From contig NZ_CP019936.1 of NCBI RefSeq assembly GCF_002009425.1, positions 4,017,297-4,081,296 on the forward strand: a stretch of DNA of 64,000 nucleotides, read 5' to 3'. Positions 1 to 64,000 of this stretch are shown here, in pieces. The translations under genes were made by a program, and so were the position numbers. The number at the start of each line of letters is the position of its first letter. Position 1 is the first letter of the stretch. Under the pieces are notes generated by a model. It was not told the DNA's origin, made no database searches, and saw only the letters and a program-made list of their open reading frames with translations. The DNA is from Thiosocius teredinicola. Its GTDB lineage: Bacteria; Pseudomonadota; Gammaproteobacteria; Chromatiales; Chromatiaceae.

Positions 1-1
1 C

Positions 2-262
2 GAGCTGATTGCGCTCGTTATCAACGTGTTCCTGTTCGCAATCATCATTCAGGTGATCATCAGTTGGATCAATCCCGGCACGTACAACCCGGTTGTCGGA
101 CTGATCAACAGCCTTACCGAACCGCTGATCAGTCCGGTGCGTCGCCGCATGCCCAACATGGGTGGCCTGGACTTTTCGCCGATGGTGGTGATCATCGGCC
201 TTGTGCTCCTCGAGATGCTGCTTATCCCGCCGTTGACCGACGTCATCAGCCGTATGCTGTGA
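2..262 (+). CDS. yggT: YggT family membrane protein (5' end outside window)
   Basis: The reading frame is open from the window edge, so only about 86 C-terminal residues are visible. They hold the second YggT repeat: a hydrophobic helix ending in ISWINPGTYNP, then a LTEPLISPVRRRMPNMGGLD linker and a last helix rich in I, L and V. YggT proteins are small inner-membrane proteins, usually next to proC and linked to osmotic or cell-division functions. The exact role is unsettled. A GTG near base 26 is an internal codon, not a start. The stop overlaps the start of the next gene. Confidence 0.85.
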   Translation, partial: ELIALVINVFLFAIIIQVIISWINPGTYNPVVGLINSLTEPLISPVRRRMPNMGGLDFSPMVVIIGLVLLEMLLIPPLTDVISRML

Positions 263-549
263 ACGAAGAAGCTTGGTATCACTGGGACGGCGACGACCTG
301 GTGCTCAAGCTGAAGCTGCAGCCCAAGTCCAGCCGCGATCAATTCGCGGATATCCAGAACGACCGCCTACGCGTGCGCATCACTGCGCCACCGGTCGACG
401 GCAAGGCCAACACGCACCTGATCGCATGGCTGGCGCGTCAATTCGGTGTCGCCAAGTCGGCGGTCGCGATTGAGAACGGTCACACCAGCCAGCTTAAACG
501 CCTAAGGATCAGCGCTCCGAAACGATTACCTAATATCGTTAAACGCTGA
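259..549 (+). CDS. yggU: DUF167 (YggU) family protein
   Basis: A 96-residue protein starting at a GTG that overlaps the yggT stop (GTGA), so the two are translationally coupled. The DUF167 signature is clear: LKLKLQPKSSRDQF near the N-terminus, then RVRITAPPVDGKANTHL and a C-terminal stretch with the family pattern GHTSQLKRLRI. The family is small, cytosolic and without an assigned biochemical role. The yggT-DUF167 pair is a common gammaproteobacterial arrangement. The start was chosen because it gives the usual family length; a longer in-frame extension upstream is antisense-like and lies inside yggT. Confidence 0.88.
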   Translation: MNEEAWYHWDGDDLVLKLKLQPKSSRDQFADIQNDRLRVRITAPPVDGKANTHLIAWLARQFGVAKSAVAIENGHTSQLKRLRISAPKRLPNIVKR

Positions 550-551
550 TA

Positions 552-587
552 ATCGCGACGACCAAGAAACCAACAATAGGTCGCGAT
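552..587. repeat. 8-bp inverted repeat after the DUF167 gene
   Basis: ATCGCGAC at 552-559 is matched by GTCGCGAT at 580-587 around a 20-base loop. There is no T tract, so it could be a weak terminator, an operator or chance. It lies in the 145-base gap before the DUF4426 gene. Confidence 0.25.
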
Positions 588-694
588 CCAGTTCGTGCTT
601 GAATTGACTGGTTCGACATAAAGTCGGCGCGCGGCTGGTCTATAGTCAGTAGAAACCAAACAACGACAACAATATCGATCCGGAGGAAGATGCA

Positions 695-1138
695 ATGACT
701 AGGTTGGTCCATTCCCTGAGCGTATTGATGTTCATGCTGTTACCGCTGGCCGTAGCGGCCGAGAACAGCACCCGCGCAGGCGAATACACAATTCACCACA
801 ACGCCTTGACCACCGACAGCCTGCCAGCGGAGGTGGCGAGCGCCTACGGCATCCAACGCAGCACCAGCCGCGGGCTGCTCAATGTGAGTGTGATACGCGG
901 CAAGCCCGGCATGCTCGGCGAGCCCGTGCACGCCAAGATCAATGTCACGGCCAAGAATCTGTACGGCCAGATCAAACCGGTCGAGTTGCGCGAGATCGTC
1001 GAAGACAAAGCGATCTATTACATCGCCGACTTCCCGGTGGCGCACCGCGAGATGCTGCACTTCCAGATGGAGGTGTTGCCCGAAGGTGAGAACTATCCGG
1101 TACAGGCGCAGATGACTCAGGAGTTCTATACCGATTGA
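695..1138 (+). CDS. DUF4426 domain-containing secreted protein
   Basis: A 147-residue protein with an N-terminal signal peptide (hydrophobic core LSVLMFMLLPLAV, likely cleavage after the AVAA segment at about residue 22). The body fits DUF4426: GEYTIHHNALTTDSL near the start and a conserved beta-rich domain ending in AQMTQEFYTD. The family is periplasmic, of unknown function, and is often found near yggT/DUF167 and methionine genes in gammaproteobacteria. The ATG has a strong ribosome site (GGAGGA, 7 bases upstream). It is convergent with the next gene. Confidence 0.85.
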   Translation: MTRLVHSLSVLMFMLLPLAVAAENSTRAGEYTIHHNALTTDSLPAEVASAYGIQRSTSRGLLNVSVIRGKPGMLGEPVHAKINVTAKNLYGQIKPVELREIVEDKAIYYIADFPVAHREMLHFQMEVLPEGENYPVQAQMTQEFYTD

Positions 1139-1177
1139 TCGCCCAGGCGATCGGCGAGCGTTTCAAGACCAGGCGGA

Positions 1178-1202
1178 CTGCGCGCGATCCCTGTGCGCGC
1201 AG
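1178..1202. terminator. Possible bidirectional terminator hairpin
   Basis: CTGCGCGC (1178-1185) pairs with GCGCGCAG (1195-1202) around a 9-base loop, between two convergent genes. It lacks a T tract on either strand, so it may only be a stabilising hairpin. Confidence 0.4.
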
Positions 1203-1207
1203 CCGCT

Positions 1208-1876
1208 TCAAGTCACCCAGGCCTGAATCAGCAGCCAGACCCCGAACAACATAACCATTGCGCCGGCGATCGAGCGGACCACCGGTTTACGCACCCAATG
1301 GTTGAGCTGCGCGGCGGCCACACCCATCAGCAACAGGTTGGGCAATGTGCCCAGGCCGAATGCCAGCATCAACAGGGCGCCTTCGAGCGCACCGCCCGCG
1401 GACACGGTCCAGATCAAGGCACTGTAGACCAGGCCGCACGGCAACCATCCCCATAGCGCGCCGAGTAGCAACGCCTGCCTGACATGCCTTACCGGCAACA
1501 AGCCGCGCCCGAGCGGTTCGATGCGTTTCCACAGCTTGCCGCCGACGCGTTCGACACGCGCCAACAGGTTCCACCAGCCGGCAAGATACAGCCCCATCAG
1601 GATCAGGAATACGCCGGCGATGCTCAGCAACACGTGCTGCGCGGTCTGCACCGGCAGAAGCCCTGAAAAGTAGAAACCCAGCGCCCCCATGATGGCCCCG
1701 GCCAGCGTGTAGCTACCGATGCGCCCGAGGTTGTAGGCCAGCAACAACGGCCATTGTGAACGACCGGCAGGCAGACCCAGCGATAAGGCGCCGACGATGC
1801 CGCCGCACATACCTGCGCAGTGCACACCACCAAGCACGCCGACAACGAACGCGCTGAACAGGCCCAGTTCCGTCAT
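1208..1876 (-). CDS. Sulfite exporter TauE/SafE family protein, UreH/DsbD-like type
   Basis: A 222-residue polytopic membrane protein with about six helices. The N-terminal stretch GGVHCAGMCGG, with paired cysteines, is typical of the UreH-type (PF13386) transmembrane family. Members are linked to metal handling and cytochrome oxidase maturation rather than sulfite export. The start ATG overlaps the ampG stop as ATGA (1873-1876), which decides the start over a further-upstream alternative and implies coupling to ampG. Substrate is unknown. The protein could also be described as a cytochrome c biogenesis-like transporter. Confidence 0.8.
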   Translation of the reverse strand: MTELGLFSAFVVGVLGGVHCAGMCGGIVGALSLGLPAGRSQWPLLLAYNLGRIGSYTLAGAIMGALGFYFSGLLPVQTAQHVLLSIAGVFLILMGLYLAGWWNLLARVERVGGKLWKRIEPLGRGLLPVRHVRQALLLGALWGWLPCGLVYSALIWTVSAGGALEGALLMLAFGLGTLPNLLLMGVAAAQLNHWVRKPVVRSIAGAMVMLFGVWLLIQAWVT

Positions 1877-3249
1877 GCGCGTGCGGGCACCGGTGGCGCA
1901 TACCGCCACGCGAGCGCAATCAACACCAACACCGGCACGCCGAGCAACGCGGTAAAGGTAAAGAACTGCGGATAACCCCAGGCATTGACGAGGTCACCCG
2001 AAAAGCCGCCAAAGAACTTCGGCAGCAACACCATCAGGGAACTGAACAGCGCATACTGTGTTGCCGAGTACATGACATTGGTCAGACTCGACAGGTACGC
2101 GATAAAGGCCGCCGTGGCCACGCCGGCACTCAGGTTATCCATGCCGACCACCGCGATCAGCCACCAGTAATCGTGACCGATACCGGCCAACACGGAGAAC
2201 AACAGGTTGGTTGCAGCCGACAGCAGGCCACCGATGAACAGGATCGGCATAACGCCGAAACGGTACACCGCGGCGCCACCGAGGGCGGTTCCCGCCAATT
2301 GCATGATGACGCCGTACACCTTCGACGCCGACGCCACTTCGTCTTTGGTGAATCCCATGTTCTGGTAGAACACGTTGGTGATCACGCCCAACACGATATC
2401 CGACATGCGATAGCAGGCGATCAGCGTCAGAATCAGCAATGCGAGCACGCCATAGCGACGGAAGAAGTCGACGAACGGATTAGCCACGGCTGCCACAAAC
2501 CAGGCACTCACGCGATCGAACAGCGATGCGCTCCCTCGCCGCTCTGTCACGCTGTCGCCGGTCGGTACATCCGGCTCGGGTGAAAACAGGGTCGTCAACA
2601 TGCCTACGCACATCAGCGCGGCCATCGCGCTGTAAGCTATCATCCACGGCACATGCTGATAGGTCTTTTCATCGGGGTCGAACGCCGCAGCGATCCACAG
2701 CACGCCGGCCGACGCGCTGATCATCGCCAGGCGGTAGCCCAAGGTATAGGCCGACGCCAACAGGCCCTGCATCCGCTGCTCGGCAACTTCGATGCGGTAG
2801 GCATCGATCGCGATATCCTGCGTGGCCGAGGTGAACGCGACCAGCAAGGCCAGCCATACCAAGCGCTCCAGCGAAACCGCCGGGTCGGTCAGCGCCATAC
2901 CGAGGATGCCGCCGATCAATATGAGCTGCGTCAGCAGCAACCACCCGCGCCGGCGTCCCAGCTTCCGGGTCAAAGCCCCCAGACCCAGGCGGTCGACCAG
3001 TGGCGACCATACCCATTTGACGCCATAGGCCAGCGCGACCCAACTGATGTGGCCGATGGTCGAACGGTCGATGCCCGCTTCGGCAAGCCAATAGGAAAGC
3101 GTGCCGAACACCAGCAACAACGGGAGACCGGAAGAGAACCCCAACAGAAACAGGCGCAACACGCGTGCGTCATGTAACAGGTGATACAGCAGGTCGCGCC
3201 AGCCGTGGCCGTCCTGCAGCCGGTCTGCGGTGTCAGAACTCGACGTCAT
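1873..3249 (-). CDS. ampG: AmpG family muropeptide MFS transporter
   Basis: A 458-residue major facilitator with about 12-14 hydrophobic segments. Family landmarks are FSSGLPLLLVFGTLSYWL in the first helix, GVKWVWSPLVDRL in the loop region around residue 80, and TSATQDIAIDAYR near residue 150. AmpG imports GlcNAc-anhydro-muropeptides from the periplasm for peptidoglycan recycling, which also feeds beta-lactamase induction where AmpR/AmpC exist. The start overlaps the end of the exonuclease III gene by 17 bases, so the two are probably cotranscribed. The following UreH-type gene is coupled through ATGA. Confidence 0.93.
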   Translation of the reverse strand: MTSSSDTADRLQDGHGWRDLLYHLLHDARVLRLFLLGFSSGLPLLLVFGTLSYWLAEAGIDRSTIGHISWVALAYGVKWVWSPLVDRLGLGALTRKLGRRRGWLLLTQLILIGGILGMALTDPAVSLERLVWLALLVAFTSATQDIAIDAYRIEVAEQRMQGLLASAYTLGYRLAMISASAGVLWIAAAFDPDEKTYQHVPWMIAYSAMAALMCVGMLTTLFSPEPDVPTGDSVTERRGSASLFDRVSAWFVAAVANPFVDFFRRYGVLALLILTLIACYRMSDIVLGVITNVFYQNMGFTKDEVASASKVYGVIMQLAGTALGGAAVYRFGVMPILFIGGLLSAATNLLFSVLAGIGHDYWWLIAVVGMDNLSAGVATAAFIAYLSSLTNVMYSATQYALFSSLMVLLPKFFGGFSGDLVNAWGYPQFFTFTALLGVPVLVLIALAWRYAPPVPARA

Positions 3250-4006
3250 AATCGACGATCAATGGCGCATGGTCGGAGAAACGCTTCTTGCGATAGATGC
3301 TCGCCCCGACGATATGCTCGCGCAGCCCCGGCGTGACCACTTGGTAATCGATACGCCAGCCGACGTTCTTCGCCCAGGCCTGCCCGCGGTTCGACCACCA
3401 GGTGTACTCGTCGGCGTTCTGGTTGACGACGCGAAACGCATCCACCCAGCCCATCGGCCCGAACAACTTGTCGAGCCACGCGCGTTCTTCCGGCAGAAAG
3501 CCCGAGTTCTTCAGGTTGCCACGCCAGTTCTTGATATCGGCCTTGGTGTGGGCAATGTTCCAGTCGCCGCAGATGATGTATTCGCGACCATTGCTGCGCA
3601 GCTTTTTCAGCAGCGGCGTCATCCGATCCATGATGTCGAATTTCACCTGCTGGCGCAGCTCGCTCGACGAACCAGACGGCAGGTACAGCGAAACCACGCT
3701 GAGCTTGCCGAAGCGTGCCTCTATCCAGCGGCCTTCGGCATCGAAGTCGGGCCAGTCGAGCCCTTCGATCACTTCGTCCGGTTCGCGTTTCGCATAGATG
3801 CCGACACCGCTGTAGCCCTTCTTTTCAGCGGGATGGTAGTAGCAGTTGAAGCTCGGCGGCCAGTACAGGCGGTCGTTGATCTGATCGACCTGCGCCTTGA
3901 GTTCCTGCAGACACACCACGTCGGCCTGCTGGCGACGCAGCCAGGCATAGAAGCCCTTGCGTGCAGCAGCCCGTATACCATTCAAGTTAAGACTGATCAC
4001 GCGCAT
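3233..4006 (-). CDS. xth: Exodeoxyribonuclease III (Crc-like relative with an intact active site)
   Basis: A 257-residue endonuclease/exonuclease/phosphatase-fold protein. It carries the AP-endonuclease residues: N7 in SLNLNGIR, E35 in CLQELKAQ, the D/N pair in GDWNIAH near residue 150, D in GWRIDYQ near 226, and the C-terminal DH of [11 protein letters not shown]. Its function is repair of abasic and 3'-blocked DNA in the cytosol. Overall sequence and its position divergent from pyrE recall Pseudomonas Crc, an ExoIII-fold regulator that has lost catalysis. Here catalysis should be intact. I chose the second ATG (4006): the first (4015) lies within a TATAAT box, and neither has a ribosome site. 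Confidence 0.92.
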
Positions 4007-4013
4007 GCGGCGC

Positions 4014-4019
4014 ATTATA
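4014..4019 (-). promoter_or_regulatory. -10 element for the exonuclease III gene
   Basis: A perfect TATAAT on the minus strand ends 7 bases before the ATG at 4006. Transcription would then start at or next to the start codon, giving a leaderless or nearly leaderless mRNA. No convincing -35 is visible. Confidence 0.4.
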
Positions 4020-4042
4020 AGGAAAGGCGCTGCGACATGCCC

Positions 4043-4071
4043 TTGTCAGCACCAGACGGGTTCCGCAAAAT
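4043..4071 (+). promoter_or_regulatory. Sigma-70 promoter for pyrE
   Basis: TTGTCA at 4043-4048 and CAAAAT at 4066-4071 are separated by 17 bases. The predicted transcript start is about 20 bases before the pyrE ATG, just upstream of its CTGGAG ribosome site. Confidence 0.5.
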
Positions 4072-4097
4072 GCAGCGCTGCAATCTGGAGTGACCGC

Positions 4098-4739
4098 ATG
4101 CAAGACTACCAACGCGACTTTCTCGACTTCGCCCTCGACCAGGGCGTGCTCAAGTTCGGCGAGTTCACCCTCAAGTCGGGACGCAAAAGCCCTTACTTCT
4201 TCAATGCCGGCCTGTTCAACACCGGTGCTGCGTTGGCCAAACTCGGTCGTTTCTATGCTCAGACCATCGTCGATTCCGGTATCGAGTTCGACGTGCTGTA
4301 CGGTCCTGCCTATAAGGGCATCCCGCTCGCTGCAGTGACCGCCGCCGCGCTGTACGACCATCACGGCCTCGACGTGCCTTATGCCTTCAACCGCAAGGAG
4401 GCCAAGAGCCACGGTGAGGGCGGCAGCATCGTCGGCCACCCACTGCAGGGCGACATCCTGATCATCGACGATGTCATCACTGCCGGCACGGCGATTCGCG
4501 AATCGATGGACATCATCAACGCCGAAGGCGCCAAACCGGCCGGGGTGGTGATTGCACTGGATCGCCAGGAGCGCGGCAAAGGCGAACGCTCGGCGATTCA
4601 GGAAGTGGAAAGCGACTACGGGCTGAGCGTGGCCGCGATCGTGCGCCTCGCCGAACTCATCGACTTCGTCAAACAGCGCGGCGACGCCGACGACCACCTG
4701 GCCTATATCCAGGCCTATCGCGAGGCGTATGGCGTCTGA
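4098..4739 (+). CDS. pyrE: Orotate phosphoribosyltransferase
   Basis: A 213-residue protein, the usual length. It joins orotate to PRPP to make OMP in pyrimidine synthesis. Visible landmarks are the substrate loop [13 protein letters not shown] (residues about 25-37), the GPAYKGIPL motif near 75, [13 protein letters not shown] near 100, and the PRPP-binding motif [14 protein letters not shown] near 120-133. The ATG has a CTGGAG ribosome site. A longer in-frame extension upstream would run into the divergent promoter region and is rejected. Confidence 0.97.
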
Positions 4740-4748
4740 GGGTCGACC

Positions 4749-4775
4749 GGCTGGGCTCGGACGCCTTGCTCAGCC
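4749..4775. terminator. Hairpin between convergent pyrE and tauE-like genes
   Basis: GGCTGGGC (4749-4756) pairs with GCTCAGCC (4768-4775), one G-T wobble, 11-base loop. The right arm includes the stop codon of the leftward gene. There is no T run, so intrinsic termination is uncertain. Confidence 0.3.
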
Positions 4776-5516
4776 GACGATCAGCTTGATCCCGACCAAC
4801 ACGGTAACCACCTCGAAGGCACGCTTGATCCAGACATTGCCTTTGAGGATCGCCAGGTGAGCGCCCGCGTAGCCGCCGAGAAATGACCCGGCCAACAGGG
4901 CCGGTAACCAGTCCCACTGCACCTCGCCCAGCAGGCTCAGGGTAACCGCGCCACTGCCGTTCCAGAACATGCCGACCAGCACCAGGGTGTAGGTCACCGC
5001 CTGACGGTAGTCGGCGCCGAACCAGCGTACCAGCCACAGGGTGACGAACAGGCCGGTACCGGAGGTCAGCGAACCGTTCAGCACGCCGATCCCGAACAGC
5101 CCCAAACCACCCCAGAACAGCCCCGAACCGGCGCGGTTACGCGGTTCTTCGGTCAGACCGAGCTGTTTCTTGCTGACCGAATAGATGCCCAACCCCAGTG
5201 TCAACATCCCCAGCGCGATCTCGGCATAACGCCCGGGAACCTGGAGGATCAAACTGGCGCCTAACAACACACCAGGGACGCCGGTGGCCAGGATGAACAC
5301 GACGAACTGGCGGCGCAGGCCGCCCTCGCGCAGATGGCGGATGGTGGCCCCTACACCCAGCGCCACCGAGGCGATTTTGTGAGTCGCGAGGGCCACGCCG
5401 AACGGCAATCCGAGAAAGATCAGCAGCGGCAGCTGCAGCAGGCCGGCACCGCCGCCGGCAAACGCTGAAAACAGGTTGGCCAGCAGCGATATCAAAAAAA
5501 GTATGAAATGTTCCAA
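4770..5516 (-). CDS. TauE/SafE family sulfite/anion permease
   Basis: A 248-residue polytopic membrane protein with about eight helices in two repeats. The glycine-rich SAFAGGGAGLLQLPLL near the N-terminus and NGSLTSGTGLFVTLWL in the second half are the TauE/SafE (PF01925) repeat motifs. The family exports small oxyanions or sulfonates (sulfite, sulfoacetate, taurine products). The substrate cannot be told from sequence. It is convergent with pyrE and divergent from the DUF4124 gene, sharing a promoter region with the latter. Confidence 0.88.
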   Translation of the reverse strand: MEHFILFLISLLANLFSAFAGGGAGLLQLPLLIFLGLPFGVALATHKIASVALGVGATIRHLREGGLRRQFVVFILATGVPGVLLGASLILQVPGRYAEIALGMLTLGLGIYSVSKKQLGLTEEPRNRAGSGLFWGGLGLFGIGVLNGSLTSGTGLFVTLWLVRWFGADYRQAVTYTLVLVGMFWNGSGAVTLSLLGEVQWDWLPALLAGSFLGGYAGAHLAILKGNVWIKRAFEVVTVLVGIKLIVG

Positions 5517-5545
5517 GACTTGGCCGATAAAGCAGGACTGAGAGT

Positions 5546-5555
5546 CATTATAATG
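5546..5555. promoter_or_regulatory. Palindromic divergent -10 element
   Basis: CATTATAATG is a perfect 10-bp palindrome, so it reads TATAAT on both strands (5549-5554 plus, 5552-5547 minus). It sits midway between the start codons of two divergent genes (5516 and 5588). -35 boxes at consensus spacing are not obvious. Confidence 0.5.
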
Positions 5556-5587
5556 ACGAGTAACGCGCTAGACGCTCGAAGAAGGCT

Positions 5588-6571
5588 ATGACTGTAACAA
5601 CGAGATTTTCCGCCTTGGTGATGGTCGCTCTCATGCTGGCAGGCTCAGCGCAGGCCGGGAGCTTCAAGAAATGGGTCGACGAGAACGGCGTGACCCACTA
5701 CGGCACGTCGATCCCGCCCGAATACCAGGATCGGGCCCATTCCGAACTGAACACCCGCGGCATTGAGGTCAAACGCCACGACCGCGCCAAAACGCCCGAG
5801 GAGATCGAGCGCGACAAGGCACTGGCGGCACTGCGCGCCGAACAGCAGAAACTCCTCGAAGAACAGCAGGCGCGAGATCGCATCCTGCTCAATCTGTACC
5901 GCAACGAAGACGACCTGGTCATGGCGCGCGACGGCAAGATCGCGCAGCTCGATGCGCAGATCAAACTCACGCATAACGAGATCCGGCGCCTCAAGACCCG
6001 CCTGTCGGAGTTCCAGGGACGCGCGGCCGCCGCCGAGCGCGCGGGTCGACAGCTCAACAAACGTCAGCGCGACAACCTCGATAGTACCCAGCGATCGATC
6101 GAAAAGTCGTACGCCATCATCCTCAGCAAGGAAGACGAGAAGCGGTCGACGCTGGAACAATACGACTACGATCTGGCGCGTTTCCGCAAGCTGCATCAGG
6201 GCGGCGTGCGTGCCGCCAATGCCGACGTCGTCGCCAAGTCGGATATTCCGGACCTGGTGGATACCGCGGTGCGCTGCAATGGCGATCAGGAGTGCCTGAA
6301 GCTTTGGGAGATCGCGCAGAAATATGCCCGCGACAACGCGACCACGCCGATCGACCTCGCGGCCGACCGTATCTTAGTGACCGCCCCGCCGCGCGAGACG
6401 CGCGATGTCAGCATTACCGTGTCACGCCTGATCGATCGCACCGACGGCGGTGAACGCATCTTCATGGATTTGCAGTGCGTGAGCTTCACCGAGGGCCAGG
6501 AGTTCTGCCGCGGCCCGGAAGTCGAGGCCATCCGTGAAAAGTTCCGCGACGCGCTGATCGCCGGCAAATAG
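5588..6571 (+). CDS. DUF4124 domain-containing periplasmic coiled-coil protein
   Basis: A 327-residue protein with a signal peptide (core FSALVMVALMLAGSAQA, cleavage about residue 23). A DUF4124 motif follows (FKKWVDENGVTHYGTSIPPE, about 26-45). A long charged helical region with heptad character (about 70-200) is probably coiled coil. A C-terminal globular part has two cysteine pairs (RCNGDQEC, and C..FC near 300). DUF4124 proteins are common, envelope-located and uncharacterised in gammaproteobacteria. ATG chosen at the signal peptide start. It is convergent with slmA. Confidence 0.82.
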   Translation: MTVTTRFSALVMVALMLAGSAQAGSFKKWVDENGVTHYGTSIPPEYQDRAHSELNTRGIEVKRHDRAKTPEEIERDKALAALRAEQQKLLEEQQARDRILLNLYRNEDDLVMARDGKIAQLDAQIKLTHNEIRRLKTRLSEFQGRAAAAERAGRQLNKRQRDNLDSTQRSIEKSYAIILSKEDEKRSTLEQYDYDLARFRKLHQGGVRAANADVVAKSDIPDLVDTAVRCNGDQECLKLWEIAQKYARDNATTPIDLAADRILVTAPPRETRDVSITVSRLIDRTDGGERIFMDLQCVSFTEGQEFCRGPEVEAIREKFRDALIAGK

Positions 6572-6584
6572 CTCAATGACAGTT

Positions 6585-6623
6585 TGGCCGCGCAATGGCG
6601 GCCATCCCTGAGCGGCTCTCAGG
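6585..6623. terminator. Two hairpins between convergent genes
   Basis: TGGCCGC/GCGGCCA (6585-6604) is followed by CCTGAG/CTCAGG (6607-6623), the latter covering the slmA stop. Together they could end transcription from both sides. T tracts are lacking. Confidence 0.45.
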
Positions 6624-7221
6624 ACGGGGCGTTCTGCCCCGGATCGAACAGGCCGTGACTCAATACCGCCCAATCGGCATCCCAGGCCGTCAGCGACGGC
6701 TTGGCGAAGCGTGAACGCAGAAACTGCTGCATCCGACCCTCGACAAACGCAGTCAGCAAGCTCGCCGCCTCTTCCGGCGAGCGACGCAGCGTTGCATCGT
6801 TGCGTAGCTGCGCCTCGCGCAGAATCTGCCGCAACTGCACATCGATGCGTTCGAAAAACTGCTGCACCCGATCATGCAGGCGTTCACGTTCGCCGACCAA
6901 AGCATCGCCGAGCAGGATGCGTGTGATGCCGGGATTACGATCGGCGAAGCCGAGCAGCAGGTAGATCACCCGGGCGACCCGCACCTGGGTGTGCTTCTCT
7001 TCATCGAGGATCTGATTGATGCGAGCAAACACGGTTTCTTCGGCGAAGCCGATCAGCCCCTCGAACATCCGGGCCTTGCTCGGAAAGTGCCGATAAAGTG
7101 CCGCCTCGGAGACGCCCACCGCGCGCGCCAGCGCTGCCGTCGTGATCCGGTCACCCGGATGCAGCTCCAGCTCGTTCGCCAGCGCCTCGAGAATCGCCTG
7201 TTTACGCGACGGCCTCGGCAT
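6619..7221 (-). CDS. slmA: Nucleoid occlusion factor SlmA (TetR family)
   Basis: A 200-residue TetR-type DNA-binding protein. The helix-turn-helix TTAALARAVGVSEAALYRHF (about 27-46) followed by PSKARMFEGLIGF, and the later LLLGFADRNPGITRIL, match SlmA closely rather than a drug-pump repressor. SlmA binds sites on the chromosome and blocks FtsZ ring assembly over the nucleoid. Its place near pyrE, dut and coaBC is the conserved gammaproteobacterial context. The start lies 9 bases after the argB stop, so it is the last gene of a coaBC-dut-algC-argB-slmA unit. Confidence 0.9.
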   Translation of the reverse strand: MPRPSRKQAILEALANELELHPGDRITTAALARAVGVSEAALYRHFPSKARMFEGLIGFAEETVFARINQILDEEKHTQVRVARVIYLLLGFADRNPGITRILLGDALVGERERLHDRVQQFFERIDVQLRQILREAQLRNDATLRRSPEEAASLLTAFVEGRMQQFLRSRFAKPSLTAWDADWAVLSHGLFDPGQNAPS

Positions 7222-7230
7222 CGCTAGGTG

Positions 7231-10693
<3,463 letters not shown>

Positions 10694-10730
10694 ACTATCC
10701 CCGGTGCTGGTGCTGTTTTCTGATGGCTTG

Positions 10731-11186
10731 TTAGTGTCGTCCCGAGTGCCCGAAACCGCCGGCACCACGGTCGCTCTGATCAAACTCGTCTACCTGCTCG
10801 AACACGGCGCGAACCACCGGGATCAGCATCAGCTGAGCGATGCGCTCCCCGACTTCGACGCGAAAATGGTCGCTGCCACGGTTCCAGCACGACACGAAGA
10901 GCTGCCCCTGGTAGTCGGAATCGATCAATCCGACCAGGTTGCCCAATACGATGCCGTGCTTGTGACCGAGTCCCGAGCGCGGCAGGATCACCGCGGCCAG
11001 GGCCGGGTCGGCGATGTGTATGGCGACACCCGTTGGTATCAGCTGGGTCTCCCCCGGCGCCAGTTCGAGCGGCTCGTCGAGCATGGCGCGCAAGTCCATC
11101 CCGGCAGAGCCTTCGGTCGCATAATCGGGTAACGGGAAATCGCCACCGAGGCGATCGTCAAGAATCTTCAGTTGCAGTCTGTGCAT
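10731..11186 (-). CDS. dut: dUTP diphosphatase
   Basis: A 151-residue trimeric dUTPase, exactly the usual bacterial length. It hydrolyses dUTP to dUMP, keeping uracil out of DNA. The five family motifs are visible: [44 protein letters not shown] and the C-terminal [12 protein letters not shown] that closes over the active site. The ATG at 11186 lies 29 bases inside the end of coaBC, a common overlap for this pair; a TTG five codons further up is rejected. Confidence 0.97.
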
Positions 11187-12375
11187 TAAAACGGTCCACA
11201 ATCAATTCGACCAGTTGTGCCGCCAAACGCGACTTGGACTGCATCGGCAGACGTTGTTGTCCCCCTTCCCACAGCACCAACAACGCGTTGTCGTCGACTT
11301 CGAAACCCTGCGACGCGCTCACCTGGTTAGCGGCAATCATATCGAGGCCCTTAGCAAGCAACTTGCCCCGGGCATAGTTCTCCACGTCGTGGGTTTCGGC
11401 GGCAAAACCGACACAGAAAGGCCGCGCCGGCGAAGCCGAGACCTCGCTGAGGATGTCGGGGTTGCGAATCATTTCGACGACGAGGGTTTCATCGGTTTTC
11501 TTTATCTTCTGCTCGGCGGCACGCGCCGGTCGAAAATCAGCTACCGCGGCACATGCTACAAAAATGGCAGCGCCCGGCAGCGATGTAAAGACGGCGTCGT
11601 GCATATCGTCAGCACTTTCGACGTCGATACGGGTGATGCCACCGGGAGTCGGCAACGCCACCGGCCCGGCGACAAGGGTCACATCCGCGCCTTGCGCCAC
11701 CAACGCGGAGGCCACCGCGAAGCCCATCTTGCCCGAACTGCGGTTGCCGACGAATCGCACCGGGTCGATCGCTTCGCGCGTCGGTCCGGCCGTCACGATC
11801 ACGCGTTTGCCGCGCAGCGCGCCCGACTTCATCAACAGGTCGTGAATAGCGCCCCGGATCTGCGCCGGTTCCTGCATGCGACCCGCGCCCTGATCGCCGC
11901 AGGCCTGCTCGCCGACGGCCGGCCCGATAAGCTGCGTGCCGCGCCCGCTGAGCACCCCGATGTTCGCCTGTGTTGCCGGATGCGCCCACATCGCCTGATT
12001 CATCGCCGGCGCAACCAGCAGCGGCGCGGTCGAGGCCAGGCACAGCGTCGTCAGCAGATCGTCCGCCGTGCCGGCGGCCAGGTGAGCCAGGGTCGACGCC
12101 GTGGCGGGTGCGATCACGATCACCTCGGCCCAACGCGCCAGTTCGATGTGCCCCATCGCGGCCTCGTGCTGCGCGTCGAACAGGCTGTCACGTACCGGCC
12201 GACCGGTAATCGCCTGCAGGGTCATCGCCCCGATAAACTGGGTCGCCGAGCGGGTCATCACCACCTGCACATCGGCCCCGTCCTTGACCAGCAAACGCGC
12301 CAGTTCGGCCGCCTTGTAGGCGGCAATCCCGGCAGTGATACCGAGCAATACCCGGCGAGCGCGCAACGGCTGCAT
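11158..12375 (-). CDS. coaBC: Bifunctional phosphopantothenoylcysteine decarboxylase / synthetase
   Basis: A 405-residue fusion for coenzyme A synthesis. The N-terminal flavoprotein half (CoaC) shows [16 protein letters not shown], the catalytic-histidine segment [19 protein letters not shown] and APAMNQAMW. The C-terminal half (CoaB, from about residue 190) shows [25 protein letters not shown] and the AAVADFRP motif with KIKKT. It couples 4'-phosphopantothenate with cysteine and decarboxylates the product. ATG 12375 starts the first conserved beta strand; longer forms extend into the radC promoter region. Divergent from radC. Confidence 0.95.
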
Positions 12376-12459
12376 GGTGAGGAAAAAAACTCCCTTTTCG
12401 GCATGGCGAAATACGTTCCGACAAGAGTAACCGAGTCGGCCGACAAGGCAAAGCAAACG

Positions 12460-12489
12460 TTGGCGGCAAGCGGCTTTCTCGGTTAGGCT
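12460..12489 (+). promoter_or_regulatory. Possible radC promoter
   Basis: TTGGCG (12460-12465) and TAGGCT (12484-12489), 18-base spacer, about 30 bases before the radC start. Both boxes are weak matches. Confidence 0.28.
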
Positions 12490-12517
12490 TCACCAACTTC
12501 AAGGAGGAAGTGACACC

Positions 12518-13192
12518 ATGTCGATCAAGGATTGGCCGACCCAGGAGCGGCCCAGAGAACGCCTGCTGGCACACGGAGCCGAAAGCCTCAGCGACGCCCA
12601 ATTACTCGCCATATTTCTGCGCACCGGGGTACGTGGCCGCAGCGCCGTGGATCTCGCCCGCGACCTGCTCGACCGTTTTGGCAGCCTGCGCGAGCTACTC
12701 GCGGCACCGCAGGCCAGTTTCTGCGATGCGCCGGGCCTGGGAAGTGCGAAGTACGCCCAGCTGCAGGCGGTACTCGAGATGGGCCGGCGTCACCTGTTCG
12801 AAACGCTTGCCCGCGGCAAGCGCCTGACAAGCCCCGCGCAAACCATGCAATTCCTGGCGTCGCGCCTGCGCGACTATGAGCACGAGGTGTTCGCGGTGTT
12901 GTTTCTCGACAACCGGCACCGCGTGTTGGCGTTCGAGGAACTGTTTCGCGGCACCATCGATGGTGCCAGCGTGCACCCACGGGAGGTGGTCAAGCGCGCC
13001 TTGCAACACAACGCCGCGGCAGTCATCCTGAGCCACAATCACCCATCCGGCGTGGCCGAACCCAGCGCGGCCGACCGGTCGATCACGCAGCGCCTGCGCG
13101 ACGCCCTGGGCTTGGTCGACATCCGCGTGCTCGACCACATCATCGTCGGCGATGGCACCTGCTGCTCGCTGGCCGAGCGCGGCGACTGCTAG
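12518..13192 (+). CDS. radC: RadC family JAB1/MPN-domain protein
   Basis: A 224-residue protein with a helix-hairpin-helix-like N-terminus ([18 protein letters not shown], and [18 protein letters not shown]) and a C-terminal JAB/MPN metal-binding domain. The signature is the [20 protein letters not shown] segment and the metal motif SHNHPSG..PSAAD near 165-180. Despite the name its repair role is disputed and the enzymatic function is unknown. Strong ribosome site AAGGAGGAAG. Its place between coaBC and rpmB is the standard gammaproteobacterial one. Confidence 0.94.
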
Positions 13193-13239
13193 ACCGGCAG
13201 TGCAGTGGCCGGCCTGCGCCGATCAGAGCCCGGTTGAGC

Positions 13240-13268
13240 TTGACCGTGTCGCTGGCTTCCGGTATAAA
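13240..13268 (+). promoter_or_regulatory. Strong sigma-70 promoter for rpmBG
   Basis: TTGACC (13240-13245) and TATAAA (13263-13268), exactly 17 bases apart. The predicted start is near 13275, leaving a leader of about 60 bases with a small CCGGC/GCCGG hairpin (13284-13298) before rpmB. Confidence 0.75.
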
Positions 13269-13336
13269 TTGCCGCCTTTCCGTCCGGCGGATTGCCGGCG
13301 TAAGCAAAATTAACGAGATTTTTCGAGGCTTTAACC

Positions 13337-13573
13337 ATGTCCAGAGTCTGCCAGGTAACCGGCAAGCGGCCGATCACCGGGAACAACGTTTCCCACTCGC
13401 ACCGTAAGACCCGGCGCCGGTTCCTGCCGAACCTGCACTACCATCGTTTCTGGGTCGAGAGTGAACAGCGCTTCGTACGTCTGCGCGTCTCCGCAGCCGG
13501 CATGCGCATCATCGACAAGAAAGGCATCGATTCGGTGCTCAGCGAGCTGCGTGCGCGCGGCGAGAAAGTCTAA
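13337..13573 (+). CDS. rpmB: 50S ribosomal protein L28
   Basis: A 78-residue basic protein, the full normal length. It opens with [20 protein letters not shown] and has [19 protein letters not shown] and the C-terminal [17 protein letters not shown] pattern of L28. It is a component of the large ribosomal subunit. A strong promoter lies about 60 bases upstream, and rpmG follows 11 bases after the stop, making a two-gene operon closed by an intrinsic terminator. Confidence 0.98.
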
Positions 13574-13584
13574 GGAGCATCACC

Positions 13585-13752
13585 ATGGCTAAAGCTGTTC
13601 GCGAGAAAATCCGCCTGAACTCAAGTGCAGGCACCGGTCACTTCTACACCACCACCAAAAACAAGAAGACCATGACCGGCAAGATGGAAATCAAAAAGTA
13701 CGATCCGGTCGCACGCAAGCACGTGATGTACAAAGAAGGCAAGATCAAGTAA
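13585..13752 (+). CDS. rpmG: 50S ribosomal protein L33
   Basis: A 55-residue protein reading [20 protein letters not shown] at its start and ending [11 protein letters not shown], the complete L33 sequence pattern with TTTKNKKTM and [14 protein letters not shown] in between. There are no zinc cysteines, so this is the cysteine-free (C-) form. The start ATG follows an AAGGAGC ribosome site. It is translated from the rpmB transcript as a partner in the large subunit. Confidence 0.98.
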
Positions 13753-13771
13753 TCACTTGATATCTGCCACA

Positions 13772-13799
13772 AAAAAAACCGCCGTCAGGCGGTTTTTTT
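13772..13799. terminator. Intrinsic terminator after rpmBG (bidirectional)
   Basis: An A run leads into ACCGCC, a GTCA loop (13784-13787), GGCGGT and a run of seven Ts. The stem of about 12 bp including A-T pairs is symmetric, so it can also end the leftward desaturase transcript. Confidence 0.95.
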
Positions 13800-13837
13800 A
13801 TGTCCGCAACCGCAGTTTGCGGCAGCGTTCGATACGC

Positions 13838-15013
13838 TCAGCCTACAGCCGGATAGTAGCCGCGTAAGGTACGCGCGAAATCCTGAAGCGCCTTGATACC
13901 GCTGGCTTCCGCTTCCTTGCACCACTGCTGCAACGACGCCAACAACGCATCCTGGCTCGACGCCGTGCGCTCCCAGACATCCTGCAATTGCTTGCGCGAG
14001 CGATGGACGGTCGCCAGCACCTGGCTGCGATCGAGCAGCTTCTGCAGGCGTTTGCGGCTCGACGCATCCATGGTCGCCTCTTCGCGCAGCAATAGGCGAC
14101 GCGCCTGGCGCGCCAGCCGGCGACAATGCTGCTCCGAATTGCAGAACTCCGCGTCGGTGACGGGTTTGATTACGTCGCGCGCATAGTCGGCCAGCACGTG
14201 CATACGGTGAACCACCACTGCCTTGACCGTATCCATATCGATCACGCTCTTGCCGCTGTCGACAACGGGTTTGCGCGCGACCCGGCGCACCTTGGCCAGA
14301 CCCAGCAGCGAGAACAGACGGATATACATCCAGCCGATATCAAACTCCCACCAGCGGGCCGACAGCTTTGCCGAACTCGGGAAGGCGTGGTGATTGTTGT
14401 GCAACTCTTCACCGCCGATCAGTATGCCCCACGGCGAGATATTGGTGGCGGCGTCGGGTGATTCGAAATTGCGGTAACCCCAGTAGTGACCAACGCCGTT
14501 GATCACACCTGCCGCGAAGAACGGTATCCAGATCATCTGTACCGCCCAGGCGGCCACGCCGAGCACGCCGAACAGCAGCACGTCGATCACGAGCATGATG
14601 ACGATGCCGAGATAACGAAAATGCCCGTACACCTTGCGCTCCAGCCAGTCGTCAGGCGTTCCGCGGGCGTAGCGCTCGACGATTTCCTGCTTGCTGGCGC
14701 TCTCGCGGTACAGCTCGGCACCCTCCCACAACACCTTGTTGAGACCGAAGATCTGCGGGCTGTGCGGATCTTCTTCCGTTTCGCAGCGCGCGTGATGGCG
14801 GCGATGCACACCCACCCATTCGCGCGTGACCATGCCGGTGGTCAACCACAACCAGAAGCGGAAGAAATGTGACAGCACCGGGTGCAGGTCCAGCGCGCGG
14901 TGCGCTTGGCTGCGATGCAGAAAAACGGTAACGGCGACAATGGTGATATGCGTCATGCCCAGTACAACGAGGATCAGTTGCCACCAGGACAGGCCGAGGA
15001 TGCCGTCGATCAT
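13838..15013 (-). CDS. Acyl-CoA/lipid delta-9-type fatty acid desaturase
   Basis: A 391-residue membrane di-iron enzyme. The three histidine boxes are present: HRSQAHR (about 33-39), HRRHHARCE (about 70-78) and HNNHHAFPSSAK (about 205-216), with hydrophobic segments between. This is the class that inserts a cis double bond into saturated acyl chains to keep membranes fluid. The last 130 residues are a charged helical tail beyond the catalytic core, longer than in minimal desaturases. It is convergent with rpmBG and divergent from the EAL-HDOD gene. Confidence 0.9.
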   Translation of the reverse strand: MIDGILGLSWWQLILVVLGMTHITIVAVTVFLHRSQAHRALDLHPVLSHFFRFWLWLTTGMVTREWVGVHRRHHARCETEEDPHSPQIFGLNKVLWEGAELYRESASKQEIVERYARGTPDDWLERKVYGHFRYLGIVIMLVIDVLLFGVLGVAAWAVQMIWIPFFAAGVINGVGHYWGYRNFESPDAATNISPWGILIGGEELHNNHHAFPSSAKLSARWWEFDIGWMYIRLFSLLGLAKVRRVARKPVVDSGKSVIDMDTVKAVVVHRMHVLADYARDVIKPVTDAEFCNSEQHCRRLARQARRLLLREEATMDASSRKRLQKLLDRSQVLATVHRSRKQLQDVWERTASSQDALLASLQQWCKEAEASGIKALQDFARTLRGYYPAVG

Positions 15014-15205
15014 TCAATTCCCTCCGACAGGGTGGGTGGTAAACAACGGTCAGGTTGGGGCGGCAGAGCGCGATTGCAAGCCGCCGACCCGAACTATGAA
15101 TAATAACGCGTTTCACGGGCCGTTGCCGGGCCAACAACCGTTCAAGCAAGTGTTCGGGTGGACGCTATCCTCTTGAAGAATCGAGAGCGCGATCCGGGGG
15201 CCCAA

Positions 15206-16441
15206 ATGCAAACTTCGAGCCGCACGGCCGAAAACCGTTCAGACACGATCCAGATCGGCCGCCAGGCCATCCTGGACCGCGAACTGAACGTTTTCGCCTA
15301 CGAGCTGCTCTATCGCGATGCGGACGGCCGCTGCAACATCAGCGACGGCGATCACGCAACGTCGGTCACGCTACTCAACGCCTTCATGGAGATCGGCCTG
15401 GAACGGATCACCGGTCCGCACAAGGCGTTCATCAACCTGACGCGACGCTTCTTCGTCGACCTGCCGCCCATCCCCTTTCCGGCCAACCGGGTCGTGCTGG
15501 AGGTGCTGGAGGACGTCGCCGTCGATGACGCGTTGATCGCGGGCGTTTCCAAGATGTCCGCCGACGGATTCGAACTGGCGATGGACGACTACGCGTTTCA
15601 GCGTGAGTTCGACGACATTCTGCCGCTGGTCAATTACATCAAGGTCGAGATCAGCGACGGCATCATCCCGGAGCTGAAACGGCGTCTGCCCGAATTGCGC
15701 GCGACCGGCGCCAAGCTGCTGGCCGAAAAAGTCGAGACTGCCGAACAGTTCGAGCAGCTCAAAGCGATGGGGTTCGATTATTTCCAGGGCTACTTCTTCG
15801 CCCGCCCTGACTTGGTCAAGTCTGATCGGCTCAAAGAGAACGCAGCGATGGTCATCCAGCTGCTGGCGCGCCTCAACGACCCGTCGGTGCCGATGGATGA
15901 AGTTGTACGGCTGGTCAGCCAGGATCCGGCGCTGAGCTACAAGGTGCTGCGCTTCATCAACTCGGCGGCAGTGGGGCTGCGCGCCAAGGTCGATTCCATC
16001 CAGCGTGCAGTGGTACTGATGGGCCTACAGCGTATTCGCGCCTGGGCCACGCTGTTCGCATTGGCCGGGCTCGACAATAAACCCATGGAAATCCTCAACA
16101 TCGGTCTGCTGCGCGCCAATCTGTGTGAGAACCTTGCCAAGCTGTGCAGCATCGGCGAGCCCGATGCCGCCTATACCGTCGGGTTGCTATCGGTCGTCGA
16201 CGCGATGCTCGGCCAGCCGATGGACGAGCTGATGGCCGAACTGCCTCTGCCGGCTGAAACCAAGGACGCCATCACCTTGCACGACGGGCCGCATGGCAAG
16301 CTGCTGCGCCTGGCCATCCAGATGGAACGCAATGAATGGGCCGGCGAACAGTGCAGCGATGTCCCGCTCGCAGACCTGATGGAGGTCTATGCCGAAAGCA
16401 CGGATGCAGCGTTCAAGATGCTCGAGATCATCAAAGACTGA
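15206..16441 (+). CDS. EAL-HDOD domain signalling protein (YuxH-like)
   Basis: A 411-residue cytosolic regulator. The N-terminal EAL-like domain keeps several catalytic positions (YELLYR, FINLT, VLEVLED, MDDYAF, YIKVEIS, AEKVET, YFQGYFFARP) but lacks the usual DDFGTG loop, so c-di-GMP hydrolysis is doubtful. From about residue 190 an HDOD domain (MDEVVRLVSQDPALSYKVLR, VVLMGLQRIRAW) follows. Such proteins link c-di-GMP or protein partners to motility or stress signalling. I chose the ATG at 15206 with a GGGGG site; a GTG at 15158 has no ribosome site. It overlaps the convergent next gene by 11 bases. Confidence 0.85.
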   Translation: MQTSSRTAENRSDTIQIGRQAILDRELNVFAYELLYRDADGRCNISDGDHATSVTLLNAFMEIGLERITGPHKAFINLTRRFFVDLPPIPFPANRVVLEVLEDVAVDDALIAGVSKMSADGFELAMDDYAFQREFDDILPLVNYIKVEISDGIIPELKRRLPELRATGAKLLAEKVETAEQFEQLKAMGFDYFQGYFFARPDLVKSDRLKENAAMVIQLLARLNDPSVPMDEVVRLVSQDPALSYKVLRFINSAAVGLRAKVDSIQRAVVLMGLQRIRAWATLFALAGLDNKPMEILNIGLLRANLCENLAKLCSIGEPDAAYTVGLLSVVDAMLGQPMDELMAELPLPAETKDAITLHDGPHGKLLRLAIQMERNEWAGEQCSDVPLADLMEVYAESTDAAFKMLEIIKD

Positions 16442-18383
16442 GCAGCAGATTGCCGACAGCGTCGACCCGCAATCGCCATCCCGGCGCCACCCAGGTGGTA
16501 GCCACTGTCTCGAAGATTAATGCGGGCCCGTCGATACATTGCCCCGCCGCCAATTGATCACGCCAGTACTGCGGCGTTAGGCCGACACCCTCCACCCGGC
16601 ACTGACCGAACGGCTCGGCAGCCGCCCGCTCCGGCCATGGCGGCAGACTCAAACGCGATTCGGGGCCACGCACCGCAAGACGCAGATTGACCAGTTCGAC
16701 CGGCAGATCGAGATCGTGTCCGTAACGTTCGCGATGCCGGCAGTGAAACGCGTTGATCAGTTCCGACACCGGCTGCCATGGCAGATTCAGCGTGTACGAC
16801 TGCCCGGCATAGCGCACATCCACACTGGCGCTCGCGTCCAGCTGGGCTTCACTGAAGCCCTCTTCATGCAGCGCGGCTCGCCCTTGCTCCCGCAGTTGCT
16901 CGAACGCTGCCTCGATGCTGTCGACCGGGACCTGTGCCAACAGACCGACATAGGTCTGCGAGAACTGGCGACCCGGGCGCGCCGCCAACATCCCCAATGC
17001 CGAAAACACCCCGCCGTGCACCGGCACAATGGCGCTCGCCATATCCAGCAAATCGGCCAGTGCGCAGACGTGCAACCCGCCTGCACCACCGAACGACATC
17101 AGGGTGTAGTCGTGAGGGTCGACGCCTCGCTTGATCAGGATGGCGCGCAGCGCCTGCGCCATGTGTTCATTGGCGACCGCGACGATATCGTTGGCCGCGT
17201 GCACCGTATCGACACCCATGGCCGCCGCCAGCCGCGACATCGCCTGCTCGGCGGCCGCAACGTCGAGCGACATGTCGCCACCCAGAAAGGCGTCGGCCTG
17301 GATGTGGCCTAGAATCAGGTTGGCATCCGTCACCGCAGGCTCACGACCACCGCGGCCGTAGCAGGCCGGGCCGGGATCAGCGCCAGCCGACTGCGGTCCC
17401 ACCTGCAGCATGCCACCGGCGTCGACCCACGCGATCGAGCCGCCTCCGGCGCCGATGGTGTGCATGTCGACCATCGGCACCGCGACCGGGAACGCCGCGA
17501 TTCGGCCCTCGGTCGTCAGGCGCGGTTCGGCGTCGACCAAGGCGACATCGGTCGATGTGCCGCCCATATCGAAGGTCAACAGCCGCTCGAACCCCGCTTG
17601 CTGGCCGACGAAGCGTGCTGCGGCCAAACCACCGGCCGGGCCGGACAGCAGCATGCGAACCGCTTGTTCGGCTGCCTGATCGGCAGCCACGGTATCGCCC
17701 GAACTCTGCATCACCGAGACTGGCATCTCACCGAGCGCCCGTCGCAGGCGCGACAGGTATCCGGCCACCTTCGGCCCGATCCAGGCGTTGAGCCAGGTCG
17801 CCATGCCGCGCTCGTATTCGCGAATCTCCGGCAGTACCGACGACGACAACGACACGAATACCTCGTCCGGCACCACGGCGGCGATCCGCCGCTCGCTCTC
17901 CGGGTCGAGATAGGAAAACAGCAGGTTTACCGCAACCGCCTCGGGTCGCAACAGGCGAATCGCCGCGGCAAATGCATCCAGGGTCTCTTGCGTCAACGGC
18001 TCAACGATCTCGCCGTTGGCATCCAGCCGACAATCGATCTCGATACTCAGTTCACCCGGAACGATGCGCGGTAACGCCGGCTGCAAATCGTATAGGGCCG
18101 CACGTTGCTGCCGGCCGATCTTCAACAGATCGGCGAACCCCGTATTTGCCACGTAGAGGGTTTTGACACCCTTACCTTCGAGCACCGCGTTGGTCGCAAC
18201 CGTCGAACCATGTACCAGTTGCAGGGGCACCCCTTCCAGGCCCATGTCACCGATACCTTGCAGGATCGCCTGTTCCGGCGCATGCGGCGTCGACAACACC
18301 TTATGCACGCGCAACTCGCCCGCCGCATCGAGCAGGACGAAATCGGTGAAGGTGCCGCCGGTGTCCACCCCCAAGCGTTTCAT
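16431..18383 (-). CDS. Hydantoinase/oxoprolinase family protein, A-type subunit
   Basis: A 650-residue protein of the HyuA/oxoprolinase ASKHA fold. MKRLGVDTGGTFTDFVLLD opens the N-terminal domain, with VHGSTVATNAVLEGKG near 60, TFDMGGTSTDVAL near 270, HTIGAGGGSIAWVD near 310 and SFGGAGGLHVCALA near 430. These are the nucleotide- and metal-site loops of ATP-dependent hydantoin or 5-oxoproline hydrolases. The usual B subunit gene (HyuB) is not next to it, so partner and substrate are unknown. It may act alone as acetophenone carboxylase-like subunits do not. Precedes no obvious operon partner. Confidence 0.85.
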   Translation of the reverse strand: MKRLGVDTGGTFTDFVLLDAAGELRVHKVLSTPHAPEQAILQGIGDMGLEGVPLQLVHGSTVATNAVLEGKGVKTLYVANTGFADLLKIGRQQRAALYDLQPALPRIVPGELSIEIDCRLDANGEIVEPLTQETLDAFAAAIRLLRPEAVAVNLLFSYLDPESERRIAAVVPDEVFVSLSSSVLPEIREYERGMATWLNAWIGPKVAGYLSRLRRALGEMPVSVMQSSGDTVAADQAAEQAVRMLLSGPAGGLAAARFVGQQAGFERLLTFDMGGTSTDVALVDAEPRLTTEGRIAAFPVAVPMVDMHTIGAGGGSIAWVDAGGMLQVGPQSAGADPGPACYGRGGREPAVTDANLILGHIQADAFLGGDMSLDVAAAEQAMSRLAAAMGVDTVHAANDIVAVANEHMAQALRAILIKRGVDPHDYTLMSFGGAGGLHVCALADLLDMASAIVPVHGGVFSALGMLAARPGRQFSQTYVGLLAQVPVDSIEAAFEQLREQGRAALHEEGFSEAQLDASASVDVRYAGQSYTLNLPWQPVSELINAFHCRHRERYGHDLDLPVELVNLRLAVRGPESRLSLPPWPERAAAEPFGQCRVEGVGLTPQYWRDQLAAGQCIDGPALIFETVATTWVAPGWRLRVDAVGNLLLSL

Positions 18384-18432
18384 CGCACACCCGGCACTGC
18401 TACATCGCGCATCTGCTTACCAGCGAACCGCA

Positions 18433-19005
18433 TCAACGCTGCAATCGTCGCTGATCATGCGACGAAAGCAGGCCGTTTACGTATCTGGTCGTCGTGTACT
18501 GCAGGCCGCCCGCCACCAGTCGCAGCTCGTGGACAACCTCCCACAGGTTCGATACATCGTTCATACCAAGCCGTCGGTATTTCTCGATGGCAACCATGTG
18601 CTCGGCATCGAGCTCAAGCAGTTCGATGTCGGCGATGGCCAACGTGACATGCGTGACTCTGCTGCTGGCTTCATCGCTATAGCCGCGTTGCTCGTCGATC
18701 CGTATCACCATCTCGCCGGTCTTACGCACCGTCAGGCTCGACTCGAAACGCCGGCTATCGGCGCGCGGCGCCGACTGCGATCCTTTGCAGTACAAGGCGT
18801 CGCCCTCGCCCTGCCATTCGCCCTCCAAGCGTTCGATCAGACCGGAGAATACGCGTTGTTGTGCCGGCGGAATGCGCGGCGCGACGCCCATGTCAAAATA
18901 GGCGGCCCCATCGCGCGTATAGCGCTCTGACTCGGCATAACAGCTGACAGCCGACGCGGGCACAGCAGAAGTCACTGTCAGCAGAATCACAAGCGTTCGA
19001 AACAT
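18433..19005 (-). CDS. Secreted protein of unknown function
   Basis: A 190-residue protein I do not recognise. The N-terminus MFRTLVILLTVTSAVPASA is a good signal peptide with an Ala-x-Ala cleavage site; the cysteine just after it is not in a proper lipobox. The mature part has two cysteines (CYAES, LYCKG) that could form a disulfide and an alternating pattern suggesting beta structure (SSLTVRKTGEMVIRID, RVTHVTLAIADIELLEL). The ATG at 19005 begins the signal peptide; one six codons upstream adds charged/hydrophobic residues only. It may be cotranscribed with the hydantoinase gene 49 bases downstream. Confidence 0.7.
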   Translation of the reverse strand: MFRTLVILLTVTSAVPASAVSCYAESERYTRDGAAYFDMGVAPRIPPAQQRVFSGLIERLEGEWQGEGDALYCKGSQSAPRADSRRFESSLTVRKTGEMVIRIDEQRGYSDEASSRVTHVTLAIADIELLELDAEHMVAIEKYRRLGMNDVSNLWEVVHELRLVAGGLQYTTTRYVNGLLSSHDQRRLQR

Positions 19006-19191
19006 TGGCAGGTCGATGGTCATCGTTGGGCTACGGCGTTGTCTTTATCCAGTATAACTCGGCAGCAACACGCCGATCGGCGTCACAACAACGCCATGCC
19101 GCGCAATACGTTGGGCAAAATCTGTGAAATCCCGGGTAAACGGCTTGATCCGGTTTCGCAATGCGCCCGACTCAGGGTAATCTGCGCGCAC

Positions 19192-19911
19192 ATGAATCCG
19201 TTGTTGAAAGCCACGCAACTCCGCCACGGCAGCAAAGACTGCCCTCGACTGATCGATGTCGACCTGCGACTCGACAGCGGTGACCACCTCGCATTACTCG
19301 GCGTCAACGGTGCCGGCAAGTCGACCTTGATGCAGATCCTGGCCGGCGTGTTGCGCCCCGACGGTGGCGAGGTTCTGATCCAGGGTCAGTCGCTACACGC
19401 ACCATCGCCGGCGATTCGCCGGCATATCGGCTACCTGCCGCAGCGGGTTGCCCTGTATCCGCAATTGACCGTCTGGGAAAACATGCTGTGGGCCGCACAG
19501 CTGCATGCCGTTGCCAAACCCGCATTGCACGGTGCCATCGAAAACGCGTTGCGCCAGATGGGGCTGCTCGATGTGCGCAAGCGCCTTGCCGGCCGGCTGT
19601 CGGGCGGCATGGCGCAGCGCCTGGGCCTGGCGCAGGCGATCCTGCACAAACCGGATATTCTGATACTCGATGAGCCAACTGCCGGGCTCGACCCGATGCA
19701 GACGATGCAGATCCGCGAACTGCTGAAGGCCCAGGCGAGCGCCTGCAGCCTGATCCTGGCGACGCATGTACTCGACGACGTCAGCGCCCTGTGCAACCGC
19801 GTGATACTGCTCGACGGTGGGCGCAAGATCGACGAGCAGGCAGTCACCGAAGACACCGACCTGCTGCAACATTTCCAACGCCTGACGTCGACTGCGGAGG
19901 CTGTTGCTTGA
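19192..19911 (+). CDS. ABC transporter ATP-binding protein (GldA-like)
   Basis: A 239-residue ABC ATPase with Walker A GVNGAGKST (about 36-44), the Q-loop in YLPQRVALYP, signature LSGGMAQRLGLAQA near 137 and Walker B ILILDEPTAGLDP near 160, then the switch histidine in ATHVLDD. It is the first gene of a four-gene unit with an ABC-2 permease, a GldG-like protein and a DUF4340-like protein, the arrangement of bacterial GldFG-type systems. The start ATG has no strong ribosome site. Substrate is unknown. Confidence 0.88.
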   Translation: MNPLLKATQLRHGSKDCPRLIDVDLRLDSGDHLALLGVNGAGKSTLMQILAGVLRPDGGEVLIQGQSLHAPSPAIRRHIGYLPQRVALYPQLTVWENMLWAAQLHAVAKPALHGAIENALRQMGLLDVRKRLAGRLSGGMAQRLGLAQAILHKPDILILDEPTAGLDPMQTMQIRELLKAQASACSLILATHVLDDVSALCNRVILLDGGRKIDEQAVTEDTDLLQHFQRLTSTAEAVA

Positions 19912-20648
19912 TCGCCTCCATCGCCTTGCACGAATGGCGACGCCTGCGCAGCGGCATGATGTTCTGGCTGACGCTGGCGTTTGCACAGTTGATCATCGCG
20001 TGGCTGGCCTTTACCCAACTCGAAGCCTTCGCACGCATCGCACCACAACTCAAGGCGCGCAACTCGCCACTCGGCGCGATGGACCTGGTGATCGCACCGA
20101 GCATGAACACCTTGGTGATGCTGCTGCTGTTGGTCACACCCATCCTCGGGATGGGCAGTATCGCCGGCGAAACCCAGAGCGGTCGTATCAGCCTGTGGCT
20201 GTCGGCACCGGTGAGAAGCAGCCGGGTCGTTGTCGGCAAATGGTTGGGACTGTGGCTGGCGACACTACCGATTGTCATCAGCGTACTGTCGACTTTGGCG
20301 GCGTTCGGTCTGGCGACGGAGCTGGATTGGCCGCGCTTCATGCTGGCGGCGTTCGGCCTGGTGCTATTGTCGATGTGGTTGGCTGCGATCAACGTCTGGC
20401 TGTCCGGGCTGTTCGATCATCCTGCCGCGGCATTGGCGCTGAGCTATGGGCTGCTGCTGTTTCTCTGGCTACTCGACTCGTTCAGCGGGCCGACCGCGCC
20501 CTGGTATTGGCTTGCCCTGTTGCCGCACATCAAACCGATGTTCGCCGGTCTGCTGCAGTCGCAGGACCTGGTGTACTTCGCAGTAACCGCGATTGCCGTG
20601 CTGTTGCTGGCAACCTTCGGCATCGCTCGCCGCCGAGGTGAAGTCTAG
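19908..20648 (+). CDS. ABC-2 type permease (GldF-like)
   Basis: A 246-residue membrane protein with six helices, typical of ABC-2 permeases. The start is a TTG that overlaps the ATPase stop (TTGA, 19908-19911) and is preceded by a perfect GGAGG 7 bases upstream, so translation is coupled. Landmarks are the MGSIAGETQSGRISLWLSAP loop near 90 that normally contacts the ATPase. It should form the channel with the upstream ATPase. An upstream ATG in the same frame lies within the ATPase gene and gives an unlikely Arg/Pro-rich extension. Confidence 0.87.
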   Translation: MIASIALHEWRRLRSGMMFWLTLAFAQLIIAWLAFTQLEAFARIAPQLKARNSPLGAMDLVIAPSMNTLVMLLLLVTPILGMGSIAGETQSGRISLWLSAPVRSSRVVVGKWLGLWLATLPIVISVLSTLAAFGLATELDWPRFMLAAFGLVLLSMWLAAINVWLSGLFDHPAAALALSYGLLLFLWLLDSFSGPTAPWYWLALLPHIKPMFAGLLQSQDLVYFAVTAIAVLLLATFGIARRRGEV

Positions 20649-21943
20649 TGCTGCGCAGGCTTGCCTTCCTCGTGTTGCTTATCGCCTGCGTCGTCCTGAG
20701 CGCCGGCGTGAGCGAGCGCTTTGCCCAGCACTGGGATCTGAGCGCCACACGCATCAACTCGCTGAGCAAGTCTGCAGAGCGGGCATTGAGTGCATTGAAA
20801 GAGCCGCTCGAGATCACGGCCTACCTGCCGGACTACCCCGTACAACGCGCCGAGTTTCGCACCTTGCTCAAGCCCTATCTCGATCATCCCAATGGCGCGC
20901 AGCTGCAGTTCGTCGATCCGATCAAAGATCCCGAGGCCGCACGCGCTGCAGATGTTGGCCAGCACGGCGAGTTACATCTGGACGTCGGCGCACGCCACGA
21001 AGTGGTCGCCGTGCCGACCGCCAACGCGATCGACCAGGCATTGAATCGTTTGGCATTGAGCGGTGAACACTGGATCGTGATGTTCAAGGGCCATGGTGAA
21101 GCCGAGGCCGTGGACGAGCCGGGCGGCCTGTTGAGATTCGTCGAACACGCCGAGGAACTGGGCTACCGTGTGGTGTCACTCGACCCGCGTTATGTCGACG
21201 ATATCCCGAAGAATGCCAACGTCCTGTTGATTGCGGCACCCCGGCGTTCCTACGGCGACGAGGTCTATCAGCAGATCGAGCGTTTTCTCGAGCGTGGCGG
21301 CCAACTGTTGTGGCTGAGTGGCGACGATCTGCCCCTGCAGATCAGCGAACGCTTCGCCCTCCAACAGCTTCCAGGGATCATCGTCGACGCAGCGGCGGCC
21401 AAACACGGTCTCAAATCGCCGGATAACGCCGTTGTCGGCGACTACCCAAAGGCGCTGCTACCCCAAGTGCCGGATCGCCCCGCCGTATTCAAGCGCAGCC
21501 ATGCACTGACCATGCAGGACAGCGAAACCCTACAGCAACTGGCCGTACTGCAAAGCAGTCCGCTCAGCTGGAACGAAACGGGCGAGCTGCACGGCAACAT
21601 CTCGCGCGATCCGAATGCCGGTGAACAGGCGGGACCACTGAACGTCGCGATTGCGGTGACGGACACTCGAGGCCAGCCGCCGCGCCGCGCCCTGTTCGTC
21701 GGCGGACCGACGATCTTCACCAACGACCAGATCGGCATCGCGGCCAACCGGACGCTGGCAACCGGCCTGCTGCGTTGGCTTACCGGAAACCAACAACTCG
21801 GCGATACGCGCGTGGCACGTGATCTCGAGGTGCATTGGTCGCCGACACTGGCCGCATCCCTGGCGATTCTGCTGATGGCGGTGTTGCCTATCGTTTATAT
21901 CGGCAGCGGTTTGTGGCTGCGCCGCAGGCGTCGCAAAGCATGA
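20648..21943 (+). CDS. GldG-like ABC auxiliary protein
   Basis: A 431-residue protein anchored by an N-terminal helix (LAFLVLLIACVVLSAGV) and a C-terminal helix (AASLAILLMAVLPIVYIGSGLWL) with an arginine-rich tail. Between them is a periplasmic domain of the ABC_transp_aux type: NSLSKSAERALSALKEPLEI near 35-55 and VLLIAAPRRSYGDEV with FLERGGQLLWLSG near 195-225. The family accompanies GldA/GldF in gliding motility and in many non-gliding bacteria, role unknown. The GTG start shares one base with the permease stop (TAGTG). Confidence 0.85.
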   Translation: MLRRLAFLVLLIACVVLSAGVSERFAQHWDLSATRINSLSKSAERALSALKEPLEITAYLPDYPVQRAEFRTLLKPYLDHPNGAQLQFVDPIKDPEAARAADVGQHGELHLDVGARHEVVAVPTANAIDQALNRLALSGEHWIVMFKGHGEAEAVDEPGGLLRFVEHAEELGYRVVSLDPRYVDDIPKNANVLLIAAPRRSYGDEVYQQIERFLERGGQLLWLSGDDLPLQISERFALQQLPGIIVDAAAAKHGLKSPDNAVVGDYPKALLPQVPDRPAVFKRSHALTMQDSETLQQLAVLQSSPLSWNETGELHGNISRDPNAGEQAGPLNVAIAVTDTRGQPPRRALFVGGPTIFTNDQIGIAANRTLATGLLRWLTGNQQLGDTRVARDLEVHWSPTLAASLAILLMAVLPIVYIGSGLWLRRRRRKA

Positions 21944-22422
21944 ATGCCTGGAGCAGACTCAACCTTGCGCTGGCTGTCGTTGCGGCCGTATTGTTGACGG
22001 CGCTGTTGATGCCGGAAGAGGATGCCGACAACGACCGCCTGCTCGACATCAAGCGCGACACCATCACGTCGCTACGTGTCGAACGCAGCGAACGCCTTGC
22101 CTTGTCGTTCGAGCGCGACGACCGAGGCTGGCGACTGCTGCATCCCGAGGTGGCGCCAGCCGAACTGCAACGCGTCGAACAACTCATCGCAGTAACCCGG
22201 GCTGCCGTGCTGCAGCGTTTTGCCGTGCCCGACGATCTGCAACCCTACGGGCTCAATGCCCCCGCGGCGGTGATGCAGGTCAATCAACAACGCCTGCTGT
22301 TCGGCGATCGCGATCCAAGCCAACGTCACCGCTACGTACTCGTCGGCGATCAGTTGTGCGTGATCGACGACGTGTATTTCAACCTGCTGAAATTGCCGGC
22401 AACCCATTTTCTGCAGCAATAA
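21940..22422 (+). CDS. DUF4340-like anchored protein
   Basis: A 160-residue protein with an N-terminal membrane anchor (LNLALAVVAAVLLTALLMP) and a periplasmic part with a repeat-like layout (ITSLRVERSERLALSFERDDRGWRLL). This arrangement fits the DUF4340 proteins that follow GldG-like genes, though it is shorter than most. ATG overlaps the upstream stop (ATGA), so the four genes from 19192 are all coupled. mutM starts 3 bases after its stop. Function unknown. Confidence 0.72.
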   Translation: MNAWSRLNLALAVVAAVLLTALLMPEEDADNDRLLDIKRDTITSLRVERSERLALSFERDDRGWRLLHPEVAPAELQRVEQLIAVTRAAVLQRFAVPDDLQPYGLNAPAAVMQVNQQRLLFGDRDPSQRHRYVLVGDQLCVIDDVYFNLLKLPATHFLQQ

Positions 22423-22425
22423 GCC

Positions 22426-23235
22426 ATGCCTGAACTGCCCGAGGTCGAAACCACGCGTCGCGGTATCGAACCGCACCTGAGCGGACAGGTGATCAGCGGC
22501 GCCGTCGTTCGCCAGCCGAAACTGCGTTGGCCCGTTCCGGATCTCGCCAAGCTACTGGTGCAGCAGCGGGTTCAATCCGTCGAGCGTCGCGGCAAGTATT
22601 TATTGCTGCGCTTCAACAACGGTACATTGATCATCCATCTGGGCATGTCCGGCAGCTTGCGCGTGCTGCCCGCGGCCACGGCTGCGCGCGCGCACGACCA
22701 TGTCGACCTGCAATTCGGTAAACAGTGTCTGCGATTCCACGATCCGCGGCGCTTCGGCGCGATGCTGTGGACCGATAGCGACCCGCTAAAGCATCCACGT
22801 CTGTGCGACCTGGGACCGGAACCCCTGTCGGACGCGTTCAACAGTGACTACCTGTACCCGATCGCGCGCAAACGCAACATCGCTATCAAGAGCCTGTTGA
22901 TGAACGGACACGTGGTGGTCGGTGTCGGCAACATCTACGCGACCGAGGCACTGTTTGCCGCGGGCATTCATCCACAACGCAGCAGCCATCGCATTTCACG
23001 CCCTCGGCTCGATCGACTCGTTGTAGAGGTGAAGAAGATACTGAGGTACGCCATCGAACGCGGCGGTACAACGCTACGCGACTTTCTCAACGAATCAGGT
23101 CAACCCGGCTACTTTGCGCAGGAGCTGATGGTCTACGGGCGTGCCGGCGAAGCATGTAAGCAATGCGGCAACACCATCAAGACCCGCCAGATCGGTCAAC
23201 GCGCCAGCGCCTTCTGCCCGACCTGCCAGCACTGA
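22426..23235 (+). CDS. mutM: Formamidopyrimidine-DNA glycosylase
   Basis: A 269-residue DNA repair enzyme, normal length. It excises 8-oxoguanine and other oxidised purines and nicks the site. It starts with the catalytic PELPEVETTRRG (N-terminal proline after Met removal), has IHLGMSGSLR near 65-75, the H2TH helices (KSLLMNGHVVVGVGNIYATEAL near 150), and a C-terminal zinc finger CKQCG..CPTC with FCPTC at the end. The gene follows the GldFG-like unit directly, and is convergent with ggt. Confidence 0.97.
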   Translation: MPELPEVETTRRGIEPHLSGQVISGAVVRQPKLRWPVPDLAKLLVQQRVQSVERRGKYLLLRFNNGTLIIHLGMSGSLRVLPAATAARAHDHVDLQFGKQCLRFHDPRRFGAMLWTDSDPLKHPRLCDLGPEPLSDAFNSDYLYPIARKRNIAIKSLLMNGHVVVGVGNIYATEALFAAGIHPQRSSHRISRPRLDRLVVEVKKILRYAIERGGTTLRDFLNESGQPGYFAQELMVYGRAGEACKQCGNTIKTRQIGQRASAFCPTCQH

Positions 23236-23276
23236 CGCGCTCATCGCCCGCAACCCGCGTGCGGTAGACCTTGCGA

Positions 23277-25765
<2,489 letters not shown>

Positions 25766-25831
25766 TCAGAACGGGCTCCGCGAACGGATTACCCTTCCCA
25801 ATCCTCGCTAATAAGTATTGAACTGATCATT

Positions 25832-26398
25832 CTACCCCGCGATGTTGCGCCGCAACAATCTATGCGCCGATTGCCCGGCTTTTCCTTCGCGGTGAATTGA
25901 CCATGCAGCCGGCAGGGTTGGCCAGGGCCGTTTCGCATCCTGTTCAAGATAGACCATGGCATGGGAAGTCAACCAACCGTGGGTTTCGAGCAACGCGCAA
26001 ACCGGCTCGATGAGCGCGTCGGCGAACGGTGGATCGACAAAAACGAGGTCGTAGGGGGCATCGGGCGCGGTCCGCAGCAGCTGTAGGGCATTGCCGTGGA
26101 TCACCTCGACTCTGTCTTGCTCACCGAGCAACTCGGCGTTGCCGCGCAGACGTTGCGCCGCCGCACGGTGCTGTTCAACTGCACAGAGATAGACCGCACC
26201 ACGCGACACTGCCTCAAATCCGAGGGCGCCGCTGCCGGCGAATAGGTCGAGACATCGCGAACCGTTGATGTTCGCTTGCAGCCAGTTGAAGAGCGTCTCG
26301 CGTACCCGGTCGGGTGTCGGGCGAAGACCGCGACCGGGAATGAACTGCAGACGACGGCCGCGATGGCGGCCGCCGATGATACGAACCTGATTCGCCAA
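25832..26398 (-). CDS. rsmD: 16S rRNA (guanine(966)-N2)-methyltransferase
   Basis: A 188-residue SAM-dependent methyltransferase. It begins VRIIGGRHRGRRLQF, has the family signature RPTPDRVRETLFNWL, then the SAM motif CLDLFAGSGALGFEA (about 49-63) and the catalytic DLVFVDPPF. It modifies G966 in the small-subunit rRNA. The only plausible start is a TTG at 26398: the preceding in-frame TGA is the stop of the M16 peptidase gene, one codon earlier. Reinitiation after that stop is likely. Confidence 0.92.
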   Translation of the reverse strand: MANQVRIIGGRHRGRRLQFIPGRGLRPTPDRVRETLFNWLQANINGSRCLDLFAGSGALGFEAVSRGAVYLCAVEQHRAAAQRLRGNAELLGEQDRVEVIHGNALQLLRTAPDAPYDLVFVDPPFADALIEPVCALLETHGWLTSHAMVYLEQDAKRPWPTLPAAWSIHREGKAGQSAHRLLRRNIAG

Positions 26399-26401
26399 CC
26401 G

Positions 26402-27700
26402 TCAGCCGCTGCCGCCGACGATGACCGCAATACCCGCCAGGGCATCGATGCGACGACGAAACGCGTCGCGCACTTTCTCGACGTCTACGGCCGCCATCTT
26501 GTCGGTCAGCGTATCCAGCCAATCGAGCGGGTAGTCGTAAAAGCCCATCATCGCCAGATACTCGACGATCTTGCCGTTGCTCGAGATACGCAACGGGAAA
26601 CCGCCGATCAGGTTCTGCTTGGCTGCTTCCAGTTCTTCTTCGGACGGACCCTGCTCGACGAAGCGGTTCAGCGTCTCGCGCATCACCTTCAATGCCTCGT
26701 CGGCCTTCTCGTTCTTGGTCTGTGCAACCATCAGGAACGGGCCATCGACGCGCATCGGGCTGAAGTAGCTGTAGACGCTGTACGACAGGCCACGCTTGTT
26801 GCGCACCTCTTCAGCGAGGGTCGACACCAACGAACCGCCGCCCAACACGTGGTTGCCGACGTACAAGGCGATGTAATCCGGATCGTGGCGCGCCATGCCC
26901 GCCTGGCCGAGAAAGATATGTGTCTGCGACGACGGAAACTTCTCGCGCAGTTCGGTGCTGTTGACTGGCGGCGGAGGCGGCAGCGCCGGCGCATGCTCAC
27001 CCGCGGGCAACCCGGCGGTTACACGCTCGGCAATCTGTTCTGCGGCCTCGCGATTGACCGCGCCGACAACGGCGACGATTGCATTACCGGCGACATAGTA
27101 TTTCTCATGGAACTTTAAGAGGTCATCGCGCGTGATTTCGGCGAGCGACTCTTTATCGCCGTCCGGCGAATGCGCATAGGGATGATTGCCATACAACGCT
27201 TCGAAGAAACGTCGCTTGGCCACGCCGCTGGGCGACTGCAAGGTACGCCGCAGGCCGATCTGCATCTGTTGACGGATACGCGCGACCGCGTCATCGGCGA
27301 ACCGAGGTTTGGCCAGCACCGCCGCGACGCTCTCCAGCGCGACATTCAATACCGCGTCGTCGGTCAGGCTGCGCAGGCTCACCCATGCCATGTCACGCAG
27401 CGAACCGTTGCTGAGTTCGATGCCGCGCTCTTCCAGGCGCAGCGCCAAGGCATCGGCATCCCACTCCCCTGCACCCTCGGTCAGCACCGCATTGGTGAAT
27501 TGCGCCAGACCCGGCAGTTCGCCGTCACGCGCACTGCCGGCATCGAACACGACGCGCACGTCGACCATCGGCAGATCGGGGGCATGCACATACATCACCT
27601 TGGTACCTGCCGGCGTCTGCCAGGATTCGACCTTCGGTCCCGCGTAGACATAACCGCAGAAGAAAACTACGGCGACCAACAACCAACGCTTAGCTACCAT
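26402..27700 (-). CDS. M16 family peptidase, non-catalytic partner
   Basis: A 432-residue M16 (insulinase-like) protein with a signal peptide (AKRWLLVAVVFFCGYVYA). The position where catalytic members have HxxEH reads GLAQFTNAVLTEG, so the zinc site is missing; the second-domain features (KRGLSYSVYSYFSP, QNLIGGFPLRISSN) remain. It probably pairs with the catalytic protein encoded immediately upstream, as in other M16B heterodimers. The ATG has a GGGAGG site and lies 11 bases inside the upstream gene. Confidence 0.88.
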   Translation of the reverse strand: MVAKRWLLVAVVFFCGYVYAGPKVESWQTPAGTKVMYVHAPDLPMVDVRVVFDAGSARDGELPGLAQFTNAVLTEGAGEWDADALALRLEERGIELSNGSLRDMAWVSLRSLTDDAVLNVALESVAAVLAKPRFADDAVARIRQQMQIGLRRTLQSPSGVAKRRFFEALYGNHPYAHSPDGDKESLAEITRDDLLKFHEKYYVAGNAIVAVVGAVNREAAEQIAERVTAGLPAGEHAPALPPPPPVNSTELREKFPSSQTHIFLGQAGMARHDPDYIALYVGNHVLGGGSLVSTLAEEVRNKRGLSYSVYSYFSPMRVDGPFLMVAQTKNEKADEALKVMRETLNRFVEQGPSEEELEAAKQNLIGGFPLRISSNGKIVEYLAMMGFYDYPLDWLDTLTDKMAAVDVEKVRDAFRRRIDALAGIAVIVGGSG

Positions 27701-29066
27701 GACGACCTCCCATCGAGGTGACCGCACGTGGCTGCGTTTGCTCCATCGGTAACGGCACCAGGGTTGCCACCGTCAGGTTGCTGTCCACCAGGTAACGCTG
27801 CGCCACCGTGCGCACCTGCTCCGGCGTAACCGCCTTGAGTTTATCGATCTCGGTCTTGATCAGACGCCAGTCCAGGCCGATCGTCTCGAGCATGCCGATC
27901 TCGGTCGCCTGGTAGAACAAGGAGTCCGCCTGATACACCTTGGCGGCAACCGCCTGCGTGACGACGCGCTGCAACTCAGCCTGATCGATCAGTTCATTGC
28001 GTAGCTTGGCGATCTCACCGCGCAGTTCCCCTTCGAGATCGGCAAGCGTGTGTCCGTCGGTCGGCGTACCATCGAGCAACAGCATACCGGGTAGACGGCT
28101 GTAAGCGCCGTACTCGGCGCCGGCCGAAGCCGCGATACCGCCGCCCCTGACCAGGTCACGCGACAAGCGTGCGCTACTGCCACCATCGAGCACGCTGGAC
28201 AGAACGTACAGCGCATAGGGCTCCCATTCCTCTTCGGCCTGCCCAACCATCGGTGTCTTGTAGCCCATCAGCAGATAAGGCTGCTGCGCCGGCACTTTGA
28301 CCTCGACCCGCGTCTCACCACTCTGTTCAGGCTCTGCCGCCGGCTTCAGTGGCGGGATATCGCTGCCGCGCAATGGCCCGAAATGACGCTCCGCCATCGC
28401 CATGACCTCGTCCGGCTGAACATCGCCGACCACCACCAGCGTGGCGTTGTTCGGCGCGTACCACTTGCGGTACCAGGCGGCCAGATCGTCCAGTGTCATG
28501 TGATCCAGGTCATTCATCCAACCGATCACCGGATTGCGATAAGGCGATGCGCGCCACGCAACGGCGTTGAACTGTTCGTACACCTTGCCGGTCGGCTTGT
28601 CTTCGGTGCGCAGGCGACGCTCCTCCTTGACCACCTCGATCTCTTTGGCGAACTCGTCGGCATTCAGCAGCAGGTTACGCATGCGGTCGGCTTCGAGTTC
28701 CAAGGCTTTTTCGAGGTGCTCGACCGACAGCGTTTCGTAATACGCCGTGTAGTCCCGGCTGGTAAACGCGTTCTCTTCACCACCGAGGGCCGATACCGTC
28801 TTCGAGAACTCGCCCGGCCCCACCTGCTCGGTACCCTTGAACATCATGTGCTCGAGGGCATGTGAAACGCCGGTGACGCCATCCGGCTCATAGCTGGAAC
28901 CCACCCGGTACCAGACCTGGCTGACCACGACCGGCGCCCGGTGATCTTCCTTGACGATCACTTTCATACCGTTGCCGAGCTTGAACTCGCTGACTTGTGC
29001 AATGGCCGGCAGACAGGCGACGGCCAACACGGCGAACATGAATCGGGAAAAGACTGTCGTTGTCAT
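27690..29066 (-). CDS. M16 family zinc metallopeptidase, catalytic partner
   Basis: A 458-residue secreted or periplasmic peptidase with an N-terminal signal sequence (FMFAVLAVACLPAIAQ). The zinc motif is intact: SHALEHMMFKGT (HxxEH near residue 67) with the second glutamate downstream in YETLSVEHLEKALELEADRM, and the KEERR motif. It is the catalytic half of a likely heterodimer with the next gene. Function by analogy is degradation of unknown peptides. The ATG has a TGGAG site 5 bases upstream. Divergent from ftsY. Confidence 0.9.
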   Translation of the reverse strand: MTTTVFSRFMFAVLAVACLPAIAQVSEFKLGNGMKVIVKEDHRAPVVVSQVWYRVGSSYEPDGVTGVSHALEHMMFKGTEQVGPGEFSKTVSALGGEENAFTSRDYTAYYETLSVEHLEKALELEADRMRNLLLNADEFAKEIEVVKEERRLRTEDKPTGKVYEQFNAVAWRASPYRNPVIGWMNDLDHMTLDDLAAWYRKWYAPNNATLVVVGDVQPDEVMAMAERHFGPLRGSDIPPLKPAAEPEQSGETRVEVKVPAQQPYLLMGYKTPMVGQAEEEWEPYALYVLSSVLDGGSSARLSRDLVRGGGIAASAGAEYGAYSRLPGMLLLDGTPTDGHTLADLEGELRGEIAKLRNELIDQAELQRVVTQAVAAKVYQADSLFYQATEIGMLETIGLDWRLIKTEIDKLKAVTPEQVRTVAQRYLVDSNLTVATLVPLPMEQTQPRAVTSMGGRHGS

Positions 29067-29251
29067 CAAGGCTCCAGGGTGCGGCGGCAGCGGTACGGGT
29101 GGTACGATGCGCTGCGTCATTTATTTAAGTTGTATTCGCCGTGGCGGATGGCGATTCTGGCAAGTCAGCCGATCGGCATCAACCGCCCAGGCGTGAGTAT
29201 CCTGCGCAAATCGACCACCAGGTTGCGCGACAGTTCCCACAGACGGAAACA

Positions 29252-30235
29252 ATGTTCGGATTCGGCAGAAACAAAAACCCGGAAAAACCCGCAGAAAAGG
29301 CAGCAGAAGAAGACAAGCCTAAAGGCTTGTTCTCGCGCCTGCGTGCCGGCCTTGCACGCACGCGGGCGAACCTCAGCGACGCCCTCGGCGACCTGCTCAG
29401 CGGCAAGCGGCAGATCGATGACGACCTGCTCGAAGAGCTCGAAACCCTGTTGCTGACCGCGGATGTCGGGGTCGATGCCACACGGCGCATCATCGACGAC
29501 CTCACCGCGCGCGTGCGGCGCAAGGAACTCGCCGACCCCGAGGCACTCGGCGCGGCGCTGCGCAGCCAGTTGACCGATATCCTGCAATCGATCGATGCAC
29601 CGGTTAAACAGCCGGCGGCGGGACGCCCACAGGTCATCCTGATGGTCGGCATCAACGGCGCCGGCAAAACCACAACCATCGGCAAGCTGGCGCGTCGCCT
29701 CAAAGAAGAAGGCCAGAGCGTGATGCTGGCGGCCGGCGATACCTTTCGCGCCGCGGCCGTCGAACAGTTGCAGACCTGGGGGGAACGCAACGGCATTCCG
29801 GTGGTCGCCCAGGCGACGGGTGCCGATGCCGCATCGGTTATCTACGATGCACTTGAAGCTGCAACGGCGCGCAAGGTCGACGTGCTGATCGCCGATACCG
29901 CCGGCCGCCTGCACACCAAGAGCAACCTGATGGACGAACTGACCAAGATCAGCCGCGTCATGAAAAAGATCGACCCCGAGGCGCCGCACGAGGTGATGCT
30001 GGTGGTCGATGCAGGCACCGGTCAGAACGCGCTCAACCAGGCGGTGGAGTTCCATCAGGCGGTCGGCCTGACCGGTATCACATTGACCAAGCTCGACGGC
30101 ACGGCCAAAGGCGGCATCATCTTCGCCATCGGCGATCGCGTCGGCGTGCCGATCCGTTTTATCGGTGTCGGCGAGTCGATCGAAGACCTGCGACCGTTCG
30201 ATGCGGGCGAGTTCGTCAAGGCGCTGTTTGAATAA
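29252..30235 (+). CDS. ftsY: Signal recognition particle receptor FtsY
   Basis: A 327-residue SRP GTPase. A short charged N-terminal region (A domain) is followed by the N domain and the G domain. The G1 loop is GINGAGKTTTIGKL (near residue 130), then AAGDTFRAAAVEQL, the DTAGRLHTKSNLM G3 region, and TKLDGTAKGG (G4). It docks ribosome-SRP complexes on the inner membrane. The A domain is much shorter than in E. coli. Starts the ftsYEX operon; ftsE follows after 18 bases. Confidence 0.97.
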   Translation: MFGFGRNKNPEKPAEKAAEEDKPKGLFSRLRAGLARTRANLSDALGDLLSGKRQIDDDLLEELETLLLTADVGVDATRRIIDDLTARVRRKELADPEALGAALRSQLTDILQSIDAPVKQPAAGRPQVILMVGINGAGKTTTIGKLARRLKEEGQSVMLAAGDTFRAAAVEQLQTWGERNGIPVVAQATGADAASVIYDALEAATARKVDVLIADTAGRLHTKSNLMDELTKISRVMKKIDPEAPHEVMLVVDAGTGQNALNQAVEFHQAVGLTGITLTKLDGTAKGGIIFAIGDRVGVPIRFIGVGESIEDLRPFDAGEFVKALFE

Positions 30236-30253
30236 GGAACGGGCACTGACGCA

Positions 30254-30931
30254 GTGATTCGCTTCGATAATGTCGCCAAGCGCTATGCCACGGGCCACGA
30301 AGGCCTGTCGGGGGTAGACCTGCATCTCGAACCCGGCGAGATGGCCTTCGTCACCGGCCATTCAGGCGCCGGCAAAAGCACCCTGCTCAAGCTGATCGGC
30401 CTGCTCGAACGCGCCACGCGCGGCCAGGTCTGGGTCAACGGCCGCAACCTGAACAAGCTCAAGAATCGCGATGTGCCCTACCACCGTCGCGAGGTCGGCA
30501 TGATCTTCCAGGATCACCGGCTGCTGCACGATCGCACCGTGTTCGACAATATCGCGCTGCCGCTGGTGGTCGCCGGCATGGGTCACGGCGAGATTAAGCG
30601 CCGGGTTCGCGCGGCGCTCGACAAGGTCGGTCTGCTGAAGAAAGAGAAGGTGTTCCCGATTACCCTGTCCGGGGGCGAACAGCAGCGCGTCGGTATCGCG
30701 CGTGCACTGGTCAGCAAGCCGCCGGTTCTGCTGGCCGACGAACCAACCGGCAACCTCGACCCCGACTTGTCGCGTGAGATCATGGAACTGTTCCTGCAGT
30801 TCAATCAGGTCGGCGTGACGCTGTTGATCGCCACCCACGATGTCGAACTGGTCGACCGACTGGGTAAACGCATCGTCAACCTGCGTAACGGCCGGGTTGC
30901 CGCCGATACCGGCGACGAGGCGGACGACTGA
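30254..30931 (+). CDS. ftsE: Cell division ATP-binding protein FtsE
   Basis: A 225-residue ABC ATPase. Walker A GHSGAGKST (about 35-43), Q-loop EVGMIFQDHRLL, signature LSGGEQQRVGIARA near 138 and Walker B VLLADEPTGNLDP near 158 are present. With FtsX it activates periplasmic peptidoglycan hydrolases at the septum. The start is a GTG. The stop overlaps the ftsX ATG (TGATG). Confidence 0.97.
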   Translation: MIRFDNVAKRYATGHEGLSGVDLHLEPGEMAFVTGHSGAGKSTLLKLIGLLERATRGQVWVNGRNLNKLKNRDVPYHRREVGMIFQDHRLLHDRTVFDNIALPLVVAGMGHGEIKRRVRAALDKVGLLKKEKVFPITLSGGEQQRVGIARALVSKPPVLLADEPTGNLDPDLSREIMELFLQFNQVGVTLLIATHDVELVDRLGKRIVNLRNGRVAADTGDEADD

Positions 30932-31890
30932 TGGCCGGCCGCAAAAAGAGCAGCGGATTCAAACGCAACCGCAGCCCGAGCACCTGGCTGCTGCGGCACG
31001 CACAGATGTCGCTGGCTTCGCTCGGCCGCTTGAGCAGGAGCCCGGTCAGCACACTGATGACCGCAGCGGTGATCGGCATCGCGCTGGCGCTGCCGAGCGG
31101 CCTGCACCTGATGGTCGACAACGTGCGCGGCATCAGCAGTACCTGGGAAGGCAGCGCGAGTATCTCGCTGTTCCTCAACGAAGCGGTCAGCAACGAACAG
31201 GCCGAAGCCGTGCGTGCCCAGGTCGCCCAGCGCGGCGATGTGGCGGAAACGCGCCTGATCGACCGTGACAAGGCGCTCGCCGAGTTCCGCACCCTGTCGG
31301 GATTCGGCGAAGCGATCGAACTGCTCGACAGCAACCCCCTGCCGCCCGTGGTGATCGTGCGCCCGAGCGAGAATGTGCAAGGTACCGAAGCCGTCGGCCG
31401 CATGGCGGATGAGCTGCAGGCCTACCGCGAGATCGACATCGCCCAGGTCGATCTGCAGTGGGTTGCGCGCCTGACTGCGATCACCGGCACGATCGAACGT
31501 GCGGTGATGATCCTCGCCGCCTTGCTCGGCGGCGCCGTGCTGCTGATCGTCGGCAACACCATCCGCCTCGAAATCCAGAATCGGCACAGCGAGATCGAGA
31601 TCGTGAAACTGGTCGGCGGCACCGACGCCTTCATCCGCCGCCCGTTCCTCTACGAGGGTCTGTGGTACGGCCTGCTGGGTGCCACGATTGCGCTGTTGCT
31701 GGTGCTGATCTCGCTGTATCTGCTCGCCGGCCCGGTGCAACGTCTCGCAGGCCTGTACGAATCGGATTTCTCCCTCGCGTTGATCGACCCACTCAGTCTG
31801 GCCGGCGTGTTGCTCGGCGGTCCGCTGCTCGGCCTCGCCGGCGCCTGGCTGGCGGTCGGTCGCCATCTGGCCGACGTGCAACCCGAATAA
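30931..31890 (+). CDS. ftsX: Cell division protein FtsX
   Basis: A 319-residue permease-like protein: cytosolic basic tail (KKSSGFKRNRSPSTW), first helix (LMTAAVIGIALALPSGLHLMV), a periplasmic loop of about 120 residues with the FtsX fold (ISLFLNEAVSNEQAEAV), then three C-terminal helices around VMILAALLGGAVLLIVGNTIRLEIQNR and the final transmembrane segment. It transmits the ATPase cycle of FtsE to septal hydrolases. It ends the operon; a structured region follows. Confidence 0.96.
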   Translation: MAGRKKSSGFKRNRSPSTWLLRHAQMSLASLGRLSRSPVSTLMTAAVIGIALALPSGLHLMVDNVRGISSTWEGSASISLFLNEAVSNEQAEAVRAQVAQRGDVAETRLIDRDKALAEFRTLSGFGEAIELLDSNPLPPVVIVRPSENVQGTEAVGRMADELQAYREIDIAQVDLQWVARLTAITGTIERAVMILAALLGGAVLLIVGNTIRLEIQNRHSEIEIVKLVGGTDAFIRRPFLYEGLWYGLLGATIALLLVLISLYLLAGPVQRLAGLYESDFSLALIDPLSLAGVLLGGPLLGLAGAWLAVGRHLADVQPE

Positions 31891-31967
31891 CTAGGCCGGG
31901 CGGTGCCGCGGCCTGGGTGACATCCTTCGCACATCCGCACTAAACATTTCGCAGAAGGGCCCGTTAA

Positions 31968-32012
31968 GGCGCTGAGCGTTCGCGCGATACCCGTCCGAGC
32001 GGGTCGAGCGCC
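31968..32012 (+). terminator. Nested hairpin after ftsX, possible terminator
   Basis: ACCCG/CGGGT (31989-32004) lies inside GGCGCT/AGCGCC (31968-32012). A weak A/T-rich stretch follows rather than a U run, so termination strength is uncertain. Confidence 0.35.
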
Positions 32013-32054
32013 ACAATATATTTAATATTGATATCAAATAGTTAGACAACCGGC

Positions 32055-32083
32055 GGAACTTTGACGCCTGGTTAGCACTCTTA
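32055..32083 (+). promoter_or_regulatory. Sigma-E-like promoter of rpoH
   Basis: GGAACTT (32055-32061), the classic sigma-E -35, is followed after 17 bases by TCTTA (32079-32083), close to the TCTGA-type -10. Known rpoH genes have a sigma-E-driven promoter. Spacing is one base longer than the most common 16. Confidence 0.5.
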
Positions 32084-32098
32084 CCCGCGGACTGCTAA
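32072..32098 (+). promoter_or_regulatory. CIRCE operator (HrcA site) 1 upstream of rpoH
   Basis: TTAGCACTC, nine bases, then GACTGCTAA. The CIRCE consensus is TTAGCACTC-N9-GAGTGCTAA, so the left half is perfect and the right differs at one base. It covers the -10 of the sigma-E-like promoter and most of a sigma-70-like pair TTAGCA / TAAAAT (32072-32077, 32096-32101, 18-base spacer). Confidence 0.75.
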
Positions 32099-32104
32099 AA
32101 TGCA

Positions 32105-32131
32105 CTAGCAGTCGAAAAATCAGAGTGCTAA
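32105..32131 (+). promoter_or_regulatory. CIRCE operator (HrcA site) 2 upstream of rpoH
   Basis: CTAGCAGTC, nine bases, then GAGTGCTAA. The right half is perfect, the left has two mismatches. It lies 33 bp (centre to centre) after the first site, in the predicted rpoH leader, which suggests cooperative HrcA binding over the promoter and start region. Confidence 0.72.
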
Positions 32132-32166
32132 ATTCAGGCTAGGAAGAGGATTTGGGTAACAGACCT

Positions 32167-33018
32167 ATGAGCAATCAACTTGCGATACCGATGACGCTAC
32201 CGACCGGCAATATGGATGCCTATATCGGGGCGGCTTTTCAACTGCCGATGTTGTCGGCGGAGGAAGAGCACGATCTCGCTGTGCGCCTGCGCGACCAACA
32301 GGATCTGGACGCCGCGCGCCAATTGGTCATGTCACACCTGCGTTTCGTCGTACGCATTGCCCGCGGCTACAACGGCTATGGCCTGCCGCAGAACGATCTT
32401 ATCCAGGAAGGTACGGTCGGCCTGATGAAGGCCGTGCGGCGCTTCGACCCGGACATGGGCGTACGCCTCGTGTCGTTCGCCGTGCACTGGATCAAGGCCG
32501 AGATCCACGAATACATCCTGCGCAACTGGCGCATCGTCAAAGTGGCGACGACCAAAGCGCAGCGCAAGCTGTTCTTCAATCTGCGCAGTGCGAAGAAGCG
32601 TCTCGGATGGTTCTCGCAACAGGAAGTCAACCAAGTCGCCGAGGATCTTGGGGTTAAACCCGAAACCGTGGTTGAAATGGAGTCGCGCCTGTTGAACTAC
32701 GATGTCGCGTTCGATGGCGCAGATGCCGACGATGACGACAGCACCAGCTTTGCACCGGCCGCCTACCTGCCCGACCTGCGGCACGAGCCGTCGATCATGC
32801 TCGAAGATGCGGATAGCGCCGAATCGGAGCGCGATGGCCTGTATTCAGCGCTCGAATCGCTGGACGACCGCAGTCGCGACATCCTGCAGCGCCGCTGGCT
32901 GAACGAAAGCAAAGAGACGTTGCACGAGCTGGCGGATGAGTACGGCGTGTCGGCCGAACGTATTCGTCAGATCGAGGCGGCCGCAATGAAGAAGCTGCGC
33001 AGCAAACTCGCCGCCTGA
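32167..33018 (+). CDS. rpoH: RNA polymerase sigma factor RpoH (sigma-32)
   Basis: A 283-residue heat-shock sigma factor. It begins like the family ([21 protein letters not shown]), has region 2 ([25 protein letters not shown] and [20 protein letters not shown]), the sigma-32 signature [14 protein letters not shown], and region 4 helix-turn-helix ([25 protein letters not shown]). It directs transcription of chaperone and protease genes. ATG 32167 fits homologues; a TTG just upstream has poor spacing. Two CIRCE operators and a sigma-E-like promoter lie before it, and a strong terminator follows. Confidence 0.97.
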
Positions 33019-33045
33019 TCGGCCAAGACCAAAACCCCAACAAAC

Positions 33046-33072
33046 AAACGCCCGCAGCCTGCGGGCGTTTTC
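33046..33072 (+). terminator. Intrinsic terminator of rpoH
   Basis: AAACGCCCGCA and TGCGGGCGTTT form an 11-bp stem around a GCC loop (33057-33059), followed by Ts. Confidence 0.95.
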
Positions 33073-33091
33073 ATCTGTGCCGAGGGGAAAC

Positions 33092-33184
33092 TCAGCCGGC
33101 GAGAATGACCGAAAAGAAACTCAACCAGGCCATCACGATCAAGGCGATGACGACGGTCATGGCGAAATTGTCAAAGCTGAACAC
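33092..33184 (-). CDS. 30-residue single-helix membrane protein downstream of ccoS
   Basis: A short gene of 30 codons. It starts at GTG with an AAGGAGAG site 6 bases upstream and reads MFSFDNFAMTVVIALIV then a hydrophobic MAWLSFFSVILAG end, which gives one membrane helix. It lies 37 bases after the ccoS stop on the same strand, so is likely made with the cbb3 maturation genes. It is too short for most gene callers. Tiny single-helix proteins such as CcoM are known cbb3 accessory subunits, but I cannot assign this one to that family. Experimental proof is lacking. Confidence 0.65.
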   Translation of the reverse strand: MFSFDNFAMTVVIALIVMAWLSFFSVILAG

Positions 33185-33221
33185 TGGATCTCTCCTTCAT
33201 TTGTAGCGTTGTCATTTCCCC

Positions 33222-33455
33222 TCATTCCCCTTTTTTGTCTACCGGCTCGTCATCCGACGCTTCGGCCGGATTTTCGAGCTGTTTCGTTTTTTTTGCATTG
33301 CCCGGAATCTTCGGGTCATCGTCATCCATCAGGATGCGATGCGCCGGACCTTCCAGGTCATCATATTGTCCGGTGCGCACCGTCCACAGAAAGAACACGA
33401 TCGCTACCGCCATGAGGCCCACGGCAAGTGGGATGAGCAGGTACAGAATCGTCAT
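33222..33455 (-). CDS. ccoS: cbb3-type cytochrome oxidase assembly protein CcoS
   Basis: A 77-residue protein with one N-terminal helix (ILYLLIPLAVGLMAVAIVFFLW) followed by RTGQYDDLEGPAHRILMDDD, which is the CcoS signature, and a charged C-terminal tail longer than usual. CcoS is required to load cofactors, probably copper and heme b, into CcoN of the cbb3 oxidase. It starts 4 bases after the ccoI stop and closes the ccoGHIS unit before the small membrane protein. Confidence 0.95.
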   Translation of the reverse strand: MTILYLLIPLAVGLMAVAIVFFLWTVRTGQYDDLEGPAHRILMDDDDPKIPGNAKKTKQLENPAEASDDEPVDKKGE

Positions 33456-33459
33456 CTTT

Positions 33460-35868
33460 CTAGTCGGCCTTCAATCTGAGCGCGTTGAATACCACCACCA
33501 ACGAGCTGAACGACATCCCGATGGCAGCCATCCACGGCGCCACCATTCCGGCGGCAGCCAGCGGCACGGCGGCAATATTATACAGAATTGCCCACGCCAG
33601 ATTCTGTTTAATGACCGTCCGCGTCGCGCGCGCCTTGCGAACCCCGTCGGGAAGCGCGCTCAGCCGCTCCGACAGCACCACCATGTCGGCGCTTGCATGC
33701 GCCAGCTGCGCACCCTGCCCCATTGCAATCGACACGTCGGCACCAGCCAGCACCGGGGCATCGTTGACCCCATCGCCGACCATCGCCACCCGGTGTCCTG
33801 CGGCCTGCAGCTCGCGCACCCGGTCGAGCTTGCCGTCCGGACGCATACCGGCAGATGCTTCGCTGACGCCCAATTGATCGGCGACGCGCTTGACCGCGCC
33901 GGCGACGTCGCCACTCAATATCTCTACCTGGAGGCCCAGTTCTTTCAGGCGCTGGATCGCCACATCGGCATCCGGGCGTAACTCGTCGCGCAGTTCAAAC
34001 CGCGCCAGAATGCCCTGCTCGTCACCCAGGTAGACCTCGGTACCGAACCCGTCGCCCGGTAGCGGCACAGCCGAGTTGCTCAATTCAGCAACATAGGCGG
34101 CATTGCCGATTCGATAACGGCGGGATTCGATTACACCCTGCATACCGTGCCCGGGAAGATTGGTCAGGTCGGTCGGTCGCAACTTGTGACTGGCGCGCGA
34201 TACCAGGGCCTTGCCAACCGGGTGCTCCGAACCACTCTCCAGGGCCGCGGCCAGATCCAGCGCTCGGGTACGATCGATGCCACGGTCGTTCAACAGCTCG
34301 ACCTCGGCAAGCTGAAGGATGCCGCGGGTCAGCGTGCCGGTCTTGTCGAACAGGATATGGGTTGCCTGCGCCAGGCCCTCCAGGGCGTGACCGCGGGTGG
34401 TCAGCAGTCCCAGCCGGGTCAACGCCCCCGACGCCGCGGTAATCGCGGTCGGTGTCGCCAGCGATAGCGCGCAGGGACAGGTCACGACCAATACCGACAG
34501 CGTGATCGCGAACGCGTGCTCCGGGGCGTGGAAATACCAGAAGGTCGCCACCAGCGTCGCGACGATCAGCAAGACGCCGACGAACCAACCGGCAACGCGA
34601 TCGGCGAGCCGCGCGACGCTCGGCTTTTCCGCCTGCGCGCGATCGAGCAGGCGAACGATCGCCGATACCAGCGTGTCTTCCCCAACCTTTTCGACCTTTA
34701 GCAGCAGCGGGCTTTCGACATTGACACTGCCGCCCACCAGCTCGTCGCCCACCTGGCGCGGACGCGGCAGGCTCTCGCCGGTAAGCAGCGACTCGTCGAC
34801 CGAGCTACGACCGTCGATGACATTGCCATCGGCCGGAATGGTTTCGCCGGGACGCACCAGCACACGATCACCCGGGGCCAGCTCGGAAACGGCGACCACG
34901 ACCTCTTCGTCAGCATCGTTCAGCCGCGTGGTGGTCGCCGGCAGCAGTTTGACCAACTCTTCGGCGGCCTCGCCGGCGCGGTGACGTGCACCCATCTCGA
35001 GGTAGCGGCTGGCCAGCAGGAAAAACGCGAACATGCAGACCGAGTCGAAGTAGACCTCGCTGCCACCGAATACCGTCGACCAGACACTGGCAGTGAAGGC
35101 GCCGCCGATCGCCAGCGACACCGGCACTTCCATGCTCAATTGACGCCGCCGCAGATCGCGCCACGCGGTGCGGAAAAAACCGGCTGCCGAATACGCCACC
35201 ACCGGCAAGGTAAGCAGCAGACTGACCCAGCGCATGAACACGCGCAAGTCCGCTTCCATGCCACTGTAGTCGCCGGCATACATCGCGATCGCCAGCATCA
35301 TGACCTGCATGGCACCCAGGCCGGCTACTGCAAGACGCCGCAGCGCAGCGGATTTCTCTTTCTTGTTGACCGCTTCCTGGCGACCGGGATCGAAAGGATG
35401 GGCGACGTAACCGATCTCGGTGATCGCCTTGAGGATGTCCGACAGGTGGATCTTGCTGTCGTCCCAGCGCACGCGTGCGCGGTGGGTGCTGTAATTGACG
35501 GCGAAGTCGACAACACCGGGTAGCGCGTTCACATGGCGCTCGTTCAGCCACACGCAGGCAGCACAGGTAATGCCTTCGAGGATCAGGGAGGCGGTCTTGA
35601 CCGACGCGTCGTCGATCTCGACGAAACTCTGCTGCAATGCCGGCTGGTCGTACAGGTCAAAACGCTGCAGCGCCTCGGGGACCAGGTCTTCCGGTCGACG
35701 CGAAGGTGACTCGCGGTGCTTGTAGAAAGACGTCAGGCCACCATCGACGATGGCCTGCGCAACGGCCTGGCAGCCGTGGCAACACATCTCATGCGACTCG
35801 CCATCGATTGTGACCTTGTAGTCGGCCCCGTCGGGCACCGGCAGACCACAGTGATAACAATCGGCCAT
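33460..35868 (-). CDS. ccoI: Copper-translocating P-type ATPase CcoI
   Basis: An 802-residue P1B-type ATPase. The N-terminus has a CYHCGLPVP zinc/copper motif and CCHGCQAV, then a heavy-metal domain with [11 protein letters not shown] near 100. The core has the conserved [11 protein letters not shown] (CPC membrane metal site), the DKTGTLTRG phosphorylation site and [12 protein letters not shown]. It exports copper to the periplasm for the cbb3 oxidase active site. The ATG gives a start matching homologues; a longer reading frame extends over the upstream gene. ccoS follows directly. Confidence 0.96.
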
Positions 35869-35882
35869 CGACGCCACCCGGT

Positions 35883-36692
35883 TCAACCGTGGCCTGCGGC
35901 GCCGCCCACCAGGGTCTCCGCCCGGATTTCGTGCAGGTCTTCGCCGCGTCGCACTTGCAACACCAGGTCCCACAATCCCTGCAGCGGCATTTTCAGATCG
36001 ACCCGGTATTCGCCGGGACCGGTTTCGTGCATCTCGAATTCGAAGTCATCACGGCTGTTCGACGCCCGCAGGAATCGACCGGAAACGTCGGCCCCGCTGA
36101 TTGGGGAGCCCTGCTTGTCGGCAACGGTCACCATGAAGGTTGCATTCTGCCCGACGACGGGTTTGTACAACCACCCCTTTCTCACCTGCCAGCCGCGCTG
36201 GTGCTGCTCCTCGACCTGGCGCAGATACGCGTTGTACTGCGCCTCTTTCTCTTGGAAATCGTGAGACACCGTGCCGGGAAAACGCGAGTCGACCACCTCC
36301 GCCTCTTCCGGCTCCGGCAGGATCCTGGCGAACAGGCCGGTGATGCCGCGCTCGGCCACACCCAGAAAAATCACGTTGGTGATGATGACCATCACGAAGA
36401 ATCCGACGATCAGTGCCGGTGCCCAGTGCCAGCCGCGCCCGACGCGGCTGCCGATCATGCCCAGGCCGTAGGCGGTGGTCAGGTAGATCGCCAGATGAAT
36501 GGCGAAGATGTCGGCACCCGGCCACGTCAGGATCGCCCACGGCACATAGGCAAGCACCACCAGCAGACCGATCGCCATGGCCGAGGCCTTGCCGTCGAGG
36601 CGGAACACGCGGTGCAGCAAAATGTACAGCAACACCTCGCCGAGCACGCCACCGCCGATCGTGGCCAACATCATTGAGGCGGACATCGTCAT
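35883..36692 (-). CDS. ccoH: FixH/CcoH-type protein with extended membrane N-terminus
   Basis: A 269-residue protein in the ccoH position between ccoG and ccoI, whose C-terminal half fits FixH: a helix ([21 protein letters not shown]) then a periplasmic domain with [17 protein letters not shown] and [22 protein letters not shown]. Ordinary CcoH is about 160 residues. Here roughly 90 extra N-terminal residues add three helices ([54 protein letters not shown]). CcoH helps assemble and stabilise cbb3. The start overlaps the ccoG stop (ATGA). Confidence 0.87.
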
Positions 36693-38113
36693 TTTTCGGG
36701 TACGTAGAACACGCTTTGCGCTTTGAACGGCTGCAGCTCGGGTGCGTTCTGCGGCTCGACAATCAGATAGAAGGGATGGCTGTGGCCATCGAATTCCTTC
36801 GGCATCGCACGCACCTTGGCTGCCAATCTCAGGCGCTGTTCGGGTCGCAGGCTGATCTCGGTGAACTGGCCGAAATCGAGATCCGCTCCCTCGGGCAGAC
36901 CTTCCGCGCGGAATCGCAGGGTCAACGTCTTGTTGGTCTTGTTGTTGAGTTTGACCTCATAGCTGTTCTGGATTCGGCCATCCGACAGGCGCACGTAGAT
37001 CGGCTGACGCTCCTGTGCCACCGTCATGTCGAACGGCACCTGATGCGACACGCTCCAGCCCAACAGACCGATCGCCACCACCAGCACGGCGGCATAACCG
37101 ATCACCTTCGGACGCAGCCAGCGCGCCTGCACGCCGGTGTCTTCTTTGCGCTGCGACGTGTAGCCCACCAGGCCGCGCTCCCAGCCCATCGAATCCATGA
37201 TGGTGTCGCAGGCATCGACGCACAGGGCGCAGGAGATGCATTGGATCTGCAGACCGTTACGGATGTCGATACCGGTCGGACAGACCTGCACGCAATAGCC
37301 GCAGTCGATGCAATCGCCGACGCCCGCCTCGGTGCGCGCTTCCTTGGTCTTGAGCGTCTTGCCGAGCTTCGAGCGCCCTTTATCACCTTCACCACGCTGG
37401 GCGTCGTACGACACGATCAAGGTGTCCTTGTCGAACATCACCGCCTGAAAGCGCGCATAGGGGCACATGTAGGTGCATACCTGTTCGCGCGCGATACCCG
37501 CCATGACATAGGTGGTTGTGGTGAGGAACAGCGTCGTGGCGTAAGCGGCAAACGGTGCCTGACCGGTGAAGAACTGCTGGACCAGCTCTGGCGCGTTGCC
37601 CCAGTAGAGCACAAAGGTAAGCCCGGTCATGAAGGCCACCAGCAGCCACAGCAGATGAGTGAGGCCCAGCTTCACGATCTTGGCCGGCCCCCAAGGCGCC
37701 TTCGCGAGTCGGATACGCGCCGGCCGTTCGCCCTGCACCAGGCGTTCGATCAGGATATAGACGTCGGTCCACAACGTCTGAAAACAGAAGTATCCGCAGA
37801 ACACGCGCCCCGCCAGACCAGTCACGAAGAACAGCAGGTAGGCAGCGATCATCAGCAGGCCGGCCAGCCAGAAGATGTCCTGCGGGTGGACGACGAGATC
37901 GAACAGATAGAACTTGCGCCCGACCAGGTCGAACAGCACAGCCTGGTCACCACCGGCCTCACGCTCCCAGTGCAGCCATGGCAGCAGGAAGTAGACACCA
38001 TAGGCCAATGCCAGTACGCCCCATTTCAGGCGACGAAAACGGCCGCTGACCGAACGCGGATAGATATGGGTACGCGCGGCGTAGAGATCGGATTGGTTGT
38101 CGCTGTCGTTCAT
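36689..38113 (-). CDS. ccoG: Cytochrome c oxidase accessory protein CcoG (FixG/RdxA)
   Basis: A 474-residue membrane iron-sulfur protein with five or six helices, two [4Fe-4S] motifs in the cytosolic loop (CIDCGYCVQVCPTGID and CISCALCVDACD, near 270-310) and a C-terminal Ig-like periplasmic domain (QNSYEVKLNNKTNKTLTLRF). CcoG is thought to reduce copper for CcoI. It starts after a terminator that separates it from ccoP, so probably has its own promoter in the 110 bases before it, though I see no clear boxes or FNR site there. Confidence 0.95.
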   Translation of the reverse strand: MNDSDNQSDLYAARTHIYPRSVSGRFRRLKWGVLALAYGVYFLLPWLHWEREAGGDQAVLFDLVGRKFYLFDLVVHPQDIFWLAGLLMIAAYLLFFVTGLAGRVFCGYFCFQTLWTDVYILIERLVQGERPARIRLAKAPWGPAKIVKLGLTHLLWLLVAFMTGLTFVLYWGNAPELVQQFFTGQAPFAAYATTLFLTTTTYVMAGIAREQVCTYMCPYARFQAVMFDKDTLIVSYDAQRGEGDKGRSKLGKTLKTKEARTEAGVGDCIDCGYCVQVCPTGIDIRNGLQIQCISCALCVDACDTIMDSMGWERGLVGYTSQRKEDTGVQARWLRPKVIGYAAVLVVAIGLLGWSVSHQVPFDMTVAQERQPIYVRLSDGRIQNSYEVKLNNKTNKTLTLRFRAEGLPEGADLDFGQFTEISLRPEQRLRLAAKVRAMPKEFDGHSHPFYLIVEPQNAPELQPFKAQSVFYVPEK

Positions 38114-38224
38114 CGGGTGTGCTCGGTTATCGCGCGTTCAACGCTGTACTACAGTTTTTTGCGCACGCGAAACTGCCTCAAAAACCCCACTGCCGCCATG
38201 ACAAACGTCACTCTCCACAACCAG

Positions 38225-38248
38225 AAAAAGGCCGCGAACGGCCTTTTT
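38225..38248 (-). terminator. Intrinsic terminator after ccoNOQP
   Basis: AAAAAGGCCG and CGGCCTTTTT form a 10-bp perfect stem with a CGAA tetraloop; T runs occur on both strands. It ends the ccoNOQP message 23 bases after the ccoP stop and separates it from ccoG. Confidence 0.95.
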
Positions 38249-38270
38249 CAAGATCACCCGAATTGAACGA

Positions 38271-39185
38271 TCAGCCACCAAGGCTGTTCACATAGGCGGT
38301 CAGTAGCTTGATCTCGGTATCGTCCAGACGACCGCTCCATGCCGGCATTTGGCGCTGAATGCCACCACGGATCACTTTCTTGACTGCTTCGAGTTTGCCG
38401 GCATCATCCACGGCACCAGGCACATCGGCGACCGTCCAGATCTGATCGGTCAGATTGGCTGCACCCTGCGAATGCATACCCTTGCCCGACTCGGTATGAC
38501 AGTAGTAGCAGCCACCTTCTTTGCCCTGGAAGATCGCTTTACCGGCTTCCGCCTTGGCCATATCAGCGCTGGAGCCAGACAGGCTCAACACGTAGCTGGC
38601 GACCTGCTCAACCTGCTCATCGCTCAGCACCTCGCCGAACGCTGGCATGAAGCCGTTGCGGCCAGCGCGGATGGTCTGCTCGATCTGCTCCGTGCTACCA
38701 CCCCACAGCCAGGCGTCGTCGCCGAGGTTGGGGTACAGGCCCAACTTGAGCGGCGCACCACCAATGCCGTGACAAGCCGCGCAGTTGTCCGCAAACAATA
38801 CCTTGGCGGTTGAACGCATGAAGCCGGACATCTCCGGGTCGGATTCGATCTGCGCATACGAAGCGGCAGCCACCTTCTTCATGTATTCCTGCTGTTTGAG
38901 CGTCTCGCTGCCGGTCTGCATCTCTTCGATCAGCTCGGCGCGCGTGTTCCAGTGCGTGGTCACCTCTTCGCCGTTGGCTTGGTAGGTGACCGAACCGATA
39001 CCCTTGGTGAAGGAGCTGGCGATCGGCCAGGCCGGATACCAGATCCAGTAGATCACGGCGAACACGACGGTCGCGTAGAACGTCCACAACCACCAGCGCG
39101 GCAGCGGGTTGTTGAATTCCTGCAGGTCACCGTCCCAGGCATGGCCAGTGGTCTGTACAGCTTTACCTTGGTTTTGATCAGCCAT
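38271..39185 (-). CDS. ccoP: cbb3-type cytochrome c oxidase subunit CcoP (diheme)
   Basis: A 304-residue membrane-anchored cytochrome. One helix near the N-terminus (WWLWTFYATVVFAVIYWIWYPAW) is followed by two cytochrome c domains with CAACHG near 135 and CYYCHT near 225, each with later methionine ligands (e.g. GFMPAFG, QRQMPAW). It passes electrons from soluble cytochrome to CcoO and CcoN. The ATG overlaps the ccoQ stop by 8 bases. Confidence 0.96.
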   Translation of the reverse strand: MADQNQGKAVQTTGHAWDGDLQEFNNPLPRWWLWTFYATVVFAVIYWIWYPAWPIASSFTKGIGSVTYQANGEEVTTHWNTRAELIEEMQTGSETLKQQEYMKKVAAASYAQIESDPEMSGFMRSTAKVLFADNCAACHGIGGAPLKLGLYPNLGDDAWLWGGSTEQIEQTIRAGRNGFMPAFGEVLSDEQVEQVASYVLSLSGSSADMAKAEAGKAIFQGKEGGCYYCHTESGKGMHSQGAANLTDQIWTVADVPGAVDDAGKLEAVKKVIRGGIQRQMPAWSGRLDDTEIKLLTAYVNSLGG

Positions 39186-39375
39186 TGTCTGAATCCTTAT
39201 CTCTTTTGTCGCCCGCCTCGTCATCGTCGAGGAAGGGGATGTTCTTGTACGACTCGAGGCGCTTGGCGCGCTTCTTACCGGTGAACACGTAGATCAGAAT
39301 GCCGACGAAGGTCACGAAGAAAATCACCAGCGCCAACGGCTTGGTGTTTTCCATCTGCGACAACCATTCGAGCAT
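39178..39375 (-). CDS. ccoQ: cbb3-type cytochrome c oxidase subunit CcoQ
   Basis: A 65-residue single-helix protein: a short N-terminus (EWLSQMENTK), a helix (PLALVIFFVTFVGILIYVF) and a charged tail (TGKKRAKRLESYKNIPFLDDD) typical of CcoQ, here with an acidic end. CcoQ stabilises the interaction of CcoP with the CcoNO core. It lies between ccoO and ccoP, as usual. Confidence 0.93.
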   Translation of the reverse strand: MLEWLSQMENTKPLALVIFFVTFVGILIYVFTGKKRAKRLESYKNIPFLDDDEAGDKRDKDSDNG

Positions 39376-39415
39376 CTGACGTATCCCCTAACCGACCGAC
39401 GAGGTCACGTGATAA

Positions 39416-40156
39416 TCAACGAAATTCCGCGAAGTAGCCTTCGTCGTACTTGGTGAAATCGACCATGGTGCCGAGCACCTGCAGGTAGGCCACCAAGGCA
39501 TCCATCTCGGTCAGGCGGCTGCGGTCGCCGTCCCAGTTTTCGGCCTGGGCCTGCTTCAGCAGGTTGATTTCAGCACGATGGATGTCGAGATTCTCAGCGA
39601 CCTCTTCACCAAACTGTTCGACGTTCGCCTTGTACTCTTCTTCGGTATCCGAGTACGGCACGCCGACGGCCTTCAGCGCACGCATGCGATCACCGACATC
39701 GGCGTAATCGAGCTCGTTCTGCAACAGCCAGGGATAGCTCGGCATGATCGAGGTATCGACGACGTCGCGCGGATTATTCAGATGCTGGGTGTGCCAGGCA
39801 TTCGAATACTTGCGACCAACGCGCGCCAGATCGGGACCGGTACGCTTCGAACCCCATTGAAAGGGATGGTCGTACTGCGACTCTGCTGCCAAAGAATAGT
39901 GGCCATAACGCATGTCTTCGTCACGGAACGGACGGATCATCTGCGAATGGCAGGTATAGCAGCCCTCGCGCACATAGATGTCGCGACCGCGCTGTTCCAG
40001 CGGGGTGTAGGGACGCACCCCTTCAACCTTCTCGATCGTGTCCTTGATGTAGAACAGCGGCACGATTTCGACCAGGCCACCGATCGAGATCGCGATCAGG
40101 GTCAGCACGGTCATCAGACCGGCATTGATTTCAATACTTTCGTGAGTGAGTTTCAT
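39416..40156 (-). CDS. ccoO: cbb3-type cytochrome c oxidase subunit CcoO (monoheme)
   Basis: A 246-residue cytochrome subunit with an N-terminal helix ([22 protein letters not shown]) and a single heme c site [16 protein letters not shown] near residue 69-84. Other family stretches are [31 protein letters not shown] and [20 protein letters not shown], which carries the methionine ligand. It hands electrons from CcoP to CcoN. It starts 13 bases after ccoN. Confidence 0.97.
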
Positions 40157-40169
40157 TAGTTACAGCCCC

Positions 40170-41630
40170 TTACACGCCGGCCTTGGCCATCTTGGCGGCA
40201 ATCTTCGCCTCCAATGCAGCCTGTTCCTGTTTGCCGGCACGGATGGTCATGGCGACGTTGAGCACCATGATCAAAACACCGGACACGAAGAACACGCCGC
40301 CCAACATACGTACTACCAGCGGCCAATGCATGAACTGCACCGATTCGATGAAGGTGTACGCGAGGTTGCCGTACTCATCGAAGGCACGCAGCATCAGGCC
40401 CTGGCCGATACCCGACACCCACATCGATGCGATGTACAGCACGATACCGATGGTCGCCAGCCAGAAATGCACGTACACCAGCTTGGTGCTGTACAGACGG
40501 GTTTCATACAGGCGCGGAATCAGGTGATAGAACGAACCGAACGAGATCATCGCCACCCAGCCCAATGCGCCGGAATGCACGTGACCAACGGTCCAGTCGG
40601 TGTAATGCGACAGGGCGTTGACGCTCTTCAGCGACATCATCGGACCTTCGAAGGTCGACATGCCGTAGAACGACAAGGCAGTGATCAGGAACAGCATGAT
40701 CGGGTCGGTACGCAGCTTTTCCCAGGCACCGGACAAGGTCATGATGCCGTTGATCATGCCGCCCCACGAAGGCAACAGCAGCAGGATCGAGAACGCAGCC
40801 GCCAGCGACGACGTCCAGTCAGGCAGTGCGGTCCAGTGCAGATGGTGACCACCGACCCACATGTACATAAACGACAGTGCCCAGAAGTGCACGATCGACA
40901 GACGGTATGAATAGATCGGACGACCCGCCTGCTTCGGTACGAAGTAGTACATCATGCCGAGGAAGGCAGCCGTCAGGAAGAAGCCAACCGCGTTGTGTCC
41001 GTACCACCATTGGGTCATGGCGTCCTGTACGCCCGAGAACAGGCTGTAGGAGTACGGGCTGAAGAAGCTGACCGGCACCGCGAGGTTGTTGAAGATGTGC
41101 AGCAATGCGGTCGCCAGGATGAACGCGAGGTAGAACCAGTTCGCCACGTAGATGTGCGGCTGTGAACGACGACGCAGGGTACCGAGGAAGACGATCGCAT
41201 ACATCACCCAGGTCACGGTGATGAGCAGATCGATGTACCACGGAAATTCGGCGTACTCGCGGCCTTGGGTGATGCCGTTGACGTAGCCGATGACGCCGAG
41301 CAACACGGAAAGCTGCCAGCCCCAGAAGGTCATATTGGCCATCACATCGCTGAACAGGCGCGCCTGGCTGGTGCGCTGAACGACGTAATAAGAAGTTGCA
41401 AACAACGCGCTGCCACCGAAACCGAAGATGACCAGCGTGGTGTGTACCGGACGCAGACGACCGAAGGTGATCTCGGCGGTGTCGAAATTCAGGAAGGGAA
41501 ATGCCAATTCAGCGGCGATGTAGGTACCCGCGGTCATGCCAAGCAGACCCCAGACAAGCGCCATAATGGCGAACTTCTTGACGATGTCGTAGTTGTACTG
41601 CGTTGTTGCAGCAGCGGTAGATTGCACCAT
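40170..41630 (-). CDS. ccoN: cbb3-type cytochrome c oxidase subunit I CcoN
   Basis: A 486-residue heme-copper catalytic subunit with about 12 helices. Metal-ligand motifs are [14 protein letters not shown] (low-spin heme His), [14 protein letters not shown] (CuB His), [13 protein letters not shown] (CuB His pair) and [13 protein letters not shown] (high-spin and low-spin heme ligands). It reduces O2 to water with very high affinity, so serves microaerobic growth. The ATG has an AGAGGTG ribosome site; 44 upstream codons would lie in the promoter region. Promoter candidate at 41852-41880. Confidence 0.98.
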
Positions 41631-41851
41631 GTTTACACCTCTGGCTGACCCAAAACCAACACGCTGCCCGGTACCGCCCTTGCGTCCAAGCGACCAACGT
41701 GAAGCGACAATATTGACGTTAACCCTTGCGAATCGCGCGACCTTCGGAACCTGCAGCCGCAAACTTGGTCTCTATCAGCGAACCTACCGATAGAGCGCCG
41801 TTGTCGACGACAGCGCGACATTCTGAGGACGAGCAATCCCGAAGCGGCCGG

Positions 41852-41880
41852 ATAGTAGCCGACGGCAGAATATTAGTCAA
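41852..41880 (-). promoter_or_regulatory. Sigma-70 promoter candidate for ccoNOQP
   Basis: On the minus strand TTGACT (plus coordinates 41875-41880) and TACTAT (41852-41857) are exactly 17 bases apart. The predicted start near 41845 would give a leader of about 215 bases before ccoN, which is long. Confidence 0.4.
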
Positions 41881-41892
41881 TTCTTATGGTAG

Positions 41893-41918
41893 TGCGCGCC
41901 GCAAAACCATGGCGCGCA
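41893..41918 (-). terminator. Possible terminator hairpin after ctaB
   Basis: TGCGCGCC (41893-41900) pairs with GGCGCGCA (41911-41918) around a 10-base loop. No U run follows, so it is only a candidate for ending the heme A / caa3 transcript. Confidence 0.35.
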
Positions 41919-42056
41919 AGCTTAGAGGAAAAGTGGCGATCTGTCCGTTGCGAAGCCCAATACAAAATATGGGCAGATGGCCCTATGTAACACCGGGTTG
42001 TTCGCCGCTATGCCAATCGCGACGCAGTGCGTGACAGCTTGGGACGGAAACCGCCG

Positions 42057-42968
42057 TCAATCAATCAATAGAATCATCTGCGGCACATAATGATCGATCA
42101 ACAACAGGGCGAACAACGCCATCAGGTAGATGATCGAATAGCCGAAGGTGCGCATCGGCATCCGCGGATCGTCATCGATGAACAGTCGGACGGCGTAATA
42201 TAGGAAACCCAGTCCCAGCACCAGGGCTCCCCCCAGGTACAAACCACCGCTCATACCGTAGCCATACGGCAGCAGGGTGACGACCAACAGCAACACGGTG
42301 TACAGCAGGATTTGCAGGCGAGTGAAATCGGAACCGTGGGTTACCGGCAACATCGGCATATCAACCTTGCGGTATTCCTCGGCGCGATGAATTGCCAGCG
42401 CCCAGAAGTGCGGCGGCGTCCAGGTGAAAATAATCAGGAACAGCAACAAGGCACCCGGATCGACGCTGCCGGTCACCGCCGTCCACCCCAACACCGGCGG
42501 CGCCGCACCCGCTGCACCACCGATCACGATATTCTGCGGCGTAGCGCGCTTCAGATACATGGTGTAGATCACCGCATAGCCGATCAACGACAGGAACGTC
42601 AGCATGGCGGTCAAGGTGTTGACCAGCAGGGCCAGCATCAGCATCGCCACCGCGCCGATCAGCAGCGCGAAGGTCAACGCATCGCGGGTGCTGACCGCGC
42701 CTTGCGGTAACGGCCGCCCACTGGTGCGTCCCATGATCGCGTCGATCTTGCGGTCGACCACGTGGTTGATCGCCGCCGCGGACGCGGCCGCCAGACCGAT
42801 GCCGAGCGTGCCGAACAGCAGCGCTTCCAGCGGCACCATGCCCGGGGCAGCGAGCAACATGCCCACTACCGCGGTGAACACGATCAACAAAACCACGTTC
42901 GGTTTACACAGCGCCAGGTAGTCGCGCCAGCCGGCGTGGTGGGTCGTCTTTAGTGCGGTCGTTGCCAT
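42057..42968 (-). CDS. ctaB: Protoheme IX farnesyltransferase (heme O synthase)
   Basis: A 303-residue UbiA-type prenyltransferase with about nine helices. It converts heme b to heme O using farnesyl diphosphate, the first step to heme A. The key motif [21 protein letters not shown] (Asp-rich, about 69-89) and the second loop near [16 protein letters not shown] are the family signatures. It overlaps ctaA by 19 bases and is the last gene of the heme A / caa3 unit. Confidence 0.96.
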
Positions 42969-43930
42969 AGTCGGTAGTTCACATAAACGAGAGAGACAAG
43001 CAGCAGCGCGGCGACACCGTTGTGTGCCGTCGCCACCCCCAAAGGCAGATGCATTACCACATTGCCGATACCCAATGCGATTTGGGTCAGCAACAGGACA
43101 CCCACCAACATCGCCGAGCCGGCCAGCCCGCCGGCCGAACGCAACAGTTTCACCACCAGCCACGCCAGATACAGGAACGTGACCAGTGCGCCGATGCGAT
43201 GGGTATAGTGGATCGCGGTACGTGCCGGGCTATCCAGCACGCCGTATTCATAGTTCACGCCGAGCCCGCGCCACAGTACGAAGCCCTCTTTGAAATCCAT
43301 GTCGGGCATCCAACTGCCCTGGCACATCGGAAAATCCGGGCACGATACGGCCGCGTAGTTTGAACTGGTCCACCCACCGAGGGCGATCTGCGCGACCAAC
43401 ACGATCACACCGATTGCACCGGCGAGCCGCCAGTCACCCGTAGTGGGTTTCGGTCGCGCCGGCGCGGTGCGCAACGCCAACAGCACCAGCAAGGCAAAGG
43501 TCGCAAAGCCACCGAGCAGATGCGACATCACCACGACCGGCTTGAGCAGCAGCGTTACCGTCCACATGCCGAGCGCCGCCTGAAACACCACCAGTGCCAA
43601 CAGGAATGTCGGCAGCCACACCGGCTGGTCGGGGTCGCGCCGCCGGCGCACCCAGGCCCAGACCGCGATTGCCAGAATGCACAAACCGAGCGTGCCGGCA
43701 AAGTAGCGGTGCACCATCTCTTTCCAGCCCTTTTCCGGCTCCAGGGCTCGCTGCTCGAGATAGTGTTTTTCGACAACGTGTTCTTCACTCTCGGGCACGG
43801 TCAGGTGGCCGTAACACCCGGGCCAATCGGGGCAGCCGAGGCCGGCGTCGGCCAGTCGCGTGTAGGCACCCAGCAGGATGACGGCGAAGGCGAGAAGCGC
43901 GGCAAGAATGGTGAAGCGATGAAAGGCCAT
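42950..43930 (-). CDS. ctaA: Heme A synthase (CtaA/Cox15)
   Basis: A 326-residue membrane protein with eight helices and conserved histidines (GRxxHRL-like and [34 protein letters not shown]; later [14 protein letters not shown]) that bind heme. Cysteines in CPDWPGCYG and CPDFPMCQG near the periplasmic loops are the bacterial Cox15-type pair. It oxidises heme O to heme A for the caa3 oxidase. Follows the Sco-like gene by 4 bases. Confidence 0.95.
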
Positions 43931-43934
43931 GTTG

Positions 43935-44549
43935 TTACCCGATCTGCGAAATCTTCAACAGCTTCTGAAGATCCTTCATCATGCCCTTGGCCGGCACGTC
44001 GAGATCGTAAAACATCATCAGATTACCCAACGGGTCGACCAGAAAATACTGCTCGCCCGACGGCGCGAATCCATCGCCCTCAAAAGTCTGTATCAAGGCA
44101 TCTGCTTCACTGGCGCGCACCACCCAGTGCAGATCGGCATGCTGCTTTGCCAGACGTGACGCGAATTCGGCGCTCGGCTGGTTGGCAAGCACCAACAGGC
44201 GCTGCACACGCGGCATATCCTTGTTCATTGCAACGCGAATCTGGCGCGTCAGATAGAGTTGCTCCTCGCAGCGTTTGTCGCAGTCACCGGGCGCGAAGAC
44301 GACATACGTCCAACGACCACGCAGGTCTTGGTCGACCAACGGTGTGCCATCCGCTTTGTGCAGACCACCGATCTGCAGCGGACGCGCAGGAGAGACCAGC
44401 GTACCGGCGTTGGTGGTCGCATCGACGCCGTGCTCACCCAGGTATTGCCAAGCGATCCACGCAGATACCGGCGGAATCAGAAAGAGCACGAATATCAACA
44501 CCAACTGAACACGACTACGCCGCCGCTGGTGCTGCTCAGACATTGGCAT
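43935..44549 (-). CDS. Sco-like thioredoxin-fold copper/redox protein
   Basis: A 204-residue protein with an N-terminal helix (VQLVLIFVLFLIPPVSAWIAW) and a periplasmic thioredoxin-like domain. The sequence PGDCDKRCEEQLYL near residue 95 gives a CxxxC motif like that of Sco copper chaperones, and DLRGRWTYVVFAP precedes it. Between SURF1 and ctaA in a caa3 cluster, it most likely helps CuA assembly. A clear third Sco histidine ligand is not obvious. ATG chosen for a GGAG site 6 bases upstream, inside the end of SURF1. Confidence 0.8.
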   Translation of the reverse strand: MPMSEQHQRRRSRVQLVLIFVLFLIPPVSAWIAWQYLGEHGVDATTNAGTLVSPARPLQIGGLHKADGTPLVDQDLRGRWTYVVFAPGDCDKRCEEQLYLTRQIRVAMNKDMPRVQRLLVLANQPSAEFASRLAKQHADLHWVVRASEADALIQTFEGDGFAPSGEQYFLVDPLGNLMMFYDLDVPAKGMMKDLQKLLKISQIG

Positions 44550-45306
44550 GTGTTTCTCCATCGTCCCGATCACGCCGCGTATTCACTCCTATGTAGATGA
44601 TCAACAAGGCAACGGCCAGACCGAACCATTGCACCGCATAACCCAGATGTTTTTCCGGCCCCATTTCGGGAATCGGCGACCAGTCGTACTGCAGGCCGCC
44701 GGGCTGCCCTTCATCGATTACCAACGCATAGCGCAGCAGATCGACGCCTTTCTCATTCGCCAATGCCGCGATATCCAGCGACTGCACGACAACCCTGTCG
44801 GCCACACTGCTGAGCGGCACCTCGCCGATCACCAGGCCGACCGATGCAGGCGAGTCGAATCGTCCCTGCAGCGTGACTGGCTCGCTCGTCACTTCCAGCC
44901 TTGGCAGGTATTGGCGTGAAGCGCCAACCGAAACCCACCCACGGTTGACCAGCAAGGTCGCCTGATCGTCGCCATCCACTCGAAACGGGGTGAATACGTG
45001 GTATCCGGCCTGGCCATGGTAGGTGCGGTTGTCGAGCAACCATTGCTGCTCGCGCAGATAGCGTCCACGAACGACGGCCGGACGATAACGATCGCTTTCG
45101 CCGAGCTGCGTGTAACGATCGACGCGCAACACTTGCGCAACCTCGGTTTCGGCGCGTCGCTCGACCAGGCTCTGCTTCTGCTTGGCGCGATCCATCTGCC
45201 AAGCGCCGAGGCCGAGCAACACCGGAAAGACCAACACGAAGGCCACGCTCGGCCAGAGGTTTGGCGCAAACCGGTAACGTCCGAACTGCAACGACAGGAA
45301 CGCCAT
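44536..45306 (-). CDS. SURF1 family cytochrome oxidase assembly protein
   Basis: A 256-residue protein with helices at both ends (SVAFVLVFPVLLGLGAWQMDRA and YAVQWFGLAVALLIIYI) and a periplasmic domain between. The SURF1 patterns RYRPAVVRGRYLREQQWLLDNRTYHGQAGYHVFTP and TLLVNRGWVSVG are clear. SURF1 helps insert heme a into subunit I. It is upstream of the Sco-like gene, overlapping it slightly, and divergent from the DUF2909 gene. Confidence 0.95.
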   Translation of the reverse strand: MAFLSLQFGRYRFAPNLWPSVAFVLVFPVLLGLGAWQMDRAKQKQSLVERRAETEVAQVLRVDRYTQLGESDRYRPAVVRGRYLREQQWLLDNRTYHGQAGYHVFTPFRVDGDDQATLLVNRGWVSVGASRQYLPRLEVTSEPVTLQGRFDSPASVGLVIGEVPLSSVADRVVVQSLDIAALANEKGVDLLRYALVIDEGQPGGLQYDWSPIPEMGPEKHLGYAVQWFGLAVALLIIYIGVNTRRDRDDGETHANV

Positions 45307-45354
45307 AGATCAAGCGACTGCTATACTGCCGCGGCATAAAGAGGGGAAGACATC

Positions 45355-45594
45355 GTGTGGATCAAGATCATCATCGTGCTCGCATTTATCGGCATCATCG
45401 CCAGTCTCGGTTCCGGCCTTTACTATCTGGTCAACGATAAAGGCGATTCCCGCCGCACCTTGCGTGCACTCACCCTCCGCATCGGCCTGTCCGTTGGTCT
45501 TTTCGCCTTTTTGATGTTGTTGATCGGTCTCGATGTGATCGAGCCGCATGGTGTTTTACCCAACCCGGCAGCGTCATCTGCCCCTCAACAATGA
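45355..45594 (+). CDS. DUF2909 family twin-transmembrane protein
   Basis: A 79-residue protein with two helices (IIIVLAFIGIIASLGSGLYYLV and IGLSVGLFAFLMLLIGLDVI) separated by a charged loop with the KGDSRRTLRALTLRIGL pattern typical of DUF2909. It starts at GTG with a GAGGGG site. The family usually sits next to SURF1 in caa3 clusters, role unknown. It is the only plus-strand gene between 33 and 55 kb. Confidence 0.87.
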   Translation: MWIKIIIVLAFIGIIASLGSGLYYLVNDKGDSRRTLRALTLRIGLSVGLFAFLMLLIGLDVIEPHGVLPNPAASSAPQQ

Positions 45595-45607
45595 ACAACG
45601 GGTTATC

Positions 45608-45632
45608 GAGGAACCGGACAACCCGGTTCCTC
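45608..45632. terminator. Hairpin between convergent DUF2909 and ctaE genes
   Basis: GAGGAACCGG (45608-45617) and CCGGTTCCTC (45623-45632) form a 10-bp perfect stem with an ACAAC loop. It lacks T runs but is well placed to act on both strands. Confidence 0.5.
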
Positions 45633-45642
45633 TGCACACCGT

Positions 45643-46506
45643 TTACAACACGTAAACAAATATAAATAGGCCCAACCAGACCACGTCGACGAAGTGCCAA
45701 TACCAAGCCACGCCTTCGAAGGCGAAATGGTTATCCGGCGAGAAGTGTCCCTTGGCCGCACGGATGGTAATAACGATCAGCATAATGGTACCGATCGTGA
45801 CGTGCATACCATGGAAACCCGTCAACATGAAGAACGTCGAACCGTAAATGCCTGAACCCAGCGTCAGGTTCAGTGCTTGGTAAGCGTGTACGTACTCATA
45901 GGCCTGAAAACCCAGGAACACCACACCAAGCAGAACGGTAGCCGCCAACCAGAGTACGGTTTTGCTCTTGTCATTGGCCTTCAATGCCCAGTGCGACAGC
46001 GTGATGGTCACACCTGAAGTCAACAGCAACAGGGTGTTGATCGCGGGGATACCCCACGCACCCATCGTTTCGAATTCACCGCCGACATTGCCGGGGCCGT
46101 TGGTCGGCCAGGATTCGCCGAACCCGGTCCACAGGTATTCATGCGTGGAGAAATCGCCACCGAGCAGCCACGGCACCGACAGCACACGCGCATAGAACAG
46201 TGCGCCGAAGAATGCGGCAAAGAACATTACCTCGGAGAAGATGAACCACATCATGCCCTGACGGAACGAACGGTCGACCTGCTCGTTATAGGCACCTTTG
46301 AGGCTTTCGCGAATCACGGTGCCGAACCAGCCGAACATCATGAACACGACCATGGCCAGGCCGACAAACAAAGTCATCTGCCCCGACGCGTTGCCGTTGA
46401 ACCAGTTCGCCGCCCCGATCACACCGACCGTGAGCGCGACACTCGCAACGATTGGCCAGTGACTGCCGTGTGGCACGTAATAATGGTCACTACTTGCGTG
46501 TGCCAT
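45643..46506 (-). CDS. ctaE: Cytochrome c oxidase subunit III
   Basis: A 287-residue subunit III with seven helices. Landmarks are FRQGMMWFIFSEVMFFAAFFGALFYAR near 83-109 (conserved acid in the helix), LLTSGVTITLSHWAL, and the C-terminal GFHGMHVTIGTIML and FEGVAWYWHFVDVVWLGLF. It stabilises the caa3 catalytic core and proton uptake. It follows ctaG by 75 bases and converges on the DUF2909 gene. Confidence 0.96.
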   Translation of the reverse strand: MAHASSDHYYVPHGSHWPIVASVALTVGVIGAANWFNGNASGQMTLFVGLAMVVFMMFGWFGTVIRESLKGAYNEQVDRSFRQGMMWFIFSEVMFFAAFFGALFYARVLSVPWLLGGDFSTHEYLWTGFGESWPTNGPGNVGGEFETMGAWGIPAINTLLLLTSGVTITLSHWALKANDKSKTVLWLAATVLLGVVFLGFQAYEYVHAYQALNLTLGSGIYGSTFFMLTGFHGMHVTIGTIMLIVITIRAAKGHFSPDNHFAFEGVAWYWHFVDVVWLGLFIFVYVL

Positions 46507-46581
46507 GTCTCCCCCTCGTTTGTGTAATTCGTTCAGTTACCGATCTTTTTACTGCGGCCCGAACAAACAGCCCTTCGAGCA

Positions 46582-47127
46582 TCAATTCATTGCAACCTGC
46601 GTGACGTCGAACACCGTGTAAGAAAGCGTCAGCGTATGCACATCTTTCGGAATGTTCGGATCGACGATAAACCGCAGCGGCATATCCTTGGTTTCACCGG
46701 CAGCGAGCGGCTGCTGATTGAAACAGAAGCATTCGGTCTTATTGAAATAGCGACTCGCCTTGGTCGGCGCGACGCTTGGCACGGCCTGCCCCACCATCTT
46801 GTGCCCGGTCGGATTGCTCGCGGTAAACGCCGTCGCATAGATCTGGCCGGGATGCACTTGCATGGTTTTGACGACCGGGGCGAACTTCCACGGCATGCCC
46901 ATATTGTTGTTTGCAACAAACTGCACTTTGATCGTGCGCGACAGATCGGGCGTGTACCGCTCTACCACAGCGGCCTCGTCGATCCTGCCGGTCTTGCCGT
47001 TCAGGCCGGTGATCTCACAGAACACATCGTATAGCGGCACCAACAGGTAACCGAAACCGAACATCGCGACGGCTACGATGGCGACGCGTGCGAACGAACG
47101 GTTGTTACGTGTCTGCTGCCCGGTCAT
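46582..47127 (-). CDS. ctaG: Cytochrome c oxidase assembly protein CtaG (Cox11)
   Basis: A 181-residue protein with one N-terminal helix (VAIVAVAMFGFGYLLVPLYDVF) and a periplasmic Ig-like copper-binding domain. The copper motif ECFCFNQQPL near residue 133 (CxC) and KVQFVANNNMGMPWKFAP near 67-84 match Cox11. It delivers copper to the CuB site of subunit I. A tiny 38-residue assembly-protein gene ends 4 bases upstream. Confidence 0.95.
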   Translation of the reverse strand: MTGQQTRNNRSFARVAIVAVAMFGFGYLLVPLYDVFCEITGLNGKTGRIDEAAVVERYTPDLSRTIKVQFVANNNMGMPWKFAPVVKTMQVHPGQIYATAFTASNPTGHKMVGQAVPSVAPTKASRYFNKTECFCFNQQPLAAGETKDMPLRFIVDPNIPKDVHTLTLSYTVFDVTQVAMN

Positions 47128-47131
47128 CTGG

Positions 47132-47248
47132 TCAGTCTGCTTTGCCCATGGACAGATACATACCCATCACGAAGAAACCCAGGGCGATGGCGCCGAGAAT
47201 CAATGCCAGGCGAATGTTCGATTTCGACTTGTCGTCAGTTTGTTGCAT
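47132..47248 (-). CDS. Cytochrome oxidase small assembly protein
   Basis: A 38-residue protein: MQQTDDKSKSNIRLALILGA, then hydrophobic residues to GMYLSMGKAD. It has a charged N-terminal tail and one membrane helix, and lies directly between ctaD and ctaG on the same strand. This is the place and layout of the small cytochrome oxidase assembly protein described in caa3 clusters. The ATG at 47248 has a TAGG site 6 bases upstream. Too short for many gene callers. Confidence 0.75.
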   Translation of the reverse strand: MQQTDDKSKSNIRLALILGAIALGFFVMGMYLSMGKAD

Positions 47249-47264
47249 AGCGAACCTACTGCTT

Positions 47265-47294
47265 GAGATCTCTGCGCCTGTGCGCAGAGATCTC
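47265..47294 (-). repeat. 13-bp perfect inverted repeat in the ctaD-ctaG gap
   Basis: GAGATCTCTGCGC (47265-47277), a CTGT loop, then GCGCAGAGATCTC (47282-47294). No U run follows, so it is not a simple terminator. It may protect or separate the ctaDC part of the mRNA from ctaG-E. Confidence 0.6.
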
Positions 47295-47301
47295 GCGATC
47301 A

Positions 47302-48882
47302 TCACTTGACCTGCGGAGCGTCAGTGAAGCTGTGATACGGCGGCGGTGACGGCAAGGTCCACTCCAGACCATGCGCACCTTCCCAAACCTGGTCGGTGGC
47401 TTTTTCGCCACCACGGATGGTTTTGATCACAAGGTAGGCAAACATCAACTGCGACAGGCCGAACACGAAGCCACCGATCGAAGAGATGACGTTCCAGTCG
47501 GTAAACTGGACGGAGTAGTCCGGAATACGACGCGGCATGCCGGCCAGCCCGAGGAAATGCTGCGGGAAGAACAACACGTTGACCGAGATCGTCGAGATCC
47601 AGAAATGCATCTTGCCGAGCTTCTCGTCGTACATATTGCCGGTCCACTTCGGCAGCCAGTAGTAGGCAGCAGCCATGATCGAGTACACGGCGCCCGTCAC
47701 CAGCACGTAGTGGAAGTGCGCGACGACGAAGTAGGTATCGTGGTACTGGAAGTCGGCCGGCGCGATCGCCAGCATCAGGCCCGAGAAACCACCGATCGTA
47801 AACATGATGATGAAACCGATGGCGAACAACATCGGTGTCTCGAAGGTCATCGCCCCCTTCCACATGGTCGACACCCAGTTGAACACCTTCACCCCGGTCG
47901 GCACGGCGATCATCATGGTGGCGTACATGAAGAACAATTCACCGACCACCGGCATACCCACCGTGAACATGTGGTGCGCCCAAACGATAAACGACAGGAA
48001 GGCAATCGACGCGGTAGCGTAGACCATCGAACTGTAGCCGAACAGCGGCTTGCGGGCGAAGGTCGGCACGATCGCCGAGATGATGCCGAATGCCGGCAAA
48101 ATCAGGATGTACACCTCGGGGTGACCGAAGAACCAGAAGATGTGCTGGTACATGACCGGGTCACCGCCGCCGGCCGCACTGAAGAAGCTGGTGCCGGCGA
48201 ACTTGTCGGTCAGCAACATGGTGACCGCGCCCGCCAGTACCGGCATGGTCGCGATCAGCAGATAGGCTGTGATCAGCCAGGTCCACACGAACAGCGGCAT
48301 CTTCATCAGGGTCATGCCAGGTGCGCGCATGTTGAGGATGGTCACCACGACGTTGATCGAACCCATGATCGACGAGATACCCGCCAAGTGGATGGCGAAG
48401 ATCATGAACGGAAAGCCATCACCCATCTGCAATGACAACGGCGGGTAGATGGTCCAACCGGCCGCCGGGCCGCCACCAGCCATGAAGAAGGTCGACAGCA
48501 GCAGCGAAAACGCGAACGGCAGGATCCAGAACGAGAAGTTGTTCATACGCGGCAGCGCCATGTCCGGCGCACCGATCATCATCGGGATCAGCCAGTTGGC
48601 CAGGCCGGTGAAGGCCGGCATAACCGCGCCGAAGATCATGACCAGCGCGTGCACGGTGGTCATCGAGTTGAAGAACTGCGGATCAACAACCTGCATACCC
48701 GGCTGGAACAGTTCCGCACGGATCACCATGGCCATCGCGCCGCCGATGAAAAACATCAGCAGGGCGAACAGCAGGTAGAGCGTGCCGATATCCTTGTGGT
48801 TGGTCGTCGTAACCCAACGCATCAGGCCCTTGGCCGGCCCGTGATCGTGATGATCGTCGTGAGTTGCTGTAGCGGTACTCAT
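47302..48882 (-). CDS. ctaD: Cytochrome c oxidase subunit I (caa3 type)
   Basis: A 526-residue heme-copper subunit I with 12 helices. Ligands and channel residues are in [11 protein letters not shown], the cross-linked His-Tyr site [14 protein letters not shown], the CuB pair [12 protein letters not shown], and the heme ligands [13 protein letters not shown] near the C-terminus. This is an A-type oxidase that pumps protons at ordinary oxygen tension. The ATG at 48882 has a GGGAGAG site. The gene lies directly after ctaC. Confidence 0.98.
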
Positions 48883-48905
48883 CGTAGACTCTCCCAATGT
48901 AATTC

Positions 48906-50048
48906 TTAGCGGGCTGCCTTGACTGCAGCGGGTTGAACGACACTCGCGCTGTTGCCGAAAGCGTTGCGCTCATAGGTGATTACCGCCGCCATATCGGCGT
49001 CGTTGAGCACTTCGCGGTAGGCAGCCATGGCAGTTCCAGTCTTGCCGTTCATCACGATATCGAGGTGCGCCGCAGCATCACCGGTTGCGATTGCACTACC
49101 GGCCAATGCCGGGAAAGCAGGCGGCACGCCCTGGCCATTCGGCTGATGACAGGCGGCGCAGTTGGTCGTATAGACCTGCTCACCCTTGGCCATCAGTTCT
49201 TCTTTGGTCCATTCGCGATCAGCCGAAGCGGCGGCCGCCTCTGCTGCGCCTTTCTGCTCCGCAACCCAGATTGCGTAGTCTTCGGGAGACTTTGCAACAA
49301 CCACGATCGGCATGAAGCCGTGGTCCTTGCCACAGAGTTCCGCGCATTTACCGCGGTAGATTCCCGGCTCATCGACCTTGGTCCAGGCCTCGTTGATGAA
49401 TCCCGGGATTGCATCTTTCTTCCAGCCCAGGTCAGGAACCCACCAGGAATGGATAACGTCGGCCGCCGTGAGCAGGAAACGCACCTTCTTGCCCGTGGGG
49501 ATAACCAAGGGGTTGTCGACATCGCGCAGATAGGTGTCACCGAACTGGCTGAGATCGGCGCCGGAACCAAGCATGCGAGCTTCGTTGTGGTCCGGATGCA
49601 ACGAACTGACGAACGATACGCCCGCAGCATCACCGTCGACATAGTCGTACTTCCATTTCCACTGGATGCCGGTGACTTTGATCGACATGTCGGCATCGCT
49701 GGAATCCTCCATCGCCAACAAGGTGGTCGTGGCCGGGATGGCCATGCTGACGAGGATAACGATCGGTACGACCGTCCACAGAATCTCCATCGTCGTGCTT
49801 TCGTGGAACTGGGCGGCAACCGCGCCCTTGGACTTGCGGTGGTTGATAATCGAATAGATCATCGCGCCGAACACGACGACACCGATCGCACAACACACCC
49901 AGAAAATTATCATGTGCAGGTCGTACACACTCTGACTGGTTTGCGTTACCCCCTCACGCATGTTGAGTGCGTAATCGGCATGCGCTGCAGCGAATGCCCC
50001 TCCGAGGTATGCCGCTGAAACAGCCGCCAGCCTACGCATCATTCTCAC
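48906..50048 (-). CDS. ctaC: Cytochrome c oxidase subunit II with fused cytochrome c (caa3 type)
   Basis: A 380-residue subunit II. After a signal-like N-terminus come two helices ([42 protein letters not shown]) and the cupredoxin domain with the CuA motif [15 protein letters not shown] near 235. From about residue 280 there is a cytochrome c domain with [21 protein letters not shown] near 292. It accepts electrons from the cytochrome pool. The GTG start has a GGAG site; two ATGs three and four codons later are alternatives. DUF2244 gene lies upstream. Confidence 0.97.
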
Positions 50049-50119
50049 AGCTCATCTCCCCCCAACTCTTAGTCGTTATCTCTTGTAGCCCACCGCTGCA
50101 ACGCGCGATGCGCACCTAT

Positions 50120-50620
50120 TCACACGGATAACATGCGTCGCAATTCGGTCGCGAGTTCGGCTTTTTCTTCTTCGATTAAAAATTCGCCGATTTCAACCCG
50201 CTTGCCCGAAGCGGCGATCCAGAGGCGGCGCGGATACCAGTGATCCGCTGCTTTGGAGAGTTCGACCCGGACCCAGCCGCGCGCGAACTCTACCCTTTCT
50301 TCCGGCCCCTGACGCGACGAACACGGCCGTCGCTCTCTGCCCTTTTCTACGGTGACTACCGATTCTCCGATCGAGACCACCTCGCAGCGACATGACGCAT
50401 GCGACACGAGGTAGATGCATGCGAACAAGGCTGCCAACTCAACTCCGGCGAACGGCAGGATCAACCAAAAGCCCTGTGCGGCGAGTACTACGGATATCAA
50501 CAGTAGGGGCACCGAGATCGCGCCCAGAAAAACCATCGATTGCCGCCAACTCAACGAACGATTGGGCCGGATCACCACCCGCAGCTCATCGCTATCGGGC
50601 GGTTTATTGGATGTCACCAT
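50120..50620 (-). CDS. DUF2244 domain-containing membrane protein
   Basis: A 166-residue protein with a hydrophobic hairpin of two helices (MVFLGAISVPLLLISVVLAAQGF and ILPFAGVELAALFACIYLV) and a C-terminal cytosolic domain holding WVRVELSKAADHWYPRRLWIAASGKRVEIGEFL, the DUF2244 pattern. These genes often precede the coxB/ctaC gene of aa3-type oxidase operons, and their role is unknown. It is most likely the first gene of the caa3 operon here; an FNR-like box lies about 110 bases upstream. Confidence 0.85.
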   Translation of the reverse strand: MVTSNKPPDSDELRVVIRPNRSLSWRQSMVFLGAISVPLLLISVVLAAQGFWLILPFAGVELAALFACIYLVSHASCRCEVVSIGESVVTVEKGRERRPCSSRQGPEERVEFARGWVRVELSKAADHWYPRRLWIAASGKRVEIGEFLIEEEKAELATELRRMLSV

Positions 50621-50849
50621 CGGCTTGGTCCTTAAGTGACCCGCGCCGAGCTGTTCGTAAACGTTCGGCTACGCCTGATTAGTTTTCGATCCGGAGATTA
50701 TCGCGCACCATAACGCGATCCAAGCAAATTTGATACAGATCAGTTAAAAATCTACTTATGGCGCGGCGTCTCTCTAATATTCGAATTTATTAATCTTTAG
50801 GAGAGACGGATGAGGCGGGTTAAATGTCTATATTTTTGTAGGGTTAAAT
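50621..50849. other. AT-rich intergenic region between bioD and the DUF2244 gene
   Basis: The 229 bases are clearly richer in A and T than the surrounding genes. They should hold the end of the bio transcript and the caa3 promoter, both leftward. Visible are an FNR-like box (50730-50743), a weak -10 GATAAT on the minus strand (50697-50702), an inverted repeat CGTCTCTC / GAGAGACG (50767-50808) and a short plus-strand ORF. No clear terminator with a T run is seen. Confidence 0.5.
50730..50743 (-). promoter_or_regulatory. FNR/ANR-like box upstream of the caa3 operon
   Basis: TTGAT-ACAG-ATCAG matches the FNR consensus TTGAT-N4-ATCAA at nine of ten positions. It lies about 34 bases upstream of a GATAAT candidate -10 on the minus strand, not at the exact class II distance. 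Confidence 0.4.
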
Positions 50850-50857
50850 CTATTTAG
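50810..50857 (+). CDS. Possible 15-residue ORF with hairpin-masked ribosome site
   Basis: ATG at 50810 preceded by AGGAGAG with 6-base spacing, then 14 codons to TAG (MRRVKCLYFCRVKSI). The ribosome site lies in the right arm of the CGTCTCTC / GAGAGACG repeat, so an RNA hairpin would hide it. It is convergent with bioD and overlaps its last codons. There is no comparison that shows it is expressed. Confidence 0.2.
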   Translation: MRRVKCLYFCRVKSI

Positions 50858-51536
50858 CGTTTATTAATAAACCAAGATTCAACGGTCGCGCCGGGCTGAT
50901 CTCTTGGTTGCTGCGCGGGTTCGGGATCACGCCGAGACATGGCGTCTGCAGACAGGCCTCGAGCGATGCGATGTTCTCGTTCAAGCGCTCCATGTTCGGG
51001 TCGACGTGCGAGCCGATCCAACCCAACAGTTCGACGCCGCTGTCCAGAATGACCTGTTCGCTGAGCTGCGCGTGATTCAGACAACCAAGCCGCAGACCGA
51101 CCACCAGCACCACCGGCAGCCCCAGTGACTGCGCCAGCGACTGCATGTCCCAGTTCGCGCCCAAGGGCACACGCCAACCGCCCGCCCCCTCGACCACCAC
51201 GATGTCGGCCGCTGCATTGACCGCGGTGAATGCACGGCGGATGGTTTCCATGTTGATCGGCTGATCGGTTTCGCGTGCCGCCAGGTGCGGTGCGATCGGC
51301 TGCTCGAAGCAATAGGGGTTCACCTGTTGATACGGCAGGTCGAACCCGCAGGCCTCGATCAGCGCCATGGAATCGTCATTACGCAATTCTCCGTCGTGCC
51401 AACGGGCTCCCGCGGCAACCGGCTTGAAGCCCGCAGCGGTGATGCCTTGTTTGCGCAAGGCCCGGATCAATGCCACCGAGACGACGGTCTTTCCGCAGTC
51501 GGTATCGGTTCCTGTGATGAAGACACCCTGTTTCAC
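50850..51536 (-). CDS. bioD: Dethiobiotin synthetase
   Basis: A 228-residue P-loop enzyme that makes dethiobiotin from DAPA, CO2 and ATP. The P-loop GVFITGTDTDCGKT (about 5-18) uses Asp-Cys in place of the usual Gly-Val, EGAGGWRVPL near 115 and GWIGSHVDP near 175 are family features. The GTG start overlaps the bioC stop (GTGA). It is the last gene of the bio operon; its 3' end contains a 14-bp palindrome (GTTTATTAATAAAC, 50859-50872). Confidence 0.93.
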   Translation of the reverse strand: MKQGVFITGTDTDCGKTVVSVALIRALRKQGITAAGFKPVAAGARWHDGELRNDDSMALIEACGFDLPYQQVNPYCFEQPIAPHLAARETDQPINMETIRRAFTAVNAAADIVVVEGAGGWRVPLGANWDMQSLAQSLGLPVVLVVGLRLGCLNHAQLSEQVILDSGVELLGWIGSHVDPNMERLNENIASLEACLQTPCLGVIPNPRSNQEISPARPLNLGLLINAK

Positions 51537-52402
51537 CGGCCGGCTCTCAGCACATCGACCGAAACACGCGTTTCGCCATCCACCTTGCGCTGTACCGCGC
51601 CCCACGCATGACCGTGAACCACCTCGTAGGTCAACGGCAGTCTGCCGTCGGCATCGCGGAACTGTTCATAGGCGGCACATACCTCAACCAGGCGTTGCCG
51701 GCTGAGCAGGCCGCGCGAACGACTCACGTCCGCGTTGCCGGCACCGATGATTTTGACTTCGCGCATCAAACGCATGGCATCAGTGTAGGTCAGCGTCATA
51801 CGTTCCACATCCATGACCGGGTCGGCCAGGCCCGCTGCCATCAGCGTATCGCCATAGTCGTGCATATCGATGAAGTTATGCACATGAGGCCGACCGTCGA
51901 CTTCCGACCAGGCCGCGCGCAGTTCCTTGAGCGTATCCGGACCGAAACTGCTGAACATCAGCAGCCCTCCCGGTTTCAGTACCCGGCTGATATCGGCAAA
52001 CGCCTGTGCCGGCCGGGTGCTCCACTGCAGTGCCGCGTTGGCGAATACCAGGTCGACGCTCTGATCCGCCAGCGGCAGGTGATCGAGATCGGCACACAGG
52101 CAACGCGGCCGGCGCAGCCAGCGTCCACGCTTGCGGGTGCGCGCCAGCATCGGCATCGCGAAATCGAGCGCAAACACCTGGGCCTTTGGATAACGCTTCA
52201 TCAGCGCCTCGGTGGCCACCCCGGTGCCGCAGCCGATATCGAGTATCACGCCGGGTTGATGGCGGACGAAATCGAGCCGCTCGAGCATGCGTCTGCCGAT
52301 CTCATGCTGCAGCACGGCCGCCTCATCGTAGTGCTGCGCGGCCCGCCCGAAACTCAGGCGTGCTTTGCGCTTGTCCAGTGGTTGCTCTTCAACGTCGCCC
52401 AT
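51533..52402 (-). CDS. bioC: Malonyl-ACP O-methyltransferase
   Basis: A 289-residue SAM methyltransferase that starts pimelate synthesis by methylating malonyl-ACP. It has KARLSFGRAAQHYDEAAVLQ near the start, SAM motif VILDIGCGTGVATEAL near 52-67, DLDHLPLADQSVDLVFANAALQW near 105 and LKPGGLLMFSSFGPDTLKEL near 145, all typical of BioC. Overlaps bioD by 4 bases and follows bioH by 3. Confidence 0.96.
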   Translation of the reverse strand: MGDVEEQPLDKRKARLSFGRAAQHYDEAAVLQHEIGRRMLERLDFVRHQPGVILDIGCGTGVATEALMKRYPKAQVFALDFAMPMLARTRKRGRWLRRPRCLCADLDHLPLADQSVDLVFANAALQWSTRPAQAFADISRVLKPGGLLMFSSFGPDTLKELRAAWSEVDGRPHVHNFIDMHDYGDTLMAAGLADPVMDVERMTLTYTDAMRLMREVKIIGAGNADVSRSRGLLSRQRLVEVCAAYEQFRDADGRLPLTYEVVHGHAWGAVQRKVDGETRVSVDVLRAGR

Positions 52403-52405
52403 CGA

Positions 52406-53173
52406 TCAACTCACCGGTAGAAAATCCAACAACAAATCCAAACTCTCCTGCGGATGCGATAGAAACGGTGCGTGGCCGGCGCCGTCGATCACATCGATCC
52501 GGCTCGCCGGTAACCAGTCACCCAGGCATTCCGTAATCGTCGAAGGCACCAGCGTGTCACGCGCACCGAACCACCAATGGGTGGGACACGCGAGCTCCGC
52601 CAGTTCGCCACGCAGGTCAGTGCGCAACAGCAGCTCCAAACCCTGGCTCAGCCCTTCGGCGCTCGCCGGCGGTCGCTGCGCGACCTCATCGCGCAGCTGC
52701 TTCAACGTCTCACGTGCATGCTCCGCACCTTTCACCTGCAAACTCAAAAAACGCATCAGGGTTGCGTTGGCGTCGTCATCCAGCGCCCTGGCAAACTGCT
52801 CGAAGGTCGATGTCGGCATCGCACACGGCCAATCGACGCTTTGCACGAAGCGCGGCGTTGTGCCCACCAGCGAAAGCCGACCCACCCTTGCCGGGGCCAT
52901 CAGCGCCGCCTGCAACGCCACCTGGCCACCCAACGACCAACCGATCCACTGGGCACGCCGGGGCGCGGCATCCAGGCACAGCTGCGCCCAATCGCGTAGC
53001 TCGGCAGCGGGCGCCGGCGGGCTGGCGCCGTGTCCCGGCAACTCGATCACGTTGACCTCGAAGTGCTCAGCGAGTGTCGGCAGGATCGGCTCCCACACGG
53101 CCGCGTTCATCCCCCAACCATGCAGCAACACCAGCGGCGCGCCCTGCCCTGTCTTCTGGCAATACAGGCTCAT
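52406..53173 (-). CDS. bioH: Pimeloyl-[ACP] methyl ester esterase
   Basis: A 255-residue alpha/beta hydrolase. It ends chain extension by removing the methyl group from pimeloyl-ACP methyl ester. The nucleophile elbow is [10 protein letters not shown] near residue 77, the oxyanion hole is [14 protein letters not shown] near 16, the acid is in [10 protein letters not shown] and the histidine in [11 protein letters not shown]. The ATG overlaps the bioF stop (ATGA), so it is coupled. Confidence 0.95.
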
Positions 53174-54342
53174 GCCAGCTCAGCCGCCGTCTCTTCGAGT
53201 ACGCTCAGCAAGGTCTCGACCTGCGATACCGTGTGCGACGCCGACAGGGTCACGCGCAGGCGCGCGGCACCATCGGGCACGGTCGGCGGGCGAATCGCCG
53301 TTACCAGGATACCTTCGCGGTAAAGCCGATCGCTCCATTGCAGCGCGCGCTGCGCAGAACCGAGCAGAATCGGCTGGATCGGTGTTTCCGAATCCATCAA
53401 CTCGAGCCCGATACGCGCAGCGCCGCGACGGAAACGGACGATCAGACCCTGCAGACGCTCACGCCGCCATTCCTCGTCGAGCACGATGCGCAGGCTGGCA
53501 CGCGTTGCCTCGGCGATCGCTGCCGGCATGGCGGTGGTGTAGATATAGGGTCGCGCCTGCTGGATCAGCGTTTCGATCAGCACCTCAGGCCCGGCGACGA
53601 ATGCACCGGCCGTGCCCAGCGCCTTGCCCAGCGTGCCCATCAGGATCGGCACATCCGATTCACCGAGTTCCGCAGCCACAATACTGCCTCTGCCTTGCGG
53701 GCCGACAACCCCGATACCGTGCGCATCGTCGACCATCAGCCAGGCGTTGTGGGCCGAGCACTGCTCTGCCAGACCAGCCAGCGGCGCAATGTCGCCGTCC
53801 ATGCTGAACACGCCGTCGGTCGCCACCAGGCAACGTGCTTCACCCTCGCGCAGCAAACCCGCCAGTGCGTCGGTGTCGGCATGCGCATAACGCTTGAAGC
53901 GTGCGCGTGACAGGATGCCGCCATCGATCAGCGAGGCGTGGTTGAGGCGATCTTCCAAAACGGTGTCGCTACGACCCAGCAGCGCGCTGAGCACCCCGAG
54001 ATTGGCCATGTAGCCGGTCGAGAACAACAGCGCACGTTCGCGTCCGGTGAACTCGGCAAGTTCTTCTTCGAGGGCATGATGCGCAGCGCTATGGCCGCTG
54101 ATCAGGTGCGCCGCGCCGCTGCCGACGCCGTAGCGCGCCACACCGCGATTCACTGCCTCGCCCAGACGCGGGTCGGCAGCCAGACCAAGATAGTCGTTGG
54201 AACAGAAGCTGAGCATGCGCCGGCCGTCGACGACCAGTTCCGGCCCCTGTGCACCGTCGGTCACCCGGCGTTGCCGGTACAGGCCCTCGCGTCGACGTTG
54301 TTCCAGCGCAGCCTGCAACGACTGCATCGATGATTCGTCCAT
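53170..54342 (-). CDS. bioF: 8-amino-7-oxononanoate synthase
   Basis: A 390-residue PLP enzyme that condenses pimeloyl-ACP with alanine. The PLP-lysine is in [17 protein letters not shown] near 235; [18 protein letters not shown] (about 42-59), [16 protein letters not shown] and [13 protein letters not shown] follow the family order. The ATG at 54342 was kept; another five codons later is possible. It follows bioB by 24 bases. Confidence 0.96.
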
Positions 54343-54366
54343 GCCGTGAACCGGCCTCGACTTGGA

Positions 54367-55365
54367 TCAGGTACCGGCGCCGCAGCAAACCTGCTGATCG
54401 GCGGCCAGTTCGACCTCCTGCCGGTTGATACCGAGGCGATCGAACAACTGTTGGTCGTGATCGGCGTCGGGATTATCCGTCGTCAACAGGCGCTCACCGT
54501 AGAAGATCGAGTTGGCTCCGGCCAGGAAGCACAGCGCCTGAGTCTCGTCGCTCATGTCGGTGCGTCCGGCCGACAGACGCACATAGCTCTTGGGCATCAG
54601 GATGCGCGCAACCGCGATGCTGCGCACAAACTCCAGCGAGTCGATCGTATCGCTGCCGTACAGCGGCGTACCTTCGATCTGCACCAGCATGTTGATCGGC
54701 ACCGATTCCGGATGCTGCTCGAGATTGGACAGCTCCTGCAACATGCGCGCGCGGTCGGTGCCGTTCTCGCCCATGCCGAGGATGCCGCCGGAACACACGT
54801 TGATGCCTGCTTCGCGCACATGCTTGAGGGTATCGAGGCGATCCTGGAAGGTGCGCGTGGTGATGACGTTGCCGTAGAACTCGGGCGAGGTGTCGAGGTT
54901 GTGGTTGTAGTAATCCAGGCCGGCCTCGCGCAGACGCTGCGCCTGGGTGCCGGTCAGCATCCCCAGGGTGACACAGGTCTCCATGCCCAGGCCACGTACC
55001 GCGGTGATCATGTCGATCACCTTGTCGAGATTCTTGTCGGTTGGGTTGCGCCACGCGGCACCCATACAGAAACGGGTCGAGCCCTTGTCTTTCGCAGTCT
55101 GTGCGGCGGCAATCACCTCGTCGAGCGGCAGCAGCTTCTCGCGCTCCAGCCCGGTGTCGTATTTGGCGCTCTGCGAACAGTAGGCACAGTCCTCGGCGCA
55201 AGCGCCGGTCTTGATCGACAACAGGGTGCTGACCTGCACCTGGTTGGGATCGAAATATTGACGGTGCACGCTCTGAGCGCGAAACAGCAGATCGTTGAAC
55301 GGCAAGGCAAACAGGGCGCGGATTTCGTCCAGCGACCAATCATGGCGGAGCTCGGCGGCGCTCAT
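54367..55365 (-). CDS. bioB: Biotin synthase
   Basis: A 332-residue radical-SAM enzyme, last step of biotin synthesis. The cluster motif is [17 protein letters not shown] near 55-71 (CxxxCxxC), followed by [23 protein letters not shown] and [10 protein letters not shown]; the second iron-sulfur ligands lie in the C-terminal part ([15 protein letters not shown] and [13 protein letters not shown]). The ATG overlaps the upstream gene stop and has a GAGGAG ribosome site. Confidence 0.97.
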
Positions 55366-55775
55366 GAAGTGTGCTCCTCAATAGTGTGATCTTCGGCATC
55401 AACAATAAGGTCATCCCATTGCTCGCGCCGGATGCGGGCAATCGACCACAGCGACCAGGGCACGATGATCGCCAAACCGGCGCCCCAGGCGATCAGCCAG
55501 GACTCTATGCCGCGCCCCGGGAAGAAGGTGCCGATAGGGATAATCGCTCCCATCACGCCGTAGAACCGGTAGGCGGCGTTCTGCGTGAAATGCCCCACCC
55601 GCGGATTCGGGTGATGCCGGTGCAATGCATAGATCAGCATCGACCCACCGAACCACAGCAGCGGCAGTGGCGGCAGCAACATGCTGACAAGGTTGCCTAT
55701 ATCCATCTGCATGGCGGCGAAGCGCGAGGAGCGTCCGCTGACCGTGCGTACAGCATCTGATGGGGCGACTTCCAT
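55362..55775 (-). CDS. Unrecognised two- to three-helix membrane protein, first gene of the bio operon
   Basis: A 137-residue protein that I do not recognise, encoded just before bioB and sharing ATGA with it. Helices are at [40 protein letters not shown] and [22 protein letters not shown]. The end is acidic. The start is uncertain: 55775 gives a 28-base leader from the predicted promoter, but ATGs at 55712 or 55706 ([10 protein letters not shown]) are equally plausible and skip a poorly structured N-terminus. The position suggests a link with biotin use, unproven. Confidence 0.6.
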
Positions 55776-55809
55776 TACAATCCGGTCCCGTGGGCAAAAT
55801 CGAGCCGCC

Positions 55810-55838
55810 ATAATTCGGATCGGACGGCCCGCTGTCAA
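55810..55838 (-). promoter_or_regulatory. Promoter of the bio operon
   Basis: On the minus strand a perfect TTGACA (55833-55838) and AATTAT (55810-55815) are 17 bases apart. The predicted start is near 55803. The -35 lies in the right half of the BirA operator. Confidence 0.7.
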
Positions 55839-55864
55839 CCGAAATGGATTTCTATGGTTAACAA
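55832..55864. promoter_or_regulatory. BirA operator between bio operon and comF
   Basis: On the minus strand TTGTTAACC - 15 bases - GGTTGACAG, against the BirA consensus TTGTAAACC - N14-16 - GGTTTACAA (one and two mismatches in the halves). It covers the bio promoter -35 and the comF start codon (55854-55856). Confidence 0.8.
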
Positions 55865-56549
55865 CTGGCCAATTATTGCTCAATTATTCGGCAGCAGTTG
55901 CGTGCTGTGCCGCCAACCCGGCGACCTGATCTGCCCGCGCTGCATCGCCGCCATGCCATACAACGACCATGCGTGCCGCCAGTGCGCCCTGCCACTGCCG
56001 CCAAGCGCGCCGCGGTTAAGCCTATGTGCCGACTGCCAAACGCATCCACCGGCGTTCGATCACGTGATTGCCCCGCTACGCTATGCCCCGCCGGTTGACG
56101 ACCTGGTAGCCGGCTTCAAGTATCACCACCGTCTTGCGCTGGGACGCAGCCTGACCGGCCTGCTGGCCGGCGCTATCGACACCGCGGTAGATCCGCCCGA
56201 TCTGCTGCTACCGATCCCGGCCGGCAGCGCGCGACTGCGCGAACGCGGATTCAACCAGGCCGCGGAGATCGCACGTGGATTGTCTCGACACCTGCACATC
56301 CCATGGTCGTCGCGCCACCTGGTGCGTAGCGGGTCGGCCGGACAACAACGCAAGCTGTCGCGCCTGAACCGGCGGCGCAATGCGCGCGGGATGTTTCTGT
56401 GTGTTGGAGATCTGCCACCGCGGGTGGCGGTCATCGACGATGTGATGACAACCGGCGCAACGGCCGAAGAGGCGGCGCACAGTCTGAAGCGCGCCGGGGT
56501 CGCTCACGTCGAGGTCTGGACGGTCGCCCGGACCCCGCGTGACGGTTAG
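55854..56549 (+). CDS. comF: ComF family phosphoribosyltransferase-like protein
   Basis: A 231-residue protein. The N-terminus has a zinc-finger array (CVLC..CPRC near 17-34, CRQC and CADC near 45-65), and the C-terminal half is a type I PRT-like domain with LLLPIPAGSARLRERGFNQAAEI near 125 and the PRPP motif VAVIDDVMTTGATAEEA near 190. ComF works in uptake of single-stranded DNA. The ATG lies inside the BirA operator, with a weak ribosome site. Divergent from the bio operon, and convergent with dksA. Confidence 0.92.
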   Translation: MVNNWPIIAQLFGSSCVLCRQPGDLICPRCIAAMPYNDHACRQCALPLPPSAPRLSLCADCQTHPPAFDHVIAPLRYAPPVDDLVAGFKYHHRLALGRSLTGLLAGAIDTAVDPPDLLLPIPAGSARLRERGFNQAAEIARGLSRHLHIPWSSRHLVRSGSAGQQRKLSRLNRRRNARGMFLCVGDLPPRVAVIDDVMTTGATAEEAAHSLKRAGVAHVEVWTVARTPRDG

Positions 56550-56555
56550 GCCGTA

Positions 56556-56975
56556 TCAGCGGTCGGCCAGCACCCGCTCTTTCATCTCACGGCGTTCCTG
56601 CGCATCGATCGTCAAGGTGGCAATCGGGCGCGCCTTCAAACGCATGACGCCAATCGGCTCACCCGTATCTTCGCAGTAGCCGTAGCTGCCATCGTCGATA
56701 CGCTCGAGCGCCTGCTCGATCTTGCGCTGCAGCTTGCGGTAACGGTCGCGGGTCCGCAGTTCCAGGCCATGCTCGCTTTCGCGGCTGGCGCGGTCCGCCT
56801 CGTCGCCGACTTCCTGGTACGACTTGTCGCGCAGGTTGTCGAGCGTTTCCTGGGCTTCAGTCATCAGCTCCTCGCGCCAGCGAATCAATTGCCGCCGGAA
56901 ATATTCCAGCTGCATCGGGTTCATGTACTCCTCATCCGGGCTCGGCTCGTAATCGGCCGGAAGTTCCACCGTCAT
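56556..56975 (-). CDS. dksA: DksA family RNA polymerase-binding regulator, cysteine-poor form
   Basis: A 139-residue DksA. The coiled-coil tip DEADRAS contains D58, D61 and A63 (DxxDxA). The globular part has GYCEDTGEPIG and RPIATLTIDAQERRE: only C101 remains of the four zinc cysteines (C101, T104, T122, A125 at normal spacing). This matches the zinc-independent DksA type known from P. aeruginosa DksA2 and alphaproteobacteria. It binds RNA polymerase and acts with ppGpp on rRNA and amino-acid promoters. The stop is 6 bases from the end of comF. Confidence 0.93.
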   Translation of the reverse strand: MTVELPADYEPSPDEEYMNPMQLEYFRRQLIRWREELMTEAQETLDNLRDKSYQEVGDEADRASRESEHGLELRTRDRYRKLQRKIEQALERIDDGSYGYCEDTGEPIGVMRLKARPIATLTIDAQERREMKERVLADR

Positions 56976-57081
56976 GCTCGTCTGACTCCGAAGATTGATG
57001 ATTAAGGCCGCGGGTTTTTAGCCTACCCAGCCGCCATAATCAACCCCAAGGCATGCAAAAGCGTCGATCACGGCCAGGAAT

Positions 57082-58581
57082 TCAGATCCCACTGAGACAC
57101 TGGGGAGGCGCCGGATTCTGCGGATCGGCGAGAAACACCCGAGACAGCTCGGCCGCACAGACATGGCTGTCCAGTACCCCGTGCCCGATACCCGGAAAGA
57201 TAAATAACTCGCTGTTTTCCAGATATTTATCGGTACTTTCCGCCCATTCCGGCGGGGTCACGGGATCAAACTCGCCGGCCAGCACCAGGGTCGGCACCGC
57301 GCTACGCACCGGTTCGAAGAAGTCGGCCGGCGCCCGCCCCGACTCCCAGAATCGGCAGGCATGGAATTCCCAATCGAGCTTTTTGTACGGCGCCGCCCGC
57401 GGGAAACGCCGCAGTTCGCGTTCGGCCTCGGCGGCGGTCACCTCGGCGGTGTCGTGGCAATCGACGGACGTGGCCACCGGATCGCTGAGCGCGAAATCGA
57501 GGAAGGTCTCGATGCTCGTCTGGATCAGGTCGCGCAGGTTGCTGTCGAGTTCACCCTCGGCCAACTCGCGCATGCTATCCGGCAGCCGCGGGATCAGATC
57601 CCATTGATAAAACGCCTCGAACAACAGCCAAGGCAGGTCGTCATCGGTGTAGACGACGGCAAGATCGCCGCCGAACAGCGGATCGCGCACACTCAACTTG
57701 ACGGGTTCGCGCTGCACCCGCTCGAACGCCGCCTCGAGCACCTGCGTCAACGCCTCGGGCGAGTCGGCACATTGATCCGCCAGGCCGCAGATTCGGCTGA
57801 ACAGTTCGAATACGCGTTGCAGCAGCCAGGCATCGGCCAGCTCGGGATTGACGTGCGGCGGGTAAGGCGAATCGAGGATGACCGCGCGCAACGACTCGGG
57901 CGCCATGCGCATCATCTCCAACGCCACGCGCGTGCCGTACGACACGCCGTACACGTTCCATTGCTCCAGGCCCATCGTACGCATCAGGTCGATGGCGTCG
58001 TCGGCGTTGTGGCGAGTGGTAAAGCGGCGGAGATCCCAACCCTCGGCCTGCAGGCGATCGTGACAGGCGCGCGTCGCCTCGCGGATCAGTGGGTAGGCCT
58101 CTTCGTTCGACACCGGCACCGGCAACATCTCGCGACGCAGTTCATGCAGCTCCGGACAATCCAGCGCCGGGTTCGACAGGCCGACACCGCGTTGATCGTA
58201 GAGCACCAGGTCACCGTTCCAGCGGTTCGACTTGGCCCATTCCAGCCAGAACGGCGCTTCGTCCGGTTGCAGCCAGGCCGAGCCGCCCGGCCCGCCCGCG
58301 ATGTACTGTACCGGCGGGCCGCCACGCAGCCAGAACCATTGCGGGATGTACACCACAGGAAGCGAAAACTGCTGCGGCTGCGCACCCTGTTCGAACGCGG
58401 TGTGGAAGCGCCCACAGTGCACCGGGCGCCACCAGGGCGTCTCGAACCAACAATCCACCCACTCGATGCTGGCGCCGTTTTCCAACCGATGCGGATCCGG
58501 CGGCGCGTGCAGGGCGATCCAGGCCCAGGCTAGGAGCAGCAGCAACCCGATCGGTATGACCAACCAGCGCAATACACTCAT
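57082..58581 (-). CDS. Alpha/beta hydrolase, tripeptidyl aminopeptidase/S33 type
   Basis: A 499-residue protein with an N-terminal membrane anchor or signal helix ([22 protein letters not shown]). The catalytic triad fits: nucleophile in [15 protein letters not shown] near 240, acid in [15 protein letters not shown] near 435 and histidine in [10 protein letters not shown] near 465. [11 protein letters not shown] near 95 gives the oxyanion hole and [13 protein letters not shown] near 130 is typical. Probably an envelope peptidase or esterase. The ATG overlaps the ubiA stop (ATGA). Paired cysteines occur near 45 and 57. Confidence 0.85.
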
Positions 58582-59480
58582 AAAGCCGGGTTCAACAGGT
58601 AGTCGACTAACAGGCCGGCAAACACCAACAGGCCCACATAGTGGTTGTTGAGGAAGGCCTTGAAGCAAGCGGCGCGGGCGCGCTCGCGAATCAGCCACTG
58701 CTGGTACAGGAACAACGCCGCTGCTGCGCCCAAGCCAATGCTGTACGGCAGACCACGTTCGGCCATGCTGCCAACCTGCCACAACAGCGCCAACATGACG
58801 ATCTGCAGCACACCGATGATCAGGCGGTCGAATCGGCCAAACAGGATCGCGGTCGATTTCACGCCGATCTTCAGATCGTCGTCACGATCGACCATCGCGT
58901 ACATGGTGTCGTAGATCAGCGCCCAGATCACGGTTGCGCTGAACATCACCCAGGCAACCGGCGGTATCTGGTTCTGCAGCGCGGTGAAGGCCATCGGCAC
59001 CGCCCAGCCGAATGCCGTGCCCAGCACCAGCTGCGGCATGTTGGTCACCCGCTTGGTGAAGGGGTAAAGCGCCGCCAGGCCCACTGCAACAAACGAGTGC
59101 GCAATCGTCTTGCTGTTGAGCGTCAGCACCAGCGCGAAGGCGATCAGGCTGAGCACGGCAAACACCGCCAGTGCCTCGCGCGGCGATACTGCGCCGGTCG
59201 CCAACGGCCGTTGCGCGGTACGCTCGACGAGGCCGTCGAAGTCGCGGTCCGCAAAATCATTGATCGCGCATCCGGCAGAGCGCATCAGCGCGGTGCCCGA
59301 CACGAACACCAGCAGGATCCACCAGGGTGGAATGCCGCCGGCCGCGACCCACAGCGCCCACATGGCGGGCCACAGCAACAGGTAGATACCGATCGGCCGA
59401 TCGGCGCGCACCAGCACCCAGTAGTGCCGCAAGCGGGTGCGCCAGTCGACGGCGTCGGCCGTGTGCGGGGTCGCACTCAC
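58578..59480 (-). CDS. ubiA: 4-hydroxybenzoate octaprenyltransferase
   Basis: A 300-residue membrane prenyltransferase with about nine helices. It attaches the polyprenyl tail to 4-hydroxybenzoate in ubiquinone synthesis. The two aspartate-rich motifs are [18 protein letters not shown] near 72-89 and [19 protein letters not shown] near 195-213. The start is a GTG overlapping the ubiC stop (GTGA); longer forms with this frame extend into ubiC. It forms one unit with ubiC and the hydrolase. Confidence 0.97.
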
Positions 59481-60079
59481 GCGCGCAACTCCGGCAGGCC
59501 GGGTAGAAAAATCTCGTTTACCAGAATGCGTTCGCCACCATATTCGAACAGCGTTCGTCGACCCCACAAGGCCTCCGGCTTGCGCGCAAGATGATCGGTG
59601 GCGCGCGCGAACAGTCGGTGACGTGGGGTGATGCAGGCGACCTCGACTCGCAAGCGGCGGGTCGTCGGGTTGGAGAACAGCACCTCGCCCAGCGGCCGAC
59701 GACCCAACTGGGTCAGCGCATGCACCGGGCCGCGCAGGCTGCTCAACGGCATCAAGGTGCGGGCGTAGACATAGGCGTCACGACCGCAGCACAGGTGCAC
59801 CTCGCGGATCAGCGTGGCCGCGGTGCGCTCACTGCCCAGCATGGCGGCCTCGCTCGGCAAGGCCTCGCCGCGCTGTTGCGCCAGCAGGTCGATGCGGAAC
59901 TTGCCGCGACAACTGGCGATCACCGAACGGGTCAATGACCCACGGTCGCTCAGCCAGGCCTGCATCTGCGGCGAGCTGCCGGGCAGGCGACGCAGGTCGA
60001 GCTCACACCATGGGGCTTCGCGCAGGCCCGTCGGGCGCCGCTTACGACGTTGAAACATTATGCTGCTGATCTTCGACAT
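59477..60079 (-). CDS. ubiC: Chorismate lyase
   Basis: A 200-residue protein that converts chorismate to 4-hydroxybenzoate for ubiquinone. Fold landmarks are [25 protein letters not shown] near 28, [23 protein letters not shown] near 75, [13 protein letters not shown] near 105 and C-terminal [23 protein letters not shown]. The N-terminus is basic; an ATG 7 codons later (60058) would give a shorter form. It directly precedes ubiA as in other proteobacteria. Confidence 0.92.
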
Positions 60080-60121
60080 CGCGGCGATTATCGCACGCCG
60101 AGAGGGGCGAACGGACCGGCT

Positions 60122-60481
60122 TTATTGAAACCAGCGACGCAGGCGGACATGCAGATGGAACGGGCCGGTGAAGATCGGTTCGTGGACCTTCACCTCGGTC
60201 ACACGCGAGGTCTGGGTGCGCCCGTCAAAGCGCACGGCGACGCCGCCGGCGTGATGCCGACCGAGCAATGTGCAACGCACCGACTGCAATGCCGGCACCC
60301 AGTCACACTGCGCGTCGTGCAGACCGCTGGCACGCAACTTGGCGCGCACCTGCGCGTGGCTGTCGCCGACCGCGATGTCGCGCCATTGTTGCGGTGTCTC
60401 CAGCGTTTCGGCCAGCGACACGAGGTACACCGGCACCATAAAGAGAACCAGCAGGATCGCGAGGCGGCGCAGCACTCTCAA
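60122..60481 (-). CDS. Hypothetical membrane-anchored protein
   Basis: A 119-residue protein I do not recognise. It has an N-terminal helix (LAILLVLFMVPVYLVSLA) and a small periplasmic part with two cysteines (DAQCDW, VRCTLL) and a repeat of HVRLRR-like basic residues at the end. The TTG start is backed by a GAGGAGG ribosome site 7 bases upstream; a GTG two codons later is the alternative. It lies between recG (30 bases upstream) and ubiC (42 bases downstream) on the same strand. Confidence 0.6.
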   Translation of the reverse strand: MRVLRRLAILLVLFMVPVYLVSLAETLETPQQWRDIAVGDSHAQVRAKLRASGLHDAQCDWVPALQSVRCTLLGRHHAGGVAVRFDGRTQTSRVTEVKVHEPIFTGPFHLHVRLRRWFQ

Positions 60482-60511
60482 GGCCTGCCCTCCTCACCAA
60501 CTGCGTGACGA

Positions 60512-62599
60512 CTACACGTCGGCATACTGCACCTTGTGGCCGATCCAACGATGCATCAACGGCGCGACCGATTCAGGATGCTCGACGAGCAACTGATCGG
60601 CCAGCGCCTGCACCCCCGGCACCAGTTCCTGATCGCGCAACAGGTCGGCGATGCGAAACTGCATCTCGCCGGTCTGGCGGGTGCCGAGCACCTCGCCCGG
60701 TCCACGGATCTCCAGGTCGCGACGGGCGATCTCGAAACCGTCGTTGGTCTCGCGCATCACCGCCAATCGCTCCTGTGCGACCTGACCCAGCGGCGGGTGG
60801 TACATCAATACGCAATGACTCTGTTGCGCTCCCCTGCCGACCCGCCCGCGTAGCTGGTGCAGCTGCGACAGCCCCAGGCGCTCGGCATTCTCGATCACCA
60901 TCAGGCTGGCGCTCGGCACATCGACACCGACCTCGATCACCGTGGTCGCGACCAGCAAATCGATATCACCGGCCTTGAAAGACGCCATGACAGCCTCCTT
61001 GTCGGCCGCCTTCAAACGGCCATGAACCAGCCCTACCCGCAGGCCTTCGAGGGCCTCGGTGAGCGCCGCTGCCGTATCCTCGGCGGCCTGGCATTGCAAT
61101 GCCTCGGACTCTTCGATCAACGTGCATACCCAGTAAGCCTGACGCCCATCGCGGCAGGCCAGCGCCACCCGCTCGACAACCTGGTCGCGGCGTGCGTCGG
61201 CGACGACCACGGTGCTGACCGGCGTGCGCCCCGGCGGCAGTTCATCGATGACCGACAGGTCCAGGTCGGCATAGGCAGTCATCGCCAGCGTGCGCGGAAT
61301 CGGCGTTGCGGTCATAACCAATTGATGTGGCACCTGGTTGCCACCGCCCTTCTCGCGCAGCGCGAGACGTTGATGCACGCCGAAGCGATGTTGCTCGTCG
61401 ACCACGACCAGCCCCAGCCGGTCGAACGCCACGTCGTCCTGGAACAGCGCGTGTGTGCCGACGGCGACCTGGATCGAGCCGTCGCGCAAGGCGGCCAGCG
61501 TGGCCTCGCGCCGTTTGCCTTTGTGCCGTCCGCTGAGCCAACCGACCTCGACGCCCAACGGCGCCAGCCAGTTGCTGAAGTTGCGCAGGTGTTGTTCCGC
61601 CAGCAGTTCGGTCGGCGCCATCAGGGCCACCTGATACCCGGCCTCGACGCCCATCAATGCCGCCAGTGCAGCAACAATGGTCTTGCCCGAGCCGACGTCG
61701 CCTTGCACCAGGCGTTGCGCCGGATGCCGCTGCGCGAGATCTTTGCGCAACTGATCGGCCACCCGTTGCTGCGCAGCCGTCAGCTCGAACGGCAGGCTGT
61801 TCAACAAGGCCTGCTGCAAGCCGCCGTCGCCACGCAGTGCCGGCGCACCTTTGCGCCGTTGGCGTTGACGCAACACACGCAGGCTGAGCTGGTGCGCAAG
61901 CAATTCTTCGAGCGCCAAGCGACGCTGCGCCGGATGGCCGGCCTCGGACAGTAACTGCTGCGATTGATCAGGCGGCGGACGATGCAACAAACGCACAGCA
62001 TCGGCCAACGGCGGCATGTCGTGCTGCGCGAGTACCTTGTCCGGCAGCAGCTCTTGCAAGCCGCCCTGGCCGAGCAGATCGAGTGCGCGACCGGTCAGGT
62101 CGCGCCAGGTCAGTTGATGCATGCCTTCGGTGGTCGGGTAGATCGGGGTCAGCGCCTGTTCGACCTCGGCAGGCTCACCCTCGGCCACGCGCTCGACCTC
62201 GGGGTGGACCAGTTCGTAGCTTTGCGGCCCGTTGCGCACCTCGCCAAAGCAACGCAGCCAACTGCCACGGCGCATGTTGTCTTTCTGCGCATTACTGAAG
62301 TGAAAGAAGCGCAGCATGATGTGGCCTGTGCCATCGGCCAATCTCACCATCAGCGAGCGACGGCGCCCGTAGCGGATGTCGGCCAGTTCGACCTCGCCCT
62401 GGATGACCGCCTGATCGCCCGGCCGCAGGCTGCCGATGGGCACAATGCGCGTGCGGTCCTGGTAACGGGTCGGCAAATGGAACAGCAGATCCTGCACGTT
62501 CTCGATGCCAAGCTTGTGCAGGCGCTCGGCGCTCTTCGGTCCGACACCCTTGAGTGCGGTAACCGGCGTTTCAGCGAGGCTTTTCGGGGAACTGACCAC
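60512..62599 (-). CDS. recG: ATP-dependent DNA helicase RecG
   Basis: A 695-residue branch-migration helicase. An N-terminal wedge domain with ALKGVGPKSAERLHKLGIENVQDLLFHLP (helix-hairpin-helix) and the OB-fold (VQGEVELADIRYGRRRSLMV region) precede two helicase lobes: Walker A LVQGDVGSGKTIVAALAAL near 298, DEQHRFGVHQR near 395 (DEQH), TATPIPRTLAMTAYADLDLSVID, and HQLRGRVGRG near 590 in the second lobe. It resolves stalled replication forks and Holliday junctions. The start is GTG. Confidence 0.97.
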   Translation of the reverse strand: MVSSPKSLAETPVTALKGVGPKSAERLHKLGIENVQDLLFHLPTRYQDRTRIVPIGSLRPGDQAVIQGEVELADIRYGRRRSLMVRLADGTGHIMLRFFHFSNAQKDNMRRGSWLRCFGEVRNGPQSYELVHPEVERVAEGEPAEVEQALTPIYPTTEGMHQLTWRDLTGRALDLLGQGGLQELLPDKVLAQHDMPPLADAVRLLHRPPPDQSQQLLSEAGHPAQRRLALEELLAHQLSLRVLRQRQRRKGAPALRGDGGLQQALLNSLPFELTAAQQRVADQLRKDLAQRHPAQRLVQGDVGSGKTIVAALAALMGVEAGYQVALMAPTELLAEQHLRNFSNWLAPLGVEVGWLSGRHKGKRREATLAALRDGSIQVAVGTHALFQDDVAFDRLGLVVVDEQHRFGVHQRLALREKGGGNQVPHQLVMTATPIPRTLAMTAYADLDLSVIDELPPGRTPVSTVVVADARRDQVVERVALACRDGRQAYWVCTLIEESEALQCQAAEDTAAALTEALEGLRVGLVHGRLKAADKEAVMASFKAGDIDLLVATTVIEVGVDVPSASLMVIENAERLGLSQLHQLRGRVGRGAQQSHCVLMYHPPLGQVAQERLAVMRETNDGFEIARRDLEIRGPGEVLGTRQTGEMQFRIADLLRDQELVPGVQALADQLLVEHPESVAPLMHRWIGHKVQYADV

Positions 62600-62662
62600 C
62601 GCGGCAGGATACGGAACGTCGTTGGCGGCAACAAGCGGCGATCAGCATCCAGCGACCGTTGG

Positions 62663-63223
62663 TCAGTCAGCCGGCGGCGGATTCTCTTGCTCGACGAAAA
62701 TCAGCTCGTCGGCGGCAAAACCCAGCGCCTTTGCACGCTCAATAAAGTGCGCCTTGAGCGCTTCATCAACCTGCGGGGTACGCGCCAGCAACCACAGATA
62801 TGAACGATCATTGCCGGCGATGAACGCATACTGGTAATCCGGCTTGTCGAGTTCGAACACCACGTAGGCACCGTAGAATGGGCCGAAGAACGATACCTTG
62901 AGATAGCCTTCGTCAGCATTGCGCACAAAGTAGGCCTTGCCGTCGGCCTCCTGCCATGCGCTGTCTTCGGTCGAGTAACCGCGATTGAGCACGGCCACGC
63001 CGCCGTCGTCGCGCAGACTGTATTCGGCCGAAACATGCGACAGCCCCTGTTCGAACGAGTGATCGAGCCGCGCAATCTCGTACCACTTACCGAGATAACG
63101 GTCGATCTCAAACCCTTGTACCGGTTCGATACCTTTAGGCAGACCGGTACAACCCGCAAATAGCACCATGCATGCCGAAGCCATCAAATACCGCATGAGC
63201 TTCGCCGACCAAGTCGCTCGCAT
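62663..63223 (-). CDS. blc: Outer-membrane lipocalin lipoprotein Blc
   Basis: A 186-residue lipocalin with a signal peptide ending in the lipobox LFAGC (residues about 20-24), so probably an outer-membrane lipoprotein. The lipocalin signature is IDRYLGKWYEIARLDHSFEQGLSHVSAEYSL, with YLKVSFFGPFYGAYVVFELD near 110. Blc binds fatty acids or lysophospholipids during stress. ATG 63223 has an AGAGGA site 8 bases upstream; a longer TTG start is rejected. It is divergent from the NYN-domain gene. Confidence 0.93.
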   Translation of the reverse strand: MRATWSAKLMRYLMASACMVLFAGCTGLPKGIEPVQGFEIDRYLGKWYEIARLDHSFEQGLSHVSAEYSLRDDGGVAVLNRGYSTEDSAWQEADGKAYFVRNADEGYLKVSFFGPFYGAYVVFELDKPDYQYAFIAGNDRSYLWLLARTPQVDEALKAHFIERAKALGFAADELIFVEQENPPPAD

Positions 63224-63347
63224 GTTGTCATTCCTCTGCAAATAAGGGTGCCGTTCTTCGCACGCCGTCGGCTATGCGCTAGCCTTAGGGCAAACATCTC
63301 GCCGCGCTGCGGCAGCAAATCATTGCGCATTCGATCCGGAGTCCACC

Positions 63348-64000
63348 TTGCCCGACAAAAGCAACATCGCCCTGCTGATCGACGCCGACAACTCGCCCGC
63401 CAAGTCGATCCAGTTCGTGCTCTCCGAACTGGCGCGCCACGGCAAGGTCAATATCCGGCGCGCCTACGGCAATTGGACCTCGAAAAACCTCAAAGGTTGG
63501 GAAGCCGTGCTGCAGGAGCACGCCATCCAGCCCATCCAACAATACGATCTGACCAAAGGCAAGAACGCAACCGACATCGCGATGACGATCGATGCGATGG
63601 ATGTCCTGTACATGAAGCAGGTGGACACCTTCTGCTTCGTCACTTCGGACTGCGATTTCACACCGCTGGTGACACGCATCCTGTCGGACGGCAAATCGGT
63701 GATCGGCTTTGGCGAGCGCAAAACGCCGGCTGCCTTCGTCAACGCCTGCTCGACTTTCCTGTACCTGGACGACGAGCAGGAAAAGAGCGTCAAGAAACTC
63801 AAAACCAACGAGTTGCGCCAGGATTCGAAGCTGATGAACCTGGTCCGCGAGGCGATCGCAGGCACTGCGGGTGACGACGGCTGGGCGAAGCTGTCGCGCG
63901 TCGGCACCCACATCTCCAACCAGGCATCGTTCGACGCACGCAACTACGGTTATGCTCGCCTCAGCGACCTGATCGAGGCCATCGGACTGTTCGAGATCCG
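63348..64000 (+). CDS. NYN-domain protein, LabA/MARF1 type (3' end outside window)
   Basis: Open to the window edge: 217 codons are visible. The start is a TTG with a CGGAG site 6 bases upstream. Residues about 6-150 are a NYN (PIN-like) RNase domain: IALLIDADNSPAKSIQ, RRAYGNW, GKNATDIAMTIDAMDVLY, and FVTSDCDFTPLVTRI hold the acidic metal ligands (DxD, D, DxD). After about residue 165 the segment SKLMNLVREAIAG to the end resembles the start of an OST-HTH/LOTUS domain. Probable RNA-processing enzyme of unknown target. Confidence 0.85.
   Translation, partial: MPDKSNIALLIDADNSPAKSIQFVLSELARHGKVNIRRAYGNWTSKNLKGWEAVLQEHAIQPIQQYDLTKGKNATDIAMTIDAMDVLYMKQVDTFCFVTSDCDFTPLVTRILSDGKSVIGFGERKTPAAFVNACSTFLYLDDEQEKSVKKLKTNELRQDSKLMNLVREAIAGTAGDDGWAKLSRVGTHISNQASFDARNYGYARLSDLIEAIGLFEI

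Follow-up and report, generated by a model that had tools for sequence, protein, structure and literature searches.

Predicted HrcA operators overlap promoter-like sequences upstream of rpoH in Thiosocius teredinicola and in much of its class

Results

The rpoH locus and its upstream region

The stretch of DNA analyzed here, 64,000 nt long and referred to as the window, carries on its plus strand a gene (32167..33018) whose 283-aa product scores 406.7 bits against the sigma-32 model TIGR02392, above the cut-off of 323.1, so that its assignment as rpoH in the earlier note is confirmed. The ATG at 32167 was taken as the start because it is the one that aligns with those of the relatives. A strong hairpin of 11 pairs lies 3’ of the gene at 33046-33070, which the scan calls terminator-like on the minus strand.

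Between ftsX (30931-31890; TIGR00439, 352.5 bits) and rpoH sits a pair of CIRCE elements, the operators of the repressor HrcA. The arms were scored against TTAGCACTC / GAGTGCTAA, that is, over 18 arm letters and with a spacer of exactly 9 nt. With up to three mismatches allowed, this pattern matches only two places in the whole window, both on the plus strand: CIRCE 1 (32072..32098), a predicted operator of the form TTAGCACTC-N9-GACTGCTAA with 1 mismatch of 18, and CIRCE 2 (32105..32131), a predicted operator of the form CTAGCAGTC-N9-GAGTGCTAA with 2 mismatches of 18. The earlier note had described the two elements with these positions, mismatches and spacers, and the pattern search and the shuffles agree with it: shuffled versions of the window contain on average 0.03 sites, and none of 100 contains two. 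The elements are offset by 33 bp, which corresponds to about three helical turns and would put both on roughly one side of the helix, an arrangement that would suit paired binding. The mismatch of CIRCE 1 is in its right arm (32090-32098), which reads GACTGCTAA instead of GAGTGCTAA. Since this variant recurs in 15 of the 146 rpoH sites pooled below, several relatives included, the mismatch may be functional.

CIRCE 1 also lies across two promoter-like sequences on the same strand, as the earlier note had proposed. The first begins with an exact (7/7) sigma-E-type -35 box, GGAACTT, at 32055..32061. The -10 motif recognized by sigma-E is TCNNA, and a search for it 15-17 nt downstream of the box finds, after N17, the putative -10 element TCTTA (32079..32083), which takes its TC from the end of the CIRCE 1 left arm and its TTA from the start of the spacer; the commoner spacing among rpoH sites is 16. 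The second, TTAGCA-N18-TAAAAT (32072-32101), is sigma-70-like and coincides with CIRCE 1, its second hexamer being preceded by TG and forming a putative extended -10, (TGC)TAAAAT, at 32096..32101 that overlaps the right arm. It is the sole promoter-like match in a scan of 31880-33080, for which shuffled sequences average 0.4 matches. The arms thus do overlap promoter-like hexamers, as would be expected if an extended -10 and a sigma-E -10 had come to mimic CIRCE arms by chance; against this stand the absence of any shuffle with two sites and the comparative counts given below.

HrcA, RpoE and other CIRCE sites in the same genome

The genome encodes a full-length HrcA (PF01628, 3.3e-66; TIGR00331, 335.1 bits, above the 197.2 cut-off), whose presence the earlier note had suggested verifying, and it also encodes RpoE (TIGR02939, 319.5 bits, above the 236.15 cut-off). 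The search for further CIRCE sites, suggested in the same place, covered the 4.79-Mb genome at up to three mismatches and returned four, two at rpoH and two in the groES upstream region; the pattern read backward, used as a control, matched once. The groES sites have 1 and 3 mismatches and lie 88 bp apart, and because the backward control gives one match, the 3-mismatch site taken alone could be due to chance. A sigma-32-like promoter, CTTGACT-N12-CCCCTATT, was recognized by eye just 5’ of the proximal groES CIRCE.

No CIRCE precedes hrcA itself, the best match in its upstream region having 8 mismatches; autoregulation is common among HrcA systems but not defining. The strict sigma-E pattern has no match before rpoE, where AGAACTT-N16-TCAAT, which fails that pattern, was noticed by eye. 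About 1.2 kb past hrcA, an open frame (L001:3416-3670) resembles GrpE by eye; this 85-residue piece has no NCBIfam match at 1e-10, and a minus-strand frame lies between it and hrcA.

Conservation among relatives

We searched 38 genomes of relatives, 34 of which have an RpoH at E 1e-80 or better. The upstream regions were read for the 30 of 35 RpoH matches that had loci, the five without a locus being left out. A CIRCE with the N9 spacer and up to three mismatches precedes rpoH in 25 of these 30 loci and is absent from five (L031, L033, and L020, L022 and L023 of the same family). Within the genus, eight members were read; in a ninth, G006, rpoH is split over contigs and falls outside this count. 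All eight keep CIRCE 1 and an identical GGAACTT amid flanks in which the majority of columns vary. Six of them also have a second site, offset by 33 or 34 bp and matching at up to three mismatches; in the other two it is degenerate. The paired N9 elements, whose fate in close relatives the earlier note had proposed to compare, are therefore retained throughout the genus for the first site and in most of its members for the second.

These data bear on whether the sites could be fossils, kept by descent and no longer regulating rpoH in this lineage. CIRCE 1 and CIRCE 2 do carry 1 and 2 mismatches, the second sites of some relatives have decayed, and the three same-family rpoH genes mentioned above have no site at all. 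Nevertheless, CIRCE 1 persists in all eight genus members amid mostly variable flanks, a full-length hrcA is present, and the site is mostly gone from genomes in which no hrcA was found, for which reasons we regard decay without function as very unlikely.

Association of the rpoH site with hrcA across the class

The class was represented by 140 genomes, of which only the genome of the window and one other share a family code. CIRCE (up to two mismatches) was found in 107 of them, RpoH in 130 and hrcA in 105. The survey comprises 131 rpoH genes from those 130 genomes, with all upstream regions read and CIRCE sought within 350 nt; the ten genomes lacking an RpoH match at E 1e-55 lie outside these 131 rows, and seven of the ten have hrcA.

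At up to three mismatches, CIRCE precedes rpoH in 90 of the 99 cases with hrcA vs 5 of the 32 in which hrcA was not found; at up to one mismatch, the corresponding values are 78/99 and 4/32. Only 1 of 6550 shuffled rpoH upstream regions passes. The spacer is just as specific: a length of 9 gives 95 matches and a length of 8 gives one, while lengths of 5-7 and 10-13 give none. Among the nine rpoH genes without a site despite the presence of hrcA, those of G121 and G058 keep the right arm only; among the five with a site and no detected hrcA, one site is perfect (G142). One genome with hrcA, G054, has two rpoH copies (G054:C289 and G054:C325; L180 and L203), one with CIRCE and the second without. 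A second site, even at up to five mismatches, accompanies only 4 of the 95 class-survey sites, at offsets of 30-33 bp. Tandem sites are characteristic of this genus and of a small number of others; the general form is the single composite element described below. The predicted HrcA-rpoH wiring, judged from the co-occurrence of operator and repressor gene, is common to much of the class, and most genomes without hrcA lack it.

The same survey helps to assess whether the inverted repeats act mainly in RNA, as leader hairpins that affect stability or heat-dependent translation, with HrcA binding of minor importance. CIRCE in the 5’ leaders of Bacillus affects the mRNA; CIRCE 2 would be within the transcript from either promoter, and in the folded leader the CIRCE 1 right arm is paired with the CIRCE 2 left arm. 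However, the folding of the leader is no better than that of shuffled sequences (z -1.42; 20 of 200 as good) and an Rfam search of it gave 0 matches, so that an RNA thermosensor in the rpoH leader is unsupported. In addition, much of CIRCE 1 would stay untranscribed, since it overlaps the promoter elements, and what is conserved is the exact operator letters and the spacer of 9, in a site that is mostly missing where hrcA is missing. We therefore assign a primary role in RNA a very low probability, and retain the reading of both elements as HrcA operators.

A composite of operator and promoter elements

To describe the surroundings of the site, 241 rpoH upstream regions were pooled; 157 have a site, and 146 sites were left once duplicates were removed. 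GGAACTT, in at least 6 of 7 positions, precedes the TC of the left arm by 16-17 nt in 81 of the 146 (60 at 16 nt and 21 at 17). Shuffled flanks average 0.4 such boxes, with a maximum of 4, and the mirror side of the palindrome has 1. Among the class-survey sites taken separately, the box precedes 47 of 95 at 6 of 7 or better and 62 of 95 at 5 of 7. The spacer begins with TNA, completing TCTNA, in 76/146 rpoH sites vs 15/146 when they are read from the other strand. Counted on either strand, TNA is found in 83/146 rpoH sites vs 6/45 non-rpoH CIRCE sites among the matches listed; three of the 45 come from G103, a genome in which no rpoH was found, so an rpoH site may be among them. At the other end, 91 of 146 sites have AAT or TAT next to the right arm, producing TGCTAAAAT or TGCTAATAT, compared with 4 of 146 on the mirror strand; the third base after the arm is T in 129 (25 on the mirror strand). 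From these flank counts it follows that in the CIRCE of rpoH the left arm is fused to a putative sigma-E -10 element and the right arm to a putative extended -10.

The composite was also searched for without reference to rpoH, as the exact pattern GAAC-N13-16-GCACTC-NNA-N6-GASTGCTAA, in 397 genomes of the phylum. It matches once in each of ten genomes, all belonging to the class of the window, and nine of the ten matches are located just upstream of rpoH. The tenth (G086; L244:1501-1542) lies before clpB (NF008118, 832.8 bits over the N-terminal 464 residues). The rpoH of G086 has no CIRCE, and the composite of this genome seems to be directed at another heat-shock gene.

Named genomes and the ancestry of the arrangement

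A set of named genomes, the best 80 of 591 confirmed RpoH loci, provided a sample partly independent from the class survey; L096, for which there was no upstream sequence, was dropped from the counts. Within these best 80 of 591, the site precedes rpoH in 37 loci, including those of Alcanivorax, Dyella, Methylocaldum, Pseudoalteromonas and Haliea and those of the betas Variovorax, Trinickia, Pandoraea, Diaphorobacter and Sulfuritalea; no rpoH CIRCE was found in the Pseudomonas, enteric, Halomonas and Photobacterium loci of the same set. The site is present in 35 of 40 named genomes with hrcA vs 2 of 39 without it, leaving five and two exceptions. The enteric genomes in this set have neither hrcA nor the site, which fits the remark in the earlier note that no standard example is known in model enterics. 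Taken together, the N9 pair kept in the relatives’ loci and its tracking of hrcA in the class survey and in the named genomes refute the chance resemblance considered above, to which we attach practically no probability.

On the RpoH tree, hrcA and CIRCE change 10 times each, and only 2 independent pairs fall on supported branches (median p 0.5). Because the test with two pairs is weak, the Fisher values of the hrcA-CIRCE association are not taken as free of shared ancestry. Two loci on this tree deserve separate mention. Pseudoalteromonas luteoviolacea (L095) has a perfect rpoH CIRCE together with an HrcA match that is highly divergent (46.6 bits, E 1.2e-11), and its tree neighbors have neither CIRCE nor HrcA; its HrcA is possibly a degenerate or regained repressor. 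A genome titled Verrucomicrobia (L080) has CIRCE and an RpoH that groups with one from the Nevskiaceae (support 99); this bin is probably mislabelled or contaminated.

The sigma-E-type promoter is also found where the operator is not. It precedes 24 of the 37 named rpoH genes (best 80 of 591) that have neither hrcA nor CIRCE; in the equivalent part of the class survey, it precedes 4 of 27, with a rate in shuffled sequences of 45/2620. By eye, L053, which has no hrcA, reads GGAACTT-N16-TCTTA with TTTACACTC where TTAGCACTC would stand. Apparent left-arm remnants of CIRCE were likewise seen by eye in the rpoH sigma-E promoters of L090 and L097 as well as L053, all without hrcA. The distribution of the promoter suggests that the sigma-E promoter of rpoH is older than the operator or outlasts it.

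Discussion

A predicted circuit linking HrcA and sigma-32

The earlier note had proposed that placing rpoH under HrcA would link two heat-shock systems, and this link is supported by the presence of hrcA, by the N9 elements kept in the genus and by a site that tracks hrcA throughout the class. What needs correction is its scope, since the link, as predicted for this genome, is not special to it and appears to be shared across much of the class. We consider it highly probable, from the arrangement of the sequence elements, that HrcA represses rpoH at both its sigma-E and its sigma-70 promoter and leaves the operators once GroEL is titrated. The available text of a paper on HrcA systems states that HrcA activity depends on GroE and that the repressor is released upon GroEL titration (PMC6032397).

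In such a circuit, as long as GroEL is free, HrcA dimers would occupy CIRCE 1 and CIRCE 2 and both promoters would be closed to RNA polymerase. Once GroEL is engaged by misfolded proteins, HrcA would lose its activity and rpoH would be transcribed, with sigma-70 providing a basal level and sigma-E acting under envelope stress. Sigma-32 would then direct the transcription of chaperone genes including groESL, which itself has a sigma-32-like promoter and CIRCE sites. HrcA would thus repress rpoH and groESL in parallel, forming a coherent feed-forward loop, and newly made GroEL would restore HrcA, closing the loop as a negative feedback.

A broader reading joins these observations. The single composite, whose CIRCE arms would serve at the same time as the -10 elements of a sigma-E and a sigma-70 promoter, may be the ancestral rpoH promoter of the Gammaproteobacteria in a wide sense (betas included), where it would make sigma-32 synthesis depend jointly on the occupancy of GroEL and on envelope stress. 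In enterics and Pseudomonas, the rpoH promoters would then be remnants after the loss of hrcA, with the sigma-E promoter kept, the operator decayed and a half-site left in some. We favor this scenario by a narrow margin over its being wrong.

If the circuit operates as predicted, a repressor that senses GroEL would control rpoH transcription in most members of the class that carry hrcA, and this repression would be joined, at one DNA element, to an envelope-stress sigma factor. In E. coli, sigma-32 is controlled mainly at translation, together with chaperone binding and proteolysis, and our control search found no HrcA in that organism. The textbook picture drawn from E. coli would then represent a derived state.

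Comparison with known systems

The P3 promoter of enteric rpoH is sigma-E-dependent and has the form GGAACTT-N16-TCNNA before the gene. It has no HrcA operator, whereas in the element described here CIRCE is built into the -10.

The HrcA-rpoH link looks widely conserved and little described. In the literature consulted, mostly open-access text and as such weak evidence of absence, we found no description of the composite and none of HrcA controlling rpoH throughout the class. The closest precedent is Geobacter sulfurreducens, in which a 2004 study predicted a perfect CIRCE lying 51 nt upstream of rpoH (PMC545781, in its accessible part). As in the genome studied here, CIRCE precedes rpoH, hrcA is present and an HrcA-to-rpoH link was predicted; in contrast, G. 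sulfurreducens has one site instead of two and belongs to another phylum-level lineage (PMC545781). This precedent qualifies the suggestion of the earlier note that the circuit may be little described. The accessible part of the same study, with reference to previous publications on beta, gamma and epsilon proteobacteria, gives groESL as the only constant HrcA target (PMC545781). On the sequence evidence presented here, rpoH would be a nearly constant target of HrcA in this class, and that statement would have to be revised.

The best-known HrcA/CIRCE systems are those of groESL and dnaK in Bacillus, Helicobacter and others, which share with the present one the operator and the repressor family; according to the available text of the paper cited above, HrcA in systems of this type covers core promoter elements and depends on GroE (PMC6032397). 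The difference is in the target, which is a chaperone operon in the Bacillus and Helicobacter systems (PMC6032397) and the gene of the heat-shock sigma factor here.
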